Assembly (NCBI GenBank): GCA_009889515.1
Contig: WUQR01000139.1
Coordinates: 1,178,001-1,242,000 of the forward strand
DNA: 64,000 nucleotides
Reading direction: 5' to 3'
Source of the DNA: Nitrososphaerota archaeon
GTDB taxonomy: Archaea; Thermoproteota; Nitrososphaeria_A; Caldarchaeales; Calditenuaceae
Part shown: positions 1 through 64,000 of the stretch, piece after piece
Numbering within the stretch: position 1 is the first letter of the stretch
How the letters are laid out: every line of letters starts with the position of its first letter
The notes under the pieces: model-generated
What the model was told of the DNA's origin: nothing
The model's input: the letters and a program-made list of their open reading frames with translations, nothing else
The model's database searches: none
Made by a program: the position numbers and the translations under genes

Positions 1-2
1 GC

Positions 3-884
3 GGCCTGTCAAGCATCTTGGCAAGTCAGAGTGTGAGATCCGAGCTCTGGAACATTGCGGCGCTTGTCCTGATTGTGGGTGGGCTGGGAGTCAACATAGC
101 CATGTCTCCATTCCATTACTGGCTTCCAGACGCGCATCCGGCGGCACCCAGCCCGATTAGCGCCATGCTGTCAGGGGTTGTGATTAAGACAGGTGTCTTC
201 GCAATGGTTCGCGTTTTTACTCTCCTGTATCCCTCTGAGATGTATGGGTGGGGGAGCGGCCTTATGGCTCTGGCACTGTTAACCATGAGTATTGGCAATC
301 TTATGGCCGCTCTGCAGAGCGATATTAAGCGGCTTCTAGCCTTCAGCAGCATAGCGAACATAGGCTATATTGTTCTTGCGCTTAGCATTAATACTCCTCT
401 GGCGTTGGCTGGAGCACTCCTGCATGTGCTGAATCACGCGCTCGCTAAGGCCCTGCTCTTCCTCTCTGCCGGCTGCCTCATAGAGTCGACAGGTACGAGG
501 AACTTGGACGAGCTATCTGGGGTTGGTAGAAAGATGCCACTCTCAGCCGCAACATATTCTATAGGGGCCTTCAGCCTCGCAGGCATCCCCGGGCTGAACT
601 CCTTCGTAAGCGAGTATGCCATTATTTTGGCCGCCTTCTCGGCAGGCCACTTTGTGCCAGGCGCGATAATGCTGATAAACGTCATCATAGGGGCAATGTA
701 CCATCTAAGGGTTGTCCAGACACTCTTCCTAAAGCCTGAGACCCCGAAGTCCTCAGCCGGACACGAGGCCGGGCCATCTATGCTTGCCCCCCTCCTAGTC
801 CTAGCTGCTCTATGCGTCCTGATAGGTGTCTATGCCTCGCCTTTCCTCTCGATCGTTTTCCAGCTAGCCGCATATCTGAGATAA
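3..884 (+). CDS. NuoL/M/N-MrpD family proton-translocating membrane subunit (5' truncated)
   Basis: The frame is open to the first base of the window, so the gene starts upstream and only its C-terminal ~290 residues are here. It is strongly hydrophobic with about eight membrane segments. It carries family hallmarks: a HPAAPSPISAMLSG stretch, a buried lysine in VIKTG, the DIKRLLAFSSI motif and LNHALAKALLFLSAG with conserved His and Lys. These are the antiporter-like subunits of complex I, Mrp antiporters and group 4 hydrogenases, which move protons or sodium across the membrane. The sequence does not tell NuoN, NuoM and MrpD apart without the N-terminus or the upstream neighbours. Nothing downstream belongs to the same complex, so this looks like the last gene of its operon. 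Confidence 0.85.
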   Translation, partial: GLSSILASQSVRSELWNIAALVLIVGGLGVNIAMSPFHYWLPDAHPAAPSPISAMLSGVVIKTGVFAMVRVFTLLYPSEMYGWGSGLMALALLTMSIGNLMAALQSDIKRLLAFSSIANIGYIVLALSINTPLALAGALLHVLNHALAKALLFLSAGCLIESTGTRNLDELSGVGRKMPLSAATYSIGAFSLAGIPGLNSFVSEYAIILAAFSAGHFVPGAIMLINVIIGAMYHLRVVQTLFLKPETPKSSAGHEAGPSMLAPLLVLAALCVLIGVYASPFLSIVFQLAAYLR

Positions 885-944
885 GAGTATGGGATGGCTA
901 TTCCTTGAATTTTGTTAATTAGGAGCCCCATACATTAGATACTC

Positions 945-2075
945 GTGCCCAAGAAGCGTGGCGAGGCTGCTGAGACTGGGGCGAGGGTGGAGCAACACTA
1001 CAAGTCGGACGAAGTGAAAAAAGCGGTCTTAGCCAAGCTGAAGAAGATAGGAGAGGAGGTCGTGGAAACCCTCAACAGAGGTGATTGGCCAACCCTCTAC
1101 CTCCCTGTGAGAAGCACCAAGAACATAGTCTACGACCCCAGCCTCCGCCAATACATCCTAGGCTCGAAGAAGGCTGAGAGGACTTTGGCAAACATCAGGC
1201 ATCTGAGACCATTCGCCCAGCTCATCTGGGTGTCCAAATTCGCCAAACAGCTCTTAACAAGCGGTAAGACATCAACCCTCAGAGACACCTACTATGTCGC
1301 GATAGGTGAGGGGATAGACTTCGAGTCCCAAGACGAGAGCGACGAGATAATCATGGAGGTGGAGAGCCTCATCAACCATCCAAGAGAGGACATGAACATC
1401 TTCCCAGAAGAGAGGGCCTCAATATACGGCGACCTAGTGATTGAGTATACGATACCAGGGTTTAGGGGTCAGAGGGTCGACCTTTCCACCCACCCCGACG
1501 GCTACGCGATTGGACCTGCACTGACGACGGCCGAGTTTGTGAAATGCGGAGCGGAGCAGGTCTTCGTGATAGAGAAGGGCGCAGTGTTCAGCAGGTTTGT
1601 CGAGGAGAGGGCTGATAAGAAGTTCAAGGCGCTCCTCATACATACGGCGGGACAGTCGCCCAGGAACTGTAGAAAACTCATAAGACGACTCAGAGAGGAG
1701 CTGAATCTGCCAGTATACATATTTACAGACGCAGACCCTTACGGTGTCCACATAGCCAGCGTACTCATCCACGGGTCAGCCCTTTCTGCACACATTAGGC
1801 AGATAAACGTCCCAGACGCCATTTGGGCGGGAGTGTATGCTACAGACATCACGAAGTATAGGCTGCCTGCGATGAGGCTGACGGAGCAGGACCTTAAGAG
1901 GCTCAAGGAGCTTGAGCAGGACCCGCGGTATACTGTGGACCCGTGGAGGCGTGAGGTCCAGTTCTTCGGAAAGATTAAGCGTAAGGCCGAGCTGGAGGCC
2001 TTCTCTAGATATGGGCTGGAGTTCATAGTGAAGGACTTCCTGCCCGAGAGGCTTGCAGAGCTTCAGAAACGCTAG
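945..2075 (+). CDS. top6A: DNA topoisomerase VI subunit A
   Basis: This is the Spo11-like DNA-cleaving subunit of archaeal type IIB topoisomerase, 376 residues, which is normal length. The N-terminal winged-helix (CAP-like) domain ends in the TLRDTYY motif; a Tyr of the 116/117 pair, probably Tyr117, makes the 5'-phosphotyrosyl DNA link. The Toprim domain has the metal-binding Glu210 (FVIEKG) and the DADPYG motif with Asp262 and Asp264. The start is a GTG; no upstream ATG fits. The partner top6B, often next door in archaea, is not adjacent and is not in this window. The following phosphoesterase starts 30 bases downstream on the same strand. Confidence 0.96.
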   Translation: MPKKRGEAAETGARVEQHYKSDEVKKAVLAKLKKIGEEVVETLNRGDWPTLYLPVRSTKNIVYDPSLRQYILGSKKAERTLANIRHLRPFAQLIWVSKFAKQLLTSGKTSTLRDTYYVAIGEGIDFESQDESDEIIMEVESLINHPREDMNIFPEERASIYGDLVIEYTIPGFRGQRVDLSTHPDGYAIGPALTTAEFVKCGAEQVFVIEKGAVFSRFVEERADKKFKALLIHTAGQSPRNCRKLIRRLREELNLPVYIFTDADPYGVHIASVLIHGSALSAHIRQINVPDAIWAGVYATDITKYRLPAMRLTEQDLKRLKELEQDPRYTVDPWRREVQFFGKIKRKAELEAFSRYGLEFIVKDFLPERLAELQKR

Positions 2076-2105
2076 AAATAAACCATCCCCAGCGTATCAA
2101 ACTAT

Positions 2106-2915
2106 TTGGCGGTGAGGCTGGACTTCGCTGGAGATGACGCGGCGCTAGTTTTAGAGAGCGGTGGAGGTAAATATCTGATTGTCTCTGACCTTCACCTCGG
2201 ATATGAGGTGGAGCTTGCGCGTGATGGCATACACTTCCCCAACCAGCTCCCCAACATCCTGGAGCGTCTTCTGAGACTTTTGGAGAGCCATAGCCCTGAC
2301 ACCTTGATACTTCTGGGAGACGTGAAGCACAGGGTGGCAGGAGTGAGCTGGAGAGAGTCTAGACAGGTGGTGGACCTATTACAGGCCGTTAAGGAGCGGG
2401 TAGAGGAGGTCATAATCACGCCTGGAAACCATGATGCAGGCATAATGAGCCTTGCGGGAGGGATGGCTAAGGTGGTCTCGGGGCGCGGGGTGAGGATCGG
2501 CGATGCGTGGATGCTTCACGGCCACTGCTGGCCACCGCCCCAAGCGGCCGATGCTAAGATCATAATAATAGGGCATACACATCCTGTGATTAGTTTGGCG
2601 AGGGGCCCGGGCTCGAGGCGGAAGGTGTTCCTGATGATGAAAGCGCCGAGGAGCAGGGTCTTCAAGACGATTGCTAGTAAAATGGGTGGGGTCTCCACAG
2701 CGAGGCGAAGAGGGCAGGTTATCCTCCTTGTCATGCCTCACTTTAACAATGCTCTACAAGGTGTGGAGCTCTCCCAGCTCCTAAGGGGTGGTAGGGGTGT
2801 TAGTCCCCTGCTTAGAAGTGAGATATTCAGTCTTAACGATGCGAGCGTCCTGACACTTGATGGGGCGAGGCTCGGGAGTGTCGATTGGTATGTCAGATCG
2901 GGAGAGCTCTGGTAG
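2106..2915 (+). CDS. calcineurin-like metallophosphoesterase (archaeal SbcD-related type)
   Basis: All metallophosphoesterase motifs are present in order: DLHLG (Asp28, His30), GDVKH (Asp72), GNHD (Asn108, His109), HGH (138-140) and GHTHP (His157, His159). These bind two metal ions and hydrolyse phosphoesters. Size and motif spacing fit the small archaeal SbcD-related phosphoesterase group of unknown substrate rather than the full Mre11 nuclease, which is longer. The start is TTG; a GTG two codons in is an alternative. It follows top6A by 30 bases and overlaps the next gene, so the three may be co-transcribed. A DNA-repair or nucleotide-clean-up role is only inference from this context. Confidence 0.85.
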   Translation: MAVRLDFAGDDAALVLESGGGKYLIVSDLHLGYEVELARDGIHFPNQLPNILERLLRLLESHSPDTLILLGDVKHRVAGVSWRESRQVVDLLQAVKERVEEVIITPGNHDAGIMSLAGGMAKVVSGRGVRIGDAWMLHGHCWPPPQAADAKIIIIGHTHPVISLARGPGSRRKVFLMMKAPRSRVFKTIASKMGGVSTARRRGQVILLVMPHFNNALQGVELSQLLRGGRGVSPLLRSEIFSLNDASVLTLDGARLGSVDWYVRSGELW

Positions 2916-3216
2916 TAGCATAGAGGCTCCGCGCGTATTGGCTGAGAGTGGGAGGGTCAAGCGGTACGTCTTCAAGCCTAGCGGGAGGGTTAGGTGGGTG
3001 GTGGTCGGGAGGGAGAGGGACTATCTCCTCCTCCCAGAGGCACCATACTGCAGCTGTGATGACTTCTATTTCAGGGTCCTACACAAGCAGAAGCCTAGGT
3101 GCTACCACCTAGACGCCCTAGAGATCGCGCGGAGAGAGAAGCTATACGAGGAGATCGAGGAAGAAGACTCTTGGTACGACAGGCTGATGAGTGAGTGGAC
3201 CAGCGAACAGCCCTAG
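2890..3216 (+). CDS. SWIM-type zinc finger protein
   Basis: A protein of 108 residues when started at the ATG at 2890; an in-frame ATG at 2857 would overlap the previous gene further. The centre holds a SWIM zinc-binding signature: Cys-x-Cys, 14 residues, then Cys-x-His (CSCDDF ... RCYH). SWIM domains bind DNA or protein and occur in recombination mediators and small archaeal proteins. The N-terminus is polar and probably flexible; the C-terminus is strongly acidic (EEIEEED). It overlaps the phosphoesterase gene by 26 bases in another frame, suggesting translational coupling. Function is unknown; the link with top6A and a phosphoesterase hints at DNA metabolism. Confidence 0.75.
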   Translation: MSDRESSGSSIEAPRVLAESGRVKRYVFKPSGRVRWVVVGRERDYLLLPEAPYCSCDDFYFRVLHKQKPRCYHLDALEIARREKLYEEIEEEDSWYDRLMSEWTSEQP

Positions 3217-3251
3217 ATAAAAGTCTAACAAGCAATGACCGGGTGATGCGT

Positions 3252-4718
3252 CTATTTCTTCTCGATGGGGGGCTGAGCCATGTTCTCAAACTCTTCAGGT
3301 ATAGCCTTAGACGTGGCAACTTCCCTGAAGACCAAGGCGCTAGGCCTAGCGAATCTCTTCTTCGAAGACATGTCGACCTCGAAGAGGCCGAACCTCATGC
3401 TGTACCCTTTCGCCCACTCCAAGTTGTCAGTGAGGTTCCAGTGAAAGTAACCCCGTATATCCACGCCCTCTTTCTTGGCGAGGTATATCTGATATAGGTG
3501 TGAGACAATGAACCTTGGTCTTAGACGGTCTTCGGAGTCTGCACACCCATTCTCTGTCACGTAGATTGGCAATCGATACCGGTCGTAGAGCCTTTTGGCC
3601 ACGTGGTAGAGGCCCTCCGGGTAGACCTCCCAGCCGAAATCACTAGTCGGCCTCCCATCCAGCGAGTAGGCTCTAGGCTGGCAGCCGTAGCCATAGCCGC
3701 CAACAACCCTAAACCCGCTTGGCAGCGCACTCTCAGCCTTAACAACCATTCTCGAGTAGTAGTTGAGACCTATCCAGTCAAGCCTATTTCGAGCCTCGTC
3801 AACAACCTCCCCACCCACAAGCCCCTTCACAGCGGCATCATATATCGCAACGTTAAACTCGAAGCCTCTATCCGCCGCGGCCTGGTCTTCCCTTGTAAGG
3901 GGCGTCCAGTGGGCCACCGACTCCACCACTCCGACAGGCTTCCTAGAGTAGCTCTTTACAGCATCATAGGCGACTGTATGAGCCATCTCGAGGTTTTTGA
4001 TGACAGTCATGTAGGTCTGGAGGTCGAGGTATCCGGGCGGGAATCCAGAGTTTACTTGTAGGTAGCCCGCGTTTGCGATGACAAGCGGCTCGTTCATCGT
4101 ATACCACATGTCTACTACGTCGTCTAGGTGGTGGGCTAGGAATGCTGAGAGCTTGGCGAACTCTATTACGCACCTCTCATCAGCCCAGCCTGACGGCGCC
4201 CGGTCAGGTCCAAGCTTCCTCACTTTGAGGGGGTCGTGGAGCCAGAGCGGCAGCGACCAGTGGAAGAGGTTTGCGACCGCGAGGCCGCCTCTACTCCTCC
4301 AGTCGGAGAGTATCTCCCTGTAGTGGTTTAGCGCCTGCATGTCAGCCAGCTTCTCGAGCTCCTCCAGATGCCTCCTCTCAACTAGGGCCCGGGTTATGAC
4401 TCCACCACTTCTCTCTACGGGGACCTTCACATCAAAGGTCGGCCTTGGGAATATTCTCGCCCACTCAATCGTTATCCAAGCCGCGTCCATGCCAATCCGC
4501 CGCGCCCTCTCATGATCCTCCCTGAAGAGCCCCCAGTAACCCGGCCCATCCTCCGGCATGTCACCGCTCACAATCCCAGCCAGAATGTTCTCCGGATCAT
4601 GAAGCCAGGCAACCCAGTCAGAGCTGAACTCCGAGCCAGCGACACCCATCTCGTGCTGTACACCGACCGTAGAGAAACCAAACTTAAACTCAGAGCCCAG
4701 GGAATACTTTGCACACAC
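3252..4718 (-). CDS. lacS: beta-glycosidase, GH1 family (LacS type)
   Basis: At 488 residues it is close in length and pattern to the beta-glycosidase LacS of Sulfolobus. The acid/base glutamate is Glu210 in TMNEP and the nucleophile is Glu389 in YVTENG, both in the right places. Other family marks are DALNHYREI-like (here QALNHYREI), HWSLPLWLHDP, SGFPPGYLDL, DWIGLNYYSR and PTSDFGWEVYPEG. It hydrolyses beta-linked galactosides and glucosides and is probably cytosolic, since no signal peptide is visible. The start is GTG, with a TATA-like TGCTATATT about 25 bases upstream, so the message is probably leaderless. It is transcribed divergently from the gene at 4810 and stands alone. Confidence 0.96.
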   Translation of the reverse strand: MCAKYSLGSEFKFGFSTVGVQHEMGVAGSEFSSDWVAWLHDPENILAGIVSGDMPEDGPGYWGLFREDHERARRIGMDAAWITIEWARIFPRPTFDVKVPVERSGGVITRALVERRHLEELEKLADMQALNHYREILSDWRSRGGLAVANLFHWSLPLWLHDPLKVRKLGPDRAPSGWADERCVIEFAKLSAFLAHHLDDVVDMWYTMNEPLVIANAGYLQVNSGFPPGYLDLQTYMTVIKNLEMAHTVAYDAVKSYSRKPVGVVESVAHWTPLTREDQAAADRGFEFNVAIYDAAVKGLVGGEVVDEARNRLDWIGLNYYSRMVVKAESALPSGFRVVGGYGYGCQPRAYSLDGRPTSDFGWEVYPEGLYHVAKRLYDRYRLPIYVTENGCADSEDRLRPRFIVSHLYQIYLAKKEGVDIRGYFHWNLTDNLEWAKGYSMRFGLFEVDMSSKKRFARPSALVFREVATSKAIPEEFENMAQPPIEKK

Positions 4719-4776
4719 CCAGAGAAACCCTGTTAGAGGAATATAGCAGTATCTGGGGGTGGTGGTTTAGGACAGA

Positions 4777-4784
4777 TTTAAAAA
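4777..4784 (+). promoter_or_regulatory. TATA box of the gene at 4810
   Basis: TTTAAAAA lies about 30 bases before the ATG at 4810, the spacing expected for an archaeal promoter giving a leaderless or nearly leaderless message. The lacS promoter runs the other way in the same 91-base gap. Confidence 0.5.
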
Positions 4785-4809
4785 TGGGGGAGGCAAGCTT
4801 TTCCCACGC

Positions 4810-5100
4810 ATGTCTGATGAAGAGTTTGAGTGGATCGACGCAATAGTGGTCGGGTTTGACGAGGAGGAGAGGATACTAGCCTCGCCCACCTCCCCTATAG
4901 AGCCATCCCAGCTCACTGCTTTTATCGGCGAGGAGGTTGTCTATGAGGATTATAATGGCAATCCATGGAGAGGGAGGATAGTCGATAGCGCAGGCGACGT
5001 GCTCGTGGTAGTCTTCGGAGAGCAGGGCTCATCGGGGTTGCCGCCGGGCCTCGGTCAGGGCAGCCTTCTGAAGCTTCCCTCGAAGCCTCTAAGAAAATAG
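4810..5100 (+). CDS. small acidic protein, possible SH3-like/L35Ae-type barrel
   Basis: A protein of 96 residues that I do not recognise with certainty. The first 35 residues are acidic. The second half reads as an alternating beta-rich domain: VVYEDYNGNPWRGRIVDS, then VLVVVFGEQG, then LPPGLGQGSLLKL. The order resembles the core of ribosomal protein eL33 (L35Ae), where a short beta-barrel ends in a GLPGQ..G element, but the basic rRNA-binding character of eL33 is missing, so this is at most a fold resemblance. It has its own TATA box and lies between lacS and orc1/cdc6. Confidence 0.6.
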   Translation: MSDEEFEWIDAIVVGFDEEERILASPTSPIEPSQLTAFIGEEVVYEDYNGNPWRGRIVDSAGDVLVVVFGEQGSSGLPPGLGQGSLLKLPSKPLRK

Positions 5101-5175
5101 CTACGTCCAGTACCAAGCCTATTTCTCTTTAAACACTTTAATATTCTCCGTTGAGATGGGCTTGTTGGCTGGAGA

Positions 5176-6327
5176 TTGAGGATTTTTAAGAGTGAAGAGA
5201 AGCTATCGCCCGAGTATGTGCCTCCGAGACTCCCCCACAGGGAGAAGGAGCTCAGCCTTCTCGAGACATTTTTCTCCAGCTACATGTCTGGGCGCCCAGC
5301 AGTCTCGGTTAGGGTCTTGATAGTAGGTGCTGTGGGTACGGGAAAGACTGCATTGAGCAAGCTCTTCGGCCGCAAGCTCGAGGAGTCCAGCAATCTAGCA
5401 AGATACATCCACATAAACTGCAGAATACACACAACACTCAGCTCCATCCTCAAGAAGGTAGTCGAGACGCTTGGGGCGCCGATCCCTTCGCGCGGACTCG
5501 CCGCGGAGGAGCTTGGAGCCAAGCTGGTGGATCTTCTGGAGAGGAAGAGAATGGTTGCAGTCGTAGGGCTGGACGAGTTTGATGGCTTTCTACACTCTGA
5601 CCCGCGGGGAGTCTACACCCTCCTTCGTCTGGGAGAGGAGGCTGACAAGGAGGCTAGAATCTCGGTCATAGCGATCAGCAGGAATGCCGAGATTCTCGAG
5701 GAGATGGATGAGAGTGTGAGGGGGGTATTTCAAGCCGGCGTCATTTATTTGGAGGAGTACAACCACCGCCAGCTATCAGATATTGTGGAGTATAGGTGCT
5801 CGGAGGCCTTCTATCCCGGTGTCATGACTGAGGAGGCCAAGAACCTCATAGTTGAAATGGCGTCGGAGAGGGGTGATGCCAGATATGCCGTCGAACTCCT
5901 CTGGAGGGCTGGTAAATACGCGGAGAATGAGGGTACGACAAGAGTGGTTCCCGAGCACGTCAGGAAGGCGGCTGCGAGCATATATCCATCAATCAAGAGG
6001 GAGGTTCTCACATACGTCTCCAGGCATGAGAAGTTCCTCCTCCTAGCAGCGGCCCGGCTCCTGCTAAGTAGCGGCAAGTCACACATCTCCTCTACCGAGC
6101 TCTATCAAGCATACAAGGTCGTCTGTGAGGAGTTTAAGGCCCCGGCAAGAGCCTATACGAGGTTTTGGGAGCACATGCAGCGCCTAGAGGACCTAGGCCT
6201 GATCAGGATTAAGATAGGTAAGGGAGAGTCTCATGGGCGAAAGAGCTTCATAACACTCCCCGGGATCCCTGCATCGATTATGGTTAGGGAGATCTCCGCG
6301 CTCCTCGAGTCTGCCGAGGGCGAGTAG
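5176..6327 (+). CDS. cdc6: Orc1/Cdc6 replication initiator
   Basis: An AAA+ origin-binding protein of 383 residues. Walker A is GAVGTGKT (51-58), Walker B LDEFD (132-136), followed by a sensor-1 region (ISVIAISRN). A lid helix set and a C-terminal winged helix (about residues 290-383) complete the usual layout. It recognises origin repeats and loads the MCM helicase. The start is TTG with GGAG just before it. The gene faces rfcL and their 3' ends overlap by 44 bases. Origins often lie next to orc1/cdc6 genes, but the 75-base upstream gap holds no repeat set that I can call an origin. Confidence 0.93.
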   Translation: MRIFKSEEKLSPEYVPPRLPHREKELSLLETFFSSYMSGRPAVSVRVLIVGAVGTGKTALSKLFGRKLEESSNLARYIHINCRIHTTLSSILKKVVETLGAPIPSRGLAAEELGAKLVDLLERKRMVAVVGLDEFDGFLHSDPRGVYTLLRLGEEADKEARISVIAISRNAEILEEMDESVRGVFQAGVIYLEEYNHRQLSDIVEYRCSEAFYPGVMTEEAKNLIVEMASERGDARYAVELLWRAGKYAENEGTTRVVPEHVRKAAASIYPSIKREVLTYVSRHEKFLLLAAARLLLSSGKSHISSTELYQAYKVVCEEFKAPARAYTRFWEHMQRLEDLGLIRIKIGKGESHGRKSFITLPGIPASIMVREISALLESAEGE

Positions 6328-7597
6328 TCCTCCCCTCTGTAGGTGCAGCCCTTGCAGCGGGGGCGCCCTCAGATAATTGTCTGCCGCCGAGCCCGATTAA
6401 GGCCTTGACCTCCTCGTCTGACAACTCAAAGTAACGCGCAACACCCTTCTCGCCCTTCCTGAGCATCTCCGCTAGGAACGGCAGCATCTCGCTAGCCGCC
6501 TTAGTTCTTGACATCTTAGTCTTCGCGGCTATCTTTGTTAGTGCAGACTGGATTAGGGCCCTCTGTTCCCTAGTCTGCTGCATGAATCTGATTGTTGAGG
6601 GGAACTCGAACTTCACACCCTTCTCGCCATACATGTGCTTCACAACGCCGGGGCCTGCTCCTAGCAGGGGGGCAACGTAGCGTAGAAGCTCCCACCTCTG
6701 AAGCCTTTTAACCCTAGAGTAGTGCAGGTCTGCATCAGCCAGCAGTTTAAAGACGTCGGCAATGGCCTGCGGATTATGTATCTGGTTTAAGATATTGTCG
6801 TACACCCAAGTAATGATGTCCTCTATCTCCATGTCTGAGCCCTGAACCGAGGCTCTACCCGACGCGGCCGAAGTTGAGCCGAAGATCTCTGCCAAGACCT
6901 CGAAGGAGGTCTTCTGCCTATCTCTAAGCCCAAGAGTGGCTAGTAGTGACTCAGCTGCACCACCTGTCGAGACGAGGATTTGGGCATCATTTATTGCGCT
7001 TCTCATATCCCCTTCGCTGCGCCTCGCTATCTCGGCCACAATCCCCTCGTCAATGCGGACTCCCTCCGACTCCAGTATCCTCTTGAGGTGAGAGACTATT
7101 TCCCGCTGCCTGAGCTTGTTGAACTTTATCATTAGGGCACTCTCCCTCAGCGGAGCCAGCCGGGGGCTCCAAGGATCGTTGGCAACCATTACAATGGGGG
7201 TTCGCGTCGACTTTATTATCGAGGCTAGGGTGGCTATGCCGCCGGCCGCCTCCCTACCCGCAATCCCATCAACCTCATCCAGCAGAATTATCCTCTTCCT
7301 AGTCCCACCCAGCGTGGTCTGACGCGCAGACTCTCCCACAATCGCCTTCAGCTTCTCAGAGCTCCTCTCATCACTCGCGTTTACCTCCACAACGTCGTAG
7401 CCATGCTCAGACGCGTAGGCTAATACGAGAGATGTTTTGCCGGTGCCTGGGGGGCCGACCAGCAGGGCTGCCTTGGTCGATGGATTACCCTTCTCCCAGC
7501 TCCTCATCCACTCCTCAAACTGCTTCTTAGCCTCCTCGTTGCCTACAACCTCGGCCACGCGCCTCGGCCTATACTTCTCGGTCCAAGGCAGGCTCAA
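6284..7597 (-). CDS. rfcL: replication factor C large subunit
   Basis: The clamp-loader large subunit, 437 residues. It opens with the RFC box PWTEKYRP, then Walker A GPPGTGKT (48-55), NASDERS and Walker B DEVD (107-110). With RFC small subunits it loads PCNA on primed DNA. It sits four bases downstream of rfcS, forming the usual rfcS-rfcL pair. The C-terminus is a basic, Ala/Arg/Pro-rich tail with no visible PIP box (Q..L/I..FF-like), which many archaeal large subunits carry. The last 44 bases overlap the end of orc1/cdc6 on the other strand. Confidence 0.95.
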   Translation of the reverse strand: MSLPWTEKYRPRRVAEVVGNEEAKKQFEEWMRSWEKGNPSTKAALLVGPPGTGKTSLVLAYASEHGYDVVEVNASDERSSEKLKAIVGESARQTTLGGTRKRIILLDEVDGIAGREAAGGIATLASIIKSTRTPIVMVANDPWSPRLAPLRESALMIKFNKLRQREIVSHLKRILESEGVRIDEGIVAEIARRSEGDMRSAINDAQILVSTGGAAESLLATLGLRDRQKTSFEVLAEIFGSTSAASGRASVQGSDMEIEDIITWVYDNILNQIHNPQAIADVFKLLADADLHYSRVKRLQRWELLRYVAPLLGAGPGVVKHMYGEKGVKFEFPSTIRFMQQTREQRALIQSALTKIAAKTKMSRTKAASEMLPFLAEMLRKGEKGVARYFELSDEEVKALIGLGGRQLSEGAPAARAAPTEGRTTRPRQTRGARRSP

Positions 7598-7601
7598 AGG
7601 A

Positions 7602-8591
7602 CTACTTACCCGCCTGGGATGCAGAGTATAGGTTTGCCAAGAACATCATGAGCTGTAGCTCGGGGTTAGCTCCCTGTGAAACCCGGAAGTCAACCTCACC
7701 TAGCAGTGATATCAGCTCCAGCTTCTTCTTCTCCGGGATTGAGAGATAGAATAGGTCGCGATATATCTGGCCGATTAGATCCCTCTCTGAGGCTCCGTTG
7801 ACATAGAGTATGAGTCTCAGCTGTTTTCTGGCATCCTCTATCTTGCCGGCCGCGGCCAGCTCCAAGAGCCGCCGGACCTCACCACCCCACGCAAGCCCCG
7901 CAACCTGGAAGACAAGGTTCTCGTCTATCTTCTTGCTGTAGGTTGAAGCTGTCTGGAGTAGGTTGATGCATCTTCTCAGATCGCCTTCCGTGACTTCGTA
8001 GAGGGCCTCAACCGCCCTACTAGTTACTTCTAGGCCCTCTTTGGAGGCTATCCTCTCCACCGCCTTCCTCATATGCTCAAGCTCTATTGGCTTGAACCTG
8101 AATACTGCGCATCTTGACTGTATGGGCTCTATTATCCTGTTGGCGTAGTTTGCTGCGAGGATGAACCTGCAGGTTGCTGAGAACTGCTCCATGACCCTTC
8201 TAAAGGCGTGTTGCGCGTCGGATGTGAGCTGGTCCGCCTCATCGAGTAGAAGAATCTTGAATCCTATACCGCCTATAGGAATGGTTCTGGCGAACCCCTT
8301 AACCTTCTCTCTAATGACGTCTATGCCCCTCTCATCGCTTGCATTAATCTCTAGGAAGTGGCCGTCTTCAATGTATCTGCTGCCGTAGAGGTCGCTGGCA
8401 AATGCGTGGGCTGTCGCCGTCTTTCCTACACCAGGTGGCCCAGTAAACAGCATATGCGGAACAGAGTGTGTGGATAGTATTGTCTTGAGACTGTTCACGA
8501 TTGCTTCCTGGTTGATTATCTCGGAGAGGCTCCGGGGGCGATACTTCTCAATCCACGGTATGGTCTCCTGCAGAGCCAATCCATCTCTCAA
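7602..8591 (-). CDS. rfcS: replication factor C small subunit
   Basis: The clamp-loader small subunit, 329 residues. It has the RFC box PWIEKYRP, Walker A GPPGVGKT (51-58), NASDERG, Walker B DEAD (117-120) and the arginine-finger motif SRC (159-161). Four copies with one RFC-L form the archaeal clamp loader. The first gene of the rfcS-rfcL operon. The start appears to be TTG at 8591; an ATG at 8610 is out of frame. The 121-base gap to the divergent gene at 8713 holds promoters for both directions. Confidence 0.96.
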   Translation of the reverse strand: MRDGLALQETIPWIEKYRPRSLSEIINQEAIVNSLKTILSTHSVPHMLFTGPPGVGKTATAHAFASDLYGSRYIEDGHFLEINASDERGIDVIREKVKGFARTIPIGGIGFKILLLDEADQLTSDAQHAFRRVMEQFSATCRFILAANYANRIIEPIQSRCAVFRFKPIELEHMRKAVERIASKEGLEVTSRAVEALYEVTEGDLRRCINLLQTASTYSKKIDENLVFQVAGLAWGGEVRRLLELAAAGKIEDARKQLRLILYVNGASERDLIGQIYRDLFYLSIPEKKKLELISLLGEVDFRVSQGANPELQLMMFLANLYSASQAGK

Positions 8592-8680
8592 GGGCCTCGT
8601 ACCTATTCATTAGGTTTGCCTTAAGTTGAGTCTGGGCTTGGTCTCCTAGATTTAACGCTCGAGCGGCTGCTGGGCTATTG

Positions 8681-8688
8681 ATATATAT
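8681..8688 (+). promoter_or_regulatory. TATA box of the gene at 8713
   Basis: ATATATAT centred about 28 bases before the ATG at 8713, in a region with no other coding capacity; fits a leaderless transcript. Confidence 0.55.
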
Positions 8689-8712
8689 GGGAATGCACGG
8701 CTAGTTATCTCG

Positions 8713-9381
8713 ATGCTGGCATACAAGGGGCTTGAGATAAGATGGCTTGGCCACGCGGGCTTCAGCATCCGCCGGGGCGGATTTGAGGTAGTATTCGACC
8801 CCTACCAGCTCAAGACCAAGACCAAGAGGGCGGCTGATGTTGTATTCATTTCGCACGAGCATTTCGACCACCTCTCAGCCAACGATCTTGCAAAAGTCGC
8901 GTCTCCTGAAAAAACAACTGTCGTGGCTGCGAAAAACTGTATGGCTGGGCTTGGGAACGTCCAATGCAAATCTAAAGTGTTTGTTACGGCAGGAGACCGA
9001 GGAGAGGTTGGAGACCTCAGATACATGGTTGTCCCAGCCTATAATGTGAACAAGTTCAGGTCGCCTGGCGTCGTTTATCATCCGAAGGAGTATGGTGGTG
9101 TGGGATACGTTGTCGAGATTGCTGGTGTCAGGGTTTACCACCCGGGCGACACCGACTTTATCCCCGAGATGAAGGGGTTGGGGAAGATTGATGTAGCCTT
9201 TCTGCCCGTGAGCGGGGTTTATGTCATGACGGCCGCAGAGGCCGCAGAGGCTGCAAACACCATAATGCCTGAGGTCGCAATCCCAATGCATTACGGCGCG
9301 ATAGTAGGCTCGCGAAGGGAGGCAGAAGAGTTTAAGAAAATGGCTAAGTGCAGGGTCGAGATACTGGAACCCGAAGAGTAG
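8713..9381 (+). CDS. metallo-beta-lactamase fold hydrolase (UlaG-like, UPF0173 type)
   Basis: A 222-residue protein with WLGHAGFSI at the N-terminus, the metal-binding HEHFDH motif and the later HPGDTD and MHYG motifs, in the order seen in UlaG-like and UPF0173 metal-dependent hydrolases. These bind two zinc or manganese ions. Substrates of archaeal members are generally unknown. No signal peptide is visible, so it should be cytosolic. It is followed after 12 bases by a zinc-ribbon protein on the same strand. Confidence 0.88.
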   Translation: MLAYKGLEIRWLGHAGFSIRRGGFEVVFDPYQLKTKTKRAADVVFISHEHFDHLSANDLAKVASPEKTTVVAAKNCMAGLGNVQCKSKVFVTAGDRGEVGDLRYMVVPAYNVNKFRSPGVVYHPKEYGGVGYVVEIAGVRVYHPGDTDFIPEMKGLGKIDVAFLPVSGVYVMTAAEAAEAANTIMPEVAIPMHYGAIVGSRREAEEFKKMAKCRVEILEPEE

Positions 9382-9393
9382 GGTGGTCTATAA

Positions 9394-9858
9394 GTGTCAG
9401 CCAGCGGATGCATCCACGACCTGAAGTACGCGGGGGCTTTGACTGTTACGCAGGGTGAGGAGGTGGTGAAGATTGTGGAGGCGTGGAGGTGTAGAAGGTG
9501 CGGGGCGACGAAGGTTGGGCTCAGGGGGCCTGGGACATTGACATCAACAGAAGGTCTCCTAGAGCTTCTAGAGCCCGGCGACGCTAGATGGGTTGTCGTA
9601 TTCTGGAGGGGGTCTGGGGCCATACCCCCAGATGTAACGGCTGTCGCTGTGAAGCCCGGAGACGAGGTTAGGGTCGAGACACCACACCCCGGTGAGGACG
9701 AGTTTATCGTCGGCAGCGACTACAGGCTTCGCCGGAAGATTGATGGGAAGGAGCCTGAAGCGGTTAAGAGTTTACCGCTGGATGATGTCTTGACGGGGTG
9801 GATAGACCTGTCCGAGTGGCCTCCACAGGTATACACGCTGCGGCATCACTCCGGGTAA
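9394..9858 (+). CDS. uncharacterised protein with N-terminal Cys-x-His / Cys-x2-Cys metal site
   Basis: A 154-residue protein I do not recognise. Near the N-terminus are Cys-Ile-His and, about 25 residues on, CRRCG, which together could bind zinc. The rest is mixed alpha/beta with several acidic turns and no membrane segment. The start is GTG with GGGTGG about ten bases upstream. It follows the UlaG-like gene by 12 bases and its end overlaps the rnz gene on the opposite strand by 13 bases. Confidence 0.7.
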   Translation: MSASGCIHDLKYAGALTVTQGEEVVKIVEAWRCRRCGATKVGLRGPGTLTSTEGLLELLEPGDARWVVVFWRGSGAIPPDVTAVAVKPGDEVRVETPHPGEDEFIVGSDYRLRRKIDGKEPEAVKSLPLDDVLTGWIDLSEWPPQVYTLRHHSG

Positions 9859-10766
9859 TGGATCTCCACCTTCTCTAAGTCGCTTGGTAGGATTGTGTTT
9901 GGAAAGATTTTCCTCGCCTCGTTCAAGAGTATCTCCTCCTTGCCGTGGTATCTGGGGCTTATGTGGAATAGGGCTAGTGTGCGGGCTTGTGCGTGTAGGG
10001 CGGCGGTAGCGGCCTCGGAGGCGGTGCTGTGACCCTCCTCCACGGCGCGGTCTGAGAGACTCTGGTCGAAGGTGGCGTCGTGTATAAGTAGGTCAGCCCG
10101 CTGTGCGAACTCTACAATCTTCTCCGAGTATCTTGTGTCTCCTGTGTATACAATTTTTCTCCCCCTTCTCGGCGGGTCTACCGCTTCCTCCGGCCTAATC
10201 ACCCTTCCCTGATACTCTACAGGCTCCCCTCTCTGGAGCCTACCCCAGAGCGGCCCCCTAGGTAGGCCGAGACTCTCCAGATACTCGACCCTCATCCTTC
10301 CAGGTCGGTCGTCCTCCAGAAGTCTGTAGCATATCGCCTCGGCTGAGTGAACCGCCTCGATGGCCTCAACCTTAAACCCTCTCCCCTGGTATACGAGGCC
10401 TGGCCCTACGGCATTGATTTCCACATCGAATCCGACCTCTGTCTCGAGGGCTTCTAACAGGTTTCTAACGACTTCGCAGGCGGATTTGGGCCCGAAGATG
10501 GCCACTGGGTCTTCCCGCCCCATCATGCTGAGTGTGTATAGGACGCCTGGCACCCCTAGGAGGTGGTCGGCGTGTCTGTGCGTAATGAAAATCCTGAGCT
10601 CCCTTGGCAGCCCTAGGCCTGAGGCGAGGAGCTGCCTCTGTGTCGATTCTCCGCAGTCAAAGACCAGAAGAGAGCCGGCAAACCTCACAGCCACGCTTGG
10701 TAGAGCCCTGTGTGGCGTGGGCATGCCACCGCTGGTACCCAAGAAGCATACTAGCATCTGAGTCAT
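9846..10766 (-). CDS. rnz: ribonuclease Z (tRNA 3'-end processing)
   Basis: A 306-residue metallo-beta-lactamase-fold endonuclease that cuts the 3' trailer from pre-tRNA. The zinc motif THRHADH (His63, His65, Asp67, His68) is complete, preceded by the N-terminal FLGTSGGMPT motif and followed by VYTGDT and the late HIS(P) motif (LFHISPRYHG). The central exosite-like arm region around residues 160-200 is present. Length and motif order match RNase Z rather than other members of the fold. Its 3' end overlaps the convergent gene at 9394-9858. Confidence 0.94.
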   Translation of the reverse strand: MTQMLVCFLGTSGGMPTPHRALPSVAVRFAGSLLVFDCGESTQRQLLASGLGLPRELRIFITHRHADHLLGVPGVLYTLSMMGREDPVAIFGPKSACEVVRNLLEALETEVGFDVEINAVGPGLVYQGRGFKVEAIEAVHSAEAICYRLLEDDRPGRMRVEYLESLGLPRGPLWGRLQRGEPVEYQGRVIRPEEAVDPPRRGRKIVYTGDTRYSEKIVEFAQRADLLIHDATFDQSLSDRAVEEGHSTASEAATAALHAQARTLALFHISPRYHGKEEILLNEARKIFPNTILPSDLEKVEIHYPE

Positions 10767-10820
10767 CGCCGAGCCACAAGACTAGCCTCCCGGGTGGGAG
10801 GTTATAGCCCTCACCTAGGC

Positions 10821-12194
10821 TCACGCGTAAACGTATCTCACACCAAGCCTTTCAGCAATATCCCTATCCAGACACCCCAGATCCTCGCGAGACAAGTCCT
10901 GCACGCGGTATTTTCCTAATGCGGAGATAAGCATCTTGGCCTCCAGCTCCACGGTTCTGAGATAGTTTTCTACGCCTCGGGCACCCGCAACCCATGCTGA
11001 AACTGCGATCGGACGACCAAAGGCAACACCATCGAGGCCGAGGCATAGGCACTTTACGAGATGGCCACCGTCGTAGAGTCTCCCCGAGACAATAAACGAA
11101 GTCGAGCCGGTCCTCGACTCGAGCTGTCTCGATATGCTGCATAATGCTGCAATGAGGGGTAGGCCGAGATGCCTCATAGAGGCGTAGGGGCTCATACCAG
11201 TCCCACCCTCCCTTCCGTCGATCCATACAGCGTCCACACCCTCTGAAGTCAAGACATCAAGAACCTCGGGCAAGTCCCTGAATGGGCCCAGCTTCACCCA
11301 GACCCTACACCTGGGGTAGTTGTTCCTCATCATCCGGATCATGCCCCGAAGTATCTCGGGCACGAACGTCCCTGGCGCCGAGTGTCTCTCAATGCTGTCT
11401 CTAAGAGTATTCTGTGGATCCTCTGATAGATGGTACTTGTCCCTGAGGCGCTCAGCCTCCTCCCTCGAGAGCCTCACCTCGCCTCCGAGCCCGGGCTTAG
11501 AGCCCTGGCCTATCTTAATCTCAAACCCGATAAGTCCTTTCTCGATGAATGGCTCGATGTCGGGGTCTGAGTAGACCTTGTTCCACAGCTCGTTGTAGGC
11601 GTCTTCTACGCTCTGCTGAATGGTTAATCCACCAACATTACCGTCCAAGTTCTCGAGATACGTCATAACCCTCTCCTTAAAGCACGGCTGGCCACTTCTA
11701 ATCCTCCTCGAATACCCCCACATGGTTGCCACATTCTCACCTATCCCCATCGGGATACCCATACGCGCAGCACCACGCGCAACCTCTAGGGATATCTTAT
11801 TCGCAACCTGTACGGAGCCCATAGACGCCACCATCACAGGCATGTTTACATTGAAGCCGCCCAAGTTATGCCTCAAATCCACATCACTGAAGATAGGTTC
11901 ACGCAAAAGCTCGGACATTTTTTTGAGCCTTAGGGGAGTAAATGCTGGTGGGAGTAGAAGTAGTTCATCGAGAGTGGCATAGCGTGTTGGTTGCTTGTAT
12001 ATGTTGGCGCCTTTGAGTAGCATTATCGAGGGCTTTAAGACGTCTGCAGGATATATTGCATCAACGCCTTTACGGGCGCGCTCAATAATCTCTCTGAATG
12101 GATAACTCCCCCATATTTCAGCGAGATCTGTGAATAGCGAGTAGAACCTGTGAAGGGCGAGGAAGATGTTCAGGAAGGGTTTTGAGAGGCTCAC
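10821..12194 (-). CDS. glutamate synthase-like FMN-binding protein lacking the iron-sulfur ligands
   Basis: A 457-residue protein matching only the FMN/synthase domain of the glutamate synthase large subunit. Recognisable parts are GFEIKIGQGSKPGLGGE, a region about KLGPFRD, the DGREGGTGMSP loop and LGLDGVAFGRP near the end. The N-terminal glutamine amidotransferase domain is absent. In GltB, a cysteine cluster binding a 3Fe-4S centre follows the last motif; here that place has SAWVAGARG and no cysteines. It may be a stand-alone FMN oxidoreductase with another substrate, so I do not call it GltB. No gltD-like partner is nearby. The gene lies 26 bases upstream of the next gene's start on the same strand. 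Confidence 0.8.
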   Translation of the reverse strand: MSLSKPFLNIFLALHRFYSLFTDLAEIWGSYPFREIIERARKGVDAIYPADVLKPSIMLLKGANIYKQPTRYATLDELLLLPPAFTPLRLKKMSELLREPIFSDVDLRHNLGGFNVNMPVMVASMGSVQVANKISLEVARGAARMGIPMGIGENVATMWGYSRRIRSGQPCFKERVMTYLENLDGNVGGLTIQQSVEDAYNELWNKVYSDPDIEPFIEKGLIGFEIKIGQGSKPGLGGEVRLSREEAERLRDKYHLSEDPQNTLRDSIERHSAPGTFVPEILRGMIRMMRNNYPRCRVWVKLGPFRDLPEVLDVLTSEGVDAVWIDGREGGTGMSPYASMRHLGLPLIAALCSISRQLESRTGSTSFIVSGRLYDGGHLVKCLCLGLDGVAFGRPIAVSAWVAGARGVENYLRTVELEAKMLISALGKYRVQDLSREDLGCLDRDIAERLGVRYVYA

Positions 12195-12220
12195 GTTGAG
12201 GCGTACCGCCCTGCTTCACA

Positions 12221-13222
12221 CTATGGAGAATATATTCCGGCTAGCTTTGGGCAGAGCCTCGCCTCCCAAACAGCGTCCAGCCCACACAGATAGCGCGTAA
12301 GCCTCTCCACGCCTATACCGAACCCGGCACTGGGAGGAATACCCTCCTTAAGCATTTCAAGATACCACGCATACTTCCTCGGGTCCTCACCGGTCTCCTT
12401 CATCCTCGCCAACACCTTCTCGTATCGATACTCCCTCTCGGCGCCAGAGGCGCATTCGCCATACCCTTCAGGATATATCAGGTCGAAGTCCCGGAGTATC
12501 CCAGGTCGCCTCTCATCCTCCATATCATAGAAGCCGCGAGCACCTCTCGGATAATCTATTATGAAAAAGGGCTCACCAATCATTTTTGATATGAGCTGCT
12601 CCGCATCCCACGGAATCTCAACACCATACCGTACCTTAATTCCCCTAACCCTCAGATATTCTAGGGTCTCGTCGTATGTGAGCTTCTTGAAGGGTGGCTT
12701 AATTGCCGGTAGCTGCCGGCCCAGCAGCTCCAACTCCTTTTGGCAAGTATCACGCACAGTGTTGACTGCCTCGGATAGGAGACGCTCAGCCACGGCCATG
12801 GCATCAAAGTAGCTTGCCTCCGCCATCTCTAGGTCGAGCTGCACAAACTCCACCAGATGCCTTCCTGTGAGGGCTGAGTCAATAGGCTCCAGCCTCACGT
12901 TGGGTGACATAAAGAAGATCTTGCCAAGGCCGCTCATCGCCGCCTGCTTATACAGGATCGCACTGCTCATCACTTTGTACTCCCTGCCATAATAGTCGAT
13001 AGTCGCCTGCTTCGCACCCCTGATACCCGGGTCTGTGACTGGGCCGATTATGGGTGGGAGTAGCTCGATGAAGCCCTCAGACTTCAAGAAACTGCGCATG
13101 GCGTCACACGCGACATCTTGGACCTTGAGTATGGCCCTCATCCGCGGCGTCCTCACCATTTTCCAACTCTGCCGCAGGATCTCTGCGAGTCTCTGAAGTT
13201 CTACACTGACTTCGGTCTCCAT
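12221..13222 (-). CDS. AsnRS-like asparagine synthetase (archaeal AS-AR type)
   Basis: A 333-residue class II aminoacyl-tRNA synthetase catalytic core without the N-terminal OB-fold anticodon-binding domain of true AspRS/AsnRS. Motif 2-like and motif 3 (GFGIGVERLTRYLCG) regions are present, as is the YDMEDERRPG-like stretch of the AsnRS family. Archaeal proteins of this shape (Pyrococcus AS-AR) make asparagine from aspartate, ATP and ammonia instead of charging tRNA. That role is inferred from domain layout. It is followed by the GltB-like gene 26 bases away, so both may serve nitrogen metabolism. Confidence 0.85.
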   Translation of the reverse strand: METEVSVELQRLAEILRQSWKMVRTPRMRAILKVQDVACDAMRSFLKSEGFIELLPPIIGPVTDPGIRGAKQATIDYYGREYKVMSSAILYKQAAMSGLGKIFFMSPNVRLEPIDSALTGRHLVEFVQLDLEMAEASYFDAMAVAERLLSEAVNTVRDTCQKELELLGRQLPAIKPPFKKLTYDETLEYLRVRGIKVRYGVEIPWDAEQLISKMIGEPFFIIDYPRGARGFYDMEDERRPGILRDFDLIYPEGYGECASGAEREYRYEKVLARMKETGEDPRKYAWYLEMLKEGIPPSAGFGIGVERLTRYLCGLDAVWEARLCPKLAGIYSP

Positions 13223-13394
13223 AAGTTACCTATTAGAATGTGAACTCTCATTAATAAGCATTCTTACATGATTTGAGCCGCGTAAACGTTATATTAACAT
13301 CTAACTTGGCAAATTGGTGTAATTCTGACGAACGACTTTTAACCACTACGTATGTTTGCCATGGCATTAGATTAGCTAAATGACGACGAACAAT

Positions 13395-14426
13395 TCAAGA
13401 CCCCAGCGCATAGACACAAACCACCCTTGTCAGGCTCGAATGAATCCTGATGGGGTGCTGCTCTAGGAGGCGGAAACCAATCTCCTCGAGCAATGATGGA
13501 TTAACCCGCTGCTGCGGAATCGCAGTGACAATTCTGCATCCAGGCTCAAGCAGTTCTGCAATCGATGAGAATGCACTGAGATACAACCTCTCAATGTTTC
13601 TGTCGCTTAATTGTGTCGAGCGGCCATAGGGTGGGTCGGTTGCGACTCCTTGGAACCTCCCCCTCAGCGGAGGGGCTGTAGCATCACCGCATATCAGCTC
13701 AACCCTCTCGGCATATCCACTCCACTTCAAGTTCGCGAGGCATCCGCGCGCAATCCATCTTTTCAGCTCAATCGCAAGGACCCTATACCCCATATCAGCC
13801 GCCTCCATAGGAATTGAGCCAGTACCTGCGAAGGGGTCGACTATCCATCCAGGCGGCCTAACCCTAGTGAGGTTGACCATGCATCTTGCAAGTCTCGGCA
13901 TAAGTGCTGAGGGGTGGCGGAAAGGCCTCATCTTAGGGCGCCTAGCTTCTAATTTGCTGTATTTTAGACGTGAGAGGAGAGGCCCCGCGTAGATGCCGCT
14001 CTCCGTGATGTATGCTTGAATAACGATGTCAGGCGAGGATAAGTCCACCTTGAGGTTGGGGTAGCTCGACAGCACCACGCCCCCAAGCCACCTCTCTATG
14101 GCAACTCTATCACAGTCAACGCTTCCAAGCCTCACAGCCCTTACGGCAAAACTACGCGACCCTCTCAGGAGTTCAGACTCACCAATATCAACTGCGCCGC
14201 CGACATCATATGTGGGGGAGTAGATGATAGGCTCCACTATCTCCTTCACATACGCTGCGCGCCCGGTTATGGCTCCGGCATCACTAATGTTGGCGTTAAT
14301 ATGGACAATCCTGCCTGTAACCCCTTCGACACTGTCAGTGCCATAAAGGATGTGGAGTATTGACTTTAGCTCGCTTAAAGCAAGCCCAGGCGCCTCGCCT
14401 GAGAGCAGCGCGAGAAGACGCTTCAA
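13395..14426 (-). CDS. tRNA (guanine(10)-N2)-methyltransferase, Trm11/Trm-G10 type
   Basis: A 343-residue protein with an N-terminal THUMP-like RNA-binding region and a C-terminal Rossmann methyltransferase. The SAM-binding site is DPFAGTGS (FAGTG 199-203) and the catalytic motif is DPPYGRS (264-268), as in Trm11 and archaeal Trm-G10, which methylate N2 of G10 in tRNA. The start overlaps the end of prs by four bases (ATGA), so the two are translated from one message. The 171-base gap downstream to 13223 is AT-rich and shows no RNA gene that I can recognise. Confidence 0.9.
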   Translation of the reverse strand: MKRLLALLSGEAPGLALSELKSILHILYGTDSVEGVTGRIVHINANISDAGAITGRAAYVKEIVEPIIYSPTYDVGGAVDIGESELLRGSRSFAVRAVRLGSVDCDRVAIERWLGGVVLSSYPNLKVDLSSPDIVIQAYITESGIYAGPLLSRLKYSKLEARRPKMRPFRHPSALMPRLARCMVNLTRVRPPGWIVDPFAGTGSIPMEAADMGYRVLAIELKRWIARGCLANLKWSGYAERVELICGDATAPPLRGRFQGVATDPPYGRSTQLSDRNIERLYLSAFSSIAELLEPGCRIVTAIPQQRVNPSLLEEIGFRLLEQHPIRIHSSLTRVVCVYALGS

Positions 14427-15316
14427 GATATCAGTTTGGCCAAAAAGTTGGCGATCTCAGCCGATATGTCGACCTCCGCGTACTTGTTTGGAACGGTGTT
14501 TGTGGCTAATATCGCATCTGCACCGGCCTCAAGGATTTTCTGGTCTGAGCCTCCTATGAATAGTCCGTGGATGCAGCAGGCATAGACCTTCGAGGCGTTC
14601 GCAGACTTTAGCTTCTTTACGAGCTTGCTCATGGTTCCCCCTGAGCTTACCACGTCGTCGATGATCATTACGCCCTTATTGCTGAAGCTGTGCCCGTCTT
14701 CCACCTCCACCTTGACCTCGCCGGTGTTTGGGTCTCTCCACGACTCGGCCTTTACAGGCTCTGCACCAAGCTCCAATGAGGCCTCGGCTGCGAGTTCCAT
14801 CCCCTTCTTCCCAGGTGAGACAACATAAGACACCTGCCAGCCACGCCTCTTCACACCAGATGCTAGAGTCTTTGCGACGCTGATGGAGTGGCTCAGAACT
14901 CCAGATTCTCGGAGTGCCCAAGGCGCGTGTGGATTCACTGTTACCAGTTCGTCAACTCCGGCCGACTTCATCAGGTGGAGAACTACCTTGAGGCTCACAG
15001 TCTCACCCTCCAAGAAAGCCCTATCCTGCCGCGCATATGCTAGGTATGGGACTAGGGCCACTATGCGTGCCACTCCAAGCTCCTTGAGACCCATCGACAT
15101 TAGTAGCAGCTGGAGAAGGTGCTTATCCTGGGGCGGGTGTGTACCCTGAACAAGGACTACTGTGGAGTCTGGTTTTTCGAGGAATCTGAAATAGGACTCG
15201 CCGTCGGGGAAAACCTTGTGCTGGAGCCTTAGAGGTCTTATACCCATCGCCTCAGCGATCCTGTTTCCCAGCTCACTTGATGCGGGCCCCGCTACCAGCG
15301 AAAACCTCTCCACCAT
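14423..15316 (-). CDS. prs: ribose-phosphate pyrophosphokinase (PRPP synthase)
   Basis: Makes PRPP from ribose 5-phosphate and ATP for nucleotide and NAD synthesis. I chose the ATG at 15316, giving 297 residues starting MVERFSLVAGP, the usual archaeal length; the open frame runs upstream to 15607 but that part overlaps the phosphatase gene on the other strand and has no family match. Seen motifs are FPDGESYFR, YARQDR (ATP site), the NPHAPWALRE stretch and the PRPP loop IIDDVVSSGGT. The last four bases overlap the start of the tRNA methylase. PRPP also feeds the nicotinate phosphoribosyltransferase at 17992. Confidence 0.95.
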   Translation of the reverse strand: MVERFSLVAGPASSELGNRIAEAMGIRPLRLQHKVFPDGESYFRFLEKPDSTVVLVQGTHPPQDKHLLQLLLMSMGLKELGVARIVALVPYLAYARQDRAFLEGETVSLKVVLHLMKSAGVDELVTVNPHAPWALRESGVLSHSISVAKTLASGVKRRGWQVSYVVSPGKKGMELAAEASLELGAEPVKAESWRDPNTGEVKVEVEDGHSFSNKGVMIIDDVVSSGGTMSKLVKKLKSANASKVYACCIHGLFIGGSDQKILEAGADAILATNTVPNKYAEVDISAEIANFLAKLIS

Positions 15317-15437
15317 CTCCGAGACTATCCTCTCCTCGAGATTTATATCCCCTCCCCAGCTCAAGGGTCTTATACCAGCCCCCAGCATACTCTTATCTGT
15401 GGATAATTTGGGGGATATTGCGCGGCGCATAAGGGGG

Positions 15438-15911
15438 ATGTTTACAGACATACCGTTCAATTTTGGCTGGGTTGACGAGGGATTGGCCGTCTCAGGCCGT
15501 CCCGTTACACGGCAGCAAATACAGTGGCTACACGAGAATGGTATACGCTCAATACTCTCCCTCACGGAGGACAAGATACCGCCAATCTTCCTCGAGGGCT
15601 TCGACATAGTTTATGAACACTTACCCACAGCAGACCACGACCCGCCACCACTCGAAACCATCCTGAAATCGGTCAAGTTTATCGACGAGATGAGAAGGCA
15701 AGGACGAAGTGTTCTGGTCCACTGCGCCGCGGGGCAGGGAAGATCAGGCTCCATAGTCGCCGCATACATGATCTACAGTAAAGGGATGAGCAGTGAGGAG
15801 GCGCTCAACTGGATTCGGACGGTCAGGCCTGGATCGGTAGATCCAGTCCAAGAAGAGTCTCTCCGGGCTTTCGAGACCTACCTGAAGACCCAGAAAAGCA
15901 TGAAGACCTAG
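15438..15911 (+). CDS. dual-specificity / protein tyrosine phosphatase
   Basis: A 157-residue phosphatase. The start ATG at 15438 has AAGGGGG directly upstream and overlaps nothing; the frame is open further back, but only as a shadow of prs. The signature loop HCAAGQGRSG (Cys96 nucleophile, Arg102 binding phosphate) fits Cys-based phosphatases, and Asp66 or Asp68 is a probable general acid. Archaeal relatives dephosphorylate tyrosine, serine and threonine on proteins. It is transcribed divergently from prs, with 121 bases between the starts. Confidence 0.9.
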   Translation: MFTDIPFNFGWVDEGLAVSGRPVTRQQIQWLHENGIRSILSLTEDKIPPIFLEGFDIVYEHLPTADHDPPPLETILKSVKFIDEMRRQGRSVLVHCAAGQGRSGSIVAAYMIYSKGMSSEEALNWIRTVRPGSVDPVQEESLRAFETYLKTQKSMKT

Positions 15912-15977
15912 CAGGAGGCGTATGGGGTTAAGGGGCTGAATAAGGCTTAGACCTCGTGAATATAGGTAGATAAAGGG

Positions 15978-15984
15978 TTTAAAT
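15978..15984 (+). promoter_or_regulatory. TATA box of rps26e
   Basis: TTTAAAT lies about 34 bases before the S26e ATG at 16015, preceded by a purine-rich AAAGGG BRE-like stretch. Confidence 0.55.
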
Positions 15985-16014
15985 CGCCCCCCTAACGAGA
16001 TATCACTGGACAAC

Positions 16015-16299
16015 ATGCCTGTAAAGAGAAAGAATAGGGGCAGGGCGAAGGGGCAGAAAGGCTCTGAGCCGATGGTTCAGTGCGATAACTGTGGTGCACT
16101 TGTTCCGAGGAGCAAGATTCAGCGCGTCACTAGGCGTGTATCACTAGTCCGCGGGGACCTTTTCAGAGAATTGAAGAAGGCGGGTGCTTACATTTCCCAG
16201 AACATCATCACCGAAAACCTCTGCATCTCCTGCGCCATACACTACGGAGTACTCAAGGTTAGGCCCAGAGAGGAGAGAAAAGTACGCGAAATAATATAA
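16015..16299 (+). CDS. rps26e: 30S ribosomal protein S26e
   Basis: A 94-residue basic protein with the eS26 pattern: a Lys/Arg-rich N-terminus, CDNCGALVPRSKI, and a second metal-binding pair in CISCAIHYG, forming one zinc site. eS26 binds near the mRNA exit at the 3' end of 16S rRNA. It is present in Crenarchaeota, Thaumarchaeota and relatives but absent from Euryarchaeota, which supports the taxonomic call. It has its own promoter and is followed by a 164-base AT-rich gap before htpX. Confidence 0.96.
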   Translation: MPVKRKNRGRAKGQKGSEPMVQCDNCGALVPRSKIQRVTRRVSLVRGDLFRELKKAGAYISQNIITENLCISCAIHYGVLKVRPREERKVREII

Positions 16300-16463
16300 T
16301 CAAATTCTCTCTCCCCTCCGGTCAGTTATTTAAGAATATGCCTACTTGCTAATCTAATTCAACAAGTTAAGTATAATAATTCTGTAAGTCTAGTTAACGA
16401 AAGCTTTATGTCGGATAAGATTTAATACTTGGCACTCCGCCTAGCTCTAATCAGGGTGTTATC

Positions 16464-17432
16464 ATGATGGAGCAGGTTAGGGTCTCACTACTTGGACTAC
16501 GGGTCAGCATGATAACCATCTGGCTTGCAGTAGTTGGGACAGCCACTCTTCTATTAACCGCACTCATACTCTATCTGGGGCTGCCAACATTCTATATCTA
16601 CGGCGTCATAGGATTCGTAGTAATTCTAAACATCTTACAGTGGCTCTTCGGACCCTACTTGATCAACGCTATCTACAGAGTAACCGAGGCAGATCAAACA
16701 GCATACCCGTGGCTATACCAGATGGTTGACGAGCTGGCGGCTAAGAGTGGTCTACGCCAGAGGCCGAAAGTCATGATAGCGAACATCAATATTCCGAATG
16801 CTTTCGCATATGGAAGCCCCCTGACGGGCCCTATGGTGGCTGTTACCAGCGGTCTCTTGGGCCGTATCCCGCGTGAAGAGCTTGAGGCTGTCCTGGCACA
16901 TGAGGTGGGGCACCTCAGACACAGAGACGTCGTAGTCATGTTGATGATAAGCCTCATACCGGCTATAATCTACTACATCGGGTATACACTCTACATGTCT
17001 GGCCTCTTCGGGGGTGCTAGGAGGAATGGGGGCAGCGCGGCACCCATCCTGATAGGCATTGGACTAATAGTTCTGAGCTTCGTGTTTAACTTGTTCGTCT
17101 TTCTGATGAGCCGGCTCCGCGAATACTATGCCGACAGCCACGCTGCGACCGTTGTTAGTGATGGTGCGAGGAAGCTTCAGAGGGCTCTCGTCCGGATTAT
17201 GTCGCTCTCAGGCAGGATTAGGCCAGAGGCTAGGGCTCGGACGGAGCAGTTGAAGATGTTTTTCATCTCAGACCCTGAGCACGCGGTCGACCCATACATT
17301 GATGTAGAGAGGGCGATCGAGGAGTTGAGGAGGGCTAAGCCCAGCATCCTAGCCGACCTCTTCAGCACACACCCCCACCCCGCGAAGCGCATCAAACACC
17401 TAGACAAGTTCGCTTACGCATATCTCGCCTGA
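16464..17432 (+). CDS. htpX: HtpX-like membrane zinc protease (M48)
   Basis: A 322-residue membrane metalloprotease. Two N-terminal membrane helices (about 17-65) precede the catalytic HEVGH motif (His146, Glu147, His150). A further helix pair (about 158-215) and the REYYADSHAA motif, supplying the third zinc ligand, follow. It degrades misfolded membrane proteins. Two consecutive ATGs (16464 and 16467) can serve as the start, with AGGGTG upstream. The 3' end is two bases from the convergent gene at 17435. Confidence 0.94.
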   Translation: MMEQVRVSLLGLRVSMITIWLAVVGTATLLLTALILYLGLPTFYIYGVIGFVVILNILQWLFGPYLINAIYRVTEADQTAYPWLYQMVDELAAKSGLRQRPKVMIANINIPNAFAYGSPLTGPMVAVTSGLLGRIPREELEAVLAHEVGHLRHRDVVVMLMISLIPAIIYYIGYTLYMSGLFGGARRNGGSAAPILIGIGLIVLSFVFNLFVFLMSRLREYYADSHAATVVSDGARKLQRALVRIMSLSGRIRPEARARTEQLKMFFISDPEHAVDPYIDVERAIEELRRAKPSILADLFSTHPHPAKRIKHLDKFAYAYLA

Positions 17433-17434
17433 GC

Positions 17435-17854
17435 CTATTTCTCAAACCACCTGTAGTTGCCTCTACTCCCCACCCTCATAATTTTCTTAGACGCGTATAG
17501 TATTCCCAGCGCTTGGCTGACCTTTCTACTCTGAAGCCTCAGGCCTGTAAGCTCGTAGATCTTCTGCCTCACCTCGGATGTTGTACGAGGAGTGGAGAAG
17601 AAGCCGGTCCCAAGTAGCTGCCTCTCGATCGTGTCAAGGGCTAGGACTGCCTCTGAGCTGCCTCTTCTCCGCCTCGCCTTCACTGAGGGGGTTGCCTGCT
17701 GTTGAGCCGCGGGAGAGGCTAAGCCTAGGCCCCTGTCCACTGTGTTTGAGAGTTCTATCAGCTTGTTCAGGGAGGCGGCGATCTCTTCGACGCTCTCGGC
17801 CTCTACGCTGATGAAGCCGTACGGCCTGTTGAGCTGTAGCCTGAACCGCGGCAT
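17435..17854 (-). CDS. uncharacterised winged-helix-like protein
   Basis: A 139-residue protein with two parts. Residues 1-45 form an alpha/beta segment (FRLQLNRPYGFISVEAES). After a linker rich in Ala, Gln and Arg comes a C-terminal segment (about 75-139) that reads as a winged helix: SEVRQKIYELTGLRLQSRKVSQALGIL followed by a wing ending in NYRWFEK. It looks like a small DNA-binding protein. I cannot name it. A TATA-like TTATAAAC lies about 30 bases upstream. Confidence 0.72.
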   Translation of the reverse strand: MPRFRLQLNRPYGFISVEAESVEEIAASLNKLIELSNTVDRGLGLASPAAQQQATPSVKARRRRGSSEAVLALDTIERQLLGTGFFSTPRTTSEVRQKIYELTGLRLQSRKVSQALGILYASKKIMRVGSRGNYRWFEK

Positions 17855-17991
17855 TCCTTCAGGGCCCTCTAATCTCGGCTGTTTATAAGGCCTATTTCCG
17901 AGAAATTCCTCAGTTTGGAGGATGTCGTGTTGGGGATGGTTGTCTTTAAGGGTTTTTATCGTCCTTTACTTAGTGGATGCCTTGAAGTGTT

Positions 17992-19200
17992 TTGGCGGGG
18001 CCGAAGATTTACACCGCCTCTGTTGATGATGTGAAGGGGGGAAGGGTTACTGATGTTTATTTTGTGAGGACGCGGGAAGTCCTCTCTTCTAAGGGTCTAC
18101 TGGGGAGGCGGGTGGTTGCAGAAGTCCACACCTACGGTCTTCCAAGTGGGTATCGATGGGCTGTCCTAGCTGGCGTGGAGGAGGTTGTTGCCATCTTGGA
18201 GGGGAGGCGCGTCGACGTCTATTCCATGAAGGAGGGGGAGATCTTCAGACCATTCGAGCCTGTTATGGAGATATCGGGAGCCTATGGCGAGTTTGGCGTC
18301 TACGAATCCTCGATACTCGGCGTACTACGGCACGGCTCGAGCGTGGCCACAAAGGCGGCCAGGATTAGACTGAAGGGCTGGGGAAAATCGTTGATCTTCT
18401 TCGGGATTAGGTGTGTCCACCCGGCCGTTGCGCCTGCAGTTGATAGGGCAGCGTTCATCGGCGGCTGTGATGCTGTCTCTGGGGTTTTGGGGGCGGAGCT
18501 TATCGGTGAGAGGCCTGTAGGGACTATGCCTCACGCCCTGATAATAGTCTCGGGGAGCCAGACAGAGGCTTGGAAGTCCTTCGACGCCGCCATACCAGAA
18601 GATGTTCCGAGGATCGCGCTTTGCGACACCTTCCTCGACGAGAGAGAGGAGGCACTCCTCGCCGCGAAGACGCTTGGCAACCGGCTCCACGGAGTTAGGC
18701 TGGACACCCCATCTTCAAGGAGGGGTAGTATGAGGAGGATTGTGGAGGAGGTTAAGTGGACCCTCGCTGTCAACGGCTACGGGAATGTCAAATTATACGT
18801 GAGCGGCGGGATTGATGAAAGCGATGTCGAGGAACTCCGCGACATTGTTGACGGGTTTGGCGTAGGGACCTCAATAGCGTTTCCACCATCAATCGACTTG
18901 GCCTTGGATATCGTTGAGGTTGAGGGCCGGCCCTTGTCAAAGAGAGGGAAGCTTCCATCCGCTAAGCAGGTCTACAGGTGTGACATGTTCCACGACACGG
19001 TGGTGCCGCGGGTGAAAAGGCTTGAAAGATGTCCAAGGTGCGGTAGGCCAGTCGAGGAGCTGTTGAAGCCACTAATACTTAACGGCGAGGTTGTGGGGGA
19101 GCTTCCAAGCGCCCGTTCTATCCGCGACTATCTGATGTCGAGACTGGAAAAAATCAGGGATTTAGGCGAGATAGACCCTGAGCCGCTCCTCTATCCATGA
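17992..19200 (+). CDS. nicotinate phosphoribosyltransferase (archaeal type)
   Basis: Makes nicotinate mononucleotide from nicotinate and PRPP in NAD salvage. The 402-residue protein has VHTYGLPSGY at the N-terminus, FGIRCVHPAVAP, the strand GVRLDTPSSRRG and the SGGIDESDVEEL / FGVGTSI phosphate-binding loops of the type II phosphoribosyltransferase barrel. The C-terminus has CPRCGRP, which with Cys in the YRCDMFHD region could bind zinc. The start is TTG; upstream in-frame ATG is closed by a stop. It converges on fumC with a 10-base overlap. Confidence 0.88.
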   Translation: MAGPKIYTASVDDVKGGRVTDVYFVRTREVLSSKGLLGRRVVAEVHTYGLPSGYRWAVLAGVEEVVAILEGRRVDVYSMKEGEIFRPFEPVMEISGAYGEFGVYESSILGVLRHGSSVATKAARIRLKGWGKSLIFFGIRCVHPAVAPAVDRAAFIGGCDAVSGVLGAELIGERPVGTMPHALIIVSGSQTEAWKSFDAAIPEDVPRIALCDTFLDEREEALLAAKTLGNRLHGVRLDTPSSRRGSMRRIVEEVKWTLAVNGYGNVKLYVSGGIDESDVEELRDIVDGFGVGTSIAFPPSIDLALDIVEVEGRPLSKRGKLPSAKQVYRCDMFHDTVVPRVKRLERCPRCGRPVEELLKPLILNGEVVGELPSARSIRDYLMSRLEKIRDLGEIDPEPLLYP

Positions 19201-20630
19201 GGCGCGTGCTCTTTCTTCAGTACTAATATACCGCCTTCAGTCATCTTCTTTACGTCAAACACCCTGTCAATCTCCTCCCTGCTCATCAGACCCATCTCCA
19301 CGACGATATCCTTTATCGAGCGCCTCTCCTTTAACGCCCTCCTAGCGACTTCAGCAGCCTTATCATACCCGATTAGCGGGGCCAGTACCGTGATTGTGGC
19401 TGGGCTGCTCTCGGCATAGAGCCTGCACCTCTCCACGTTCGCAGTGATACCAGGTATTACTTTGTCTGCGAGGTGTTGGGCAGTCCTACTCAGAAGCTCT
19501 ACTGAGTTTATCAGACAGTAGGCGATGAGGGGGTTGCCCATGTTCAGTTCAAGCTCGCCCACACGGGAGGCCTCAAAGATCGCCGCATCATAGCCTATCA
19601 CCATACAGGCCGCAAGCATCGACGCCTCAACAATCACGGGATTGACTTTGCCCGGCATTATCGAGGAGCCCGGCTGAACAGCCGGTATCTCAATCTCTCC
19701 GAACCCTGTAACTGGGCCAGACGATAAAAGCCGCAGGTCATTGCATATCTTCAGGATGCTTCCTGCCACGCACCTTAGCGCTCCGCTCACCTCGACACAG
19801 GCGTCTTGGCTGCCCATCGCCTCAAACCTATTCCTCGCAGTAACAAATGGGATGCCGAGGGTCTCCGACAGGAACTTCACAACCCTCGGTGCAAACTCTG
19901 GGTGAGCGTTCAAACCAGTCCCGACCGCAGTACCTCCTATAGGTAGCTCGAGAAGCCCCTCTGAAGCCTTCCTAACCCTATAGACGCTCTTCCTCATCAT
20001 CTCTGCATATCCGCTAAATTCTTGTCCCAACGTTACAGGGACGGCGTCTTGAAGGTGCGTTCTACCGCTCTTAACTACGTCTCTAAACTCTTGTGCCTTG
20101 AGCTCAAGCGTGCTTGCCAGCAAGTCAAGCTTCTTCAAGAGCTGTTCATGGATGAGGGACGCGACCGCGACCCTTATGGCGGTGGGTATAACGTCGTTGG
20201 TCGACTGCCCCATGTTGACGTGGTCGTTGGGGTGGACGAGCATTTTATCGCCCCTCCTGCCCCCAAGTAGCTCAGAGGCCCTGTTGGCTATTACCTCGTT
20301 TGCATTCATGTTTGTTGAGGTGCCGGACCCAGTCTGGAATACATCCACTACGAACTGGTCGTCGTGCAGGCCCTCCGCAACCTCGAGTGCAGCCTTGTAG
20401 ATCGCATCACCAATGTGCTTAGGGAGCAATCCAAGCTCTGTGTTAGCCTTCGCTGCGCCAGCCTTGATAAGTCCTAGAGCTTTGATGAACTGGCGTGGCA
20501 TGGTGAGTTGGGAGAACTTGAAGTTCTCTAGGGCTCTCGCAGTCTGTGCGCCATAATAAGCGGTTACCGGGACACGCATCTCACCCATCGTGTCCTTCTC
20601 AATACGATATTCAGGATCTGGGGGTGCCAC
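19191..20630 (-). CDS. fumC: fumarate hydratase class II
   Basis: Converts fumarate and malate in the citric acid cycle. The superfamily signature GSSIMPGKVNP is exact, with SGRTHLQDA, GGTAVGTGLN and TGSGTSTNMN also present. I prefer the GTG at 20630, which gives a start just before YRIEKDTMGE as in other class II fumarases (about 479 residues); an in-frame GTG at 20681 would add 17 residues. A TATA-like CTTATTAA falls about 25-30 bases before the chosen GTG. It is a cytosolic homotetramer in other organisms. The 3' end overlaps the convergent nicotinate phosphoribosyltransferase. Confidence 0.95.
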   Translation of the reverse strand: MAPPDPEYRIEKDTMGEMRVPVTAYYGAQTARALENFKFSQLTMPRQFIKALGLIKAGAAKANTELGLLPKHIGDAIYKAALEVAEGLHDDQFVVDVFQTGSGTSTNMNANEVIANRASELLGGRRGDKMLVHPNDHVNMGQSTNDVIPTAIRVAVASLIHEQLLKKLDLLASTLELKAQEFRDVVKSGRTHLQDAVPVTLGQEFSGYAEMMRKSVYRVRKASEGLLELPIGGTAVGTGLNAHPEFAPRVVKFLSETLGIPFVTARNRFEAMGSQDACVEVSGALRCVAGSILKICNDLRLLSSGPVTGFGEIEIPAVQPGSSIMPGKVNPVIVEASMLAACMVIGYDAAIFEASRVGELELNMGNPLIAYCLINSVELLSRTAQHLADKVIPGITANVERCRLYAESSPATITVLAPLIGYDKAAEVARRALKERRSIKDIVVEMGLMSREEIDRVFDVKKMTEGGILVLKKEHAPHG

Positions 20631-20720
20631 GATAAACCAATACTCCCGCGTCTTAATAAGTAGTACCCCTCTCTCTTCCACCTAGATTGAGAATATCCAC
20701 TTGGTCGCAGGAAGTCATGC

Positions 20721-22028
20721 TTAATCAGGTTCTTTGATACTTCGCGTAATCCAGAGTGGAATCCTAACCACCACCCTTTCCCCCTTAGCTATGACGGACT
20801 TATTGGGCGGCACCTCTATGAATCCATGGGAATAGGTGATTGACGAGATATTGGAGGCGTCGGCGACGTTGGGGTGTGCCTCATACCCTTCACCATCCCG
20901 CCGCTTCAGAGTGACCCAGACAATCCTCTTGAAGTCAATCCAGCGCTGAAACTCTACGGTCTCAGCCAAATAGGCGTCAACCTTTATGACAAATTGCTCC
21001 AAGTTCGCTTCAAGCATATGCAGCAACACTGGCGCTGCAAGATAGTTAAAGACATTGACCGTAGAGTGTATGAGTCCTGGAAGCATTATTAGGGGCTTGC
21101 CACCTATCAACGCTACCCCACCAACTCTTCCTGGCTGTAGCTTAAGCCCCTGTATGAAAAACTCCGCTCGTTTACCCAGCTCAGCGCCAACCAAGTCAAT
21201 GTCCCCTACACTGGACCCGCCTATCGTTAAGACGCAGTGAGAATTTTTTAAGCCCTGATCTATTGCTGCACCTATAGCCTCCGACCTATCTGGAACAATG
21301 TCGTTTCCCACAAGCTCGCAGCCTAGGGCCCTGACCATCTGGGAAACCAGTACCGCGTGTGTATTCAGAATCTTTTTCCCACTCTCCGCCTCGGCGGGAT
21401 TATCGGTAAGCTCGTCCCCGAAAGAGAGTATAGTGACCCGCGGAGCCTCGCGAACACTAACCTCGTATACCCTGAGCGTCTCAAACAGCGAGGCCTTAGC
21501 AGCTGATAAAACATCTCCTTTCCTGGCTAATAGTTGGCCGCGACGTACGTCACTCCCAGCCGGGACTACATTCTCAAATGGACGATATGGGCGAGAGACA
21601 TAGATCATTGAGCCATCGGTGAAAACATCCTCCTGAGGGACAACCGTGTCAGCGCCTTCGGGGAGATACCCTCCAGTGTGAATTCTGTACGTTCTGCCTG
21701 GCCCTATACGTCCCCCATGCTCTCCGGGCCCAATATGTCCCTCAACAATAAGCCCTACAGGCGCCTCCTCCGAAGCACCAGTCAGGTCTGAGCTCCGGGC
21801 TGCGAACCCATCCACATGAGACATGTGGAAAGGAGGCAGATCGATCGGCGCAAAAACATCTTCTGCCAATACACGGCCTACTGTATACCGTGGCATCAAG
21901 TTAACTGTGCCTAGTTTTACAGATATGCGGCGTGTGGTCTCTGCTAGGACTTCTTCAACCTCTCTAAACTTTGATATCCGCCTATAGCGCCAATCTCTCG
22001 GGCTGGCGTCTGACAAGGCTTTCACCAC
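20721..22028 (-). CDS. moeA: molybdopterin molybdenumtransferase MoeA
   Basis: Inserts molybdenum into molybdopterin. The 435-residue protein has the MoeA order: VLAEDVFAPIDLPPF near residue 55, SHVDGFA, GPGRTYRIHTGG, VVPQEDV, ILSFGDEL, the GGSSVGDIDL loop and PLIMLPGLIHSTVNVF. It is the last gene of coxD-coxE-moeA; its GTG start overlaps coxE by 47 bases. The pairing with cox genes suggests supply of cofactor to a molybdenum hydroxylase such as CO dehydrogenase. A C-terminal MoeA-IV domain is present; no PBP-like fusion is seen. Confidence 0.93.
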   Translation of the reverse strand: MVKALSDASPRDWRYRRISKFREVEEVLAETTRRISVKLGTVNLMPRYTVGRVLAEDVFAPIDLPPFHMSHVDGFAARSSDLTGASEEAPVGLIVEGHIGPGEHGGRIGPGRTYRIHTGGYLPEGADTVVPQEDVFTDGSMIYVSRPYRPFENVVPAGSDVRRGQLLARKGDVLSAAKASLFETLRVYEVSVREAPRVTILSFGDELTDNPAEAESGKKILNTHAVLVSQMVRALGCELVGNDIVPDRSEAIGAAIDQGLKNSHCVLTIGGSSVGDIDLVGAELGKRAEFFIQGLKLQPGRVGGVALIGGKPLIMLPGLIHSTVNVFNYLAAPVLLHMLEANLEQFVIKVDAYLAETVEFQRWIDFKRIVWVTLKRRDGEGYEAHPNVADASNISSITYSHGFIEVPPNKSVIAKGERVVVRIPLWITRSIKEPD

Positions 22029-23142
22029 GCTTCAACGGTTTAATTGACTTTCCGAAGAACCTCAGAAATGAGCTATAGTCTTCGAGCACGCTCATTCCCG
22101 CTAGAACGTCAATGTAGGGTAGGGCAGTCATCATGCCGATTGTGAGGGGCCTGAAGTTTGGCTTATCCGTGTGCGGGTTCAGCCATATAATTCTCCCCAC
22201 CCTCTGCCTTAGATTACTCATACTAAACTTCAGCAATTCGGGCTCACCCGTATCCCAGCCATCACTCACTATAACCGCGATCCAGCTCCTGTTTAGCATA
22301 TTGCCATAATTGTCTAAGAAGATTTTCAGGCTGTAGCCTATACGTGTACCACTCCCCCAAAGGTCTATCTCGCTCGATAGTCTCCTCCTTATCTCGTCGA
22401 AGTCTGTTATCGCGAGAAGATCAGTTATACGCCTCAACCGTGTACTAAAAACGAACACCTCTACGCGCCGCGTAAACCTGCTGAATAGGTACATGGCCCT
22501 GACGAGCCAGTCAGTATACGTGTCCATCGAGCCGCTGATATCGATAAGAGCTACCAGCCTCGCGCGGGATAGAATCTTGGTTGATTTTCTCAACTCCATT
22601 ATCTCTCCAAAAGTTCTAAAACTGTGCCTGATAGTCTTCGCAAACGCTATATCACCCTTCTTTGAGGCGGTTGAGCGCCTGCCCGGAAGAACGGCTAGCC
22701 GTCGACGCATCCTCTTGATTATTCGTTTACCGGTCTTCAGGGCGTGGATATCTATTGGCCTTAGGCTCCTCCTGTGCAGTGACTCAGCAGGACTATACAT
22801 TACGAACTGGGTCGAGGCGCTATTCTGGTCCTGCCCCGAGCCTCTCGACATGCCCATCGGCTGCATAGCATACTCAGAGCCCTCGCCACCCTGTTCACCG
22901 GACTCTCCCTCCCCCGTTCCACCTCCTCCAGTGGCAACCTCCTCGAGAGCCTGCTCGATCAGGTGATATTTCGAGGGGTCCTTCACCATTGTAACACGTA
23001 TCGCGGTCAGGATGTCCTCGAAGCCCCGATCAATCACGAGGCCTATGGCTTGGCACGCGTCAATGGACTCTGAGATGCCAACCTTTAGACCTTGTCTCCT
23101 TAAGCTTCTCGCCAGTCCGCAGACGAAATCGTAGAGATGCAT
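21982..23142 (-). CDS. coxE: CoxE-like VWA domain protein (molybdenum hydroxylase maturation)
   Basis: A 386-residue protein. The N-terminal helical part is followed by a Gly/Glu/Ser-rich linker (about residues 70-110) and a von Willebrand A domain beginning LVALIDISGSM, a complete MIDAS metal site, with IVSDGWDTGE later. CoxE works with the AAA+ protein CoxD in maturing the Mo-Cu centre of aerobic CO dehydrogenase. It starts two bases after coxD ends and overlaps moeA. No coxM, coxS or coxL structural gene is in the window, so the target could also be another xanthine-oxidase-family enzyme. Confidence 0.88.
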   Translation of the reverse strand: MHLYDFVCGLARSLRRQGLKVGISESIDACQAIGLVIDRGFEDILTAIRVTMVKDPSKYHLIEQALEEVATGGGGTGEGESGEQGGEGSEYAMQPMGMSRGSGQDQNSASTQFVMYSPAESLHRRSLRPIDIHALKTGKRIIKRMRRRLAVLPGRRSTASKKGDIAFAKTIRHSFRTFGEIMELRKSTKILSRARLVALIDISGSMDTYTDWLVRAMYLFSRFTRRVEVFVFSTRLRRITDLLAITDFDEIRRRLSSEIDLWGSGTRIGYSLKIFLDNYGNMLNRSWIAVIVSDGWDTGEPELLKFSMSNLRQRVGRIIWLNPHTDKPNFRPLTIGMMTALPYIDVLAGMSVLEDYSSFLRFFGKSIKPLKRGESLVRRQPERLAL

Positions 23143-23144
23143 CT

Positions 23145-24059
23145 TTATCCGCTTTTACCCCCCATGCTACCGATCATGGAGAGGATCGAGTCGATATCTA
23201 TTCTCATTAAGTCTTCTTGGGTCTTAATTATGCACGAGAGTGTAGCCATTACAGTTTCCCTGTTTAGATCCCTCGCCGACAGCCTAGCCAGAGCGTTTGC
23301 CCAGTCTAGGGACTCGGAGATTCCCGGCTTCTTCGCAATCTCGGGCCTCTGTCTAACCACATTCACGAAATCAACAATCTTAGCCATGACAGACTCGTCC
23401 AGCCCCTTTACCTTTAGCTTCAGTATCTTCAACTCCTTTTCCCTACTCGGATAAGACTGGTAATAGTAGAGGCAGCGCCTCTTCAAACCGTCCCCAATCT
23501 CCCTAGTCCTATTCGAGGTAAGTATCACTATGGGCTGCTTCTTACACTTGATTGTCCCTATCTCAGGTATGGTAACCTGAAACTCCGCCAAGAATTCGAG
23601 GAGGAATCCTTCAAACTCCTCATCAGCCCTATCGATCTCATCTATCAGAAGAACCGGCGGAATCTCGCCTTCATGCATCACGGCTGCCAAGAGCGGCCTT
23701 TTAAGAAGGAACTTCTCGCTAAAGAGCTCCGACTCAACATCCCTCAAATCACCCTTATTCTCCAGTAGCCTGATGTAGAGGAGCTGCTTGGGATAGTTCC
23801 ATTCATATATAGCGTCGGAGGCGTCTAGGCCCTCGTAGCATTGCAGCCGAATTAGGTCGGTTTGAAGAACCTCTGCAAGAACCTTCGCAATCTCAGTCTT
23901 CCCACATCCAGGCTCACCCTCGATCAGAAGGGGTTTGTTCATCTTAATTGCGAGATAGAGCGCGGTAGCTAGGCTTCTATCTGCAACGTAAAGGTGCTTC
24001 TCAAGCTTCTCAATCAGAGTATCTATTGTTAGGCCCTCAAGAAGATCGGCTCTAGACAA
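23145..24059 (-). CDS. coxD: MoxR/CoxD-type AAA+ ATPase
   Basis: A 304-residue MoxR-family ATPase with Walker A GEPGCGKT, Walker B VLLIDEIDRAD, sensor 1 VILTSNRTREIGD and a short C-terminal lid. The segment CYEGLDASDAIYEWNYPKQLL is typical of CoxD-like members. CoxD is a chaperone-like ATPase needed to activate the [CuSMoO2] centre in Oligotropha CO dehydrogenase. The first gene of coxD-coxE-moeA, transcribed divergently from coxG, with 108 bases between them holding both promoters. Confidence 0.9.
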   Translation of the reverse strand: MSRADLLEGLTIDTLIEKLEKHLYVADRSLATALYLAIKMNKPLLIEGEPGCGKTEIAKVLAEVLQTDLIRLQCYEGLDASDAIYEWNYPKQLLYIRLLENKGDLRDVESELFSEKFLLKRPLLAAVMHEGEIPPVLLIDEIDRADEEFEGFLLEFLAEFQVTIPEIGTIKCKKQPIVILTSNRTREIGDGLKRRCLYYYQSYPSREKELKILKLKVKGLDESVMAKIVDFVNVVRQRPEIAKKPGISESLDWANALARLSARDLNRETVMATLSCIIKTQEDLMRIDIDSILSMIGSMGGKSG

Positions 24060-24167
24060 CCTATTGATACACCATCCAATTCACCCGCGTAAACTGACTT
24101 AATAAAACTTTGCCCTCATCTTATATTCTCGGTAGATTTATTTAGGGGGTAGGCACAATAAGGCTCG

Positions 24168-24611
24168 ATGAGGCTAGAAGGGTCTTTTGAGACACCTCTC
24201 CCACCTCAGAAAGTTTGGCAGCTGGTAACAAACCCGAAACAAATTAGCAAGGCAATCCCCGATCTAAAAAAACTAGAGGTCAAATCCGACCGGGACTTTG
24301 AGGCCGAGTTTAAGGTGAGGCTCGGGGTGTTAAGCGGCACCATAAAGATGGACTTCACATACGTTGATTTGAGAGAGCCGAACCATGTAACTCTTGTTGG
24401 GAAAGGATCGGGCATGCAGTCGACAATCGATTTGAAAATAGACCTAGACATCGTCGACAAAGGAGATAGGCTCTCCGAAGTGAAGTGGGTGTCGGATGTT
24501 ACTGTGGGTGGTGCTGCAGCAAGCATTGGTGCAAGGATTATTCAGGACGTGGCAAAGTCTAAGGTAAAGGAGCTTGTTAATAATCTTAGAAAAATCACAA
24601 CTGTGGCTTAG
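24168..24611 (+). CDS. coxG: CoxG-like SRPBCC protein
   Basis: A 147-residue protein of the CoxG / carbon monoxide dehydrogenase subunit G family. It has the START-like (SRPBCC) pattern: SFETPLPPQKVWQLVTNP at the N-terminus, a run of beta strands, and a long C-terminal helix (GARIIQDVAKSKVKELVNNLRK). In bacteria CoxG helps attach CO dehydrogenase to the membrane. The position opposite coxD-coxE supports the assignment. The end overlaps gar1 on the other strand by 17 bases. Confidence 0.87.
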   Translation: MRLEGSFETPLPPQKVWQLVTNPKQISKAIPDLKKLEVKSDRDFEAEFKVRLGVLSGTIKMDFTYVDLREPNHVTLVGKGSGMQSTIDLKIDLDIVDKGDRLSEVKWVSDVTVGGAAASIGARIIQDVAKSKVKELVNNLRKITTVA

Positions 24612-24888
24612 CCTTCTCTGAAGAGCCGGCAAGGCCTGTCTTGCCCTGAAGATAGAGCTTCTCACCTATCTTTAGTTCTAGCTTCTCGCTAGTCAGCCTC
24701 ACTAGGATATAGAAGCCGCTAATCTTGCCGAAGATATCTGAGACATAGCCGATAGCCTTACCGTCGGTAGTGCAGACTGTCTCACCTAGGCGCGGCATAA
24801 CATTACCCTTTAAGAGGACGCTCCCCCGTAATATTCTGAAAATCTCTCCAAGAGGTACTAGCCCCTCTTGAGTCAACGCTTCTCCCAT
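24595..24888 (-). CDS. gar1: H/ACA RNP protein Gar1
   Basis: A 97-residue protein of the Gar1 fold: LGEIFRILRGSVLLKG, then LGETVCTTDGKAIGYVSDIFG and IGEKLYLQG, a small split beta-barrel. Gar1 binds the pseudouridine synthase Cbf5 in archaeal H/ACA RNPs that modify rRNA. The start overlaps the end of srp19 by 16 bases. The operon is rps8e-srp19-gar1, all for RNA-protein particles. Confidence 0.87.
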   Translation of the reverse strand: MGEALTQEGLVPLGEIFRILRGSVLLKGNVMPRLGETVCTTDGKAIGYVSDIFGKISGFYILVRLTSEKLELKIGEKLYLQGKTGLAGSSEKAKPQL

Positions 24889-25157
24889 AGGTGCTGTGCA
24901 ATCAGTTTTATGGCTTGAGTCTTTTTAATATTTTTAGGGGGCTTAACTAGGATTGAGGCATTTTTCCTCCACCAAGCTGCTGGGTGGCTTTTATCTAAGA
25001 GCTCGTATTGCCATCCCAGCTTTTGCAGAGATTTGAGTAAAATTTCTTGTGTGGGGTTTTTGACTGCTAGCTTTAATGGGACGCGCCTACCTTCAGACCT
25101 GCTTAGGGCTGCGTCAAAATACATCGTCCAGATGATGTAACCCTCTCTCCGTATCAT
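24873..25157 (-). CDS. srp19: signal recognition particle subunit SRP19
   Basis: A 94-residue protein with the SRP19 pattern: an initial strand YIIWTMYFDAALSRSEGRRVPL, where the basic patch binds SRP RNA helix 6, then VKNPTQEILLKSLQKLGW and a basic C-terminus. It helps assemble the SRP for membrane protein targeting. It overlaps rps8e by four bases and gar1 by 16, so it is co-translated with both. Confidence 0.92.
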   Translation of the reverse strand: MIRREGYIIWTMYFDAALSRSEGRRVPLKLAVKNPTQEILLKSLQKLGWQYELLDKSHPAAWWRKNASILVKPPKNIKKTQAIKLIAQHLWEKR

Positions 25158-25558
25158 GCTGGACTGGTTGAGACAGACTTTATCAACACGGCGTTTATCA
25201 CACCATCAGTTCCCGGTTTTGATGTTACTCTTGCGTCTCCGAGCTTGGTCTCTATTATCGCTCCTTTCGTTATCACCCCCCTCCTCTCAAAATCGCTGTT
25301 AGCCGGGTTGGATTTCACACCAAGTATCTCTGTTCTGATAGTCTTTCCGCTGGTGGGGTCGTAGACGTTGGCGAACCTATCGGATTTCAGTATTTGTTTA
25401 GTTCCACCTCCCCGGGTCCTGATGCTTATCCTTTCTGGCTCGCCGACTGTGCAGAATATCATGTCTCTGCCTCTCTCGTACCTCCTCTTCTTCCGATGCA
25501 CCCCCTTCTTACCGCCGCTCTTTTTCCGCTTATGAGAGTCGCTGTGCCACTGGGTCAT
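25154..25558 (-). CDS. rps8e: 30S ribosomal protein S8e
   Basis: A 134-residue basic protein of the eS8 family. The N-terminus is HSDSHKRKKSGGKKGVHRKKRRYERGR, rich in Lys and Arg for rRNA binding, although the usual archaeal opening is shortened to MTQW. The core has NPANSDFERRGVITKGAIIET, diagnostic of eS8. The first gene of rps8e-srp19-gar1, 23 bases downstream of the end of rio1. Confidence 0.95.
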   Translation of the reverse strand: MTQWHSDSHKRKKSGGKKGVHRKKRRYERGRDMIFCTVGEPERISIRTRGGGTKQILKSDRFANVYDPTSGKTIRTEILGVKSNPANSDFERRGVITKGAIIETKLGDARVTSKPGTDGVINAVLIKSVSTSPA

Positions 25559-25581
25559 GCTACTGAAGACATGTTGTTTTT

Positions 25582-26340
25582 CTATATAGGTGTAAGCCCC
25601 GACGGTGGTTCTTCACCCGTCAACTCCCTGAATAGGGATTCTTCCTCCCAGGTGTCGGCACCCATGCTCGCGAAGAAGCGATTTACGTTTCTCAAGTCCC
25701 TCATAAGGAGGATTTGAGCGTATGTGTTTGTCAGGGGGACGGCTTGGGAGAGGTCTATGAAGTAGACCGTATTTGGGTCGGGGGCCATGATGTTAAACTC
25801 GCTTAAGTCGCTGTGGACCAGCCGAGCGTCTCTGTAGAGTTTAAAGATGCAGTCGATGACTTTTTCATAGAGTTGGGAATACTCCTCGACACTGTATCTG
25901 GTCTCTCGGAGCAGAGGATATCGAGCACCATCCGAGCCCAGAAAAGACATGACCAGAATATTCCTATGAACTGTGTAAGGTTTTGGGACAGGGACGCCCG
26001 CTTCGAAAGCTGTTTTCAGGTTTCTAAATTCCCGCTTAGCCCAGGCGTCTATGAATTTTCTCAGACTGAGCCCTGGTCTCTCGAAGTTGTGGTCGCCAGC
26101 CACGTATATCATCCTCGTTCTTCGGAACTCTGTGTTGTTTACAAGGTATATTTTGACTGCTAGCTCTGCACCATCCTTACTTCGCGCATAATATATTCTC
26201 GACTCCTTACCTGCACTAACAACGCCGTAAAAGTCTTCGAAGACGCCGCGCCTCATCAGCTCGTAGAGGGATTGGAGTGTGGCCCGGTCAAAGACCTCCT
26301 CAAAGGCGGAAGAGTCCAGTGAGCGATCCTTTTCCAGCAT
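25582..26340 (-). CDS. rio1: Rio1 serine protein kinase
   Basis: An atypical kinase involved in 40S/30S ribosome maturation, 252 residues. The nucleotide loop is the Rio-specific VVSAGKESRIYYA, the catalytic loop HSDLSEFNIM and the metal-binding segment YFIDLSQAV, all as in Rio1. The ATG start gives a short N-terminus; the frame is open for another 69 bases upstream with Lys/Arg-rich codons but has no ATG, GTG or TTG there. It follows the nitrilase gene on the same strand and precedes rps8e. Confidence 0.94.
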   Translation of the reverse strand: MLEKDRSLDSSAFEEVFDRATLQSLYELMRRGVFEDFYGVVSAGKESRIYYARSKDGAELAVKIYLVNNTEFRRTRMIYVAGDHNFERPGLSLRKFIDAWAKREFRNLKTAFEAGVPVPKPYTVHRNILVMSFLGSDGARYPLLRETRYSVEEYSQLYEKVIDCIFKLYRDARLVHSDLSEFNIMAPDPNTVYFIDLSQAVPLTNTYAQILLMRDLRNVNRFFASMGADTWEEESLFRELTGEEPPSGLTPI

Positions 26341-26408
26341 TCTATTCTTTATATCTGCTAGGGCCTCTGCCCGGCTTAGCTTCCTGTATAGCCTCTCCCC
26401 TCCCTCAC

Positions 26409-27233
26409 TCAGCTCCCATCACCAATAACCACTCCACTACCAGATCCATAGTAAGCTTGTGGCATTCTGCCACCCAGCCTCACGCGCCTCGCCTCACTCA
26501 ACGCCTTCTCGTCCACTTCATCCATAACTGCGGATACACCCGGTCTAGCTTCTATCAGCTCTGGGAGATATATATCATCGTCATAGTAGATTGGTTTGAC
26601 TGAGCAGGAGCCGCCAGAATACTTAGGCGGCGACCAGACATTTGCCGCGTAAATGGGTATGCGGTTTTCGAGGCTCCTGACTTTGAGGTAAAGATGCCAA
26701 GCCTCTTTTCCGCGGGAGAGTATCCTTGACGGGTTGAATATGAGTTGAGCATCAGCGAGGGCGAGTGTCCTAACAGCTTCGGGGTAGACGATGTCGTGGC
26801 AGATTACAACACCTATCCGCACCCCTTTAACCACAAAGGTTCTGAAAGATTCCCCTCTCTGGACTATATCGTTCTCGCGCCTATACAAGTGTATCTTTTC
26901 TTGAAAACCGATAACCTCTCCATTACTGCCAATTATCGGGCAGGCGACATGAATCTTCTCCCCCCTAGCGATGTATAAGCCACCACCAAGTATGGCGACG
27001 CCGTGCTCTTCAGCCAGTTTTTGCAGCCTCTCTATCGCCATTTCACTATCCGCCACGGCTTTTTCCAAATTGTTTAGAGGGTCAAGGCTAATCCAAGCCT
27101 CCGGCAACAGGAATATGTCTGGCTCGCGGTGGTGAAGGAGGTTGATCAACGCCTCCACCTCTTTAAGCCTTTCCTCTTGATCCTCCCTTAAGGCTAGCTG
27201 GAGCACGGCGACCTTCAAGACCGACGCCACCAA
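26409..27233 (-). CDS. carbon-nitrogen hydrolase (nitrilase superfamily)
   Basis: A 274-residue hydrolase with the Glu-Lys-Cys triad: Glu45 in LLPEAW, Lys113 in EKIHLYRRE and Cys145 in VVICHDIVYPE. The family cleaves amides or nitriles through a cysteine thioester. The substrate cannot be read from the sequence; archaeal relatives include omega-amidases and amidohydrolases of amino-acid breakdown. It is transcribed divergently from the aminotransferase at 27324, whose product could conceivably feed it. Confidence 0.9.
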   Translation of the reverse strand: MVASVLKVAVLQLALREDQEERLKEVEALINLLHHREPDIFLLPEAWISLDPLNNLEKAVADSEMAIERLQKLAEEHGVAILGGGLYIARGEKIHVACPIIGSNGEVIGFQEKIHLYRRENDIVQRGESFRTFVVKGVRIGVVICHDIVYPEAVRTLALADAQLIFNPSRILSRGKEAWHLYLKVRSLENRIPIYAANVWSPPKYSGGSCSVKPIYYDDDIYLPELIEARPGVSAVMDEVDEKALSEARRVRLGGRMPQAYYGSGSGVVIGDGS

Positions 27234-27323
27234 CTATATTGGTCAATGTTGCTAATAAGTCATGATTCACCAACCTACTTGGATGGGGAAAGGTAATAGA
27301 GAAGTGTTTGGGGCAGATATCTG

Positions 27324-28490
27324 GTGAAGATGGATAAAGAAAAGCAGCACGATGAAGCTGACGACTCCTGGGTCATAAAATATTTTGACAATGTAGGCAA
27401 CAGTGGAGACATGATAAATCTAGGGATTGGTGAGCCGGATTTCGACATGTTTGAGCCACTCAAGGATGAGGCTGAGCGCGTAATCAGGCGGGGTTTGAAC
27501 AAGTACACCATGACTGCCGGAATAGTCGAGCTGAGAGAGGCGATAGCGGAGACCTATAGTAGGAGGTGGGGTGTCGACATAGGTCCCGACAACGTTGTAG
27601 TGACACCAGGCGCCTCAAGCGCCCTCTTCATGTCGTTAGCCTCGATAATTCGGCCGGGCGACTGGGTGGTTATACCCACCCCCTCCTTCCCCTCGTTCAA
27701 GGCCCTCACCCAGATTTTGGGTGGCAGGGTAGTTGAAGTGGGCCCTCTACCGGAGAGCGACTTCCAGCTCGATGTAGGGGGTGTCAGGTCGACACTGGGG
27801 GAGAAGAGGGCTGCGGTGATACTCAACAGTCCAACAAACCCTACTGGGAGTGTTATTGACGAGCGTGCCTTCTCGGAAGTGGTGGACCTGTGTAGGAAGA
27901 GTGGTGCCTATCTGATATCTGACGAGGTTTACGAGAGGTTTGTATATGGTGTGGAATACACCAGCGCTGCGAAGTATTGGGGCGAATACGATAGGATTGT
28001 TATAGTTAACAGTTTTTCGAAAACACTTGCAATGACGGGGTGGAGGCTAGGATACATGATAGTGCCTAAGCACTTAAAGGCTCGCGTCATCAAGCTTCAA
28101 GCATACATAAACGCCTGCCCACCTAGTGTCGCACAATACGTCGCACTCTACGCCCTCAGATCCAGCGAGGTGCAGAAAATGATAGACGAAAAAGTATCGG
28201 AGTACTGGAGGAGGCGGGACACTCTCCATAAGGCGTTAAACGCCCACGGAGTATCTACACACCTTCCCAAGGGAGGGATCTATCTGTTTCCCCGCATACC
28301 ACTCCCCATAGACTCAGAAACCTTCTGCAACCGTCTCGCAAAAGAGGCGAGGGTGATTACTATTCCGGGGAAGGTGTTTGGCAAGGGTGGTGAGGGGCAT
28401 TTCAGGATTACCCTCTCGGCTAGCCCTGAGAAGCTTTTGGAGGCGGCCGAGAAGATTGCCGCCTTCGTTGAGCGCACTAGGCCAAAATAA
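27324..28490 (+). CDS. class I/II aminotransferase
   Basis: A 388-residue PLP-dependent aminotransferase of fold type I. The PLP lysine is Lys233 in NSFSKTLAMTGWRLGY; other marks are LGIGEPDF, KYT(M)TAG, SPTNPTG and YLISDEVYERF. This is the subgroup that includes archaeal aspartate and aromatic aminotransferases; specificity is not readable. The GTG/ATG choice: start taken at ATG 27324-coded Met, preceded by GGTGAAG. The first ~14 residues are unusually polar. Confidence 0.92.
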   Translation: MKMDKEKQHDEADDSWVIKYFDNVGNSGDMINLGIGEPDFDMFEPLKDEAERVIRRGLNKYTMTAGIVELREAIAETYSRRWGVDIGPDNVVVTPGASSALFMSLASIIRPGDWVVIPTPSFPSFKALTQILGGRVVEVGPLPESDFQLDVGGVRSTLGEKRAAVILNSPTNPTGSVIDERAFSEVVDLCRKSGAYLISDEVYERFVYGVEYTSAAKYWGEYDRIVIVNSFSKTLAMTGWRLGYMIVPKHLKARVIKLQAYINACPPSVAQYVALYALRSSEVQKMIDEKVSEYWRRRDTLHKALNAHGVSTHLPKGGIYLFPRIPLPIDSETFCNRLAKEARVITIPGKVFGKGGEGHFRITLSASPEKLLEAAEKIAAFVERTRPK

Positions 28491-28495
28491 CCTAA

Positions 28496-28984
28496 CTAGG
28501 GGGCGCGGAGGCCTAGCTGCTTCACCCTGTCGGCTTTAAGCTTCACTACATTAGTTCTTCCATAGCGTTCCACGACCACGATGTCTCTATTTTTAAGCGA
28601 TGATACTATTCTGTGGGTTTGGAGACGCGTTAGCCCGAGCCCCTTTGCTATCTCCCTCTGCTCAGCCATCCCTCCACGCTCTATCAGATACCCGACAACC
28701 ATGCTCTCTTTATCGTTTAGCCCTACCACGCTGATATCCTCCCTGTTCTGATGGGCTAGAAAGATAGCTATGGCCGCTATGATAAGCATGAGAGACGCCG
28801 CGATGAGTGGAACACTCATCCAGAACAGCATCGACTCGTGCATCGGCATGATGTTTAGACCCCTCATAACCTCGCTCATGAGGCTGTTGTGCTGCCAGAT
28901 GCTGAAGAGTGTTATGAGAAGTAGAGATGCACCAAGGGCGGCCATCATGAGGGCTAAACTTTTGCCGTGTCGGCCGAGAGCCAA
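28496..28984 (-). CDS. membrane-anchored winged-helix regulator
   Basis: A 162-residue protein with two membrane helices (about 10-30 and 55-78) joined by a Met/His-containing outer loop (MPMHESM), followed by a cytosolic winged helix (about 90-162: ESMVVGYLIERGGMAEQREIAKGLGLTRLQTHRIVSSLKNRDIVV). This is a one-component, membrane-bound transcription factor layout. The external Met and His could sense a metal such as copper, an inference supported by the divergent Met-rich operon at 29129. A TATA-like CTTAAATA lies about 27 bases before its start. Confidence 0.8.
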   Translation of the reverse strand: MALGRHGKSLALMMAALGASLLLITLFSIWQHNSLMSEVMRGLNIMPMHESMLFWMSVPLIAASLMLIIAAIAIFLAHQNREDISVVGLNDKESMVVGYLIERGGMAEQREIAKGLGLTRLQTHRIVSSLKNRDIVVVERYGRTNVVKLKADRVKQLGLRAP

Positions 28985-29052
28985 TACGGTCTTAACTCTA
29001 ACTACAGCCTATTTAAGCATTCCATGCCGACCCGTCCAATCACCTATTAAGG

Positions 29053-29077
29053 GTTTCAATGTTTCAAGACCGTTTCA
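29053..29077. promoter_or_regulatory. three GTTTCA repeats between divergent genes
   Basis: GTTTCA occurs at 29053, 29061 and 29072 (start-to-start 8 and 11 bases) in the 144-base gap between the membrane winged-helix gene and the Met-rich operon. A TATA-like GATATACC follows at about 29079. The placement suits a regulator binding site, possibly for the neighbouring regulator. Confidence 0.35.
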
Positions 29078-29128
29078 GGATATACCTATTGCCCACCCCC
29101 GCCATCTTATATGTGGTAGGTGTTGAGT

Positions 29129-29845
29129 ATGGTAAAACCGGTTTTAATCACGGTAGCTCTTGTCGTCGTGTTAGCGGTGGCGGCTGTTAGTGCCGTAGCC
29201 GTCTATGATTCTTGGAGAAGGAGTGCGATCGCCGCTTATCCGCAGAATGTAATGTCCCCTAGCTACGGTATGGGTGGTTGGATGATGGGTGGGTGCCCGT
29301 GGATGTGGGGTCCAACATCGTCTACTGGAGGATCTAGAATAAGCATTGAGCGGGCTCTCGATCTGGTCGAGGACTACGTCGCCACAAGATTCGGCCCAGG
29401 ATTTAGAATACATGAGATAATGGAGTTTGAGAATAACTTCTACGCGATTGTTATTGAGGAGGGCTCTGGAATTGGTGCGTTTGAACTGCTTGTCGACCCG
29501 TATACAGGCGTTGTTTCACCCGAGCCTGGACCCAACATGATGTGGAACAGGAAGTATGGGATGCATAACTCAATGATGGGGCAGAGTACAGCGCCTTCAG
29601 CTGACATGCCCGTTAGCCCAGACGAGGCTATGCGGCTGGCCCAAGACTATCTCTCCCGAAGATATGATGGGGTGGTCGAAGTATTGGAGCCTACAAGGTT
29701 TTATGGCTACTACACCATGGACTACAAGCTAAACGGCGAAGTGCACGGAATGCTCAGCGTTAACGGCTATACAGGAGATATATGGTATCACTCGTGGCAT
29801 GGTAGATTTATTGGGGAGTTGGAACTTGGTGGTGAGGAGCATTGA
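29129..29845 (+). CDS. membrane-anchored Met-rich protein with two PepSY-like domains
   Basis: A 238-residue protein from the ATG at 29129, which has GGTAGGTG just upstream; an in-frame GTG at 29120 is less likely. An N-terminal signal anchor (about 3-26) is followed by a Gly/Met/Trp-rich stretch with Cys (GMGGWMMGGCPWMWG). Then come two repeats of a PepSY-like alpha/beta unit: ISIERALDLVEDYVATRFG...AFELLVDPYTG and VSPDEAMRLAQDYLSRRYD...GMLSVNGYTG. A second Met/His stretch (MHNSMMG) joins them. Methionine clusters outside the membrane commonly bind Cu(I) or Ag(I). First gene of a three-gene operon with a membrane protein and a DUF411 protein. Confidence 0.78.
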   Translation: MVKPVLITVALVVVLAVAAVSAVAVYDSWRRSAIAAYPQNVMSPSYGMGGWMMGGCPWMWGPTSSTGGSRISIERALDLVEDYVATRFGPGFRIHEIMEFENNFYAIVIEEGSGIGAFELLVDPYTGVVSPEPGPNMMWNRKYGMHNSMMGQSTAPSADMPVSPDEAMRLAQDYLSRRYDGVVEVLEPTRFYGYYTMDYKLNGEVHGMLSVNGYTGDIWYHSWHGRFIGELELGGEEH

Positions 29846-30231
29846 GCCAAGCGGATAAACCAGTTGCAGCTTTCGTACTCTCTCTAGCCGCTGGAGTGTT
29901 GCTGCTAGTCGGAGGGGTGGTCGCTATGAGCTGGTCATATTATCCAGGCTGGAGCGGCTGGGGTGGCATGATGATGCCTATGATGATGTGGTGGATGCCT
30001 TGGATGTGGTGGATTCCCGCGATTATTGGTATAGCCTCAGGTGCAGTGATTATTATTGGGGCCCTAGCTATCTACAGCGACCCGAAACTCGCCCAAGCCT
30101 GGGGAGCCGTCATACTCGTGTTCTCGCTGGTAGGGCTTTTAGGATTTGGCGGCTTCATCATCGGCTCTCTTCTGGGCATCGTCGGAGGCATTATTGCACT
30201 CACTTGGAAGACACCGGCTGAAAAGGGATAA
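29842..30231 (+). CDS. Met/Trp-rich integral membrane protein
   Basis: A 129-residue membrane protein with about four helices. Between the first and second lies WSGWGGMMMPMMMWWMP, an exceptional Met and Trp cluster probably on the outer face or in the membrane. The TTG start overlaps the previous stop (TTGA), so translation is coupled. The rest is plain Gly/Ile/Leu helices. I do not know a named family. A role in copper binding or transfer is inferred from composition and neighbours. Confidence 0.75.
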   Translation: MSQADKPVAAFVLSLAAGVLLLVGGVVAMSWSYYPGWSGWGGMMMPMMMWWMPWMWWIPAIIGIASGAVIIIGALAIYSDPKLAQAWGAVILVFSLVGLLGFGGFIIGSLLGIVGGIIALTWKTPAEKG

Positions 30232-30236
30232 TACAA

Positions 30237-30755
30237 ATGGTAAGAAATAGAAAAGCCCAAGGTAAGAGTAACACTCAGCTATACGCCATCGTAGCCAGCA
30301 TAATAACACTATTCTTAGCAGTGATTGTTATCCTTAATCAGGGTCCGACTAACGATGAGAGACAGGCTGATACAAGAAGAGCCTACCCTGTGGTGAAGCT
30401 GTACAGAACCTCGCTCTGTGACTGTTGTGAAAGCTATGAAAACTACCTGAAGAGTAAGGGGGTCGCGGTGCAGACAATGATAGTGGATCAGCAGGAGTTG
30501 CAGGATTTGAGGAAGAGGCTTGGTATACCGAGCCAGCTGTTTAGCTGCCACACTTCGGTTGTGGAGGACTATTTCGTCGAGGGGCACATCCCCCTAGAGG
30601 CCATTTCGAAACTTCTGGAGGAGCGGCCAAATGTGGAGGGCATCGCCCTACCAGGAATGCCGCAGGGGTCACCGGGGATGGATGGTACAAAGACAGGGCC
30701 ACTCAAGATCTATTCCAAGACCGGTGATTCAATAACTATTTTCATGGAGCTCTAA
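30237..30755 (+). CDS. DUF411 metal-binding protein, membrane-anchored
   Basis: A 172-residue protein with one N-terminal membrane helix (about 14-34) and an exported domain of the DUF411 family. Features are VKLYRTSLCDCC (Cys61, Cys63, Cys64) at the active edge of a thioredoxin-like fold, SCHTSVVEDYFVEGHIP (Cys104, His105, plus His) and LPGMPQGSPGM near the end. DUF411 genes are repeatedly found with copper resistance genes. The gene starts five bases after the previous stop. It completes the putative copper operon. Confidence 0.87.
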   Translation: MVRNRKAQGKSNTQLYAIVASIITLFLAVIVILNQGPTNDERQADTRRAYPVVKLYRTSLCDCCESYENYLKSKGVAVQTMIVDQQELQDLRKRLGIPSQLFSCHTSVVEDYFVEGHIPLEAISKLLEERPNVEGIALPGMPQGSPGMDGTKTGPLKIYSKTGDSITIFMEL

Positions 30756-30816
30756 CCTGAAACTATGAAATAGCATTTAAATTAAGCCCTCTCCACGAGT
30801 CAGTGAGGCAGAGACA

Positions 30817-31080
30817 ATGCCATACTTCGTGGTCATGCTCGAAGCTATTCCTGGAGTGGAGCCCACACAGAGCCAGAGGCAGTCGCACCTCGACCACCTC
30901 GCATCCCTCAAGGCCCGCGGCATCCTCTTTGCCTCAGGACGGTTCAAGGATGGTAGCGGAGGCCTCTACATACTGGAGGCTAAAAACATCGAGGAGGCCA
31001 AGTCAATAGTAGAGTCGGATCCGTATGTTAAGTTTGGGCTACGGAAGTTCACTGTGAAGGAGTGGGATAGAGTATACTAA
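30817..31080 (+). CDS. YciI-like protein
   Basis: An 87-residue ferredoxin-like alpha/beta protein of the YciI family. It has the HLDHLASLKARGILFASGRF segment with the conserved His and Asp of the proposed active site, then SIVESDPYVKFGL. Catalytic activity of most members is unknown. A TATA-like ATTTAAATTAA lies about 38 bases before the ATG, so it is transcribed separately from the DUF411 gene. Confidence 0.85.
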   Translation: MPYFVVMLEAIPGVEPTQSQRQSHLDHLASLKARGILFASGRFKDGSGGLYILEAKNIEEAKSIVESDPYVKFGLRKFTVKEWDRVY

Positions 31081-31135
31081 TAATGGCTGTATGGCAAATC
31101 AATAAATATCGTCCAAGTGTTTTTAGGTCTAGACT

Positions 31136-31591
31136 TTGCGTCCAGTCTTCCTAGCCCTACTTATCGCCGTCCTTGCTGTTTCTGTAATAGCGTTGCTGAT
31201 TTTCTCTCCTTTACTGTTGGGGGGAGGGCGGAGCGGTGGCAAGTATTTTCTGGTCGACGTGTTGGGTGAGCGATTCGTTATCTATGTAACGGATGCGGAG
31301 ACGATAAGGCTGGCTGAAGATAATATGAGGGGGTTGAATCGTCTCTTTCCAATTGGTAAGCTCGAGCGTGGAGATGGAGGCTTTAACAGGCCGTGGAGCT
31401 GGCACCTCCGCCCCGACACGGTCAGGTTTGCTGAGTTTTCGATAGAGCTGTGTGATGGTCTTCCGAGCTATGTGGAGAGTGAGCTCGACTACTGGGTCGA
31501 CACCGTCGGCTCATACTGCCCCTGGAGTGGGAGGATAATAGCCTCTGCTGACAGCCCCGCTGAACTCTACTCAATGCCCTCGAATAAATAG
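31136..31591 (+). CDS. exported protein of a BP74-like conserved family
   Basis: A 151-residue protein starting at TTG. A hydrophobic N-terminal helix (about 4-28) is a signal peptide or anchor. The exported domain carries FVIYVTDAETIRLAEDN, FPIGKLERGDGGFNRPWSWHL, FAEFSIELCDGLPSYVE and VGSYCPWSGRI. I recognise this order from a conserved domain also found in the Dictyostelium protein BP74 and in bacteria; the function is not known. Two Cys (in ELCDG and SYCPW) could form a disulfide. It stands between YciI and pyrD on the same strand. Confidence 0.68.
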   Translation: MRPVFLALLIAVLAVSVIALLIFSPLLLGGGRSGGKYFLVDVLGERFVIYVTDAETIRLAEDNMRGLNRLFPIGKLERGDGGFNRPWSWHLRPDTVRFAEFSIELCDGLPSYVESELDYWVDTVGSYCPWSGRIIASADSPAELYSMPSNK

Positions 31592-31616
31592 AGGCTAAAC
31601 AACAATATCCTCTGAC

Positions 31617-32627
31617 GTGTCTGGGCCAATACTGCCAAGCCTAGCTCACAAGCTTCTGAGACTCCTGCCACCCGAGGATGCCCACAGGGCGGGGTTAAGG
31701 CTGGTCAGGCTTCTAAGACCAGGGAGGTTGGAGCCTCCTGAGGGAATTCAACTTAAGACATGGCTTGGTAGGCTCGCCCCGCCCATAGGACTTGCAGCCG
31801 GCTTTGACAAGACTGGTGAGAGTGTAGCGCACCTGTCCAGACTCGGGTTCGGATACTTGGTGGCGGGCTCGGTTACGCTAAACCCTAGGCCGGGAAACAG
31901 GAGGCCTAGAATTGTTAGGAGGAGGGGCGAGGCCCTCGTAAACGCCATGGGTCTCCCAAACCCTGGCATAGACGTCTTCGCCAAGAATTTGTCGATTGGT
32001 GCGCCGCTTGCCGGTGTCCCGGTGGTCGCGAGTATCGCTGGAGCAGACCCAGAGGAGATTGTGGCCTGTTATGAGAGGCTGAGAGGGGTGGTCGCGGGTG
32101 TCGAGGTGAATCTTAGCTCGCCAAGCCTCCGTGATGCAGTTGCAATATGGTCTGAGGAGAGGTTTAGCCACCTAGTCGAGCTGCTTGTTAGCGTTAAGTG
32201 GTGTCCCCTAGCGCTTAAGATACCGCCTCTGGCTCGGGCGGAGCTGAGGAACCACGTCCTGAGAGCTGTAAAGATCTGGGTTGACAATGGACTAGAGAGC
32301 ATTACAGCCGTTAACACACTTCCAGTCAGTGAGACCCGGCTCTCTACAGGGTTCGGGGGACTCAGTGGCAGGCCACTAAACCCCTACATGCTGGAGACTC
32401 TGAGGGAACTTCGCAGCCTTATCGGAGGCAACTGCGAGATAAATGCTGTCGGAGGCATCTTCAGTGCAGAGGATGCCTTGCAGGCCTTTAGACTCGGAGC
32501 GTCTACGGTTCAGGTCTACACGGCGCTGGTATACCGCGGACCCCGAGTAGTTAGGCAAATAGTCGCCGACCTAGCCAAGATACTGGCCAGTATGGGGGCT
32601 AGCAGCCTCGAGGAGATCCTACCCTGA
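31617..32627 (+). CDS. pyrD: dihydroorotate dehydrogenase, class 2-like
   Basis: Oxidises dihydroorotate to orotate in pyrimidine synthesis. The 336-residue length, N-terminal helical extension (about 1-40), GLAAGFDKTGE and GSVTLNPRPGNRRPRIVRR fit class 2 enzymes, which pass electrons to quinone at the membrane. The FMN site VGGIFSAEDALQAFRLGA ... VQVYTALVYRGP is complete. The loop NLSSPSL keeps the class 2 serines but has Ser where Asn is usual (SSPN). The start is GTG. It could use the same quinone pool as the heme-copper enzyme at 52386. Confidence 0.93.
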   Translation: MSGPILPSLAHKLLRLLPPEDAHRAGLRLVRLLRPGRLEPPEGIQLKTWLGRLAPPIGLAAGFDKTGESVAHLSRLGFGYLVAGSVTLNPRPGNRRPRIVRRRGEALVNAMGLPNPGIDVFAKNLSIGAPLAGVPVVASIAGADPEEIVACYERLRGVVAGVEVNLSSPSLRDAVAIWSEERFSHLVELLVSVKWCPLALKIPPLARAELRNHVLRAVKIWVDNGLESITAVNTLPVSETRLSTGFGGLSGRPLNPYMLETLRELRSLIGGNCEINAVGGIFSAEDALQAFRLGASTVQVYTALVYRGPRVVRQIVADLAKILASMGASSLEEILP

Positions 32628-32648
32628 AGGGGCAATAACAGGGTTTTT

Positions 32649-34418
32649 ATGAAGCCATGGCCTCATCAGCTTGAAATGGAGGACCCCGCCGACTATCTTG
32701 CATCGAGGTACAAGTACATTTTCCGGGTCCCGGGAAGCCACCACCCCGTAGTATTGACAGCGGCTACGGCGGGCATCTTGGGAGTTCTCACAGGCTACCT
32801 CAGCGGAAAACACCTCCAGTCAATGCTCTACAGTATTGCCGGCTTCGCAGCCCTGCCCCTACTTCTCGCAGCAATATCCGTAAATATTTTCCATGGTCTT
32901 CCACTCCACTCGACTTTCAGGCGTCTCTGCCAACTGACCCTCCTCTCAAACTATTTCATTACAGCGGCCCTCCTCCTAGGATACCTCTCCACTACCATGG
33001 GTCTGGGCATCCTCAACCCTCTTCTCTCCGCCTCACTAGCCACTACCACTTTCATCAGGCTCACGCTTACATGGGTGATAGATGGTGAGCGGGGCTTATC
33101 TGTCGCAGCTTGGGCCATGGTGGAGCCTTTCCTTGCAGCCCTGTTCATCACCCTAGCATTGGAGGCACCACTACCAGACATCGTTATGGCCAGTCCACCT
33201 CTGGGAGCAGCAGTCGCTGCTTCAACCCTATTCTTAATAGGCCTCCCAGATGGAGATGGCGTCTCATCCATAAGGCTGTCAAGAGGATTGACTAGGCTCA
33301 TGCTTGAGGGCAACCCCAAGATACTTGAGGACGCGCTGTATAGGCTCGGAGAGATCGGTGAGCGAGTCACTGAGGCATTTGTGTTTAGGGGTAAGAGAAC
33401 TGGGAAACTGTCAGCCCTAGTCATTTTGGGGTTTCACATGGGCCCGTTTAGAAGGATGGGCAGCTCGATGCTTAACTGGTTAATAGAATCTAAGGCGGCT
33501 AAAAGAGGGGTTACAGCCGTAGCCGTGAAGGGATGCACAACCCACATATCAGACATAATAGCCAGCCAAGACGCTGAGCGGGTGGCAGAAGAAGTCGTAG
33601 CAGGAATATGCAGTGTCAAGGATGGGTGGAGTGATGAGGCCGCCCTGTGGACGTGGTTGAGGACTGGGAGAGCAGGAGGCTTCATGTTAGAGTTGGCGGG
33701 GAGGAGGGCTGCAGTAGTTAGCTTCCACCCAGAACCAATGGAGGATATTCCCGAAGAGATAGCCGTGTTCGCTGACGAGTACAACACTTCCGTGATAGAC
33801 CCGCACAACTCTTTTTCCCACAGATTTAAGAAGCTTAGCCCAGGAGACTTGGCAGACATACAGGATCTCCTAAAAAGGTTTAACCACACAGGCGAGACCT
33901 CACGCGGCAGATTACAGCTCGCGATATGCAAGGCAGGGTTCGGAGACCACGACCCGAGGCGGGGTATAGGCCCATGCGGCTACTCACTCGTAGCCCTCAA
34001 AGTAGACGGCCACAAGGCGGCGCTCGGAGTCATAGATGGAAACAACGCCATGCCATGGGTTACCGATACGCTGCGCCAATGGCTTACGAGTATGGGGTGG
34101 CAGACATCAGAGGTATTGACGACAGATACACACTCTGTGAACGGTGTAGTGCTGGGAGGGCGAGGGTACTATCCGGTGGGGGAGAACACTTCCCGTGAAG
34201 AGATCATAAACATCTTTGAAAAGCTCTCATCCGAGGCCACAGCGTCAGCCGAGGAGGTAGAAGCCGCCTACGTGAGGATTAAGCACGAGGGCGTCAGACT
34301 CTTCACGGAAGAGTTATTCGAAAAACTAGCCGCCCGCGTAAAACGTCACGCAATGATCTACCTGTCCGGCCTTTTCGGCTCAGCCATCACAGGCTTCGTC
34401 ATCGCCATACTCTTCTAA
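32649..34418 (+). CDS. DUF2070 family archaeal membrane protein
   Basis: A 589-residue archaeal protein of unknown function. Residues about 30-210 hold six to seven membrane helices; a large soluble domain (about 220-560) with LGFHMGPFRRMGSS, VKGCTTHISD, ADEYNTSVIDPHNS and TTDTHSVNGVVLGGRGYYPVG follows, and a last helix lies at the C-terminus. The conserved His, Asp and Asn in the soluble domain suggest a metal-dependent enzyme, but that is only my reading. It starts 21 bases after pyrD on the same strand. Confidence 0.85.
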   Translation: MKPWPHQLEMEDPADYLASRYKYIFRVPGSHHPVVLTAATAGILGVLTGYLSGKHLQSMLYSIAGFAALPLLLAAISVNIFHGLPLHSTFRRLCQLTLLSNYFITAALLLGYLSTTMGLGILNPLLSASLATTTFIRLTLTWVIDGERGLSVAAWAMVEPFLAALFITLALEAPLPDIVMASPPLGAAVAASTLFLIGLPDGDGVSSIRLSRGLTRLMLEGNPKILEDALYRLGEIGERVTEAFVFRGKRTGKLSALVILGFHMGPFRRMGSSMLNWLIESKAAKRGVTAVAVKGCTTHISDIIASQDAERVAEEVVAGICSVKDGWSDEAALWTWLRTGRAGGFMLELAGRRAAVVSFHPEPMEDIPEEIAVFADEYNTSVIDPHNSFSHRFKKLSPGDLADIQDLLKRFNHTGETSRGRLQLAICKAGFGDHDPRRGIGPCGYSLVALKVDGHKAALGVIDGNNAMPWVTDTLRQWLTSMGWQTSEVLTTDTHSVNGVVLGGRGYYPVGENTSREEIINIFEKLSSEATASAEEVEAAYVRIKHEGVRLFTEELFEKLAARVKRHAMIYLSGLFGSAITGFVIAILF

Positions 34419-34476
34419 AAAGCCCAGAAAAGGGAAATTGTTATATCTAAATGGAAGATAAGTTAATACAAGCCAG

Positions 34477-34740
34477 TTGATTCCCCAAGTGATAATAGGT
34501 AAGAAGCCGATCCTGAGCTATGTTACCGCTTGCCTAACATCCTTCAACAGGGGTAGCGACAGAGTGATCTTGAGGGCTAGGGGGCGTAGGATAAGCTCTT
34601 GCGTAGACGTAGTAAATACTCTGAGGAGGGGGTTTGTAACGGATATTCAGATTGAGAGTATAAACATAGGCACCGAGACGATTATGGTGGATAATAAGCC
34701 GAGGAATATCAGCTATATAGAGATCATCTTGAGACGGTAG
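34477..34740 (+). CDS. alba: Alba family nucleic-acid-binding protein
   Basis: An 87-residue archaeal chromatin protein. IGKKPILSYVTACLTSF is the Alba N-terminal strand with the acetylatable Lys region, followed by VILRARGRRISSCVDVVNTLRR and a beta-hairpin (TDIQIESINIGTETI). It binds DNA and RNA as a dimer. The start is TTG with a TATA-like TTATATC about 35 bases upstream. Confidence 0.93.
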   Translation: MIPQVIIGKKPILSYVTACLTSFNRGSDRVILRARGRRISSCVDVVNTLRRGFVTDIQIESINIGTETIMVDNKPRNISYIEIILRR

Positions 34741-34749
34741 TGTAGAATC

Positions 34750-36108
34750 ATGCGTTCGTGGCTCTCCAAGCTAAGCCAGCCAAAGACCGCTGTGGTATTG
34801 CTTACTATAATCTACATTGTCCTTAAACTATCAATAATTAATACGCCCTCACCCGAGCGGCCTCCGCAGGAGTGTATTGAGCAGACATCGGGGTGTGGGT
34901 TCGTCTTTGACGAGGCACACTATGTCAGAGCTGTGAGGAAGATGATTAATGGTGAAGCCGCGAATAATGAACATCCGCCACTTGCGAAATATCTTATAAT
35001 GTATTCGATACTTGCTCTCGGCGATACACCACTTGCTTGGCGGCTGCCCTCAGTGATCAGCGGGGCTCTCGCGCTACCCGTCCTGTACCTGCTGGCCCGC
35101 AGGCTGATTGGGGATGGGAAGGCGGCCCTCCTATCCGTCCTCCTTTTCGCACTGGATGTGACCAGCTTCAATATTTCCTCAATAGCGATTCTAGACGCTC
35201 CCTCACTCTTCTTCGCACTCTTAGGGGCATACTTTTTCATAGCTGGGCGACGATACTTGGGGACAATTGCCCTAACCGCCTCAGTGTTATCTAAGACATC
35301 TGCATTGTTCACCGCGTTGGGAATAATTATTTACGACGCACTTATCACAAGCAGGTCCAGTGAAGACACTGCCGCGCGGATCTCCTACCTAATGAGGCAT
35401 GTAGTACTCTACAGCCTGCTACTCTTTTCACTTACAACGGCTGGTCTCGCGGTATACGATATTCAATTCCAAGCCTATCCCCACCCGTTCGCCCACATGG
35501 ACTTCATCTTGAGCTATCACTCATCGCTCAGGTTCAACTGCGCGGAACCCAATCTTCCACTCTACTGCGTCCACAGGGATAATGGTGGAAGAACTGTAGT
35601 TGACCTTCCACTAAACTGGGTTTTACCGATTGGAGGATTTAGTCCGATGGGCTTCTACGTTGTGACAGTCCTCATCGATAGTAGGGAGCAGCACCCCATA
35701 CTCTATTACGGCATTCAGAGCCCACTCTGGTGGCTCTTCTGGATTGCCGCAATATACTCGATACCTTTCGGTTTCAGGGAAATAATACAACATCTTAGAG
35801 GCATGAGGAGTCTTCCTCATTCTGGGAGAGAGGCGGTTGACACCTTTTTCACGATCTGGGTGGTGTTAAACTATCTTATCTATTTCCCTCTCGCATATCT
35901 TTTAAGCCGCTGGGTCTACCCATTCTACTTCTATTTCACTCTGCCCATCCTCTCCATCTCGGTAGCGGACATATTGACTAGGAGGGATATGCCCTCCTAT
36001 GTCGTCTGGATTGTTGTAGGTGCCCAGCTCATGTGGTTCTTCATCTACTATCCGGTGAGAAGCGAAGAACACATGGCCCTTCTGAGACTCCTCGGCCTAC
36101 CCGCATAG
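34750..36108 (+). CDS. GT39-type membrane glycosyltransferase (PMT/ArnT-like)
   Basis: A 452-residue membrane protein with about ten to eleven helices. The first outer loop has FDEAHYVRAVRKMINGE and NEHPPLAKY, the acidic motif and HPPL motif typical of lipid-phosphate-sugar:acceptor glycosyltransferases such as Pmt and ArnT. Cys pairs in the outer loops (CIEQTSGCG, NCAEPNLPLYC) suggest disulfides. It probably moves a sugar from a dolichol-type lipid to a protein outside the cell; substrate unknown. It starts nine bases after alba. Confidence 0.83.
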   Translation: MRSWLSKLSQPKTAVVLLTIIYIVLKLSIINTPSPERPPQECIEQTSGCGFVFDEAHYVRAVRKMINGEAANNEHPPLAKYLIMYSILALGDTPLAWRLPSVISGALALPVLYLLARRLIGDGKAALLSVLLFALDVTSFNISSIAILDAPSLFFALLGAYFFIAGRRYLGTIALTASVLSKTSALFTALGIIIYDALITSRSSEDTAARISYLMRHVVLYSLLLFSLTTAGLAVYDIQFQAYPHPFAHMDFILSYHSSLRFNCAEPNLPLYCVHRDNGGRTVVDLPLNWVLPIGGFSPMGFYVVTVLIDSREQHPILYYGIQSPLWWLFWIAAIYSIPFGFREIIQHLRGMRSLPHSGREAVDTFFTIWVVLNYLIYFPLAYLLSRWVYPFYFYFTLPILSISVADILTRRDMPSYVVWIVVGAQLMWFFIYYPVRSEEHMALLRLLGLPA

Positions 36109-36162
36109 ACCCTCTACAGTTTATAGCTTCAGGTAGAGCTTTGTGAGACGGGCTAGGAGCGT

Positions 36163-37224
36163 ATGGTTAAGGTTGTTGACGGCAGTATAGGTGAGGGTGG
36201 TGGCCAAGTCCTAAGATACGCTGTCTCCACTTGCGCCCTACTAGGGGAGGAGCTGAGGATATACAATATCCGGGCGAAGCGCCAGCCGCCGGGACTGAGA
36301 CCACAGCACATAACAGCGATCAGGTCCGTTGCTGTTGTCTGTGGGGGGTCTGTGGAGGGGCTGAAGGTTGGCTCCTCCAGTATAGTCTTTAAGCCTTCAA
36401 AACCCCGCGGAGGGAGATACTTCTTCGACACGGGTACCGCTGGAAGTGTGTCCCTAGTCCTCCAATCGCTCCTGCCTGTTCTATGCTTCGCAGAAGGCCC
36501 ATGCGAGGTTGAGCTCCGGGGCGGGACCAACAACCCCCTAGCACCACCCATCGACTATATCCGCGAGGTACTATTACCGGCGTTGAGGAGAATGGGTGTT
36601 AGCGCTGAGGTCTCGCTGGTGAGGAGGGGGTTTTATCCGAGGGGGCAGGGGGTGGTGAGGGTTGAGACCCAGCCTGTCGATAGGCTGAGACCCATCGAGG
36701 CTGTGGAGGCGGAGTTGGAGGTGTTGGAGGTTTTTGCCTATAGCTGTAATCTCCCAGACCATATTGTCAAGCGCATGGCTGGGACGGCCGAGTCCCTGCT
36801 CAGGAAGGCTGGATACAAAGACATAGTGGTGAGGACCGAGTCCTTGGGGCCGGATGATCCGAGAAACGCCGTAGACCCGGGCACAGGAGTCTTCATACTT
36901 GCGCGGCTCTCCAACGGCCTCACGATGGGTTTCGACTCTCTCGGCGAGAAGGGTGTCCCCGCAGAGGAGGTGGCCAGACGGGCGGTTGATGACGCCCTTT
37001 CCCAGCTCTCCACAGGCGCCCCCATCGACAAGCACTTGGCAGACCAGCTCATCATCTGGATGGCCCTCGCAGACGGGGAGTCTAGGATCAGGACGAGCTC
37101 CATGACAAGCCACACCTTTACGGGCGTGGAGGTTGTGGGGAGCCTCACGGGCGCGAGGTTTGAGGTAAGTGAGGGGGCAAAGGGGGTGCAGATAGTCTGT
37201 CATGGAATTGGCTTAAGCAGATAG
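36163..37224 (+). CDS. rtcA: RNA 3'-terminal phosphate cyclase
   Basis: Turns RNA 3'-phosphate into a 2',3'-cyclic phosphate using ATP. The 353-residue protein starts DGSIGEGGGQVLRYA, an exact family motif, and has KRQPPGLRPQH, FDTGTAGSVSL and the adenylated His317 in TSHT. Archaeal enzymes act in RNA repair and processing. RtcB is not nearby. It has no close operon partner. Confidence 0.96.
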   Translation: MVKVVDGSIGEGGGQVLRYAVSTCALLGEELRIYNIRAKRQPPGLRPQHITAIRSVAVVCGGSVEGLKVGSSSIVFKPSKPRGGRYFFDTGTAGSVSLVLQSLLPVLCFAEGPCEVELRGGTNNPLAPPIDYIREVLLPALRRMGVSAEVSLVRRGFYPRGQGVVRVETQPVDRLRPIEAVEAELEVLEVFAYSCNLPDHIVKRMAGTAESLLRKAGYKDIVVRTESLGPDDPRNAVDPGTGVFILARLSNGLTMGFDSLGEKGVPAEEVARRAVDDALSQLSTGAPIDKHLADQLIIWMALADGESRIRTSSMTSHTFTGVEVVGSLTGARFEVSEGAKGVQIVCHGIGLSR

Positions 37225-37239
37225 GATTGTATTAGGCAT

Positions 37240-37265
37240 ATATATCGCATAAGCTCACGATATAT
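37240..37265. promoter_or_regulatory. inverted repeat over the padR promoter
   Basis: ATATATCG (37240-37247) and its exact complement CGATATAT (37258-37265) flank a 10-base spacer, ending six bases before the padR ATG at 37272. The left arm doubles as the TATA box and the right arm covers the expected transcription start, so a bound repressor would block the gene. This is the placement expected for PadR autoregulation. Confidence 0.55.
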
Positions 37266-37271
37266 CGAGAT

Positions 37272-37766
37272 ATGAAGGGAGTCGGGAAGCTGCCGCTCCT
37301 TATGGGGCTTAGATGGATGGGGCGGGGCGATATGAGGCTATTGGTTCTGGAGGCGCTTAAAGATGGGCCCAAGCGGGGCTACGAGGTCATAAGGAGCATC
37401 CGGGACATGTTCGGGGGCTGGTACACCCCAAGCCCGGGGGCAGTATATCCCACACTCCAGTGGTTGGAGGATGAAGGCCTCATCCAGTCAGAGACACTTG
37501 AGGATGGGAAGAAGCGATACAGGATAACAGAGGATGGGCTAAGGTTCCTCAGCGATAGAGAAGAACAGCTAACAGCCTTCTACGAAAAGTGTAAGAGAGC
37601 CACTTCTATCGAGGGCCTTGAGCTCTTGGACTCGGCCCGTAGGCTTGGGCTCGCAGTATTGAACGCGTACATTAAATACCCCACAGAGAGGTTGGGCGAG
37701 GTCTCAAAGATACTCGACGAGGCGAGAAGAAAGATATTGAGCCTAGGGGAGGGCGGCTCTAAGTGA
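37272..37766 (+). CDS. PadR-family transcriptional regulator
   Basis: A 164-residue PadR protein: the N-terminal winged helix (LLVLEALKDGPKRGYEVIRSIRDMFGGWYTPSPGAVYPTLQWLEDEGLI) carries the hallmark PSPGAVYPTL motif, followed by the wing (SETLEDGKKRYRITEDG) and a C-terminal dimerisation helix. PadR regulators commonly control the drug exporter genes next to them. Its stop overlaps the GTG start of the ABC ATPase by four bases. Confidence 0.92.
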   Translation: MKGVGKLPLLMGLRWMGRGDMRLLVLEALKDGPKRGYEVIRSIRDMFGGWYTPSPGAVYPTLQWLEDEGLIQSETLEDGKKRYRITEDGLRFLSDREEQLTAFYEKCKRATSIEGLELLDSARRLGLAVLNAYIKYPTERLGEVSKILDEARRKILSLGEGGSK

Positions 37767-38758
37767 ATGCTATTGAGGCACATGGTTTAAGAAAGGTTTT
37801 CGGAGAAATCGTAGCGGTCGACAACATATCATTCGCTGTAGAGAAGGGCGAGATCTTCGGATTCCTAGGACCGAATGGGGCAGGCAAAACAACAACAATA
37901 AACATGCTGACCACGCTCCTAAAACCCACGGCAGGAAGCGCTAGGGTGTGGGGTTACGACATAGTCGATGAGCCTGAAAGGGTCAGAGAGGTCATCGGGC
38001 TGGCCCCTCAGGAATTGACCGTGGACGACGAGTTGACAGGCTATGAAAACATGATGCTTCATGCAGCACTCTATCACGTGCCCAAGGAGGAGGCTAGGGT
38101 AAGGGTGAAGGAGATTCTTGAGTTCTTGGAGCTGGAGAGGTTCGCCAACAAGAAGGTTGAGTCATACTCGGGCGGAATGAAGAAGAGGCTCGAGATAGGG
38201 TGCGCACTTATACATGAGCCAAAGGTACTCTTCCTCGACGAGCCCACACTGGGGCTTGACGTGCAAACCCGAGCAGCGATATGGAACTACATAAGAAGTC
38301 TAGTCAGAGAGAAGGGCGTAACAATATTCATGACCACACACTACATGGACGAGGCGGACAACCTCTGCAACAGGGTCGCCATAATAGACTATGGCCGAGT
38401 CAAGGCGATAGACACGCCCAGCCGCCTAAAATCCACAATAGGGGGAGACCTGATAGAGCTCGAAGTCTCGGAGATAAACGGGCTCACCTCGGAGAAGTTG
38501 AGGACACTACCCGGCGTTATCGATGTGGTTTTGGACGGTGAGCGGGCATTGGTAAAGGTTGTGAGGGGGGAGGAGGTTCTGCCTTCCGTGATATCGATAC
38601 TCATACGGGATGGAGTGAGTGTTAGGCGTGTTGAGATGAAGAAGCCGAGCCTCGAGGAGGTCTTCTTGAGCCTCACCGGCAGAAAGCTGAGAGACGAGAA
38701 CGGGGCCAGGGAGGAGATTGCTAGGCGGAGTATCGCGATAAGGAGGGCGAGGTCATGA
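37763..38758 (+). CDS. ABC exporter ATPase (DrrA-like)
   Basis: A 331-residue ABC ATPase with Walker A GPNGAGKT, Q-loop APQELTVDDELTG, signature SYSGGMKKRLEIG, Walker B VLFLDEPTLGLD and the H-loop MTTHYMDEAD. The C-terminal extension (about 230-331) is the DrrA/CcmA-like domain. With the permease that follows (four-base overlap) it forms an ABC-2 exporter for drugs, lipids or similar compounds. Controlled by the PadR gene upstream in the same operon. Confidence 0.94.
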   Translation: MNAIEAHGLRKVFGEIVAVDNISFAVEKGEIFGFLGPNGAGKTTTINMLTTLLKPTAGSARVWGYDIVDEPERVREVIGLAPQELTVDDELTGYENMMLHAALYHVPKEEARVRVKEILEFLELERFANKKVESYSGGMKKRLEIGCALIHEPKVLFLDEPTLGLDVQTRAAIWNYIRSLVREKGVTIFMTTHYMDEADNLCNRVAIIDYGRVKAIDTPSRLKSTIGGDLIELEVSEINGLTSEKLRTLPGVIDVVLDGERALVKVVRGEEVLPSVISILIRDGVSVRRVEMKKPSLEEVFLSLTGRKLRDENGAREEIARRSIAIRRARS

Positions 38759-39627
38759 TAGGTAGGGCTTCTGAGATAGGCGCCATAGCATCGCGCGAAG
38801 TGAAGAAGTGGTACCGCTCCCCTATACTCCTATTCATGACGACTATCCAGCCCCTCCTATGGATGAGCCTCTATGGGAAGGCGTTCAACCTTACAGGTCT
38901 GTTCAGAATACCGGAGGATATTCTCAAACAGCTCCCACCCGAGTCTACGGCTAGATTCGCCGCAATCGCGAATGAGATCTTATCCAGATTTTTCGGAGCC
39001 AGTGATATTGATTTCTTCTCCTACATTGCGGTGGGGATGATGGGTGTTATCCTACTCTTCACGTCAATGTCGAGCGGCATGTCAGTTGCATGGGATAGAA
39101 GACTGGGCATCCTAAACAAACTACTCGTGGCACCCATAAGCAGGAGCTCTATAATCCTCGGGAAGGTAATATCAGCCATCATCCGCGGCGTTACCCAGTC
39201 TCTCCTAGTCATGCTCATAGGGCTCGCACTAGGGATGAGATTGAGGGTCTCAGGCCCAGTTGAGTTTCTCATCGCTGTTCTATCCTTAGCACTGCTGGGC
39301 GCTTCACTCTCCTCGCTCATAATTTCAGTAACGATTAGGCTGAAGTCGTGGGAGCACCACATAGCCGTAAGCAACCTCCTCAACCTCCCCCTCATGTTCA
39401 CTAGTAGCGCACTCTACCCTGTAGCTCTTATGCCGGAGTGGCTGAGGACAATTGCTGCCATTAATCCTCTTACACACGGGATAGAGGTCCTGAGAGAGGT
39501 CCTCCTACTGGGAACACCATTCAACAGCCAGACAATGCTCTGGCACCTATCAATCCTCATCATATTCACATCCGCGGCAACATTTCTAGGAATATACCTT
39601 GCCAACGTAGCACTCCGGAAAATGTAG
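38755..39627 (+). CDS. ABC-2 type permease
   Basis: A 290-residue permease with six membrane helices, including the ABC-2 region LLVAPISRSSIILGKVISAIIRG and the NPLTHGIEVLREVLLLG motif near the end. The partner of the upstream ATPase; ATGA overlap. Its stop codon is directly followed by the stop of the opposite-strand permease, with no base between the two genes. Confidence 0.92.
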   Translation: MIGRASEIGAIASREVKKWYRSPILLFMTTIQPLLWMSLYGKAFNLTGLFRIPEDILKQLPPESTARFAAIANEILSRFFGASDIDFFSYIAVGMMGVILLFTSMSSGMSVAWDRRLGILNKLLVAPISRSSIILGKVISAIIRGVTQSLLVMLIGLALGMRLRVSGPVEFLIAVLSLALLGASLSSLIISVTIRLKSWEHHIAVSNLLNLPLMFTSSALYPVALMPEWLRTIAAINPLTHGIEVLREVLLLGTPFNSQTMLWHLSILIIFTSAATFLGIYLANVALRKM

Positions 39628-40428
39628 CTAGAAGAGGGTGAATTTACCGTGCCTCAAAGCCCTTCTCAGCAGCGCGTCCTCGAGCACCCTACTTGCGAGG
39701 TAGATGGCGAGACAGAGTATTCCGCCAACCATGAAAACTAGCACCGGAGGCATGAAGTATTGGCCCGTCGCCGAGGCTACTATCGGGTGGATTACATAGA
39801 AGAATGGAGAGTATGTAATTGTACTGCGGATCTCGGGAGGCAGTACCTCGACCGGTATTGCCCCGCTTGTGAAAGGTATGATAAACTGGGCCACATTGAT
39901 GATTATCCAAGGCGACCTGAGGGAGACTAGTAGAGCGGCCAGCATCGATGAGAAGAAGTAGAAGAAGGCTGATGCTAGGACTAGTGAAACGAGCATCAGG
40001 TGTGGATAGGCTACGGAGATTTTTGTCCCGAAACCAGCAGCTGATATAAGCAGTAGGACCGGCCCGCCAACTGCTAGGTCTATGAAAGAGACAACAGAAC
40101 GCCCCAACATGTGCTCCCTAATACTGCTCCCCGTCATTATTACATACTCTAGTATTCCCTCCTGCGCTGAGGTGGCGAGGAAATTCGAAGCCCACATAAA
40201 GGATGACACGAGTATGAAGGTGAAGAAGCTCCAAGTGAATGCGTTTAAATGATATTGCGAGCTGAGGAGGGAGGGCGAGTACATCAGGAATGAGAGGAAG
40301 AAGAATATTGTCCAGAAGGGCCACGAGATGAGGTCTGATAAAAGCCAAATCCTGTACCTAGAGTAGATTATGAGGCCTTTCTCCAGCTCTGCGGCTACTC
40401 TACCAATGAACGCCGCTCTTCCTGACAT
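39628..40428 (-). CDS. ABC-2 type permease (second exporter)
   Basis: A 266-residue membrane protein with six helices, of the ABC-2 family. Features are LEYVIMTGSSIREHMLGRSVVSF and YSPFFYVIHPIVAS. It is the last gene of an ATPase-permease-permease operon on the minus strand. The start overlaps the previous permease by 29 bases. Confidence 0.87.
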   Translation of the reverse strand: MSGRAAFIGRVAAELEKGLIIYSRYRIWLLSDLISWPFWTIFFFLSFLMYSPSLLSSQYHLNAFTWSFFTFILVSSFMWASNFLATSAQEGILEYVIMTGSSIREHMLGRSVVSFIDLAVGGPVLLLISAAGFGTKISVAYPHLMLVSLVLASAFFYFFSSMLAALLVSLRSPWIIINVAQFIIPFTSGAIPVEVLPPEIRSTITYSPFFYVIHPIVASATGQYFMPPVLVFMVGGILCLAIYLASRVLEDALLRRALRHGKFTLF

Positions 40429-41176
40429 AGGTGATCTCGCCCACCCTGAACACTATCAGGCCGATGATTAGATAGCCTAGCAGGAAAAGATGAGGAGAAA
40501 GTTGGACATATTTGAATGAGCCTGCGAGAATATCCCTAGCCCCGTTAACTATGTGGGAGTAGGGCATGACTTGTCCGAGGATTTGGAGAAAGTTGGGTAG
40601 TAGGATTATGGGGTATGTAAATCCGGAGACAGACGAGACTACAGCGTTAATCAGGTTGGTAACAGGCTCGGGTTCTCGGAAGAATATAGTCAATATGCCG
40701 ACTAGGAGGTTGAAGCCTATGACGGGTAGAAGGGCTAAAGCGAGGAATAGGATGACGCCTATGACGTTGACGAGATAGTATGGTCCATAGACCGCTATGA
40801 CGCCTATTGCGGCTACGACTATGAAGGAGGCTATGTTAAAGATGACGCTTGTGAGGGCTGAGGAGAGCACAGCTGTTAGCGGGCTTACAGGCGCCGCGAA
40901 AATGTATTCTAGCCTGCCAGTCATCATCCCCCTCCTAAAGTACCACGCAGAAGAGCTACTCATCGTAAGCGCTATCATCATGATTGTGAAGCCTATCAAC
41001 TGGTAGAACCACTGAGTTGGAGACGCTTCACCACCTGTTAGGGCTTGGCCCGCCCCATAAGTCAGGAGTGAAAACATGAAGGGGAAGAACACCACGAATA
41101 TGAAGACTCCAGCCTCTCTGGCGAGGGCTCTAAGCTCCGCCTCCACTATTCCTGCGAGCTGGTTTAGGGCCCTCAA
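40400..41176 (-). CDS. ABC-2 type permease (second exporter)
   Basis: A 258-residue permease with six helices, with GRLEYIFAAPVSPLTAVLSSAL and MPYSHIVNGARDIL in the positions typical of ABC-2 permeases. It overlaps the ATPase upstream by four bases and the second permease by 29 bases, so the three subunits probably assemble into one heteromeric exporter. Confidence 0.88.
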   Translation of the reverse strand: MRALNQLAGIVEAELRALAREAGVFIFVVFFPFMFSLLTYGAGQALTGGEASPTQWFYQLIGFTIMMIALTMSSSSAWYFRRGMMTGRLEYIFAAPVSPLTAVLSSALTSVIFNIASFIVVAAIGVIAVYGPYYLVNVIGVILFLALALLPVIGFNLLVGILTIFFREPEPVTNLINAVVSSVSGFTYPIILLPNFLQILGQVMPYSHIVNGARDILAGSFKYVQLSPHLFLLGYLIIGLIVFRVGEITYVRKSGVHW

Positions 41177-42141
41177 CTCGATAAAACCTGTGTGAGCACT
41201 TCTTCTAGGCTGGGCTCCTGCACCCGGACCATCCCTATCGAATATCCCTTACTCCTCATCTCGTCGATGACCTTGACTAGGTCCTCACTCGGCTTATCCG
41301 TCGTCACTGTAACTACGGGGTATCCCCTCTCACCCGTTATTACTGGCAGACTTGTGTCGGGAGTCTTCTCAGATATTACCTCGACTTCGACTCTATAGGT
41401 TAGTTTTAGCCTCTCCTTCAATTCGGAGGGTGAGCCTTTAGCCACGACTTTCCCACTCTTTAAGACAGCTACGGTGTTGCTGAGGTTCTCAACCTCCCAC
41501 ATGTTGTGGCTTGTCATGAAAATTGTCATTCCCTTGGCTGCTAGGTCTTTGATTAGATTCCTAATCCTTCTGGCTGAGAGTGGGTCCAGCCCTATTGTGG
41601 GCTCGTCGAGGAATACTATCTCAGGGTCGTTGATCAGGGCCTTGGCAATGCTGAGCTTGGCGCGCATACCCAAGCTATATTCCTCGAATAGCCGCATCCC
41701 ATCCTCCCCAAGCCCGGTGAGCTCCAAAAGCTCCTTGGCCTTCCTAGTCGCCTCCCCCTTCGAGAGACCGTAGAGCCTACCGTAGTAGACGAGGTTCTCC
41801 AGCCCCGTTAGCCTCGCGTAGAAACCCTTGTCAGGCGCCAATACAAGCCCGATAATCCTTCTAACCCGGCCCGCCTGCCTGACCACGTCATAGCCGCCGA
41901 CCTGCGCCCACCCCGCATCAGGTAAGAGGAGTGTCGACAGGATCTTCACCATAGTCGTCTTGCCAGCACCGTTAGGCCCCACCAGACTGAAAACAACTCC
42001 CTTCTCTACCTCGAGGCTAACACCGTCGAGCGCCTTTATGACAGAGTCTATTCTGTTGAAAAAACTCCTCCTAACCTTGACCCTATAATATTTCTTCAGA
42101 TCCTCGCATGCTATAGCACTCAATACAAACCACCGTTGCAC
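41173..42141 (-). CDS. ABC exporter ATPase (second exporter)
   Basis: A 322-residue ABC ATPase with Walker A GPNGAGKT, a Q-loop region VLAPDKGFYARLTG, a divergent signature EEYSLGMRAKLSIAK (SLGM instead of SGGQ), Walker B IVFLDEPTIGLD and H-loop MTSHNMWEVE. The start may be the GTG at 42141 or the TTG six codons in. It leads an operon with two permeases and has no regulator beside it. It faces the PadR-linked exporter. Confidence 0.92.
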   Translation of the reverse strand: MQRWFVLSAIACEDLKKYYRVKVRRSFFNRIDSVIKALDGVSLEVEKGVVFSLVGPNGAGKTTMVKILSTLLLPDAGWAQVGGYDVVRQAGRVRRIIGLVLAPDKGFYARLTGLENLVYYGRLYGLSKGEATRKAKELLELTGLGEDGMRLFEEYSLGMRAKLSIAKALINDPEIVFLDEPTIGLDPLSARRIRNLIKDLAAKGMTIFMTSHNMWEVENLSNTVAVLKSGKVVAKGSPSELKERLKLTYRVEVEVISEKTPDTSLPVITGERGYPVVTVTTDKPSEDLVKVIDEMRSKGYSIGMVRVQEPSLEEVLTQVLSS

Positions 42142-42146
42142 CCGGG

Positions 42147-42644
42147 CTACTCTAGCGTCGTCCTACTCCTGTCAATCTCGATCGTGTATTTGCTGAAGAT
42201 GGGTCTGAACCCCATCTTCTCATAGAACTCTACAGCGATCTTGTGTAGGGAGGGGAACTCAGCCGTTAATAGGCCGGCGCCACGCTCTTGGAGAATTTTA
42301 AACGCCTCAGTCACCAGCATCTTTCCAACACCCTTCCTCCTATACTCTGGCAATATATACAGCTCCCTTATGAGACCCTCCAGTGGCGGGTCGTAGAAGA
42401 TCCTGTTGACGATCTCAGCTTTTAGGACTCCCACCAGCCTGCCCCCATGCTCCGCCACCACGAGGAGTGAAGTTGGCGAGGTGAGAGACTCCTCCACATA
42501 TCTTGTAACCACCTCCTGAAGCCTGCTGGACAGCTTAAGAAGCGGGTCAAACTCCTCGTTCAGCCTCTTAGCCCTCACCATCAAGTCTATTATCTGCTCC
42601 TTATCCCTCTCCTCAGCCATCCGGACACTGATGTCCGTCGTCAA
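42147..42644 (-). CDS. GNAT family N-acetyltransferase
   Basis: A 165-residue acetyltransferase. The acetyl-CoA binding motif is EYRRKGVGKMLV, preceded by IRELYILPE and followed by LHKIAVEFYEKMGFRP, the classical GNAT order. The TTG start is needed to keep the first strand (ISVRMAEE). The substrate is unknown. It lies five bases upstream of the second ABC operon, so may be its first gene, and is divergent from EF-2. Confidence 0.88.
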   Translation of the reverse strand: MTTDISVRMAEERDKEQIIDLMVRAKRLNEEFDPLLKLSSRLQEVVTRYVEESLTSPTSLLVVAEHGGRLVGVLKAEIVNRIFYDPPLEGLIRELYILPEYRRKGVGKMLVTEAFKILQERGAGLLTAEFPSLHKIAVEFYEKMGFRPIFSKYTIEIDRSRTTLE

Positions 42645-42714
42645 GTCAAAATCTACTCTGCGGACTCCGGTATAATACTATTCCCATGGCACAGTCTGCG
42701 CACCAGGACTTTAC

Positions 42715-42723
42715 CTTAAATAC
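42715..42723 (+). promoter_or_regulatory. TATA box of EF-2
   Basis: CTTAAATAC centred 32 bases before the TTG at 42750 and only 11 before the ATG at 42729. Archaeal TATA boxes act about 26 bases upstream, so transcription would begin after the ATG. This favours the TTG start. Confidence 0.45.
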
Positions 42724-42749
42724 GCCGAATGACTATTTCGTGGCTGAAG

Positions 42750-44936
42750 TTGGGTAGAGTCAAGAAGATCAGTGAGGTACTGGAGATTCTACGCCAGAAG
42801 GATAGCATCAGGAATATCGGCATTATAGCCCACGTTGACCATGGCAAGACAACTACTACAGACAGCCTCCTGGCTGCCGCCGGGCTTCTCAGCCCCTCGC
42901 TCGCGGGGAGGGCGCTCGCACTAGACTACCTCGAAGAAGAGCAGCAGAGGCAGATGACGATAAAGGCTGCGAACGTCAGCCTCTACTACGAGCTCGACAA
43001 GCCATACATCATAAACATGATTGATACGCCGGGACACGTCGACTTTAGCGGCAGGGTTACTAGGGCGCTTAGGGCTATTGACGGCGCCGTGGTTGTTGTT
43101 GACGCTGTGGAGGGCGTGATGACTCAGACGGAGACCGTTATCAGGCAGGCCCTCTCTGAGCGGGTCAAGCCAGTCCTCTACATAAACAAGGTTGACAGGC
43201 TGATAAAGGAGCTTAAGCTGACTCCTGAGAAGATACAGGAGACGCTTGCGCGGATTGCAACAGAGGTTAACCGACTCATAGACATGTATGGCGAGCCTTG
43301 GATGCGGGAGGAGTGGAAGGTAAGCTTCCAGAATGGAAGCATCGCACTAGGGTCAGCCAAGGACAGGTGGGGATTCACAGTCCAGCAGGCCCAGAAGAAG
43401 GGGATCAAGTTCAGCGATGTGTTAAAGGCATTCGCAGACTCCAACATAGACTGGCTGCGCGAGAACTTCCCACTCCACGAAGCAATACTCGAGATGGTAA
43501 TCAACCACCACCCACCACCCCACAAGGCCCAGAAGTACAGGATACCCAAGATATGGAAAGGGCCAATAGACTCGGAGGTCGGCCAAGACATGATAGAGTG
43601 CAACGAGAAGGGGATACCTGTTATGGCTGTTACGGACGTCAAGGTAGACCCGGCGGCGGGTGTCGTCGTTACGGGGAGGCTGTTCAGCGGAACCGTGTCT
43701 GACGGGGACTCACTCCTGATTGTGGGTAGGAATATTGAGGCGAGGGTACAGCAGGTCGCGGTATACATGGGCCCCAACAGGGAGATTGTCAACACCCTCC
43801 CTGCCGGGAACATTCCGGCGCTCCTAGGTATAGAGGATGCGAGGGCCGGCGACACTCTGGCGGGTGTAGAGATGGTGCCATTCGAGACGCTGAGATATGT
43901 CTCCGAGCCTGTAGTTACTGTGGCGATAGAGCCTAAGCACAGCAAGGACCTTCCGAAGCTAATCGACTTCCTGAACAAGCTGACGATCGAGGATCCGACG
44001 CTGGTGACGGTGGTTAGGCCTGAGACTGGAGAGTATCTGATCAGCGGGATGGGCACCTTGCACTTGGAAATCGCCCTAACTTGGATTCAGAAGGCGGGGC
44101 TAGAGATTGTGGCAGGCAACCCAATAATCCTTTACAGGGAGTCTGTGAACCAGAGGGGGAAGGTCTTTGAAGGCAAGTCACCCAACCGCCACAACAAGAT
44201 ATACTTCTACGTAGAGAAGCTTGATGACGCGATCGTTGACCTGATTAGGCGCGGCGAGCTATTCGATGAGATGGATAGGAAGCAGGTTGCGAAGATTCTC
44301 AGGGACCATGGCTGGGACGCCGACGAGGCTAGGAACGTATGGATGATAGACTCGGGCGGCAACATTCTGGTTGACATGACGAAGGGTGCCCAATACCTGC
44401 ATGAGAGTAAGATGATGATTATTGGCGGGTTCCAGAGGGTTATTCAGGAAGGACCGCTCGCAGGCGAGAGGATGAGAGGGCTTAAGGCTGTGCTGGTTAA
44501 TGTAGACCTTCACGAGGACCCAGTCCACAGAGGTTATGCGCAGATCGCGCCAGCCACTTGGCGCGCCATCTACGCGAGCATACTCACCGCCGACCCTGTG
44601 CTTCTGGAGCCGATACTGAAGATCGAGGTGAAGGTCCCACCCGACTTCATCGGAGCAGTAACGTCCATACTAAGCTCGAAGAGGGGTAGGATTATTGACG
44701 TGACCCAGTCGGAGTACATCTCTGTGGTGTCAGGCGAGATTCCTGCGGCTGAGGCGTCTGACCTAGCCGAGCTCATGAGGGGCGCGACAATGGGTAAAGC
44801 GTTCTGGGGCACGGAGTTCCATGCATGGAAGCCGGTGCCCGAGTCGATTAAAGAGAAGGTGATCATGGAGATTAGGAAGAGGAAGGGAATGCCACTCCAG
44901 CTGCCGAAGATATCCGACTTCGTCGAGGAGGCCTAG
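42750..44936 (+). CDS. fusA: translation elongation factor 2
   Basis: Moves tRNA and mRNA through the ribosome after peptide bond formation, using GTP. I start at the TTG at 42750 (728 residues), because its N-terminus then lines up exactly in length with Crenarchaeota EF-2; an in-frame ATG at 42729 adds seven residues. The G domain has AHVDHGKT, EEEQQRQMTIKAANVSL (switch I, as in Sulfolobus), DTPGHVDF and NKVD. Domain IV carries the diphthamide loop, with His593 in PVHRGYAQIAP. Compared with the usual HRGPAQ.YPAVR, the Pro is Tyr and the Arg is replaced by Thr-Trp. Its end overlaps the convergent Ldh_2 gene by four bases. Confidence 0.95.
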   Translation: MGRVKKISEVLEILRQKDSIRNIGIIAHVDHGKTTTTDSLLAAAGLLSPSLAGRALALDYLEEEQQRQMTIKAANVSLYYELDKPYIINMIDTPGHVDFSGRVTRALRAIDGAVVVVDAVEGVMTQTETVIRQALSERVKPVLYINKVDRLIKELKLTPEKIQETLARIATEVNRLIDMYGEPWMREEWKVSFQNGSIALGSAKDRWGFTVQQAQKKGIKFSDVLKAFADSNIDWLRENFPLHEAILEMVINHHPPPHKAQKYRIPKIWKGPIDSEVGQDMIECNEKGIPVMAVTDVKVDPAAGVVVTGRLFSGTVSDGDSLLIVGRNIEARVQQVAVYMGPNREIVNTLPAGNIPALLGIEDARAGDTLAGVEMVPFETLRYVSEPVVTVAIEPKHSKDLPKLIDFLNKLTIEDPTLVTVVRPETGEYLISGMGTLHLEIALTWIQKAGLEIVAGNPIILYRESVNQRGKVFEGKSPNRHNKIYFYVEKLDDAIVDLIRRGELFDEMDRKQVAKILRDHGWDADEARNVWMIDSGGNILVDMTKGAQYLHESKMMIIGGFQRVIQEGPLAGERMRGLKAVLVNVDLHEDPVHRGYAQIAPATWRAIYASILTADPVLLEPILKIEVKVPPDFIGAVTSILSSKRGRIIDVTQSEYISVVSGEIPAAEASDLAELMRGATMGKAFWGTEFHAWKPVPESIKEKVIMEIRKRKGMPLQLPKISDFVEEA

Positions 44937-46009
44937 CCTAGAGGCTCTGGGAAAGAGACGCCTAGCCGCTCTCCTAACTCCCTCAGCCTCCGGAGAGTGT
45001 CAGGATCTATTGGGATGCCTTTCGCCAACCTCTCCTTCATGGCCCTTTCCTCCGGCTCTCCGGGCAGCATTATCTCCTCAACACCCCCCGCACGCCTCAC
45101 GGACTTTATAGTGGACACTAGGCTCTCGACGCGTGATAGGAACTGTCTTTTGTCACCGAAGATCTCGGGGTTTATTACGGTTATGAGGAATCCACCTTGC
45201 TGGGATGGATGGTTTCTGACCTCGACGCTGCTTGGCCCCCCGATGAGTGCGGAGGCCATCACTTCTACGAATAGTGCGAGTGAGTATCCCTTGTAGCCGC
45301 CGAAGGGTAGGAGACATCCCTTAAGGGCCTCTGCAGGGTCTCTGGTCGGCCTCCCCTCACTGTCAAGCGCAACGCCCTCGGGTAGCTGTTGCCCTTGGGC
45401 AGCCGCTAGGTGGACCTTGAACTTGGCTATGGCGGATGTTGCCATGTCTATGAGGATGGGGGCTGACCCGCTCCTAGGTATCCCCATGCTTATCGGATTG
45501 GTCCCGAAGACTTTGCCTACACCACCCCAAGGCGGCATCTCAGCCACGCCGTTGACCAGAGCCAGGCTGATCAGCCCCTTTTCCGCCATTCTCAAGGTGT
45601 AGTAGGCCAGCATCCCAACATGCCCCAGACCCACCGCACCCACTATAGCCACGCCTGTGTTGAGGGACTTATCTAGGGCAATATCTGAGGCCTTCACCGC
45701 ACCCACTATTCCGAGGCCCATGCCACAGTCTATGAGGGCCCAGCTAGGCCCCTCACGGAGAATCTTCACATCACACCGCGCGTTGAGATATCCCTTCTCC
45801 AGCCCCTCCACGTAGTATGGTAGCCTTATCACACCGTGAGAGTCGACTCCTCGAAGGTTTGCCAAGACAAGGTGGTCTGCAACTAGTTCTGCGTCAGGTC
45901 GCGAGACACCCGTCCTAAGGAGGCAGTCGCGGCTGAAGTTGAACAGGTCTTTGTGGCTGAAGCGTGGACTAATGCCTGCGCCCGCGGGCATGCGTTTCAG
46001 ATTATGCAT
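44933..46009 (-). CDS. Ldh_2 family NAD(P)-dependent dehydrogenase (malate/L-lactate type)
   Basis: A 358-residue oxidoreductase of the malate/L-lactate (Ldh_2) superfamily, unrelated to classical LDH. The family marks are ANLRGVDSHGVIRLP (the catalytic His), GLGHVGMLAYY, FGTNPISMGIPR, DMATSAIAKFKV and LPFGGYKGYSLALFVE. Relatives reduce 2-oxoacids or ureidoglycolate with NAD(P)H. The exact substrate is unknown. The ATG at 46009 is used. The gene at 46077 starts 67 bases away, divergently. Confidence 0.9.
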   Translation of the reverse strand: MHNLKRMPAGAGISPRFSHKDLFNFSRDCLLRTGVSRPDAELVADHLVLANLRGVDSHGVIRLPYYVEGLEKGYLNARCDVKILREGPSWALIDCGMGLGIVGAVKASDIALDKSLNTGVAIVGAVGLGHVGMLAYYTLRMAEKGLISLALVNGVAEMPPWGGVGKVFGTNPISMGIPRSGSAPILIDMATSAIAKFKVHLAAAQGQQLPEGVALDSEGRPTRDPAEALKGCLLPFGGYKGYSLALFVEVMASALIGGPSSVEVRNHPSQQGGFLITVINPEIFGDKRQFLSRVESLVSTIKSVRRAGGVEEIMLPGEPEERAMKERLAKGIPIDPDTLRRLRELGERLGVSFPEPLG

Positions 46010-46076
46010 AATGCGATATAGGGCTAGCTGTGTGTATGGTCTAAGATTTTTTAGGCACTTAATTTCACTGACTGTG

Positions 46077-46523
46077 ATGCAGCTTTCGACTCCACCGCGT
46101 GTGAAGGTCCTTGAGGCTGTTGGAGCCGTTGCAGGTGATAGGGTCCGTGTGCTGAGTGAGTCTGAGGCGGAGGTTAGGGCATCGGAGGGTGACAGGACCT
46201 ACAGGGTCTTTCTCGACACGGCGCGGGGGTTGGCGGACTCCGACGACAACGGGACAAGGTTCAGGAACTACATAGGCTACCCCATCCTAGCCTTCATGAT
46301 GGTTAAAGGCCTGCTCCCCTACGACGAGGAGATAGGCAAGGCCCTAAAAGACGTGAAGTGGAGGAGCATAAACGAGCTCTTCAAGAACTATAGGCTTGTT
46401 GAACGGTACATAAAGGAGGAGCTGAAGCGCACAGGCATCACCTCTGAGAGGGTTGATAGCTACATAGCCAGCGTCATGGATGCCCTTTCTGGAATGACTC
46501 TCCAGAAGCCCGAACACTCCTAA
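46077..46523 (+). CDS. uncharacterised protein
   Basis: A 148-residue protein from the ATG at 46077; the frame is open back to 45939 but that part is antisense to the Ldh_2 gene. I do not recognise it. The N-terminal part is beta-rich (VLEAVGAVAGDRVRVLSESEAEV), the rest helical with RNYIGYPILAFMMVKGLLPYD, a moderately hydrophobic stretch. No signal peptide or metal site is visible. Its 3' end overlaps the end of the large helicase gene on the opposite strand by 50 bases. Confidence 0.68.
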   Translation: MQLSTPPRVKVLEAVGAVAGDRVRVLSESEAEVRASEGDRTYRVFLDTARGLADSDDNGTRFRNYIGYPILAFMMVKGLLPYDEEIGKALKDVKWRSINELFKNYRLVERYIKEELKRTGITSERVDSYIASVMDALSGMTLQKPEHS

Positions 46524-49500
46524 CTCCTCTTTCAAGCCATTCGAGTACCAGCCCCATCATATAGATTGAGCGAGCCTCATCGCCAGTCGCCCTCTCGATC
46601 TCAGGCCCAATCCTTTCAAGCGCTTCCCTGAGCCAGTAGGGGTTTGAGGGTTTTGCATCCGTCTTCGAGGCTGTAGCCGCGACTTCTATGGGCTGGGCAG
46701 CCGTCTCGAGTCCGAGAATCCTGCAGGCCTCGGTGAGCGGGAGCCTCTCCCCCATGACCTTCGCAAACCTTTCCAAGACATCATCAACCAGCCCTAAGGC
46801 AGCAGCTCCCATCAGCTTAGCTTTTAGAGAGCGCATGCCCAGCCGGTCGAGCATGCCTAGGAGCTCTTGCGAGTCGTAGACTAGTAGACTGAAGCCAGCG
46901 TCGAGGAGGCCTGAGATTATGGAGGAGGCCTCGATGTAGGCGTTGTCAGGGCCCTCAGGTGTCTTGAGCCCTGCAGATCCTTTGACAGACTCGCCGTCAA
47001 AGACGCTGATGCAGTAGACTAGGAATGATGAGGAGTTATCTAGGGCAAAGTAGTTTCCTGAGATGACACATTTTTTGAGGGCTCTGCTGGGCCTTGGCAC
47101 AGAGACCTCGCCTATTGGGAGCTGGAGCCTGAGCCTCTCCCTTAGGACAAGTCTGTCGAGGATCTTTGCGGCATAGTGTTTGGCTGGCGCCCAGTCAAAG
47201 CCCCTGCTCATGAGGGCGGCGTATGCCATCTCATTGATGGCCTCTAACAGACACTCGTCCAACTCGTCTGGGACATACTCTTCGACCAGCCTCCTAAGCT
47301 CCAGCCAGTCAAGCTTCTCTAGAAGCCCCGCAGACTCGGGCTCGTGGATCGAGACAAACTTTCGGTCGCCAACAACTATCACGTCATACTTTATCGTCTC
47401 AAACGGTATTCCCAGCTTTCTCCTCATCACTATCTCGGTTAGCGCCATTCCGAGCCTCAGCATCGAGGGGTCGTCAGTCGGATCCGCCTCAACCAGTGTG
47501 CCATAGGTGTAGTCTGTGTAGACTCCGTCAGTGGGTGTTGGGACCGGGATGACTCGGCGCCTAGGCGACACTATCGTCCTCCCATCCACGACGAAGACGT
47601 CTAGTTTTGTGCTCCTGAGTATCCAGTTTATGTGGTTGGGTAGTTTAACATAGAGCCCGAAGCCCTCCGGAGGCTTCACGAGACAGTCCACCTCTGTATG
47701 GAGACGCCCAGCGTAGTAGTCTGAAGCGATTGAAGACTCCTCCCCCCACCTCCTCTTAACGGCCTCATACTCTTCAAGCGCCAGCGCAAACGGCTCATAC
47801 CTCCTGAGAACCTGCTCCGAGATGTCCTCGACGATCACCGAGGTGACAAGCCTGCCGGCCTCGGTGCTCCGCGCATGTCTTGTGACCATGCCGTCTGACG
47901 TGTAGTCTATGCAGCCGACCTGGAACCTCTCAACCAAGTCCACATGCGATATATCCTCTAGGTAGTGTTCTGAGCCGTCTCTCCTCCGCCTAATCCTCTT
48001 AACACCCAGGCTCGGTGCGAACTCGTAGAAGTTCAGCTTCATCCAAGCTCTCTTCCCAACACCAGTCAGGGCATATTCCCGGAGCATCCCAAGGCTTGTG
48101 AGCAGCTTTGACTCCTCTGGCGTGAGGGTTCTTACGCCGCCGGGCCGTGTAGCCTTGAAGAGAGCTTCCACAAGCATTATGTACTTATTGTCGGGATTGA
48201 CGACGACGCGTTCTCGGCCTATCGAGATCCACTTGACCAGCGCACTTGTACCTCTCTTGAGGAGGTTATAGTCCCAAGACGAGCTGGGAATTATTACTGA
48301 TTCAGTCCATTCAATACCTTCCCTCCGACCCTTCCTACCCTCCTTCTGTAAGAACTCTCTGAGACTATCGGGCAAGCCTACATGCACTATCCTGACAACA
48401 TCTCCGATATCGATTCCCTGGGACAGGGTTCTGGGTGAGATGAGAAGCCTCAGGGCGCCAGTCCTAGCCCTCTCCTCCATTGCCCGCCTTGTCTCCTTGT
48501 CAATTAGATGGTGGTGTGCTGCTACCGAGGCTTCTCCAACCTCCGAGGCCACCCGCCTTCTCAGCTCCTCCGCCCTAGCTATGCTCTGGGTGAAAACTAT
48601 GGTCAATCCGTCGTCATCGGCATACTTCGCGATTAGCTCTGCTGGGTCGGGATGCGGGTTCAGGCCGGCCAGGTCGAGGCCTGCGGCTCGCGCCGCCTCA
48701 ATAACCTTGTAAACATTCTTGAGGAATTCGTCATAACTCTCAAGGGCGGCGGCAATGTCTCTCCCGGCCCCGATTCGCAGTATATCATCCCTCCTCTCCC
48801 TGAGGCGGTTCCAGACAGTGCGGAGGTTTCGACCCAGCACTACGTAGCACGTGTTCCTCGGGTGGAAGGGTTTGCCATCCACGACCGCCACCTCTACCCC
48901 AGTTATGGACTGGAGGAATCCCGCCAGCTCCTCTGGGTTCTCAAGCATCGCCGTTAAGACGGCGAATCTGAGGCGGGGTGATGCCCTCTCCCTCAATATC
49001 TTGCACATAGCCAGGAGGATTGCGATGCTGCGGGGCGAGTAGAAGTCGATATCGTCCAGAACGAGCAGGTCTAGGTTGGAGAGAAACTCCCTCAGAAGGG
49101 GAGGCCTCTCACTCCCCAGCTTCTTGATCTCTAACAACAGATAGGCTGGATTGGTGACTACTATGTTTGAGGATGCCAGCTCACGTCTCAACCCTCTAGC
49201 ACCTACGCTCTGGGCTAGCTTACTCCGGGTGGGCGCGTCGATGATGGACACTTTCATGTCCAAGGCCTCACAGTAGGTCTTCAGACGGTTGACCTGGTCG
49301 TTGGAGAGGGCGAGGGTCGGATAGACTGCCAAGACCCTCGCGCCCTGGCTGGCGGCGTACGCGAACCATGCCTCGGTCTTCCCAGAACCAGTCCCTGAGC
49401 GGAGTATCAGGTTCTTCCCTGCGGTAAGCGCGTTGTAGGCCTCGAGCTGGTGTCTGTAAAGCCTCTTATCTGCGATCTCGAGTCCGGAGGAACTGAGGCG

Positions 49501-49611
49501 GGGGATGAGCTGGGAGAACGTTACATCCGTTAGCTCAGGCCTAACCGGCTCCTCAACCAGGGTATAATAATCGTACCCTAACTCCCGTAAGATCTGCCCC
49601 GTCTCTTTCAA
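46474..49611 (-). CDS. large SF2 DEAD-like helicase with C-terminal RNase H-like region
   Basis: A 1045-residue superfamily 2 helicase. Motif I is SGTGSGKTE (GTGSGKT 73-79), the Walker B motif is LVLDDID (Asp186, Asp187, Asp189) instead of DEAD/DEAH, and motif VI is QKEGRKGRR; SPRTLSQGIDI lies in the second RecA domain. The layout resembles Lhr/YprA-type helicases, which act on DNA or RNA, but there is no cysteine cluster of DUF1998. The C-terminal region (about 844-970) reads like an RNase H/DnaQ-fold exonuclease, with ALDNSSSFLVYCISVFDGE, a helix, SLLVYDSQELLGML and LVDDVLERF..LPLTEACRILG, but most catalytic acidic residues appear lost. The partner and substrate are unknown. Confidence 0.82.
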   Translation of the reverse strand: MKETGQILRELGYDYYTLVEEPVRPELTDVTFSQLIPRLSSSGLEIADKRLYRHQLEAYNALTAGKNLILRSGTGSGKTEAWFAYAASQGARVLAVYPTLALSNDQVNRLKTYCEALDMKVSIIDAPTRSKLAQSVGARGLRRELASSNIVVTNPAYLLLEIKKLGSERPPLLREFLSNLDLLVLDDIDFYSPRSIAILLAMCKILRERASPRLRFAVLTAMLENPEELAGFLQSITGVEVAVVDGKPFHPRNTCYVVLGRNLRTVWNRLRERRDDILRIGAGRDIAAALESYDEFLKNVYKVIEAARAAGLDLAGLNPHPDPAELIAKYADDDGLTIVFTQSIARAEELRRRVASEVGEASVAAHHHLIDKETRRAMEERARTGALRLLISPRTLSQGIDIGDVVRIVHVGLPDSLREFLQKEGRKGRREGIEWTESVIIPSSSWDYNLLKRGTSALVKWISIGRERVVVNPDNKYIMLVEALFKATRPGGVRTLTPEESKLLTSLGMLREYALTGVGKRAWMKLNFYEFAPSLGVKRIRRRRDGSEHYLEDISHVDLVERFQVGCIDYTSDGMVTRHARSTEAGRLVTSVIVEDISEQVLRRYEPFALALEEYEAVKRRWGEESSIASDYYAGRLHTEVDCLVKPPEGFGLYVKLPNHINWILRSTKLDVFVVDGRTIVSPRRRVIPVPTPTDGVYTDYTYGTLVEADPTDDPSMLRLGMALTEIVMRRKLGIPFETIKYDVIVVGDRKFVSIHEPESAGLLEKLDWLELRRLVEEYVPDELDECLLEAINEMAYAALMSRGFDWAPAKHYAAKILDRLVLRERLRLQLPIGEVSVPRPSRALKKCVISGNYFALDNSSSFLVYCISVFDGESVKGSAGLKTPEGPDNAYIEASSIISGLLDAGFSLLVYDSQELLGMLDRLGMRSLKAKLMGAAALGLVDDVLERFAKVMGERLPLTEACRILGLETAAQPIEVAATASKTDAKPSNPYWLREALERIGPEIERATGDEARSIYMMGLVLEWLERGVRSVRASGESFQKGHP

Positions 49612-49642
49612 GTTTCCCTGTCAAGCCCTGCCCCATAGTCGG

Positions 49643-50395
49643 CTATATCCCTATTCCCTTCCCCTGAGCATCCCACCGCCTAAGCACAAGTATGTGAACG
49701 CCCCCCAGAAGCATCCTCCGCACCTTGACCAACCTGAAGTATCTGGCCAGCCTCCTAATCAGCTCAGACTCCGTAGGCAGAAGGAGGTAGGTTGGATATA
49801 TCATGCGAATCTCCCTCCACAGATTCAGGAAAGCGGAGGCCACGAGGAATGGGGCCACTATCCGCCAATACAGGCTCAGCACTGCTCTGGTGAAGGATCC
49901 GTCTGGCTTGGCGAGGTCGATCACAGTGAATACTCCGCCGGGTCTCAGTATGGAGGCAAGCCTCTCGAGGGAGTAGGGCAGGTTGAATACGTCTCTGAGG
50001 GCGAAGGCCATGAAGGTTGACCCTACCGAGGACTGCCTGAACGGGGCATACTCTAGGACACCGATCACGGCATCGGAGTTGTGCCGCTTCACTCTCTCCA
50101 CTGCCAGTCTGACCATCTTCTCTGAGGGGTCGAGCATCACTAAGAAGAATCGCCGATCCCCGAGTGTCTCCTGTATGAGTACTGAGAGGGAGCCATCACC
50201 AGCCCCCGCATCCAGCACTACTCCACCATCCACTCCAGACATTCTTATTCCGAGAACCCTGATAGCCCTGTCCAGCCCCAGTGAGATTACCCGGTTCACG
50301 GTGGGGTATCTCGGACCCAAGGCCTCTATGGCCCTAACCACATCCGCCCAGTCCTCACCAAGGCCACCGCTACCTTCCCTGCCAGGCAATCGCAA
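49643..50395 (-). CDS. UbiE/MenG-like SAM-dependent methyltransferase
   Basis: A 250-residue class I methyltransferase with VVLDAGAGDGSLS (motif I), MLDPSEKMVRLA and the UbiE-type motif AFALRDVFNLPYSLERLASILRPGG. UbiE/MenG enzymes methylate the ring of ubiquinone or menaquinone, so a part in archaeal quinone synthesis is plausible but not shown. The start is TTG at 50395. It stands between the helicase and the divergent DUF4443 gene. Confidence 0.85.
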   Translation of the reverse strand: MRLPGREGSGGLGEDWADVVRAIEALGPRYPTVNRVISLGLDRAIRVLGIRMSGVDGGVVLDAGAGDGSLSVLIQETLGDRRFFLVMLDPSEKMVRLAVERVKRHNSDAVIGVLEYAPFRQSSVGSTFMAFALRDVFNLPYSLERLASILRPGGVFTVIDLAKPDGSFTRAVLSLYWRIVAPFLVASAFLNLWREIRMIYPTYLLLPTESELIRRLARYFRLVKVRRMLLGGVHILVLRRWDAQGKGIGI

Positions 50396-50463
50396 GCAAT
50401 AATCTGTTAGAGGGAAGTGATATAACTAGTTCACAAATATTTATTTCGGGTAGATGCTGATTC

Positions 50464-51105
50464 GTGCAGAGCTCGTTGCGGGTGTTGGAGGTCATCAGGA
50501 GGGCGTCGGGGCAGGGCCAGCCGGGGCCACCACCCGGCTTTAGCCACTTCCACGTCGTGAGGGCCATCTACCTGATTGCAGACAGCCCTGGGATAGGGAG
50601 GAAGAGACTGGCTGAGGCTCTCGGTTTAGGGGAAGGGGTTACCCGGACTCTCCTCTCACGGCTGAAGGCCGAGGGGTTAATAGAGACTGATAAGGCGGGA
50701 TGCTTTCTCACTGGGACGGCCAAGGCACTATACTCCGAGCTAATAACCAAGATAGGAAGGCCCCGGGTCCTCGACATTCGAAATACCTGGCCTTATCCAT
50801 TCAGCGTGGGGATAGTCGTTAGAGGCGCGGCCGACCTTGTGAGGAGGGGGCTGGAGCAGCGTGATGCAGCCATCAGGGCAGGAGCGAAAGGGGCTATGAC
50901 CCTTGTCTATCATTCGGATAGGCTGCTCATGCCGGGTATAAGCGATGTGACAGCCGAGCACCCCGACTTCGCCAGCAAGATACTGGAGGAGATGAAGCCT
51001 GAGGAAGGCGACGCCATAATAGTATCAGGCGCAGAAAATCTTCACGACGCAGAGAATGGAGCCGTGGCCGCAGCCCTAGCCACACTCGGCCTCGAGCATA
51101 TCTGA
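50464..51105 (+). CDS. HTH protein with DUF4443-like domain
   Basis: A 213-residue protein with an N-terminal winged helix (about 28-90: HVVRAIYLIADSPGIGRKRLAEALGLGEGVTRTLLSRLKAEGLIE) and a C-terminal alpha/beta domain (about 100-213) with SVGIVVRGAADLVRRGLEQRDAAIRAGAKGA, matching the archaeal HTH plus DUF4443 family. DUF4443 regulators are of unknown target. The start is GTG. Confidence 0.8.
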   Translation: MQSSLRVLEVIRRASGQGQPGPPPGFSHFHVVRAIYLIADSPGIGRKRLAEALGLGEGVTRTLLSRLKAEGLIETDKAGCFLTGTAKALYSELITKIGRPRVLDIRNTWPYPFSVGIVVRGAADLVRRGLEQRDAAIRAGAKGAMTLVYHSDRLLMPGISDVTAEHPDFASKILEEMKPEEGDAIIVSGAENLHDAENGAVAAALATLGLEHI

Positions 51106-51117
51106 GGAGGAAGACTG

Positions 51118-51537
51118 CTATTCTATCTTTATGCGATATTCACGGACCTTCCTCGGAATCCGCAGCTCTAGAACACCCTCCCTGAACCTCTGCCTCGCAT
51201 CCTCCCACGAGGCATCTCCCGGAAGCTCAACCTCTAGCCTGTAGCATGTGGCGCATGTCCTAACCCCCTCTCTGTATGGGACTGCGTAGTTGCAGGGGGC
51301 GTAGATTCTCAGGAGCCTTCCACTCGCCCTTATCTCCATCTTGCCCCTATCGGCGCCCGGCATATCCACCCTCAGGACATACTCCTCAGGCCCCTCGAGA
51401 AATTCGTAGAACGGCTCGAGACATCGGCTTGAAAGCTCCAACTCCTTCAGCCGCGCCAGCATACTCTCAATCTCCTCCTCAAACTCCTCCTCCATCTCCC
51501 TCATAATGTCGAAGATGCTCCTCCTACGCCGGTACAT
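51118..51537 (-). CDS. small heat shock protein Hsp20
   Basis: A 139-residue alpha-crystallin-type chaperone. The N-terminal part is a charged helix (EMEEEFEEEIESMLARLKELE), then the alpha-crystallin domain: EEYVLRVDMPGADRGKMEIRASGRLLRI and YRLEVELPGDA, and a final FREGVLELRIPRKV. It has an unusual three cysteines (CNY, CATC) inside the domain. It prevents aggregation of unfolded proteins. It lies six bases downstream of the PAC2 gene, suggesting one transcript. Confidence 0.9.
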   Translation of the reverse strand: MYRRRRSIFDIMREMEEEFEEEIESMLARLKELELSSRCLEPFYEFLEGPEEYVLRVDMPGADRGKMEIRASGRLLRIYAPCNYAVPYREGVRTCATCYRLEVELPGDASWEDARQRFREGVLELRIPRKVREYRIKIE

Positions 51538-51543
51538 CCCCCA

Positions 51544-52311
51544 TCACCTGATGTATCCGGGAGGCGACTCGAGCTGGAGCCCCACAGGCATCCTCGCGAG
51601 GTTTGCGCTGGTCCTGCGCATCAGGTCCCTCATCTGCATCTTCAGCTGCTCAGCCTGCTCTAGGAGAGTGTCTACCGGGATCTTCGAGCCTAGCAGCTTG
51701 TTTAGGAATGTTATAACTTCGGCGGCTGCGCCGGGGTCGGGGTAGTTCATGTGGCTCTGAACAAGTGCGAGGAGAACCTTCACATCCCTCTTAGCCGCAC
51801 TCTTCAGAATCGCTGCCTTAACGCCTGTTAGGTAGCCGTTCTCAAACTTCTGTACATAATCAGTAGCCATGGCCATCCTCATCAACTCCTCATCGTTAGA
51901 GAGGACATAGACCTTCGGCTTCTCAATATCCAGCCTATCAGGCTCCGGAATCCCACCAACCGATATAATTGGCGACTTAATCATGGAAGCAATCTCGACG
52001 ATGGAGTTAGCCATACCCCACATGCCCTTCGGCGGCACAGGCACATCGGAGTAGAGCAGTAGCAGCTGCCGCGCCTCCAGCGATACCCTATACAGCCTGC
52101 ATGGCTCCATAATCCTAGACTCCCACACAGTCACGATGGGTGGAAGCTCAGGAATCTCAATATGACCCACGGCCTCACCCTTCAACGTCGAAGCGATATA
52201 GGAGGTCACAATCGTGCCGACCAGACCTACCTCAGGAAGACCCTCCACTATCGGCGACCCCTGCTCAACCTTCTTCTTCTCGAAGAAATAGGACGCTACA
52301 GCACCACTCAA
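51544..52311 (-). CDS. PAC2 family protein (proteasome assembly chaperone-like)
   Basis: A 255-residue member of the archaeal PAC2 family, related to eukaryotic proteasome assembly chaperone 2. The core GSPIVEGLPEVGLVGTIVTSYIASTLKGE is diagnostic; SVGGIPE and MNYPDPGAAAEVITFLNKLLG follow. The fold resembles purine nucleoside phosphorylase. Paired with hsp20, it suggests protein quality control. Confidence 0.9.
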   Translation of the reverse strand: MSGAVASYFFEKKKVEQGSPIVEGLPEVGLVGTIVTSYIASTLKGEAVGHIEIPELPPIVTVWESRIMEPCRLYRVSLEARQLLLLYSDVPVPPKGMWGMANSIVEIASMIKSPIISVGGIPEPDRLDIEKPKVYVLSNDEELMRMAMATDYVQKFENGYLTGVKAAILKSAAKRDVKVLLALVQSHMNYPDPGAAAEVITFLNKLLGSKIPVDTLLEQAEQLKMQMRDLMRRTSANLARMPVGLQLESPPGYIR

Positions 52312-52385
52312 GCCAGAGTATTAATCGAGGGTCTAAGAAAAAAATCTTTCAGGATTTTACAGAGCTGCAACCGCCCTAAGATATG

Positions 52386-53969
52386 TTATTTTTGGGGTAG
52401 AAAGAGTTTCACCAGCGAGCCTAGTCCAACTGTTCTGACGACGTTAATTATGAATACGGCGAACCCGGCTGCCATCATCAAAGCCCCAATAAGCGCTACA
52501 CCCATGTATGGCTCATATATTCCGAGGCCCATCGGGTAGAGGGTTCTCCTCAGCATGCCTTGTGTACCCGCCAACCCCATAGCAAGACCCATCACAACCC
52601 CGCCAACACCCATCAATAGTAAGTGGGCATCTGCAAGCTTCTCGTTGAGGGCTTTCCCGGTGAGGAGTGGGAACAGGGCATAAATTGCCGCGAAAATCGT
52701 CAACGAAAGCCCAACGAGAAGTTGAATATGACCATGAATCCCGATTACCCACTGGGTATTGTGGAAGAAGCGGTTCGAGGCATAGTTTGCCTGTATTATC
52801 CCCGCCAAACCACCTATAGCATACCCAGTTATAGAAACTAGGACGAATTTCAGCGGGGCAGAGTACTTGACCGGCCTAGCCCTCCAGATAGTAGCTAGTA
52901 CCGCGAACATTGTAAGCCCCATAGTTATCAATTCTCCCCAAGTAAAGATCTGGCCTTGGATCTGTAGGACAAGGGGCTGTGGCGTATCTGCCAGCATGTG
53001 ATGATTCCAGACGAACAGCGATACAACTAGGTCCGCAAGAATGACAGTCCTTACAACTGATTCGCCGTATAGCTGTCTATTCAGAAGCAGCGGTACGAGG
53101 AGATACCAGGTCCCGGCTGTGAATATGAGGACATTACCGTCTGCAATTAAGTCTAGGCCCCACCAGAAGACATTCTTGTAGACTAGCGGGTCGATCAGGG
53201 AGTAGCTCAGGGAGGAGCCTGAAAACAGGTGGGCGGCACCGAAAAGGGCTAAGAGCACTCCAACACCGCCTATCACGAGTGCGTTTAGAGTAGTGTCGAC
53301 GCAACCCCTAAACACCGAGACTACGAAGACCGGATAGTTGAATACTCTTGCTGTGTAATGTGGGATACCCCTCACCTTGGCCCAGAGTTTATCGAGGTTG
53401 AATGCCGTGAGCATGAGCTCCTTGAAAACATAGCCAGCACCTACCTTTTCACCCCCATTCATCTCAACCCTAGCGGGGAGAAAAATTGTCGCGAACATGT
53501 TGAAGAAGAACACCAGTACAGCTGCTAAAACTAGTGCCACACCCACTCCGAAAGAGAATATTGCCGCCGGATTCCAGCCAGCCAACTCCACCGCGACTGG
53601 TATAGGCCAGTAGAGGGTGTAGAGGGGAGCGTAGTGGGTTACAAATGTAGTGGTCCATATAATGGCGAGCCCAGAGATCATAAGCCAGAAACTCGCATAG
53701 GAGGCTCGCTTGCTATAGATATCTCTCTTCAACACGTAGGGGACTAAGAAGTAAAATGCACCCATTACCGCCATGTAGGCCCAGCCATAGATGCCCACGA
53801 ATGGGTGGGCAGTCATCATGGAGTAGAAATGCCGCTCATCAAAGAGGTCTGTGAGGAGATTTAGAATTCTGAGCCTCATCAATATCCCTTCAATTCCAGC
53901 AAGAGCGAAGAAAATCAACGCCACTACGACAAACCTTAATGCAAGTATCTTTCGCTCATCCTCATTCAT
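52386..53969 (-). CDS. heme-copper oxidoreductase catalytic subunit with altered CuB site
   Basis: A 527-residue membrane protein with about 12-14 helices, clearly of the heme-copper family. Low-spin heme ligands are His55 (MTAHP) and the HxH pair His412/His414; the binuclear metal has His323-His324 (WNHHML). The helix VI motif, usually H-P-E-V-Y, H-N-A-V or (in NO reductases) H-L-W-V-E, reads WWGLDLIADGN: Asp273 replaces the first CuB His, and Asp277 replaces Tyr (or the NO-reductase Glu). The C-type helix VII Tyr, six residues before the His pair, is Ser317. So no active-site tyrosine remains, which argues against oxygen reduction by the known mechanism. It overlaps subunit II by four bases. 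Confidence 0.87.
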   Translation of the reverse strand: MNEDERKILALRFVVVALIFFALAGIEGILMRLRILNLLTDLFDERHFYSMMTAHPFVGIYGWAYMAVMGAFYFLVPYVLKRDIYSKRASYASFWLMISGLAIIWTTTFVTHYAPLYTLYWPIPVAVELAGWNPAAIFSFGVGVALVLAAVLVFFFNMFATIFLPARVEMNGGEKVGAGYVFKELMLTAFNLDKLWAKVRGIPHYTARVFNYPVFVVSVFRGCVDTTLNALVIGGVGVLLALFGAAHLFSGSSLSYSLIDPLVYKNVFWWGLDLIADGNVLIFTAGTWYLLVPLLLNRQLYGESVVRTVILADLVVSLFVWNHHMLADTPQPLVLQIQGQIFTWGELITMGLTMFAVLATIWRARPVKYSAPLKFVLVSITGYAIGGLAGIIQANYASNRFFHNTQWVIGIHGHIQLLVGLSLTIFAAIYALFPLLTGKALNEKLADAHLLLMGVGGVVMGLAMGLAGTQGMLRRTLYPMGLGIYEPYMGVALIGALMMAAGFAVFIINVVRTVGLGSLVKLFLPQK

Positions 53970-54568
53970 GACTTACCACCCTCCACAATTATAGCATCCG
54001 GGACAAACATCCACGGGTGTTGAGGCCCACTATACTCGGTCGACCGTATATCGTAGGCCCCAGGCTCCTCGAAGACCCAGACAATCCTGTTGACATACGG
54101 CTTTGGGACCACCTGCATCTGGAAGACCATCGAGCCATCCTTCCTGAAGATCCCGAATCCATAGACCAAGTCTTCAGATATCACAACAAACTCTACGGGG
54201 GTGTTCGCTGGGATTATTATTGGAGTCTCGGGGAGTTGAAAACTATAGTTTTTCACGTATATTGTTATGGTGGTGGCTGGCTTAGGTTCGTACAATGCGT
54301 TGCGAGCAGAGGGGAGAATTGGCGAGAGGAACAATATATTGCCAATCAACGCCACGGAGAATAGGAAGAGCATCCAGTTCCTCTCACCTTTCTCCATACC
54401 GGCCCTCCCCTCATGCCCACCGTCAGCCTCAACTTCGCGCCCTCCTCTCTGTGTCAGAATATAAAACGCTACGATAAACGCCACGATCACGGATATGATC
54501 CCAAAATAGATGACCTCTATAACAAATTGCGGATACATCGCCAGATGGCTAATCAGCGAAACGAGCAA
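53966..54568 (-). CDS. heme-copper oxidoreductase subunit II lacking CuA
   Basis: A 200-residue protein with two N-terminal membrane helices (about 14-38 and 65-85) and a cupredoxin domain outside. The CuA motif, normally Cys-x-Glu-x-Cys-x3-His-x2-Met, reads S-T-E-Y-S-G-P-Q-H-P-W-M: Ser176 and Ser180 replace both cysteines, while His184 and Met187 remain. The first CuA His is Tyr136. So no binuclear copper can form, as in quinol-oxidising relatives. The start is TTG; an ATG at 54538 is possible. Operon with the catalytic subunit. Confidence 0.85.
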   Translation of the reverse strand: MLVSLISHLAMYPQFVIEVIYFGIISVIVAFIVAFYILTQRGGREVEADGGHEGRAGMEKGERNWMLFLFSVALIGNILFLSPILPSARNALYEPKPATTITIYVKNYSFQLPETPIIIPANTPVEFVVISEDLVYGFGIFRKDGSMVFQMQVVPKPYVNRIVWVFEEPGAYDIRSTEYSGPQHPWMFVPDAIIVEGGKS

Positions 54569-54730
54569 AGAATCTATGCGCGAACTCTAGTTGTCAAATT
54601 GTTAGGAATTTCTACATAATGATTCATACAATTTTATGAGATTATATTAAGTGGGCTTCCCCATAAATTAGTTCCAGCGCATAAGGGCGCCATGTTCCCT
54701 GAGAATCCAGACCTAGCTAGGCTTACTTAT

Positions 54731-56857
54731 CTATGGGGGACTGTATCTCCATCCTCTTATGTCTACTGCGACGATTCTCTCACCGTATGCCATCAGGGGG
54801 TTAATTTCGAGCTGCGCGATAGATGGATTCTCAACCAGTATCTTGGAGAAGTTTATTATTGCTTCCCGTAATGCTTTTCTATCCACGGGCGGGTATCCTC
54901 TAAACCCATCCAGAAGCTTTGAGAGCCTCAGCCTGCTAAGCATGTAGTCAGCCTCGTCGTCTTGGACTGGTGAGACGAATGTGATGAAGTCTCGAATCAC
55001 TTCTGTTAGGACCCCGCCAATGCCAATGGTCACGGTTGGGCCGAAGGTTTCGTCGACCTTGGACCCCAGTATCAGTTCAACTCCTCGGACAGTCTCTTGG
55101 ACAACCACGCCCTTATCACTCAGACCAAGCTTCTCAGCTATCCCCGCCAGCTTGTTAAACGCTCTCAATACCTGCGCCCTATCGGCTATTCCCAGCTGTA
55201 CGCCACCCACATCGGTCTTGTGGGGTATCCTCTCCGAGGCTATCTTCATGACGACTGGATATCCTATCCTTTCTGCAGCCTCTACAGCATCATCCTCCGT
55301 GAATACAACCTCCTCTCTAGCGACTTGAATTCCGTGTTTACGGATGAGTTCGATTAAGTGGGCTCTGGGGATTGGCTCCAAGGCCTCGCCTGATCTCGCC
55401 TCGTAGACTGGGAAACTCTTCCTCGAGGGTGTGAAGATATCAGAGATAAGTGTTAGTACTCTGATTGCGTCCTCCATGTCCTTGTATGCTGGTATTCCAT
55501 TTTTAATCATTAGAGCCCTCATGGTGGCAGACCATTCAGTATCTCCCGTGTCGCATCCCACAACAGTCGCACCAGAGCTCCTCGCAATCTCTGCCAGCTT
55601 AGGTACGACCCTCTCATCCATCATGGGGGGTACATGAAAAGGCATAAGGAGGTGCATGTCGAACACCCCACTCTCTGAAATCACTCTGTAGGCCTCTTCA
55701 AAGGCTGCTGAATCGGCGCTACCACTGAGGTCGACGGGGTTAGTGGTGACCGCCACTGGGGGAATCCTACCCTCTCTCTTTAGTCGCTCCATTTTCTCGA
55801 TAGCGGCCTCTGGTAGTTGTATGACTTCTAGTCCGTTTGCTTGGGCGAGGTCGGATGCTATGACTGAGAAGCCGCCCGCGTTGGTCAATATTGCGAGACG
55901 ACGCCCTCTTGGGGGTTTCTGGAGGCTCAGGGCTAGGGAGACCTCGGCCAACTCCTTGACGTTATCGACAACTACCGCGCCGGCCTGTTTGAAGGCCCCT
56001 ACGTAGGTTTCCCATTCACCCGCCATACTTGCCGTATGTGTGTAGGCTGTTCTCTTCCCAGCCAAAGTCCTGCCCGCCTTCAGAACTACTATCTGTTTCC
56101 CGTTACGTCGTAGCTCTAGAAAACTGTTAAGAAACTCTCTACCATGTCTAACACCCTCAACATACACAACCACGACAGACGTCAACGCGTCATTGGCAAA
56201 GTAGGAGAGAAGCTCAGACATGCTGACATCTATTTGATTGCCAACACAGGCTACAGCTCGTACACCAACACCTCTCTCTCCAAGAGTGTCGAGAACATAG
56301 TGGGCAAGCGCGCCGCTCTGGGATACGATGCTTACATTACCCTTGCCAGGGAAAATAAAGCTCTGGGCAGTCCTCCCATCTGAGAAGGCCTTAACCTCCC
56401 TCGTGAAGAAAGTGTTTACACCTGTGTATGAGTCCATTACGCCGACAGTGTTCGGTCCGAGAACCCGCAACCCCGATTGTTTAATCGCCCTTCTCAAGCT
56501 CTCTGTGAGCTGGTCATTTCCCACTTCTGAGAAACCCCCACTCACCACTATTGCTGCCTTCGCACCATTTCGCCCGGCCTCCAGAATCGCCTGAGGGACC
56601 TGAGACGCCGGAAGAGCTATAACCACTAGATCAATCTCCTCATTTATCTCGGATAGGCTGGAAAACACGCGGTGCCCATAGAGCTCCTTCAACTCTGGGT
56701 TAACTGGATAGACATCAGCCCTCAGAACGCCCTGCCTTCTATTGTTCAGTAGCCGATCATATATCACCCGGCCGATTTTGTCCGGATGGTGTGAAACACC
56801 CACAACGGCTATAGACCTCGGGTTGAAAAACGCGTCTAATTCAGTAGCCAGCCCCAA
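54731..56857 (-). CDS. ADP-forming acyl-CoA (acetate-CoA) ligase, alpha-beta fusion
   Basis: A 708-residue fusion of the two subunits of the NDP-forming acyl-CoA synthetase. The alpha part has CoA-binding (PRSIAVVGVSHHPDKIGR), ligase domains and the phosphohistidine His274 in THTASMAG. The ATP-grasp beta part (about 480-700) has YPVVMKIASERIPHKTDVGGV and LEINPLMAYG. It makes ATP from acyl-CoA and ADP. The 2-oxoacid ferredoxin oxidoreductase opposite would supply acyl-CoA. Thaumarchaeal homologues also serve 3-hydroxypropionate/4-hydroxybutyrate carbon fixation, so the substrate is open. The start is TTG, with CTTTAAAAA about 39 bases upstream. Confidence 0.92.
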   Translation of the reverse strand: MGLATELDAFFNPRSIAVVGVSHHPDKIGRVIYDRLLNNRRQGVLRADVYPVNPELKELYGHRVFSSLSEINEEIDLVVIALPASQVPQAILEAGRNGAKAAIVVSGGFSEVGNDQLTESLRRAIKQSGLRVLGPNTVGVMDSYTGVNTFFTREVKAFSDGRTAQSFIFPGKGNVSIVSQSGALAHYVLDTLGERGVGVRAVACVGNQIDVSMSELLSYFANDALTSVVVVYVEGVRHGREFLNSFLELRRNGKQIVVLKAGRTLAGKRTAYTHTASMAGEWETYVGAFKQAGAVVVDNVKELAEVSLALSLQKPPRGRRLAILTNAGGFSVIASDLAQANGLEVIQLPEAAIEKMERLKREGRIPPVAVTTNPVDLSGSADSAAFEEAYRVISESGVFDMHLLMPFHVPPMMDERVVPKLAEIARSSGATVVGCDTGDTEWSATMRALMIKNGIPAYKDMEDAIRVLTLISDIFTPSRKSFPVYEARSGEALEPIPRAHLIELIRKHGIQVAREEVVFTEDDAVEAAERIGYPVVMKIASERIPHKTDVGGVQLGIADRAQVLRAFNKLAGIAEKLGLSDKGVVVQETVRGVELILGSKVDETFGPTVTIGIGGVLTEVIRDFITFVSPVQDDEADYMLSRLRLSKLLDGFRGYPPVDRKALREAIINFSKILVENPSIAQLEINPLMAYGERIVAVDIRGWRYSPP

Positions 56858-57021
56858 CCGTACTCACTCTTTCGAAAATTATCATAACTCATTTTTAAAG
56901 GGGTTGGATGTGTAAAGCAAGTTCTTAAATAAATCCTTTCATTTTATATCTTAATATCGAGGTTGAGGCGTACATATATAAAACCCATCACCCATCTTCT
57001 TGGTGTGGGGTATGGAGCCCC

Positions 57022-57924
57022 ATGCTTAAAATCAGATTTCATGGCCGAGGCGGCCAAGGGGTTAAAACCAGCAGCCGCATCCTCGGTCGCGCAGCCTTTC
57101 TTGATGGCTTCATAGCCCAGGACTCCCCCATATACGGGGCGGAGAGGCGGGGAGCGCCCGTCGTATCCTTTACACGGATCTCCAAGACCCCAATTACTGA
57201 GAGGGGGTTCATCTTTGACCCTGACATCGTAATTGTAATGGATGAAACTCTTCTCAACGACTGGTTGGCACGGCCACTGGAGGGGGTTAAGAAGGGTGGG
57301 GCCGTATTCGTAAACGCGGTGTCTGGGTTCCCACCACCTGCGGGACATGACGACAAGGTCTTCATAACTTATGATTTGACTGGCATGGCGCTAGAGATCA
57401 TCGGCAAACCCATAATCAGTTCACCTGCCGCAGCGGCGGCGGCCAAAATAACTGGCCTAATCTCAAAATCATCCATCCTAGAGGCAACAGCAGAAGAACT
57501 GGCCGAGTTGGACTTAAAGGATGAGCTGTTGGAGAAGAACATACAGCTGGCCGCCGAGGTTTACGACGTAATCCCCACTCCGGCGATAAATACGCAGGAA
57601 AGCGAGCCCATCACCCGCGAAGTATCACCACTAGAATACGAACCAGTCACCCATGAGGAGGTCATCCACCTCGACATATCTAATCTCGGAAACTCTGCAC
57701 TGAGGCGGACAGGTAACTGGCGCATATTCAAGCCCATAGTAGACCCGCAGAAGTGTACAGGCTGCTTGGTCTGCATCATCTACTGCCCCGACTCGTGCAT
57801 AACTCTGGACGAGAACAATAAGGCGGTTATCGACTATGACAACTGTAAGGGCTGCATGATATGTTTGAGAGAGTGCCCCCTCCGCGCCATTTCTTCTGTT
57901 AGGGAGGTTAGGGTCTATGCGTGA
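57022..57924 (+). CDS. 2-oxoacid:ferredoxin oxidoreductase gamma-delta fusion
   Basis: A 300-residue fusion. The gamma part (about 1-180) has IRFHGRGGQGVKTSSRILGRA and GAERRGAPV, and the delta part (about 230-300) has two 4Fe-4S motifs, CTGCLVCIIYCPD and CKGCMICLRECPL. Ferredoxin-type clusters pass electrons from the alpha-beta core to ferredoxin. The ATG has GGAG five bases upstream, and a TATA-like ATATATAAAA about 45 bases upstream. Eight-base overlap with the alpha gene. Confidence 0.95.
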   Translation: MLKIRFHGRGGQGVKTSSRILGRAAFLDGFIAQDSPIYGAERRGAPVVSFTRISKTPITERGFIFDPDIVIVMDETLLNDWLARPLEGVKKGGAVFVNAVSGFPPPAGHDDKVFITYDLTGMALEIIGKPIISSPAAAAAAKITGLISKSSILEATAEELAELDLKDELLEKNIQLAAEVYDVIPTPAINTQESEPITREVSPLEYEPVTHEEVIHLDISNLGNSALRRTGNWRIFKPIVDPQKCTGCLVCIIYCPDSCITLDENNKAVIDYDNCKGCMICLRECPLRAISSVREVRVYA

Positions 57925-59194
57925 TGTCAAGGCGATAACTAGTAACTTGGCGGCAGTCGAGATGATGAAGGTTGAGATGCTGACAGGTAACGTGGCGGCC
58001 GCTTGGGCTGCCCGTCTAGCCGACGTTGACTATATACCCGCATATCCTATAACTCCGCAGACCGAGATAATTGAGACCCTCGCTAAATGGATAGGTGAGG
58101 GTGTTATGAAGGCTAAGCTGGTGCAGCTGGAGTCAGAGCACTCTATGCTCACAGCTGCAGGCACCGCCTCTTTGACAGGTGCTAGGGTCTTTACAGCCAC
58201 ATCGAGTCAAGGACTCTTATACGGTTTCGAGATGCTCTATAATATCGCTGGGTGGAGGGCCCCGCTCGTCCTAGTTAATGTCTCACGCGGCGTCGCGGCT
58301 CCAGTGACCCTTGAGCCCGATCACAACGACGTATTAGCAGCGAGGGATAGCGGCTTCTTACAGTTCCACGCAGAGACCTGCCAAGATGTGCTAGACCTGA
58401 TCCTGCTCGCCTACCGCGTCTCAGAGGACAGGCGGGTGAGGCTTCCCTCAATTGTGAATATGGACGGCTTCTACCTCTCCTTCACCAGAGAGCCAGTCCA
58501 CCTCCCCAGCCAAGAGATGGTGGAGGAGTTTCTCCCACCCTACATTCCCACCCTCCCATTCAGAGCCAGTAGACCAGTCGTCAAAGGCGCATCAGTGTTG
58601 GGCGGGCACATCTACACTTACTTTAAACACAACATTCACGAGTCTATGAGAAGGGCTATTGAAGTCTTCGAAGAGGCGTCGAGACATTATGGAGAGTTGA
58701 CGGGTAGGGTCTACAGGCCTGTAGAGGGATTCTACCTGGAGGATGCTGAATACGTCCTCGTAATGAGTAACTCCTTCACGACAATGGGTAAGAGGGCGGT
58801 GCTGAGACTTAGAGATAGGGGCGTCCCCGCCGGCTTGGTAAAGATAGTTATGTACAGGCCTTTCCCGTCAGATCAACTGGCAGAACTCCTCAAGAACAGG
58901 AAGGCGGTAGCCGTTCTAGACCAAAACATCTCACCCGGCATGGGAGGGATAATATACCAAGAGGTGGCCGGCGCACTATATCACCAGAGAAACAGGCCAG
59001 AGGTATTGATGTCAGTTATTGGAGGACTCGGTGGAAAATACATTTCACTAGAAGAGTTTGAGTATATTTTCGACGTACTGCAGCATCCAGAAGGTAGGAA
59101 GCCAAACACGCCATTGTTCCTATTTAGGAAGGATGAGTTAGAGAGTGTCAAGAGAGCCTTGGGCCTCGCGGGTTTAGGTGGTGAGATGGGGTGA
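57917..59194 (+). CDS. 2-oxoacid:ferredoxin oxidoreductase alpha subunit
   Basis: A 425-residue subunit with YIPAYPITPQTEIIE at the N-terminus and KLVQLESEHSMLTAAGTASLTGARVFTATSSQGL, both typical of pyruvate- or ketoacid-ferredoxin oxidoreductase alpha. The VMSNSFTTMGKRAV and VLDQNISPGMGGIIYQEV segments form the later domains. With beta it oxidises a 2-oxoacid to acyl-CoA and CO2. Overlaps the beta gene by four bases. Pyruvate is the most likely substrate, not proven. Confidence 0.95.
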   Translation: MRDVKAITSNLAAVEMMKVEMLTGNVAAAWAARLADVDYIPAYPITPQTEIIETLAKWIGEGVMKAKLVQLESEHSMLTAAGTASLTGARVFTATSSQGLLYGFEMLYNIAGWRAPLVLVNVSRGVAAPVTLEPDHNDVLAARDSGFLQFHAETCQDVLDLILLAYRVSEDRRVRLPSIVNMDGFYLSFTREPVHLPSQEMVEEFLPPYIPTLPFRASRPVVKGASVLGGHIYTYFKHNIHESMRRAIEVFEEASRHYGELTGRVYRPVEGFYLEDAEYVLVMSNSFTTMGKRAVLRLRDRGVPAGLVKIVMYRPFPSDQLAELLKNRKAVAVLDQNISPGMGGIIYQEVAGALYHQRNRPEVLMSVIGGLGGKYISLEEFEYIFDVLQHPEGRKPNTPLFLFRKDELESVKRALGLAGLGGEMG

Positions 59195-60153
59195 GCGAGA
59201 CAAGGTATAAGACACTTAGGGACGTCCCGCTCCAGGAGTATCTAGCGCCAGGCAATCCATTATGTGCCGGCTGCGGAGCCACACCCGTCTTGAGAATGTT
59301 CCTGAAAGCTCTTGAGGGGAGAGCAGTTTTCGTTAATGCCGCCGGATGCTTCACACTCTTACACGTCTATCCCTACACCCCCTTCAAGTCGAGCTGGATG
59401 TACACCGCCTTCGCCTCCGCACCAGCAGGAGCCCAAGGAATCAGGGATGCTTTGGACATCCTCATCGAGAAGGGTAAAGTCCCGCCAGAAGAAGATGTCA
59501 AGGTGGTTTGCTTCACAGGCGACGGAGCCGCATACGACATAGGCCTACAGAGCACCTCTGGGGCAATCGAGAGGGGGCTAGACTTCTACTACCTAGTCTA
59601 TGATAATGAGGCCTATAGTAACACAGGGTTTCAGAAAAGCGGAGCCACACCATACGCCGCGGCCACCGCGACAACCCTGCCAACAAAGCTCCAAAAAGAG
59701 GGGCACACGGGTTCGAAGAAGGATCTCTTCGAGATATGGAGGAGCCACAAACCACCCTACGTGGCAACCATAGCACCCTCCCACATCGTTGACATGCTTA
59801 GGAAGATTGAGAAGGCATCGAAATATAGGGGGCCCAAGCTGTTTATCTCATTCACCCCGTGCCCGACCGGATGGTACCACGACACCTCAGAGAGCATAAG
59901 AATCTCAAAACTCGCCGTCGAGTGCGGAGTCTGGCCACTAAAAGAAGCAATATTCGGCGAAGTGAAACACACCTATGTCCCAAGAGTCTTAAAACCAGTG
60001 GAGGAATACCTCAAAACACAAGGAAGATACAAACACCTCTTCCACCCACAGAGGCAAGAGCACATAATCAAAACCATACAGGAAAACATATACCAATACT
60101 GGCGAAGAGTAGCAGAGACTGAGAAACTTGACATAATCATCCCTCCTGCCTAA
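59191..60153 (+). CDS. 2-oxoacid:ferredoxin oxidoreductase beta subunit (TPP)
   Basis: A 320-residue thiamine diphosphate subunit. The TPP motif starts at CFTGDGAAYDIG and ends YDNEAYSNTG. Cysteines for the proximal 4Fe-4S cluster are CAGCG, AAGCFTLLHV and ECGVWPLKEA, the PorB pattern. The order gamma-delta/alpha/beta is one operon. The start is GTG. The C-terminal YLKTQGRYKHLF is typical of PorB. Confidence 0.95.
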   Translation: MSETRYKTLRDVPLQEYLAPGNPLCAGCGATPVLRMFLKALEGRAVFVNAAGCFTLLHVYPYTPFKSSWMYTAFASAPAGAQGIRDALDILIEKGKVPPEEDVKVVCFTGDGAAYDIGLQSTSGAIERGLDFYYLVYDNEAYSNTGFQKSGATPYAAATATTLPTKLQKEGHTGSKKDLFEIWRSHKPPYVATIAPSHIVDMLRKIEKASKYRGPKLFISFTPCPTGWYHDTSESIRISKLAVECGVWPLKEAIFGEVKHTYVPRVLKPVEEYLKTQGRYKHLFHPQRQEHIIKTIQENIYQYWRRVAETEKLDIIIPPA

Positions 60154-60308
60154 CTAATAAAAGCAAGTCGTAGAAAGTCACACATCCTTCTCTTAACAGC
60201 GATATTTTTAATTACCCCACGACAATCCATACACACGCATGCATAGCGTCTTTCAAGAATATATAAGGCAGCAACTTTTATTTAATACACTGCATCATTA
60301 TATGTGGG

Positions 60309-60773
60309 TTGACCTCGCTAAGTGTTGAGGAGAAGGGTTTTTGGCGCGATATTGTCAGCACTATTGCGTTCTTCTCCCCCGCTATCAATCCTTTGCAAAG
60401 AGAGTTCGCGATTAGTTCGAAGGACTTGTTGAGGAGGCTGGGTGAGGAGATGGGCCGTCAAGCTTCTGAGTCCATACAGCTGGCTGATCCGGTGGAAGTG
60501 TTTAATTATCTCTCAGAGATGTGGCGGAGGCTTGTGTTAGGGAGGCTCGAAATTGTGAGTCGGGACCCATTAACGATCAAGATATCTGACTGCAGTATCT
60601 GTGGCCAGTTGCCGGGGCTTGGGAGGGTGTTTGAGTGTAGTTTCCATGAGGGCTTCTTTAAGGGCTTGCTAAGCCATAGGCTGAAGAGAGATGTGAGGGT
60701 GTGGCAGGAAGTGGGTATTGCGGGTGAATCGGGTACGTGGACGCGTATACTGAAGACCGACGCGAGCCTTTGA
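60309..60773 (+). CDS. V4R-like domain protein
   Basis: A 154-residue protein starting at TTG. The first half is helical; the second half (about 85-154) reads ISDCSICGQLPGLG ... FECSFHEGFFKGLLSHRL and VRVWQEVGIAGESGTWTRIL, the pattern of V4R (4-vinyl reductase-like) domains, small-molecule and metal sensors. Two Cys in CSICG plus Cys and His in ECSFHEG could bind a metal. Function unknown. It follows the ferredoxin oxidoreductase operon by 155 bases, a gap that holds AT-rich promoter-like sequence. Confidence 0.65.
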   Translation: MTSLSVEEKGFWRDIVSTIAFFSPAINPLQREFAISSKDLLRRLGEEMGRQASESIQLADPVEVFNYLSEMWRRLVLGRLEIVSRDPLTIKISDCSICGQLPGLGRVFECSFHEGFFKGLLSHRLKRDVRVWQEVGIAGESGTWTRILKTDASL

Positions 60774-60833
60774 AATAGGTAGATACCTCCTGATAACTAG
60801 TGGGAGAAAAAGTGGCGTCGACTTGATTCGGTG

Positions 60834-62345
60834 TTAGACGCCTCTATGGAACATCTCTATGACTACGTAGTTTGCCAAGAGTTCAGCTATCTCAGGTGGG
60901 ACTGAGGCGAGGAGCTGGAATATTGAGCCCATCTCCTTAGGGAAGCCCTTCTCAAGCCCTAATGTTTTGATGATTTCCTCGCCGTGAGCTTCGAGGAATT
61001 TCTCAGCCTCGGTGTATAGTTTTGCAAGTGATGCTAGGTCCATCTCCGCTGGCGCAAGCAATCCAAAGACGCTGCTGAAGATGCTTAGAAGTGCATCAGC
61101 CTCTGTTGGCGGCATCTTCTTTACAGTCTCTGTGCATTCCTTTAGGTCTGAAATCATGGACTCTGCTGTCTTGTCGTGGATTGGTGTTATTGTTAGGTGG
61201 ATGCTTGGCGGGATCTTCATACTCTCAATTCCTTTTTGAGGTAGTAGGGCCCAGCCTCTTTTCGCCATCTCGTCCGAGAGTCTGAAGATGTTGAGCTCGG
61301 GTGATGTGAACGCGGCGATGACAGTGGGCTCGCCCATCACACTATAGCCCGCTTCCTTAAACCCGTTCACAATCTTCCTCCTAGCAGAGATTATCTTTCG
61401 CGCAAGCTCCATATAGCCCTCCTGCCCGAAGAACTGCAGCGTAGCCCATGCAGTGGCTAGCAGGGCCTCGGATCGTGAGGACAGGACTGCAGGATTGACG
61501 ATCGGGTATCCAGGCCAGCGGAGATTCGCGAACTGAGAGAATATTTTGGAGAACTTATTTCTGAAGAGTACTACGGAGGCTCCTATCGGTGTGTAGGCGT
61601 ATTTGTGAGGGTCTAGGGAGATGGAAGAGACACCCTCGATCCTAAAGTCAAATTCAGGCACCCTGTCGCCCAGCTCCCTCATGAATGGTAAAACAAACCC
61701 GCCTACACAGGCGTCCACGTGGAGCCATACCCCCTTATCCACCGCAATCTCTGCCAAGTCTTTTATCGGGTCTATTGTGCCGAAGGGCCAGTTGGGGGCA
61801 GAGCCTACAATCATAGCGGTGTTGTCTGTCAAAGCCTCGTTTACGGCGTTAGGATCGGCCGTGAAGGTGTCCTCATCTATTTTTACACGCTTCACCCTCA
61901 TTCCCATGTATTCGGCGGCCTTGTCGTAGCAGGGATGCCCTGTCACAGGCATAACGATCTCAGGCATCGTTAAGAACCCCTTCTTCAGAATGAAGCTGTC
62001 GCGAGCCGACTTGACCGCGAGGAAGACACTCTCCGTCCCGCCGAAAGTGAAGGTCCCTGTTACCTGATCATCCCCATGCATCAGAGAGGCCGCATAGTCG
62101 ACGATGTCCTTCTCCATCCTTATCGAGCTTGGGAACTCCGTGAAGTCGAGCATGTTTTTGAATGCAAATCTCTTAAACACCTCAAAGACAACCTCTCTCA
62201 TCTCCTCAACACCGGGTTCAAAGGCGATTGTGAAGAGCCTCCCACCGTAAGGGTCAAGGTCATCCTTTTCATACTCCCTCAACTTCTCCAAGATTTCATC
62301 CCTGCTCAACCCCTTCTTTCCCAAGACAGACCTCATAACGGTCAT
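60834..62345 (-). CDS. PLP-dependent decarboxylase/lyase, sphingosine-1-phosphate lyase-like
   Basis: A 503-residue fold type I PLP enzyme of the group II decarboxylase family. The PLP lysine is in SLDPHKYAYTPIGA, with TGTFTFGGTES, GSAPNWPFGTIDPI and WLHVDACVGGF. The order FPDSIR-like (EFPSSIRME), FGGTES and PHKYG/A suits sphingosine-1-phosphate lyase-like enzymes more than glutamate decarboxylase. A C-terminal extension of about 90 residues is helical and unlike bacterial relatives. The substrate in archaea, which have no sphingolipids, is unknown; tyrosine or aspartate decarboxylation (MfnA type) is an alternative. The start may be the ATG at 62345 or the ATG three codons in. Confidence 0.83.
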   Translation of the reverse strand: MTVMRSVLGKKGLSRDEILEKLREYEKDDLDPYGGRLFTIAFEPGVEEMREVVFEVFKRFAFKNMLDFTEFPSSIRMEKDIVDYAASLMHGDDQVTGTFTFGGTESVFLAVKSARDSFILKKGFLTMPEIVMPVTGHPCYDKAAEYMGMRVKRVKIDEDTFTADPNAVNEALTDNTAMIVGSAPNWPFGTIDPIKDLAEIAVDKGVWLHVDACVGGFVLPFMRELGDRVPEFDFRIEGVSSISLDPHKYAYTPIGASVVLFRNKFSKIFSQFANLRWPGYPIVNPAVLSSRSEALLATAWATLQFFGQEGYMELARKIISARRKIVNGFKEAGYSVMGEPTVIAAFTSPELNIFRLSDEMAKRGWALLPQKGIESMKIPPSIHLTITPIHDKTAESMISDLKECTETVKKMPPTEADALLSIFSSVFGLLAPAEMDLASLAKLYTEAEKFLEAHGEEIIKTLGLEKGFPKEMGSIFQLLASVPPEIAELLANYVVIEMFHRGV

Positions 62346-62700
62346 GAATAACGGTTGCAGATGTGTAGATAAGGCTTTATGAAGGGATGAACCCCCCGGT
62401 GCTACAGACGAGCCACCACCAATGGGAGCCTAAGAACTTGCGTAAGGGAGACGATAAACCAACTAGAGGTAAGGAGGGGATACGCCAAAGTCGACGGAAA
62501 GTTTGGTGCCGCTAGTCACCGCCTTTCTAATCGCAAACACGTTATAATATGTTGTTTTAGTGCTTGTTATAACTTGTCGGGCGAGCTAATGTATTTCTAA
62601 CAAAATATGTGTGAATATATTTACATTAAATTTTTTATTAGCGTTATATGTTTTGAGACACCGGTTAAAATCTTAGGCCTGAGTGGAATATACGCGGAAA
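62346..62700. other. 355-base intergenic region
   Basis: No gene I can name lies here. The first part (about 62380-62515) is GC-richer and contains a short open frame on the + strand beginning at an ATG at 62387 and ending at a TAG at 62513-62515, reading MNPPVLQTSHHQWEPKN and then basic. It may be a remnant of a TnpB-type gene tail or an RNA, but I cannot prove it. The second part (62540-62700) is very AT-rich, with an inverted repeat GTTATAA/TTATAAC (62541-62547 and 62567-62573) and, at 62663-62672, a GGTTAAAA TATA-like box about 32 bases before the next ATG. Confidence 0.4.
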
Positions 62701-64000
62701 ATGTCCCAGAAACCCGTTTTTAGCAGGAGGTCGTTTCTCCAAGGTCTAGCCGCGGGCGTTGTTGTAGGCGGTGCCGCTGTAGGAGGGTCTTGGGCAGTTT
62801 TTCAGCAGGTACAACCCGTCTACTGGAGGCCTCCTGAGAGATGGGATCTAGAATCTGACGTGGTTGTAGTTGGCTTTGGGGTCGCCGGCTCGGCCGCAGC
62901 CATAGAGGCTGCCACTAATGGTGCATCCGTTATTGTAATTGATAAGTCTTCGACGCCAGGAGGCAACGGCGTAATGTCTGGCGGAAACCTAGGTGTTATC
63001 AACTCATCCATCCAAAAGGAGAAAAACATGCAGACCGACCCCGCCCAATGGTATAAAGGAGTGCAGGGGTTGATGCGGGCGACTCATTGGGAACCACCTT
63101 TCCCAGACAGGGACATGAAATATGTCGAGAATGTGGGAGTAGAGGTTGGAGACTGGCTTCCCACGCTAGGGGTGGAGTACGACTCGGTAACACCTACGTC
63201 GTTAAGGACTAAGGGAGGAGGCTCAGCACTTGTTTCAGCACTACAGAAAGCCGCGAAGGAGAAGGGAGTAAGGGTTGAGACAGAGTTGAAGGTTGTACAG
63301 TTGGTTGCACGTCCAGATACAACCATGGTTATGGGCGTTGTTGGGGAGCGTAATGGGAGTAGAGTCTTCGTCAAGGCCCGTAAAGCAGTGATACTAACAA
63401 CAGGCAGTTTCTCCGCGAACAAAGACCTGCTTAAACACCTCAGCCCAGTAGGATATCACGCAGTCCCAATAACCTCGGCTGTAAGTACAGGCGACGGCCT
63501 ATTAATGGCCCAAGCCCTAGGAGCCGCGATAATAAACACATACCACATCAGCGGATTCCCCGCCATAGCAAAGATCAACTCAAGATACAGGTATAGAGGA
63601 ATATCAGCAATCTTCGTCAACGAAAAAGGATATAGATTTGTCAACGAGGGAGCCCACTTCGACATATTAAATGAGGAGATATTCTACCAGCCCGGTAGCC
63701 ACGCGTGGCTCATCACAGACAGCGAACAGGTGAAGAAAAGCACGGGAAAAGGGATAAGCACCGCTTTCTCTGAGGACCTTTCAAAAGAGATCTCCCAGGG
63801 CATCGTGATAAGGGCTGACTCGCTTGAGGCATTGGCTGAAGCGATAAAAGTTAACAAGGCAAACTTTTTGAAGACAGTAGAATCATGGAATGAATGGGCT
63901 AGGACAGACAAGAAGGATCCCGACTTTGGTAGAGTAGACACACCCGAGTTCACGTTTTCGCCGATTCAGACACCGCCGTTCTATGCGGTCGAGCTTGTGC
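62701..64000 (+). CDS. Tat-exported FAD-binding oxidoreductase, fumarate reductase/flavocytochrome c type (3' truncated)
   Basis: The frame is open from the ATG at 62701 to the window end (about 433 residues), so the C-terminus is missing. The N-terminus is a twin-arginine signal: SRRSFLQG followed by a hydrophobic Ala/Val/Gly stretch, so the folded FAD protein is exported. The FAD site is VVVVGFGVAGSAAAIEAA and STPGGNGVMSGG. Later, AIFVNEKGYRFVNEGAHFD matches the FAD-binding 2 family (fumarate reductase, flavocytochrome c, urocanate reductase, ketosteroid dehydrogenases). The substrate is unknown; possibly an external terminal acceptor. It has its own promoter region and is not part of an operon upstream. 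Confidence 0.88.
   Translation, partial: MSQKPVFSRRSFLQGLAAGVVVGGAAVGGSWAVFQQVQPVYWRPPERWDLESDVVVVGFGVAGSAAAIEAATNGASVIVIDKSSTPGGNGVMSGGNLGVINSSIQKEKNMQTDPAQWYKGVQGLMRATHWEPPFPDRDMKYVENVGVEVGDWLPTLGVEYDSVTPTSLRTKGGGSALVSALQKAAKEKGVRVETELKVVQLVARPDTTMVMGVVGERNGSRVFVKARKAVILTTGSFSANKDLLKHLSPVGYHAVPITSAVSTGDGLLMAQALGAAIINTYHISGFPAIAKINSRYRYRGISAIFVNEKGYRFVNEGAHFDILNEEIFYQPGSHAWLITDSEQVKKSTGKGISTAFSEDLSKEISQGIVIRADSLEALAEAIKVNKANFLKTVESWNEWARTDKKDPDFGRVDTPEFTFSPIQTPPFYAVELV

Follow-up and report, generated by a model that had tools for sequence, protein, structure and literature searches.

A family of archaeal heme-copper catalytic subunits with aspartate at the helix VI histidine and tyrosine positions: a candidate nitric oxide reductase

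Six histidines form the signature of the heme-copper (HCO) superfamily (PMC3413370), and an earlier HCO classifier threw out sequences lacking this sextet (PMC3084760). Among the described NO reductases, eNOR carries an active-site Gln and sNOR an active-site Asn, while gNOR is listed with an active-site Asp and without proton channels (PMC8756737 Table A4). The last of these is further described as a quinone-oxidising, non-electrogenic enzyme encoded by two genes, norGH (PMC8906906), and has been placed near the B-family oxidases (PMC11388526). Replacement of a ligand His is not unprecedented in the superfamily, as the putative NODs are qNOR-like proteins in which one ligand His has become Asn and the catalytic Glu has become Gln (PMC3413370).

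The window analysed here, a stretch of 64,000 nucleotides, contains an intact open reading frame for an HCO subunit I, which is listed with its active-site residues and its partner subunit in Table 1. The match to PF00115 (the COX1 family) places the protein within the superfamily by fold, and its scores lie far under the cut-off of every NCBIfam oxidase equivalog. By sequence, its closest relatives of solved structure are A-type quinol and cytochrome oxidases, and the AF2 model (mean pLDDT 83, pTM 0.88) aligns in Foldseek with the aa3/bo3 oxidase subunit I at a TM of ~0.77. Confidence at residues 271-280, within helix VI, is ~55, with 28 sequences as input and with 22 alike.

Table 1. Features of the Asp/Asp HCO operon and of the subunit I active site (positions in the window)
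Feature	Position	Strand	Basis
HCO subunit I, catalytic subunit, 527 aa	52386..53969	-	PF00115, E=4.1e-64; fold match; 22-sequence alignment
HCO subunit II, membrane-anchored cupredoxin domain, CuA ligands lost	53966..54568	-	COX2 and CoxB below cut-off; 23-homolog alignment
His55 of helix II, second ligand of the low-spin heme	53805..53807	-	Invariant in the family and the compared HCOs
Asp273 (GAC), in the place of the helix VI CuB/FeB His	53151..53153	-	Invariant; spacing W+4, HH-50
Asp277 (GAC), ligand +4, position of the A/B cross-linked Tyr or cNOR Glu	53139..53141	-	Invariant; alignment, register differing by aligner
Ser317, six residues ahead of HH, where C-type enzymes carry the catalytic Tyr of helix VII	53019..53021	-	Invariant
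His323-His324, two remaining CuB/FeB ligands, helix VII	52998..53003	-	Invariant in the family and the compared HCOs
His412-Gly-His414, high-spin and low-spin heme ligands, helix X, one-residue insertion before His412	52728..52736	-	Invariant

The codons of helix VI (TGG TGG GGC CTA GAC TTA ATT GCA GAC GGT AAT) read W269-W-G-L-D273-L-I-A-D277-G-N, confirming the WWGLDLIADGN motif and the two aspartates of the original prediction. That prediction also had His55, His323, His324, His412 and His414 retained and Ser317 present, and all six residues, together with D273 and D277, are invariant in a family alignment of 22 sequences whose homologs are 50-93% identical to the query; the insertion in the helix X HxH region had escaped it. 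Five of the six signature histidines are kept, and the sixth, that of helix VI, is Asp in all members, with no His aligned anywhere in helix VI in any of them (0/22). The helix VI His is present in all 19 comparators, A-type, B-like, FixN and NorB proteins among them. Tyr is absent from both the helix VI and the helix VII catalytic positions in 22/22.

The register of helix VI differs by aligner, as L-INS-i and E-INS-i set the CuB His against residue 273, G-INS-i and hhalign set it against 277, and others against 272 or 274. With the aligners split, it is spacing that leads us to assign the CuB His position to Asp273 and the Tyr or Glu position to Asp277. The distance from Trp to the ligand is 4 in all 19 comparators and 4 for Asp273, as against 8 for Asp277, and that from the ligand to the HH pair is 49 in A/B types, 50 in FixN and 51 in NorB (49-51 in 18/19, the exception being L003, considered below), as against 50 for Asp273 and 46 for Asp277. 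The HH pair is separated from HxH by 89 residues both in subunit I and in the NorB of cNOR. Further acids, namely E27, D225, D313 and E346, are invariant and specific to the family and lie in predicted helices of the model, D313 one turn before S317.

Values of dN/dS of ~0.06 and ~0.04 against the closest relatives (L035 and L036, respectively) indicate strong purifying selection and, taken with the invariance across the 22 sequences, show that the substitutions reflect neither sequencing error nor drift. The loss of one signature His and of the catalytic Tyr might suggest a non-catalytic or degenerate HCO paralogue, the more so given a broken remnant in one genome, but such a reading is highly improbable in view of the same dN/dS values, of ligands and both Asp held invariant in 22/22 across this range of identity, and of the 11 genomes in which the protein is the sole HCO. 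The remnant (L066/L020, G158:C30, of the Geocrenenecus genus) is a C-terminal fragment of an Asp/Asp HCO interrupted by two stop codons, and the gene seems to have decayed in that genome.

The original prediction had excluded the A, B, C and cNOR/qNOR types by motif, and alignment with the compared HCOs bears this out. In helix VI, D-L-I-A-D is found instead of the H-x3-Y of A/B types, and in helix VII the invariant Ser317 occupies the place of the C-type (cbb3) Tyr, with FixN as the protein compared. The cNOR/qNOR enzymes (pSymA NorB compared) resemble the family in the ligand-x3-carboxylate arrangement of helix VI, the lack of Tyr and similar spacings, but their H-x3-E is here D-x3-D, with both His and Glu changed to Asp; the partner gene encodes a cupredoxin subunit II instead of the cytochrome c subunit of cNOR, and the family stands apart from NorB in the tree. 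Asp277 is invariant where eNOR would have Gln and sNOR Asn. The putative NODs likewise show one ligand His replaced and the position of the catalytic Glu changed (PMC3413370), though by Asn and Gln on a single qNOR-like chain, whereas here there are two Asp and a subunit I paired with a cupredoxin subunit II.

Among the B-family (ba3-like) enzymes, likenesses include an HNT motif before helix X and an HHxxxDxPxP-like motif in helix VII, and these proteins (L018 and L019) are the nearest group in the tree. The family differs from them in having D-L-I-A-D for their H-P-x-V-Y, in its one-residue insertions near the site, and in CuA, which is lost here in nearly all members. In the tree the Asp/Asp HCOs form one clade with 100/100 support on a long stem, located on the side of the B-like HCOs and L003 and away from the A-type and FixN/NorB proteins; because a number of long branches come together at that point, the tree does not fix the immediate sister group. 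Placement inside an O2-reductase family with an alternative His/Tyr near the metal had been set beforehand as an outcome that would count against the original prediction, and the family instead stands as its own fully supported clade.

The second unusual HCO of the window's genome (L003, G000:C139:301555-305871, subunit I ORF 1381-2952 +) displays H-N-L-M-E in helix VI, with a NOR-like Glu, H-x-M in place of H-x-H in helix X, and a helix VI His separated from HH by 58 residues. The subunit II encoded upstream of it reads RCLEFCGDGHSAM, an intact CuA-like motif, and ORFs of 488-517 aa in G116, G092, G098 and G182 are possible relatives. L003 may represent an NO reductase family of its own. A neighbouring gene was suspected by eye to be NnrS and rejected, having no Pfam or NCBIfam match. 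Small ORFs of ~176-182 aa, in the same genome (L004, G000:C139:1051516-1051725) and in G078, G104 and G128, show a weak PF00115 match (20-23 bits) over positions 338-413.

Among the closest described systems is gNOR, with an Asp at the Tyr/Glu position, two genes including a cupredoxin subunit II and kinship to the B family, although it could be compared by description only. Asp277, at ligand +4, agrees with the substitution of Asp for Tyr in gNOR, subject to the split among aligners over register. As to its two-gene, quinone-oxidising make-up, two genes are found here, subunit II is devoid of CuA in 22/23 members, one (L049) keeping it, and quinol is the putative donor. It is quite plausible, if a little short of an even chance, that the Asp/Asp HCO is an archaeal branch of the proposed gNOR (norGH) working by the same mechanism, in which case the novelty would be small; this account overlaps with the best explanation given below. 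Murali et al. (PNAS 2024) is reportedly the defining paper for gNOR, and their survey of bacterial and archaeal HCO families probably included these genomes. In favour of this account are the Asp at ligand +4, the CuA-less subunit II, the B-side placement in the tree and the published portrait of a quinone-oxidising enzyme near the B family with an active-site D (PMC8756737, PMC8906906, PMC11388526); against it, those same descriptions are silent on any loss of the helix VI His. Searches of plasmids by tblastn, using either full-length subunit I or its helices VI-VII as the query, and of viral contigs yielded no gNOR sequence, the genomes covered being Thermoproteota. The chances are roughly even that the family is gNOR or its sister. 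A separate, unnamed archaeal HCO family, distinct from gNOR and nNOR, with a metal site of two His and one or two Asp and acting on NO or some other small molecule, is a more tentative proposition. The new activity put forward in the original prediction is therefore a weaker claim than it looks, since gNOR with Asp at the Tyr position has already been proposed (PMC8756737 Table A4); the Asp/Asp family may belong to a family already in the literature, and much of its novelty hinges on gNOR membership.

The partner gene for subunit II lies directly upstream of subunit I and overlaps its start by four bases, so that the two genes form an operon. Its product matches COX2 (E=0.0048) and CoxB (TIGR02866, E=5.7e-7), both below the cut-off, and its true start, judged from the homologs, is probably the ATG at MYPQ (~54538), with the listed TTG lying upstream. 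In 22/23 of the subunits II the CuA ligands H, C and C are changed to Y, S and S (RSTEYSGPQHP). Only the L049 protein (1713-2285 +) has all of the CuA ligands, H, C-x3-C, H and M (RCTEYCGFRHSEM), within a motif that runs HGF ... CTEYCGFRHSEM, so that the family must at some point have either lost CuA or regained it. Loss of CuA is what sets the A-type quinol oxidases apart from the cytochrome c oxidases, and a quinol donor would thus be the simplest reading for most members.

Homologs are found in Caldarchaeum-like archaea (Archaeon HR02 at 93%) and in Geocrenenecus, Pelearchaeum, Benthortus, Geothermarchaeum, Scotarchaeum, Hecatella and 'Crenarchaeota' MAGs. Within the window's class, 11/44 genomes carry the Asp/Asp HCO. 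It is the sole HCO over the cut-off in 11/20 family-bearing genomes, most of which are MAGs and some incomplete, and is accompanied by another full HCO in the remaining 9/20.

In O2 cleavage the fourth electron normally comes from an active-site Tyr, which subunit I lacks at both of the known positions. That it would not reduce O2 through the established mechanism, as the original prediction held, is a reasonable expectation. Reduction of O2 without the Tyr, as O2 scavenging or low-rate respiration, is unlikely, although the fold and the heme ligands are as in the oxidases, cNOR itself reduces O2 slowly, and the heme O synthase CtaB is also encoded in genomes that carry the Asp/Asp HCO. Set against this are the Tyr missing from both known positions, the missing third His and the 9/20 genomes that already own another full HCO. 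The presence of CtaB says nothing on the Asp/Asp HCO, as six genomes devoid of any HCO carry it. One CtaB is found in genomes with only the Asp/Asp HCO, two where a further HCO is present, and mostly two where the only HCO is canonical. A CtaB dedicated to the Asp/Asp HCO was considered and rejected because the six HCO-free genomes of the class, which belong to genus g5 and whose CtaB scores over the cut-off, also have one.

Beyond subunit II, the genes neighbouring the operon in the window (read from translations as PAC2-like, Hsp20-like, acyl-CoA synthetase-like and 2-oxoacid oxidoreductase) are not informative. Across the family, a small Bat/HTH_10 regulator (PF04967) with a conserved Cys pair adjoins the operon in 15/23 loci, in varying position and orientation, whereas the HCO loci of the window's genus are without this neighbour. 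In haloarchaea, denitrification and DMSO respiration are governed by NarO and DmsR, which belong to this type and have no PAS/GAF domains, and a further such regulator sits within the Haloferax mediterranei nirK-nor cluster (PMC11218638); Bat-type regulators are, however, not specific for NO. Elsewhere in the window's genome, a locus (L085, G000:C139:718953-722735, ORFs 943-2526 -, 332-946 - and 2603-3256 +) encodes a NirK-like multicopper oxidase with a fused cupredoxin domain, adjoining SCO1 and a Bat-type HTH_10 regulator that is 36% identical to the HCO-flanking one of L041. This oxidase scores below the NirK cut-off and, on our own reading, has H-G-A-S-I-H for the H-x2-D-x-H of NirK, so that it appears to be without the catalytic Asp, and for both reasons it is not called a nitrite reductase here. 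It occurs also in genomes without the Asp/Asp HCO and was undetected in the five genomes of the class that have the Asp/Asp HCO as sole HCO. No NirK over the cut-off was found in the 44 + 9 genomes searched, no cd1 nitrite reductase (NirS) in the window's class, and no NarG over the cut-off in the class genomes.

That an NO-producing enzyme was not confirmed in the searched genomes lends some weight to other gas or nitrogen-oxide chemistry at the heme/non-heme metal site, such as NO dismutation, for which the NODs, with a ligand His lost to Asn and a changed catalytic Glu, are a precedent (PMC3413370). This is nonetheless improbable, as the NODs are qNOR-like single-chain proteins with Asn and Gln and without a quinol site, unlike the Asp/Asp pair and subunit II described here, and nothing points to any particular alternative substrate.

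A gas other than O2, most likely nitric oxide, is probably reduced by the Asp/Asp HCO, given that the metal-binding His and the catalytic Tyr are both Asp, and reduction of NO to N2O is the first-choice reaction, held at even confidence. The best explanation, which as a whole we put at no better than even, is that the family descends from, or is sister to, the B-like HCOs and forms a two-subunit respiratory enzyme of thermophilic Thermoproteota. Electrons would probably be supplied by quinol, or by another donor bypassing CuA, and would travel by way of a low-spin heme bound by His55/His414 to the high-spin heme of His412 and the non-heme metal next to it. This metal would be held by His323, His324 and the helix VI carboxylate Asp273, perhaps also by Asp277. 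Two His with one or two carboxylates are a common ligand set of non-heme iron, while CuB is bound by three His, and the metal would therefore most likely be iron, an FeB as in cNOR/qNOR. The site would then resemble the heme b3-FeB center of NORs with His and Glu each changed to Asp, Asp277 would act in the role of the NOR catalytic Glu, and the reaction would most likely be 2 NO + 2e- + 2H+ -> N2O + H2O; it is in this sense that we infer the metal, the electron donor and the substrate.

The NO-reductase reading draws on the missing Tyr, a carboxylate where NORs have theirs, the kind of regulator nearby and the absence of CuA, as well as on the NorB-like spacings, the sole-HCO genomes, the purifying selection, the regulator beside the NirK-like oxidase of L085 and the descriptions of gNOR. 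It loses strength because no nitrite reductase was confirmed in these genomes, and the low AF2 confidence at residues 271-280 and the breadth of Bat-type regulation count against it.

A widespread and strictly conserved clade with five His and two Asp indicates that the HCO metal site can be rebuilt with a carboxylate. Were the family indeed separate from those already described, many thermophilic archaea would have it as their sole heme-copper respiratory enzyme. If NO is its substrate, the family would add, in thermophilic archaea, a route of NO removal and N2O release that goes under the annotation of cytochrome c oxidase, an annotation that could wrongly mark as aerobic those organisms with no other HCO.
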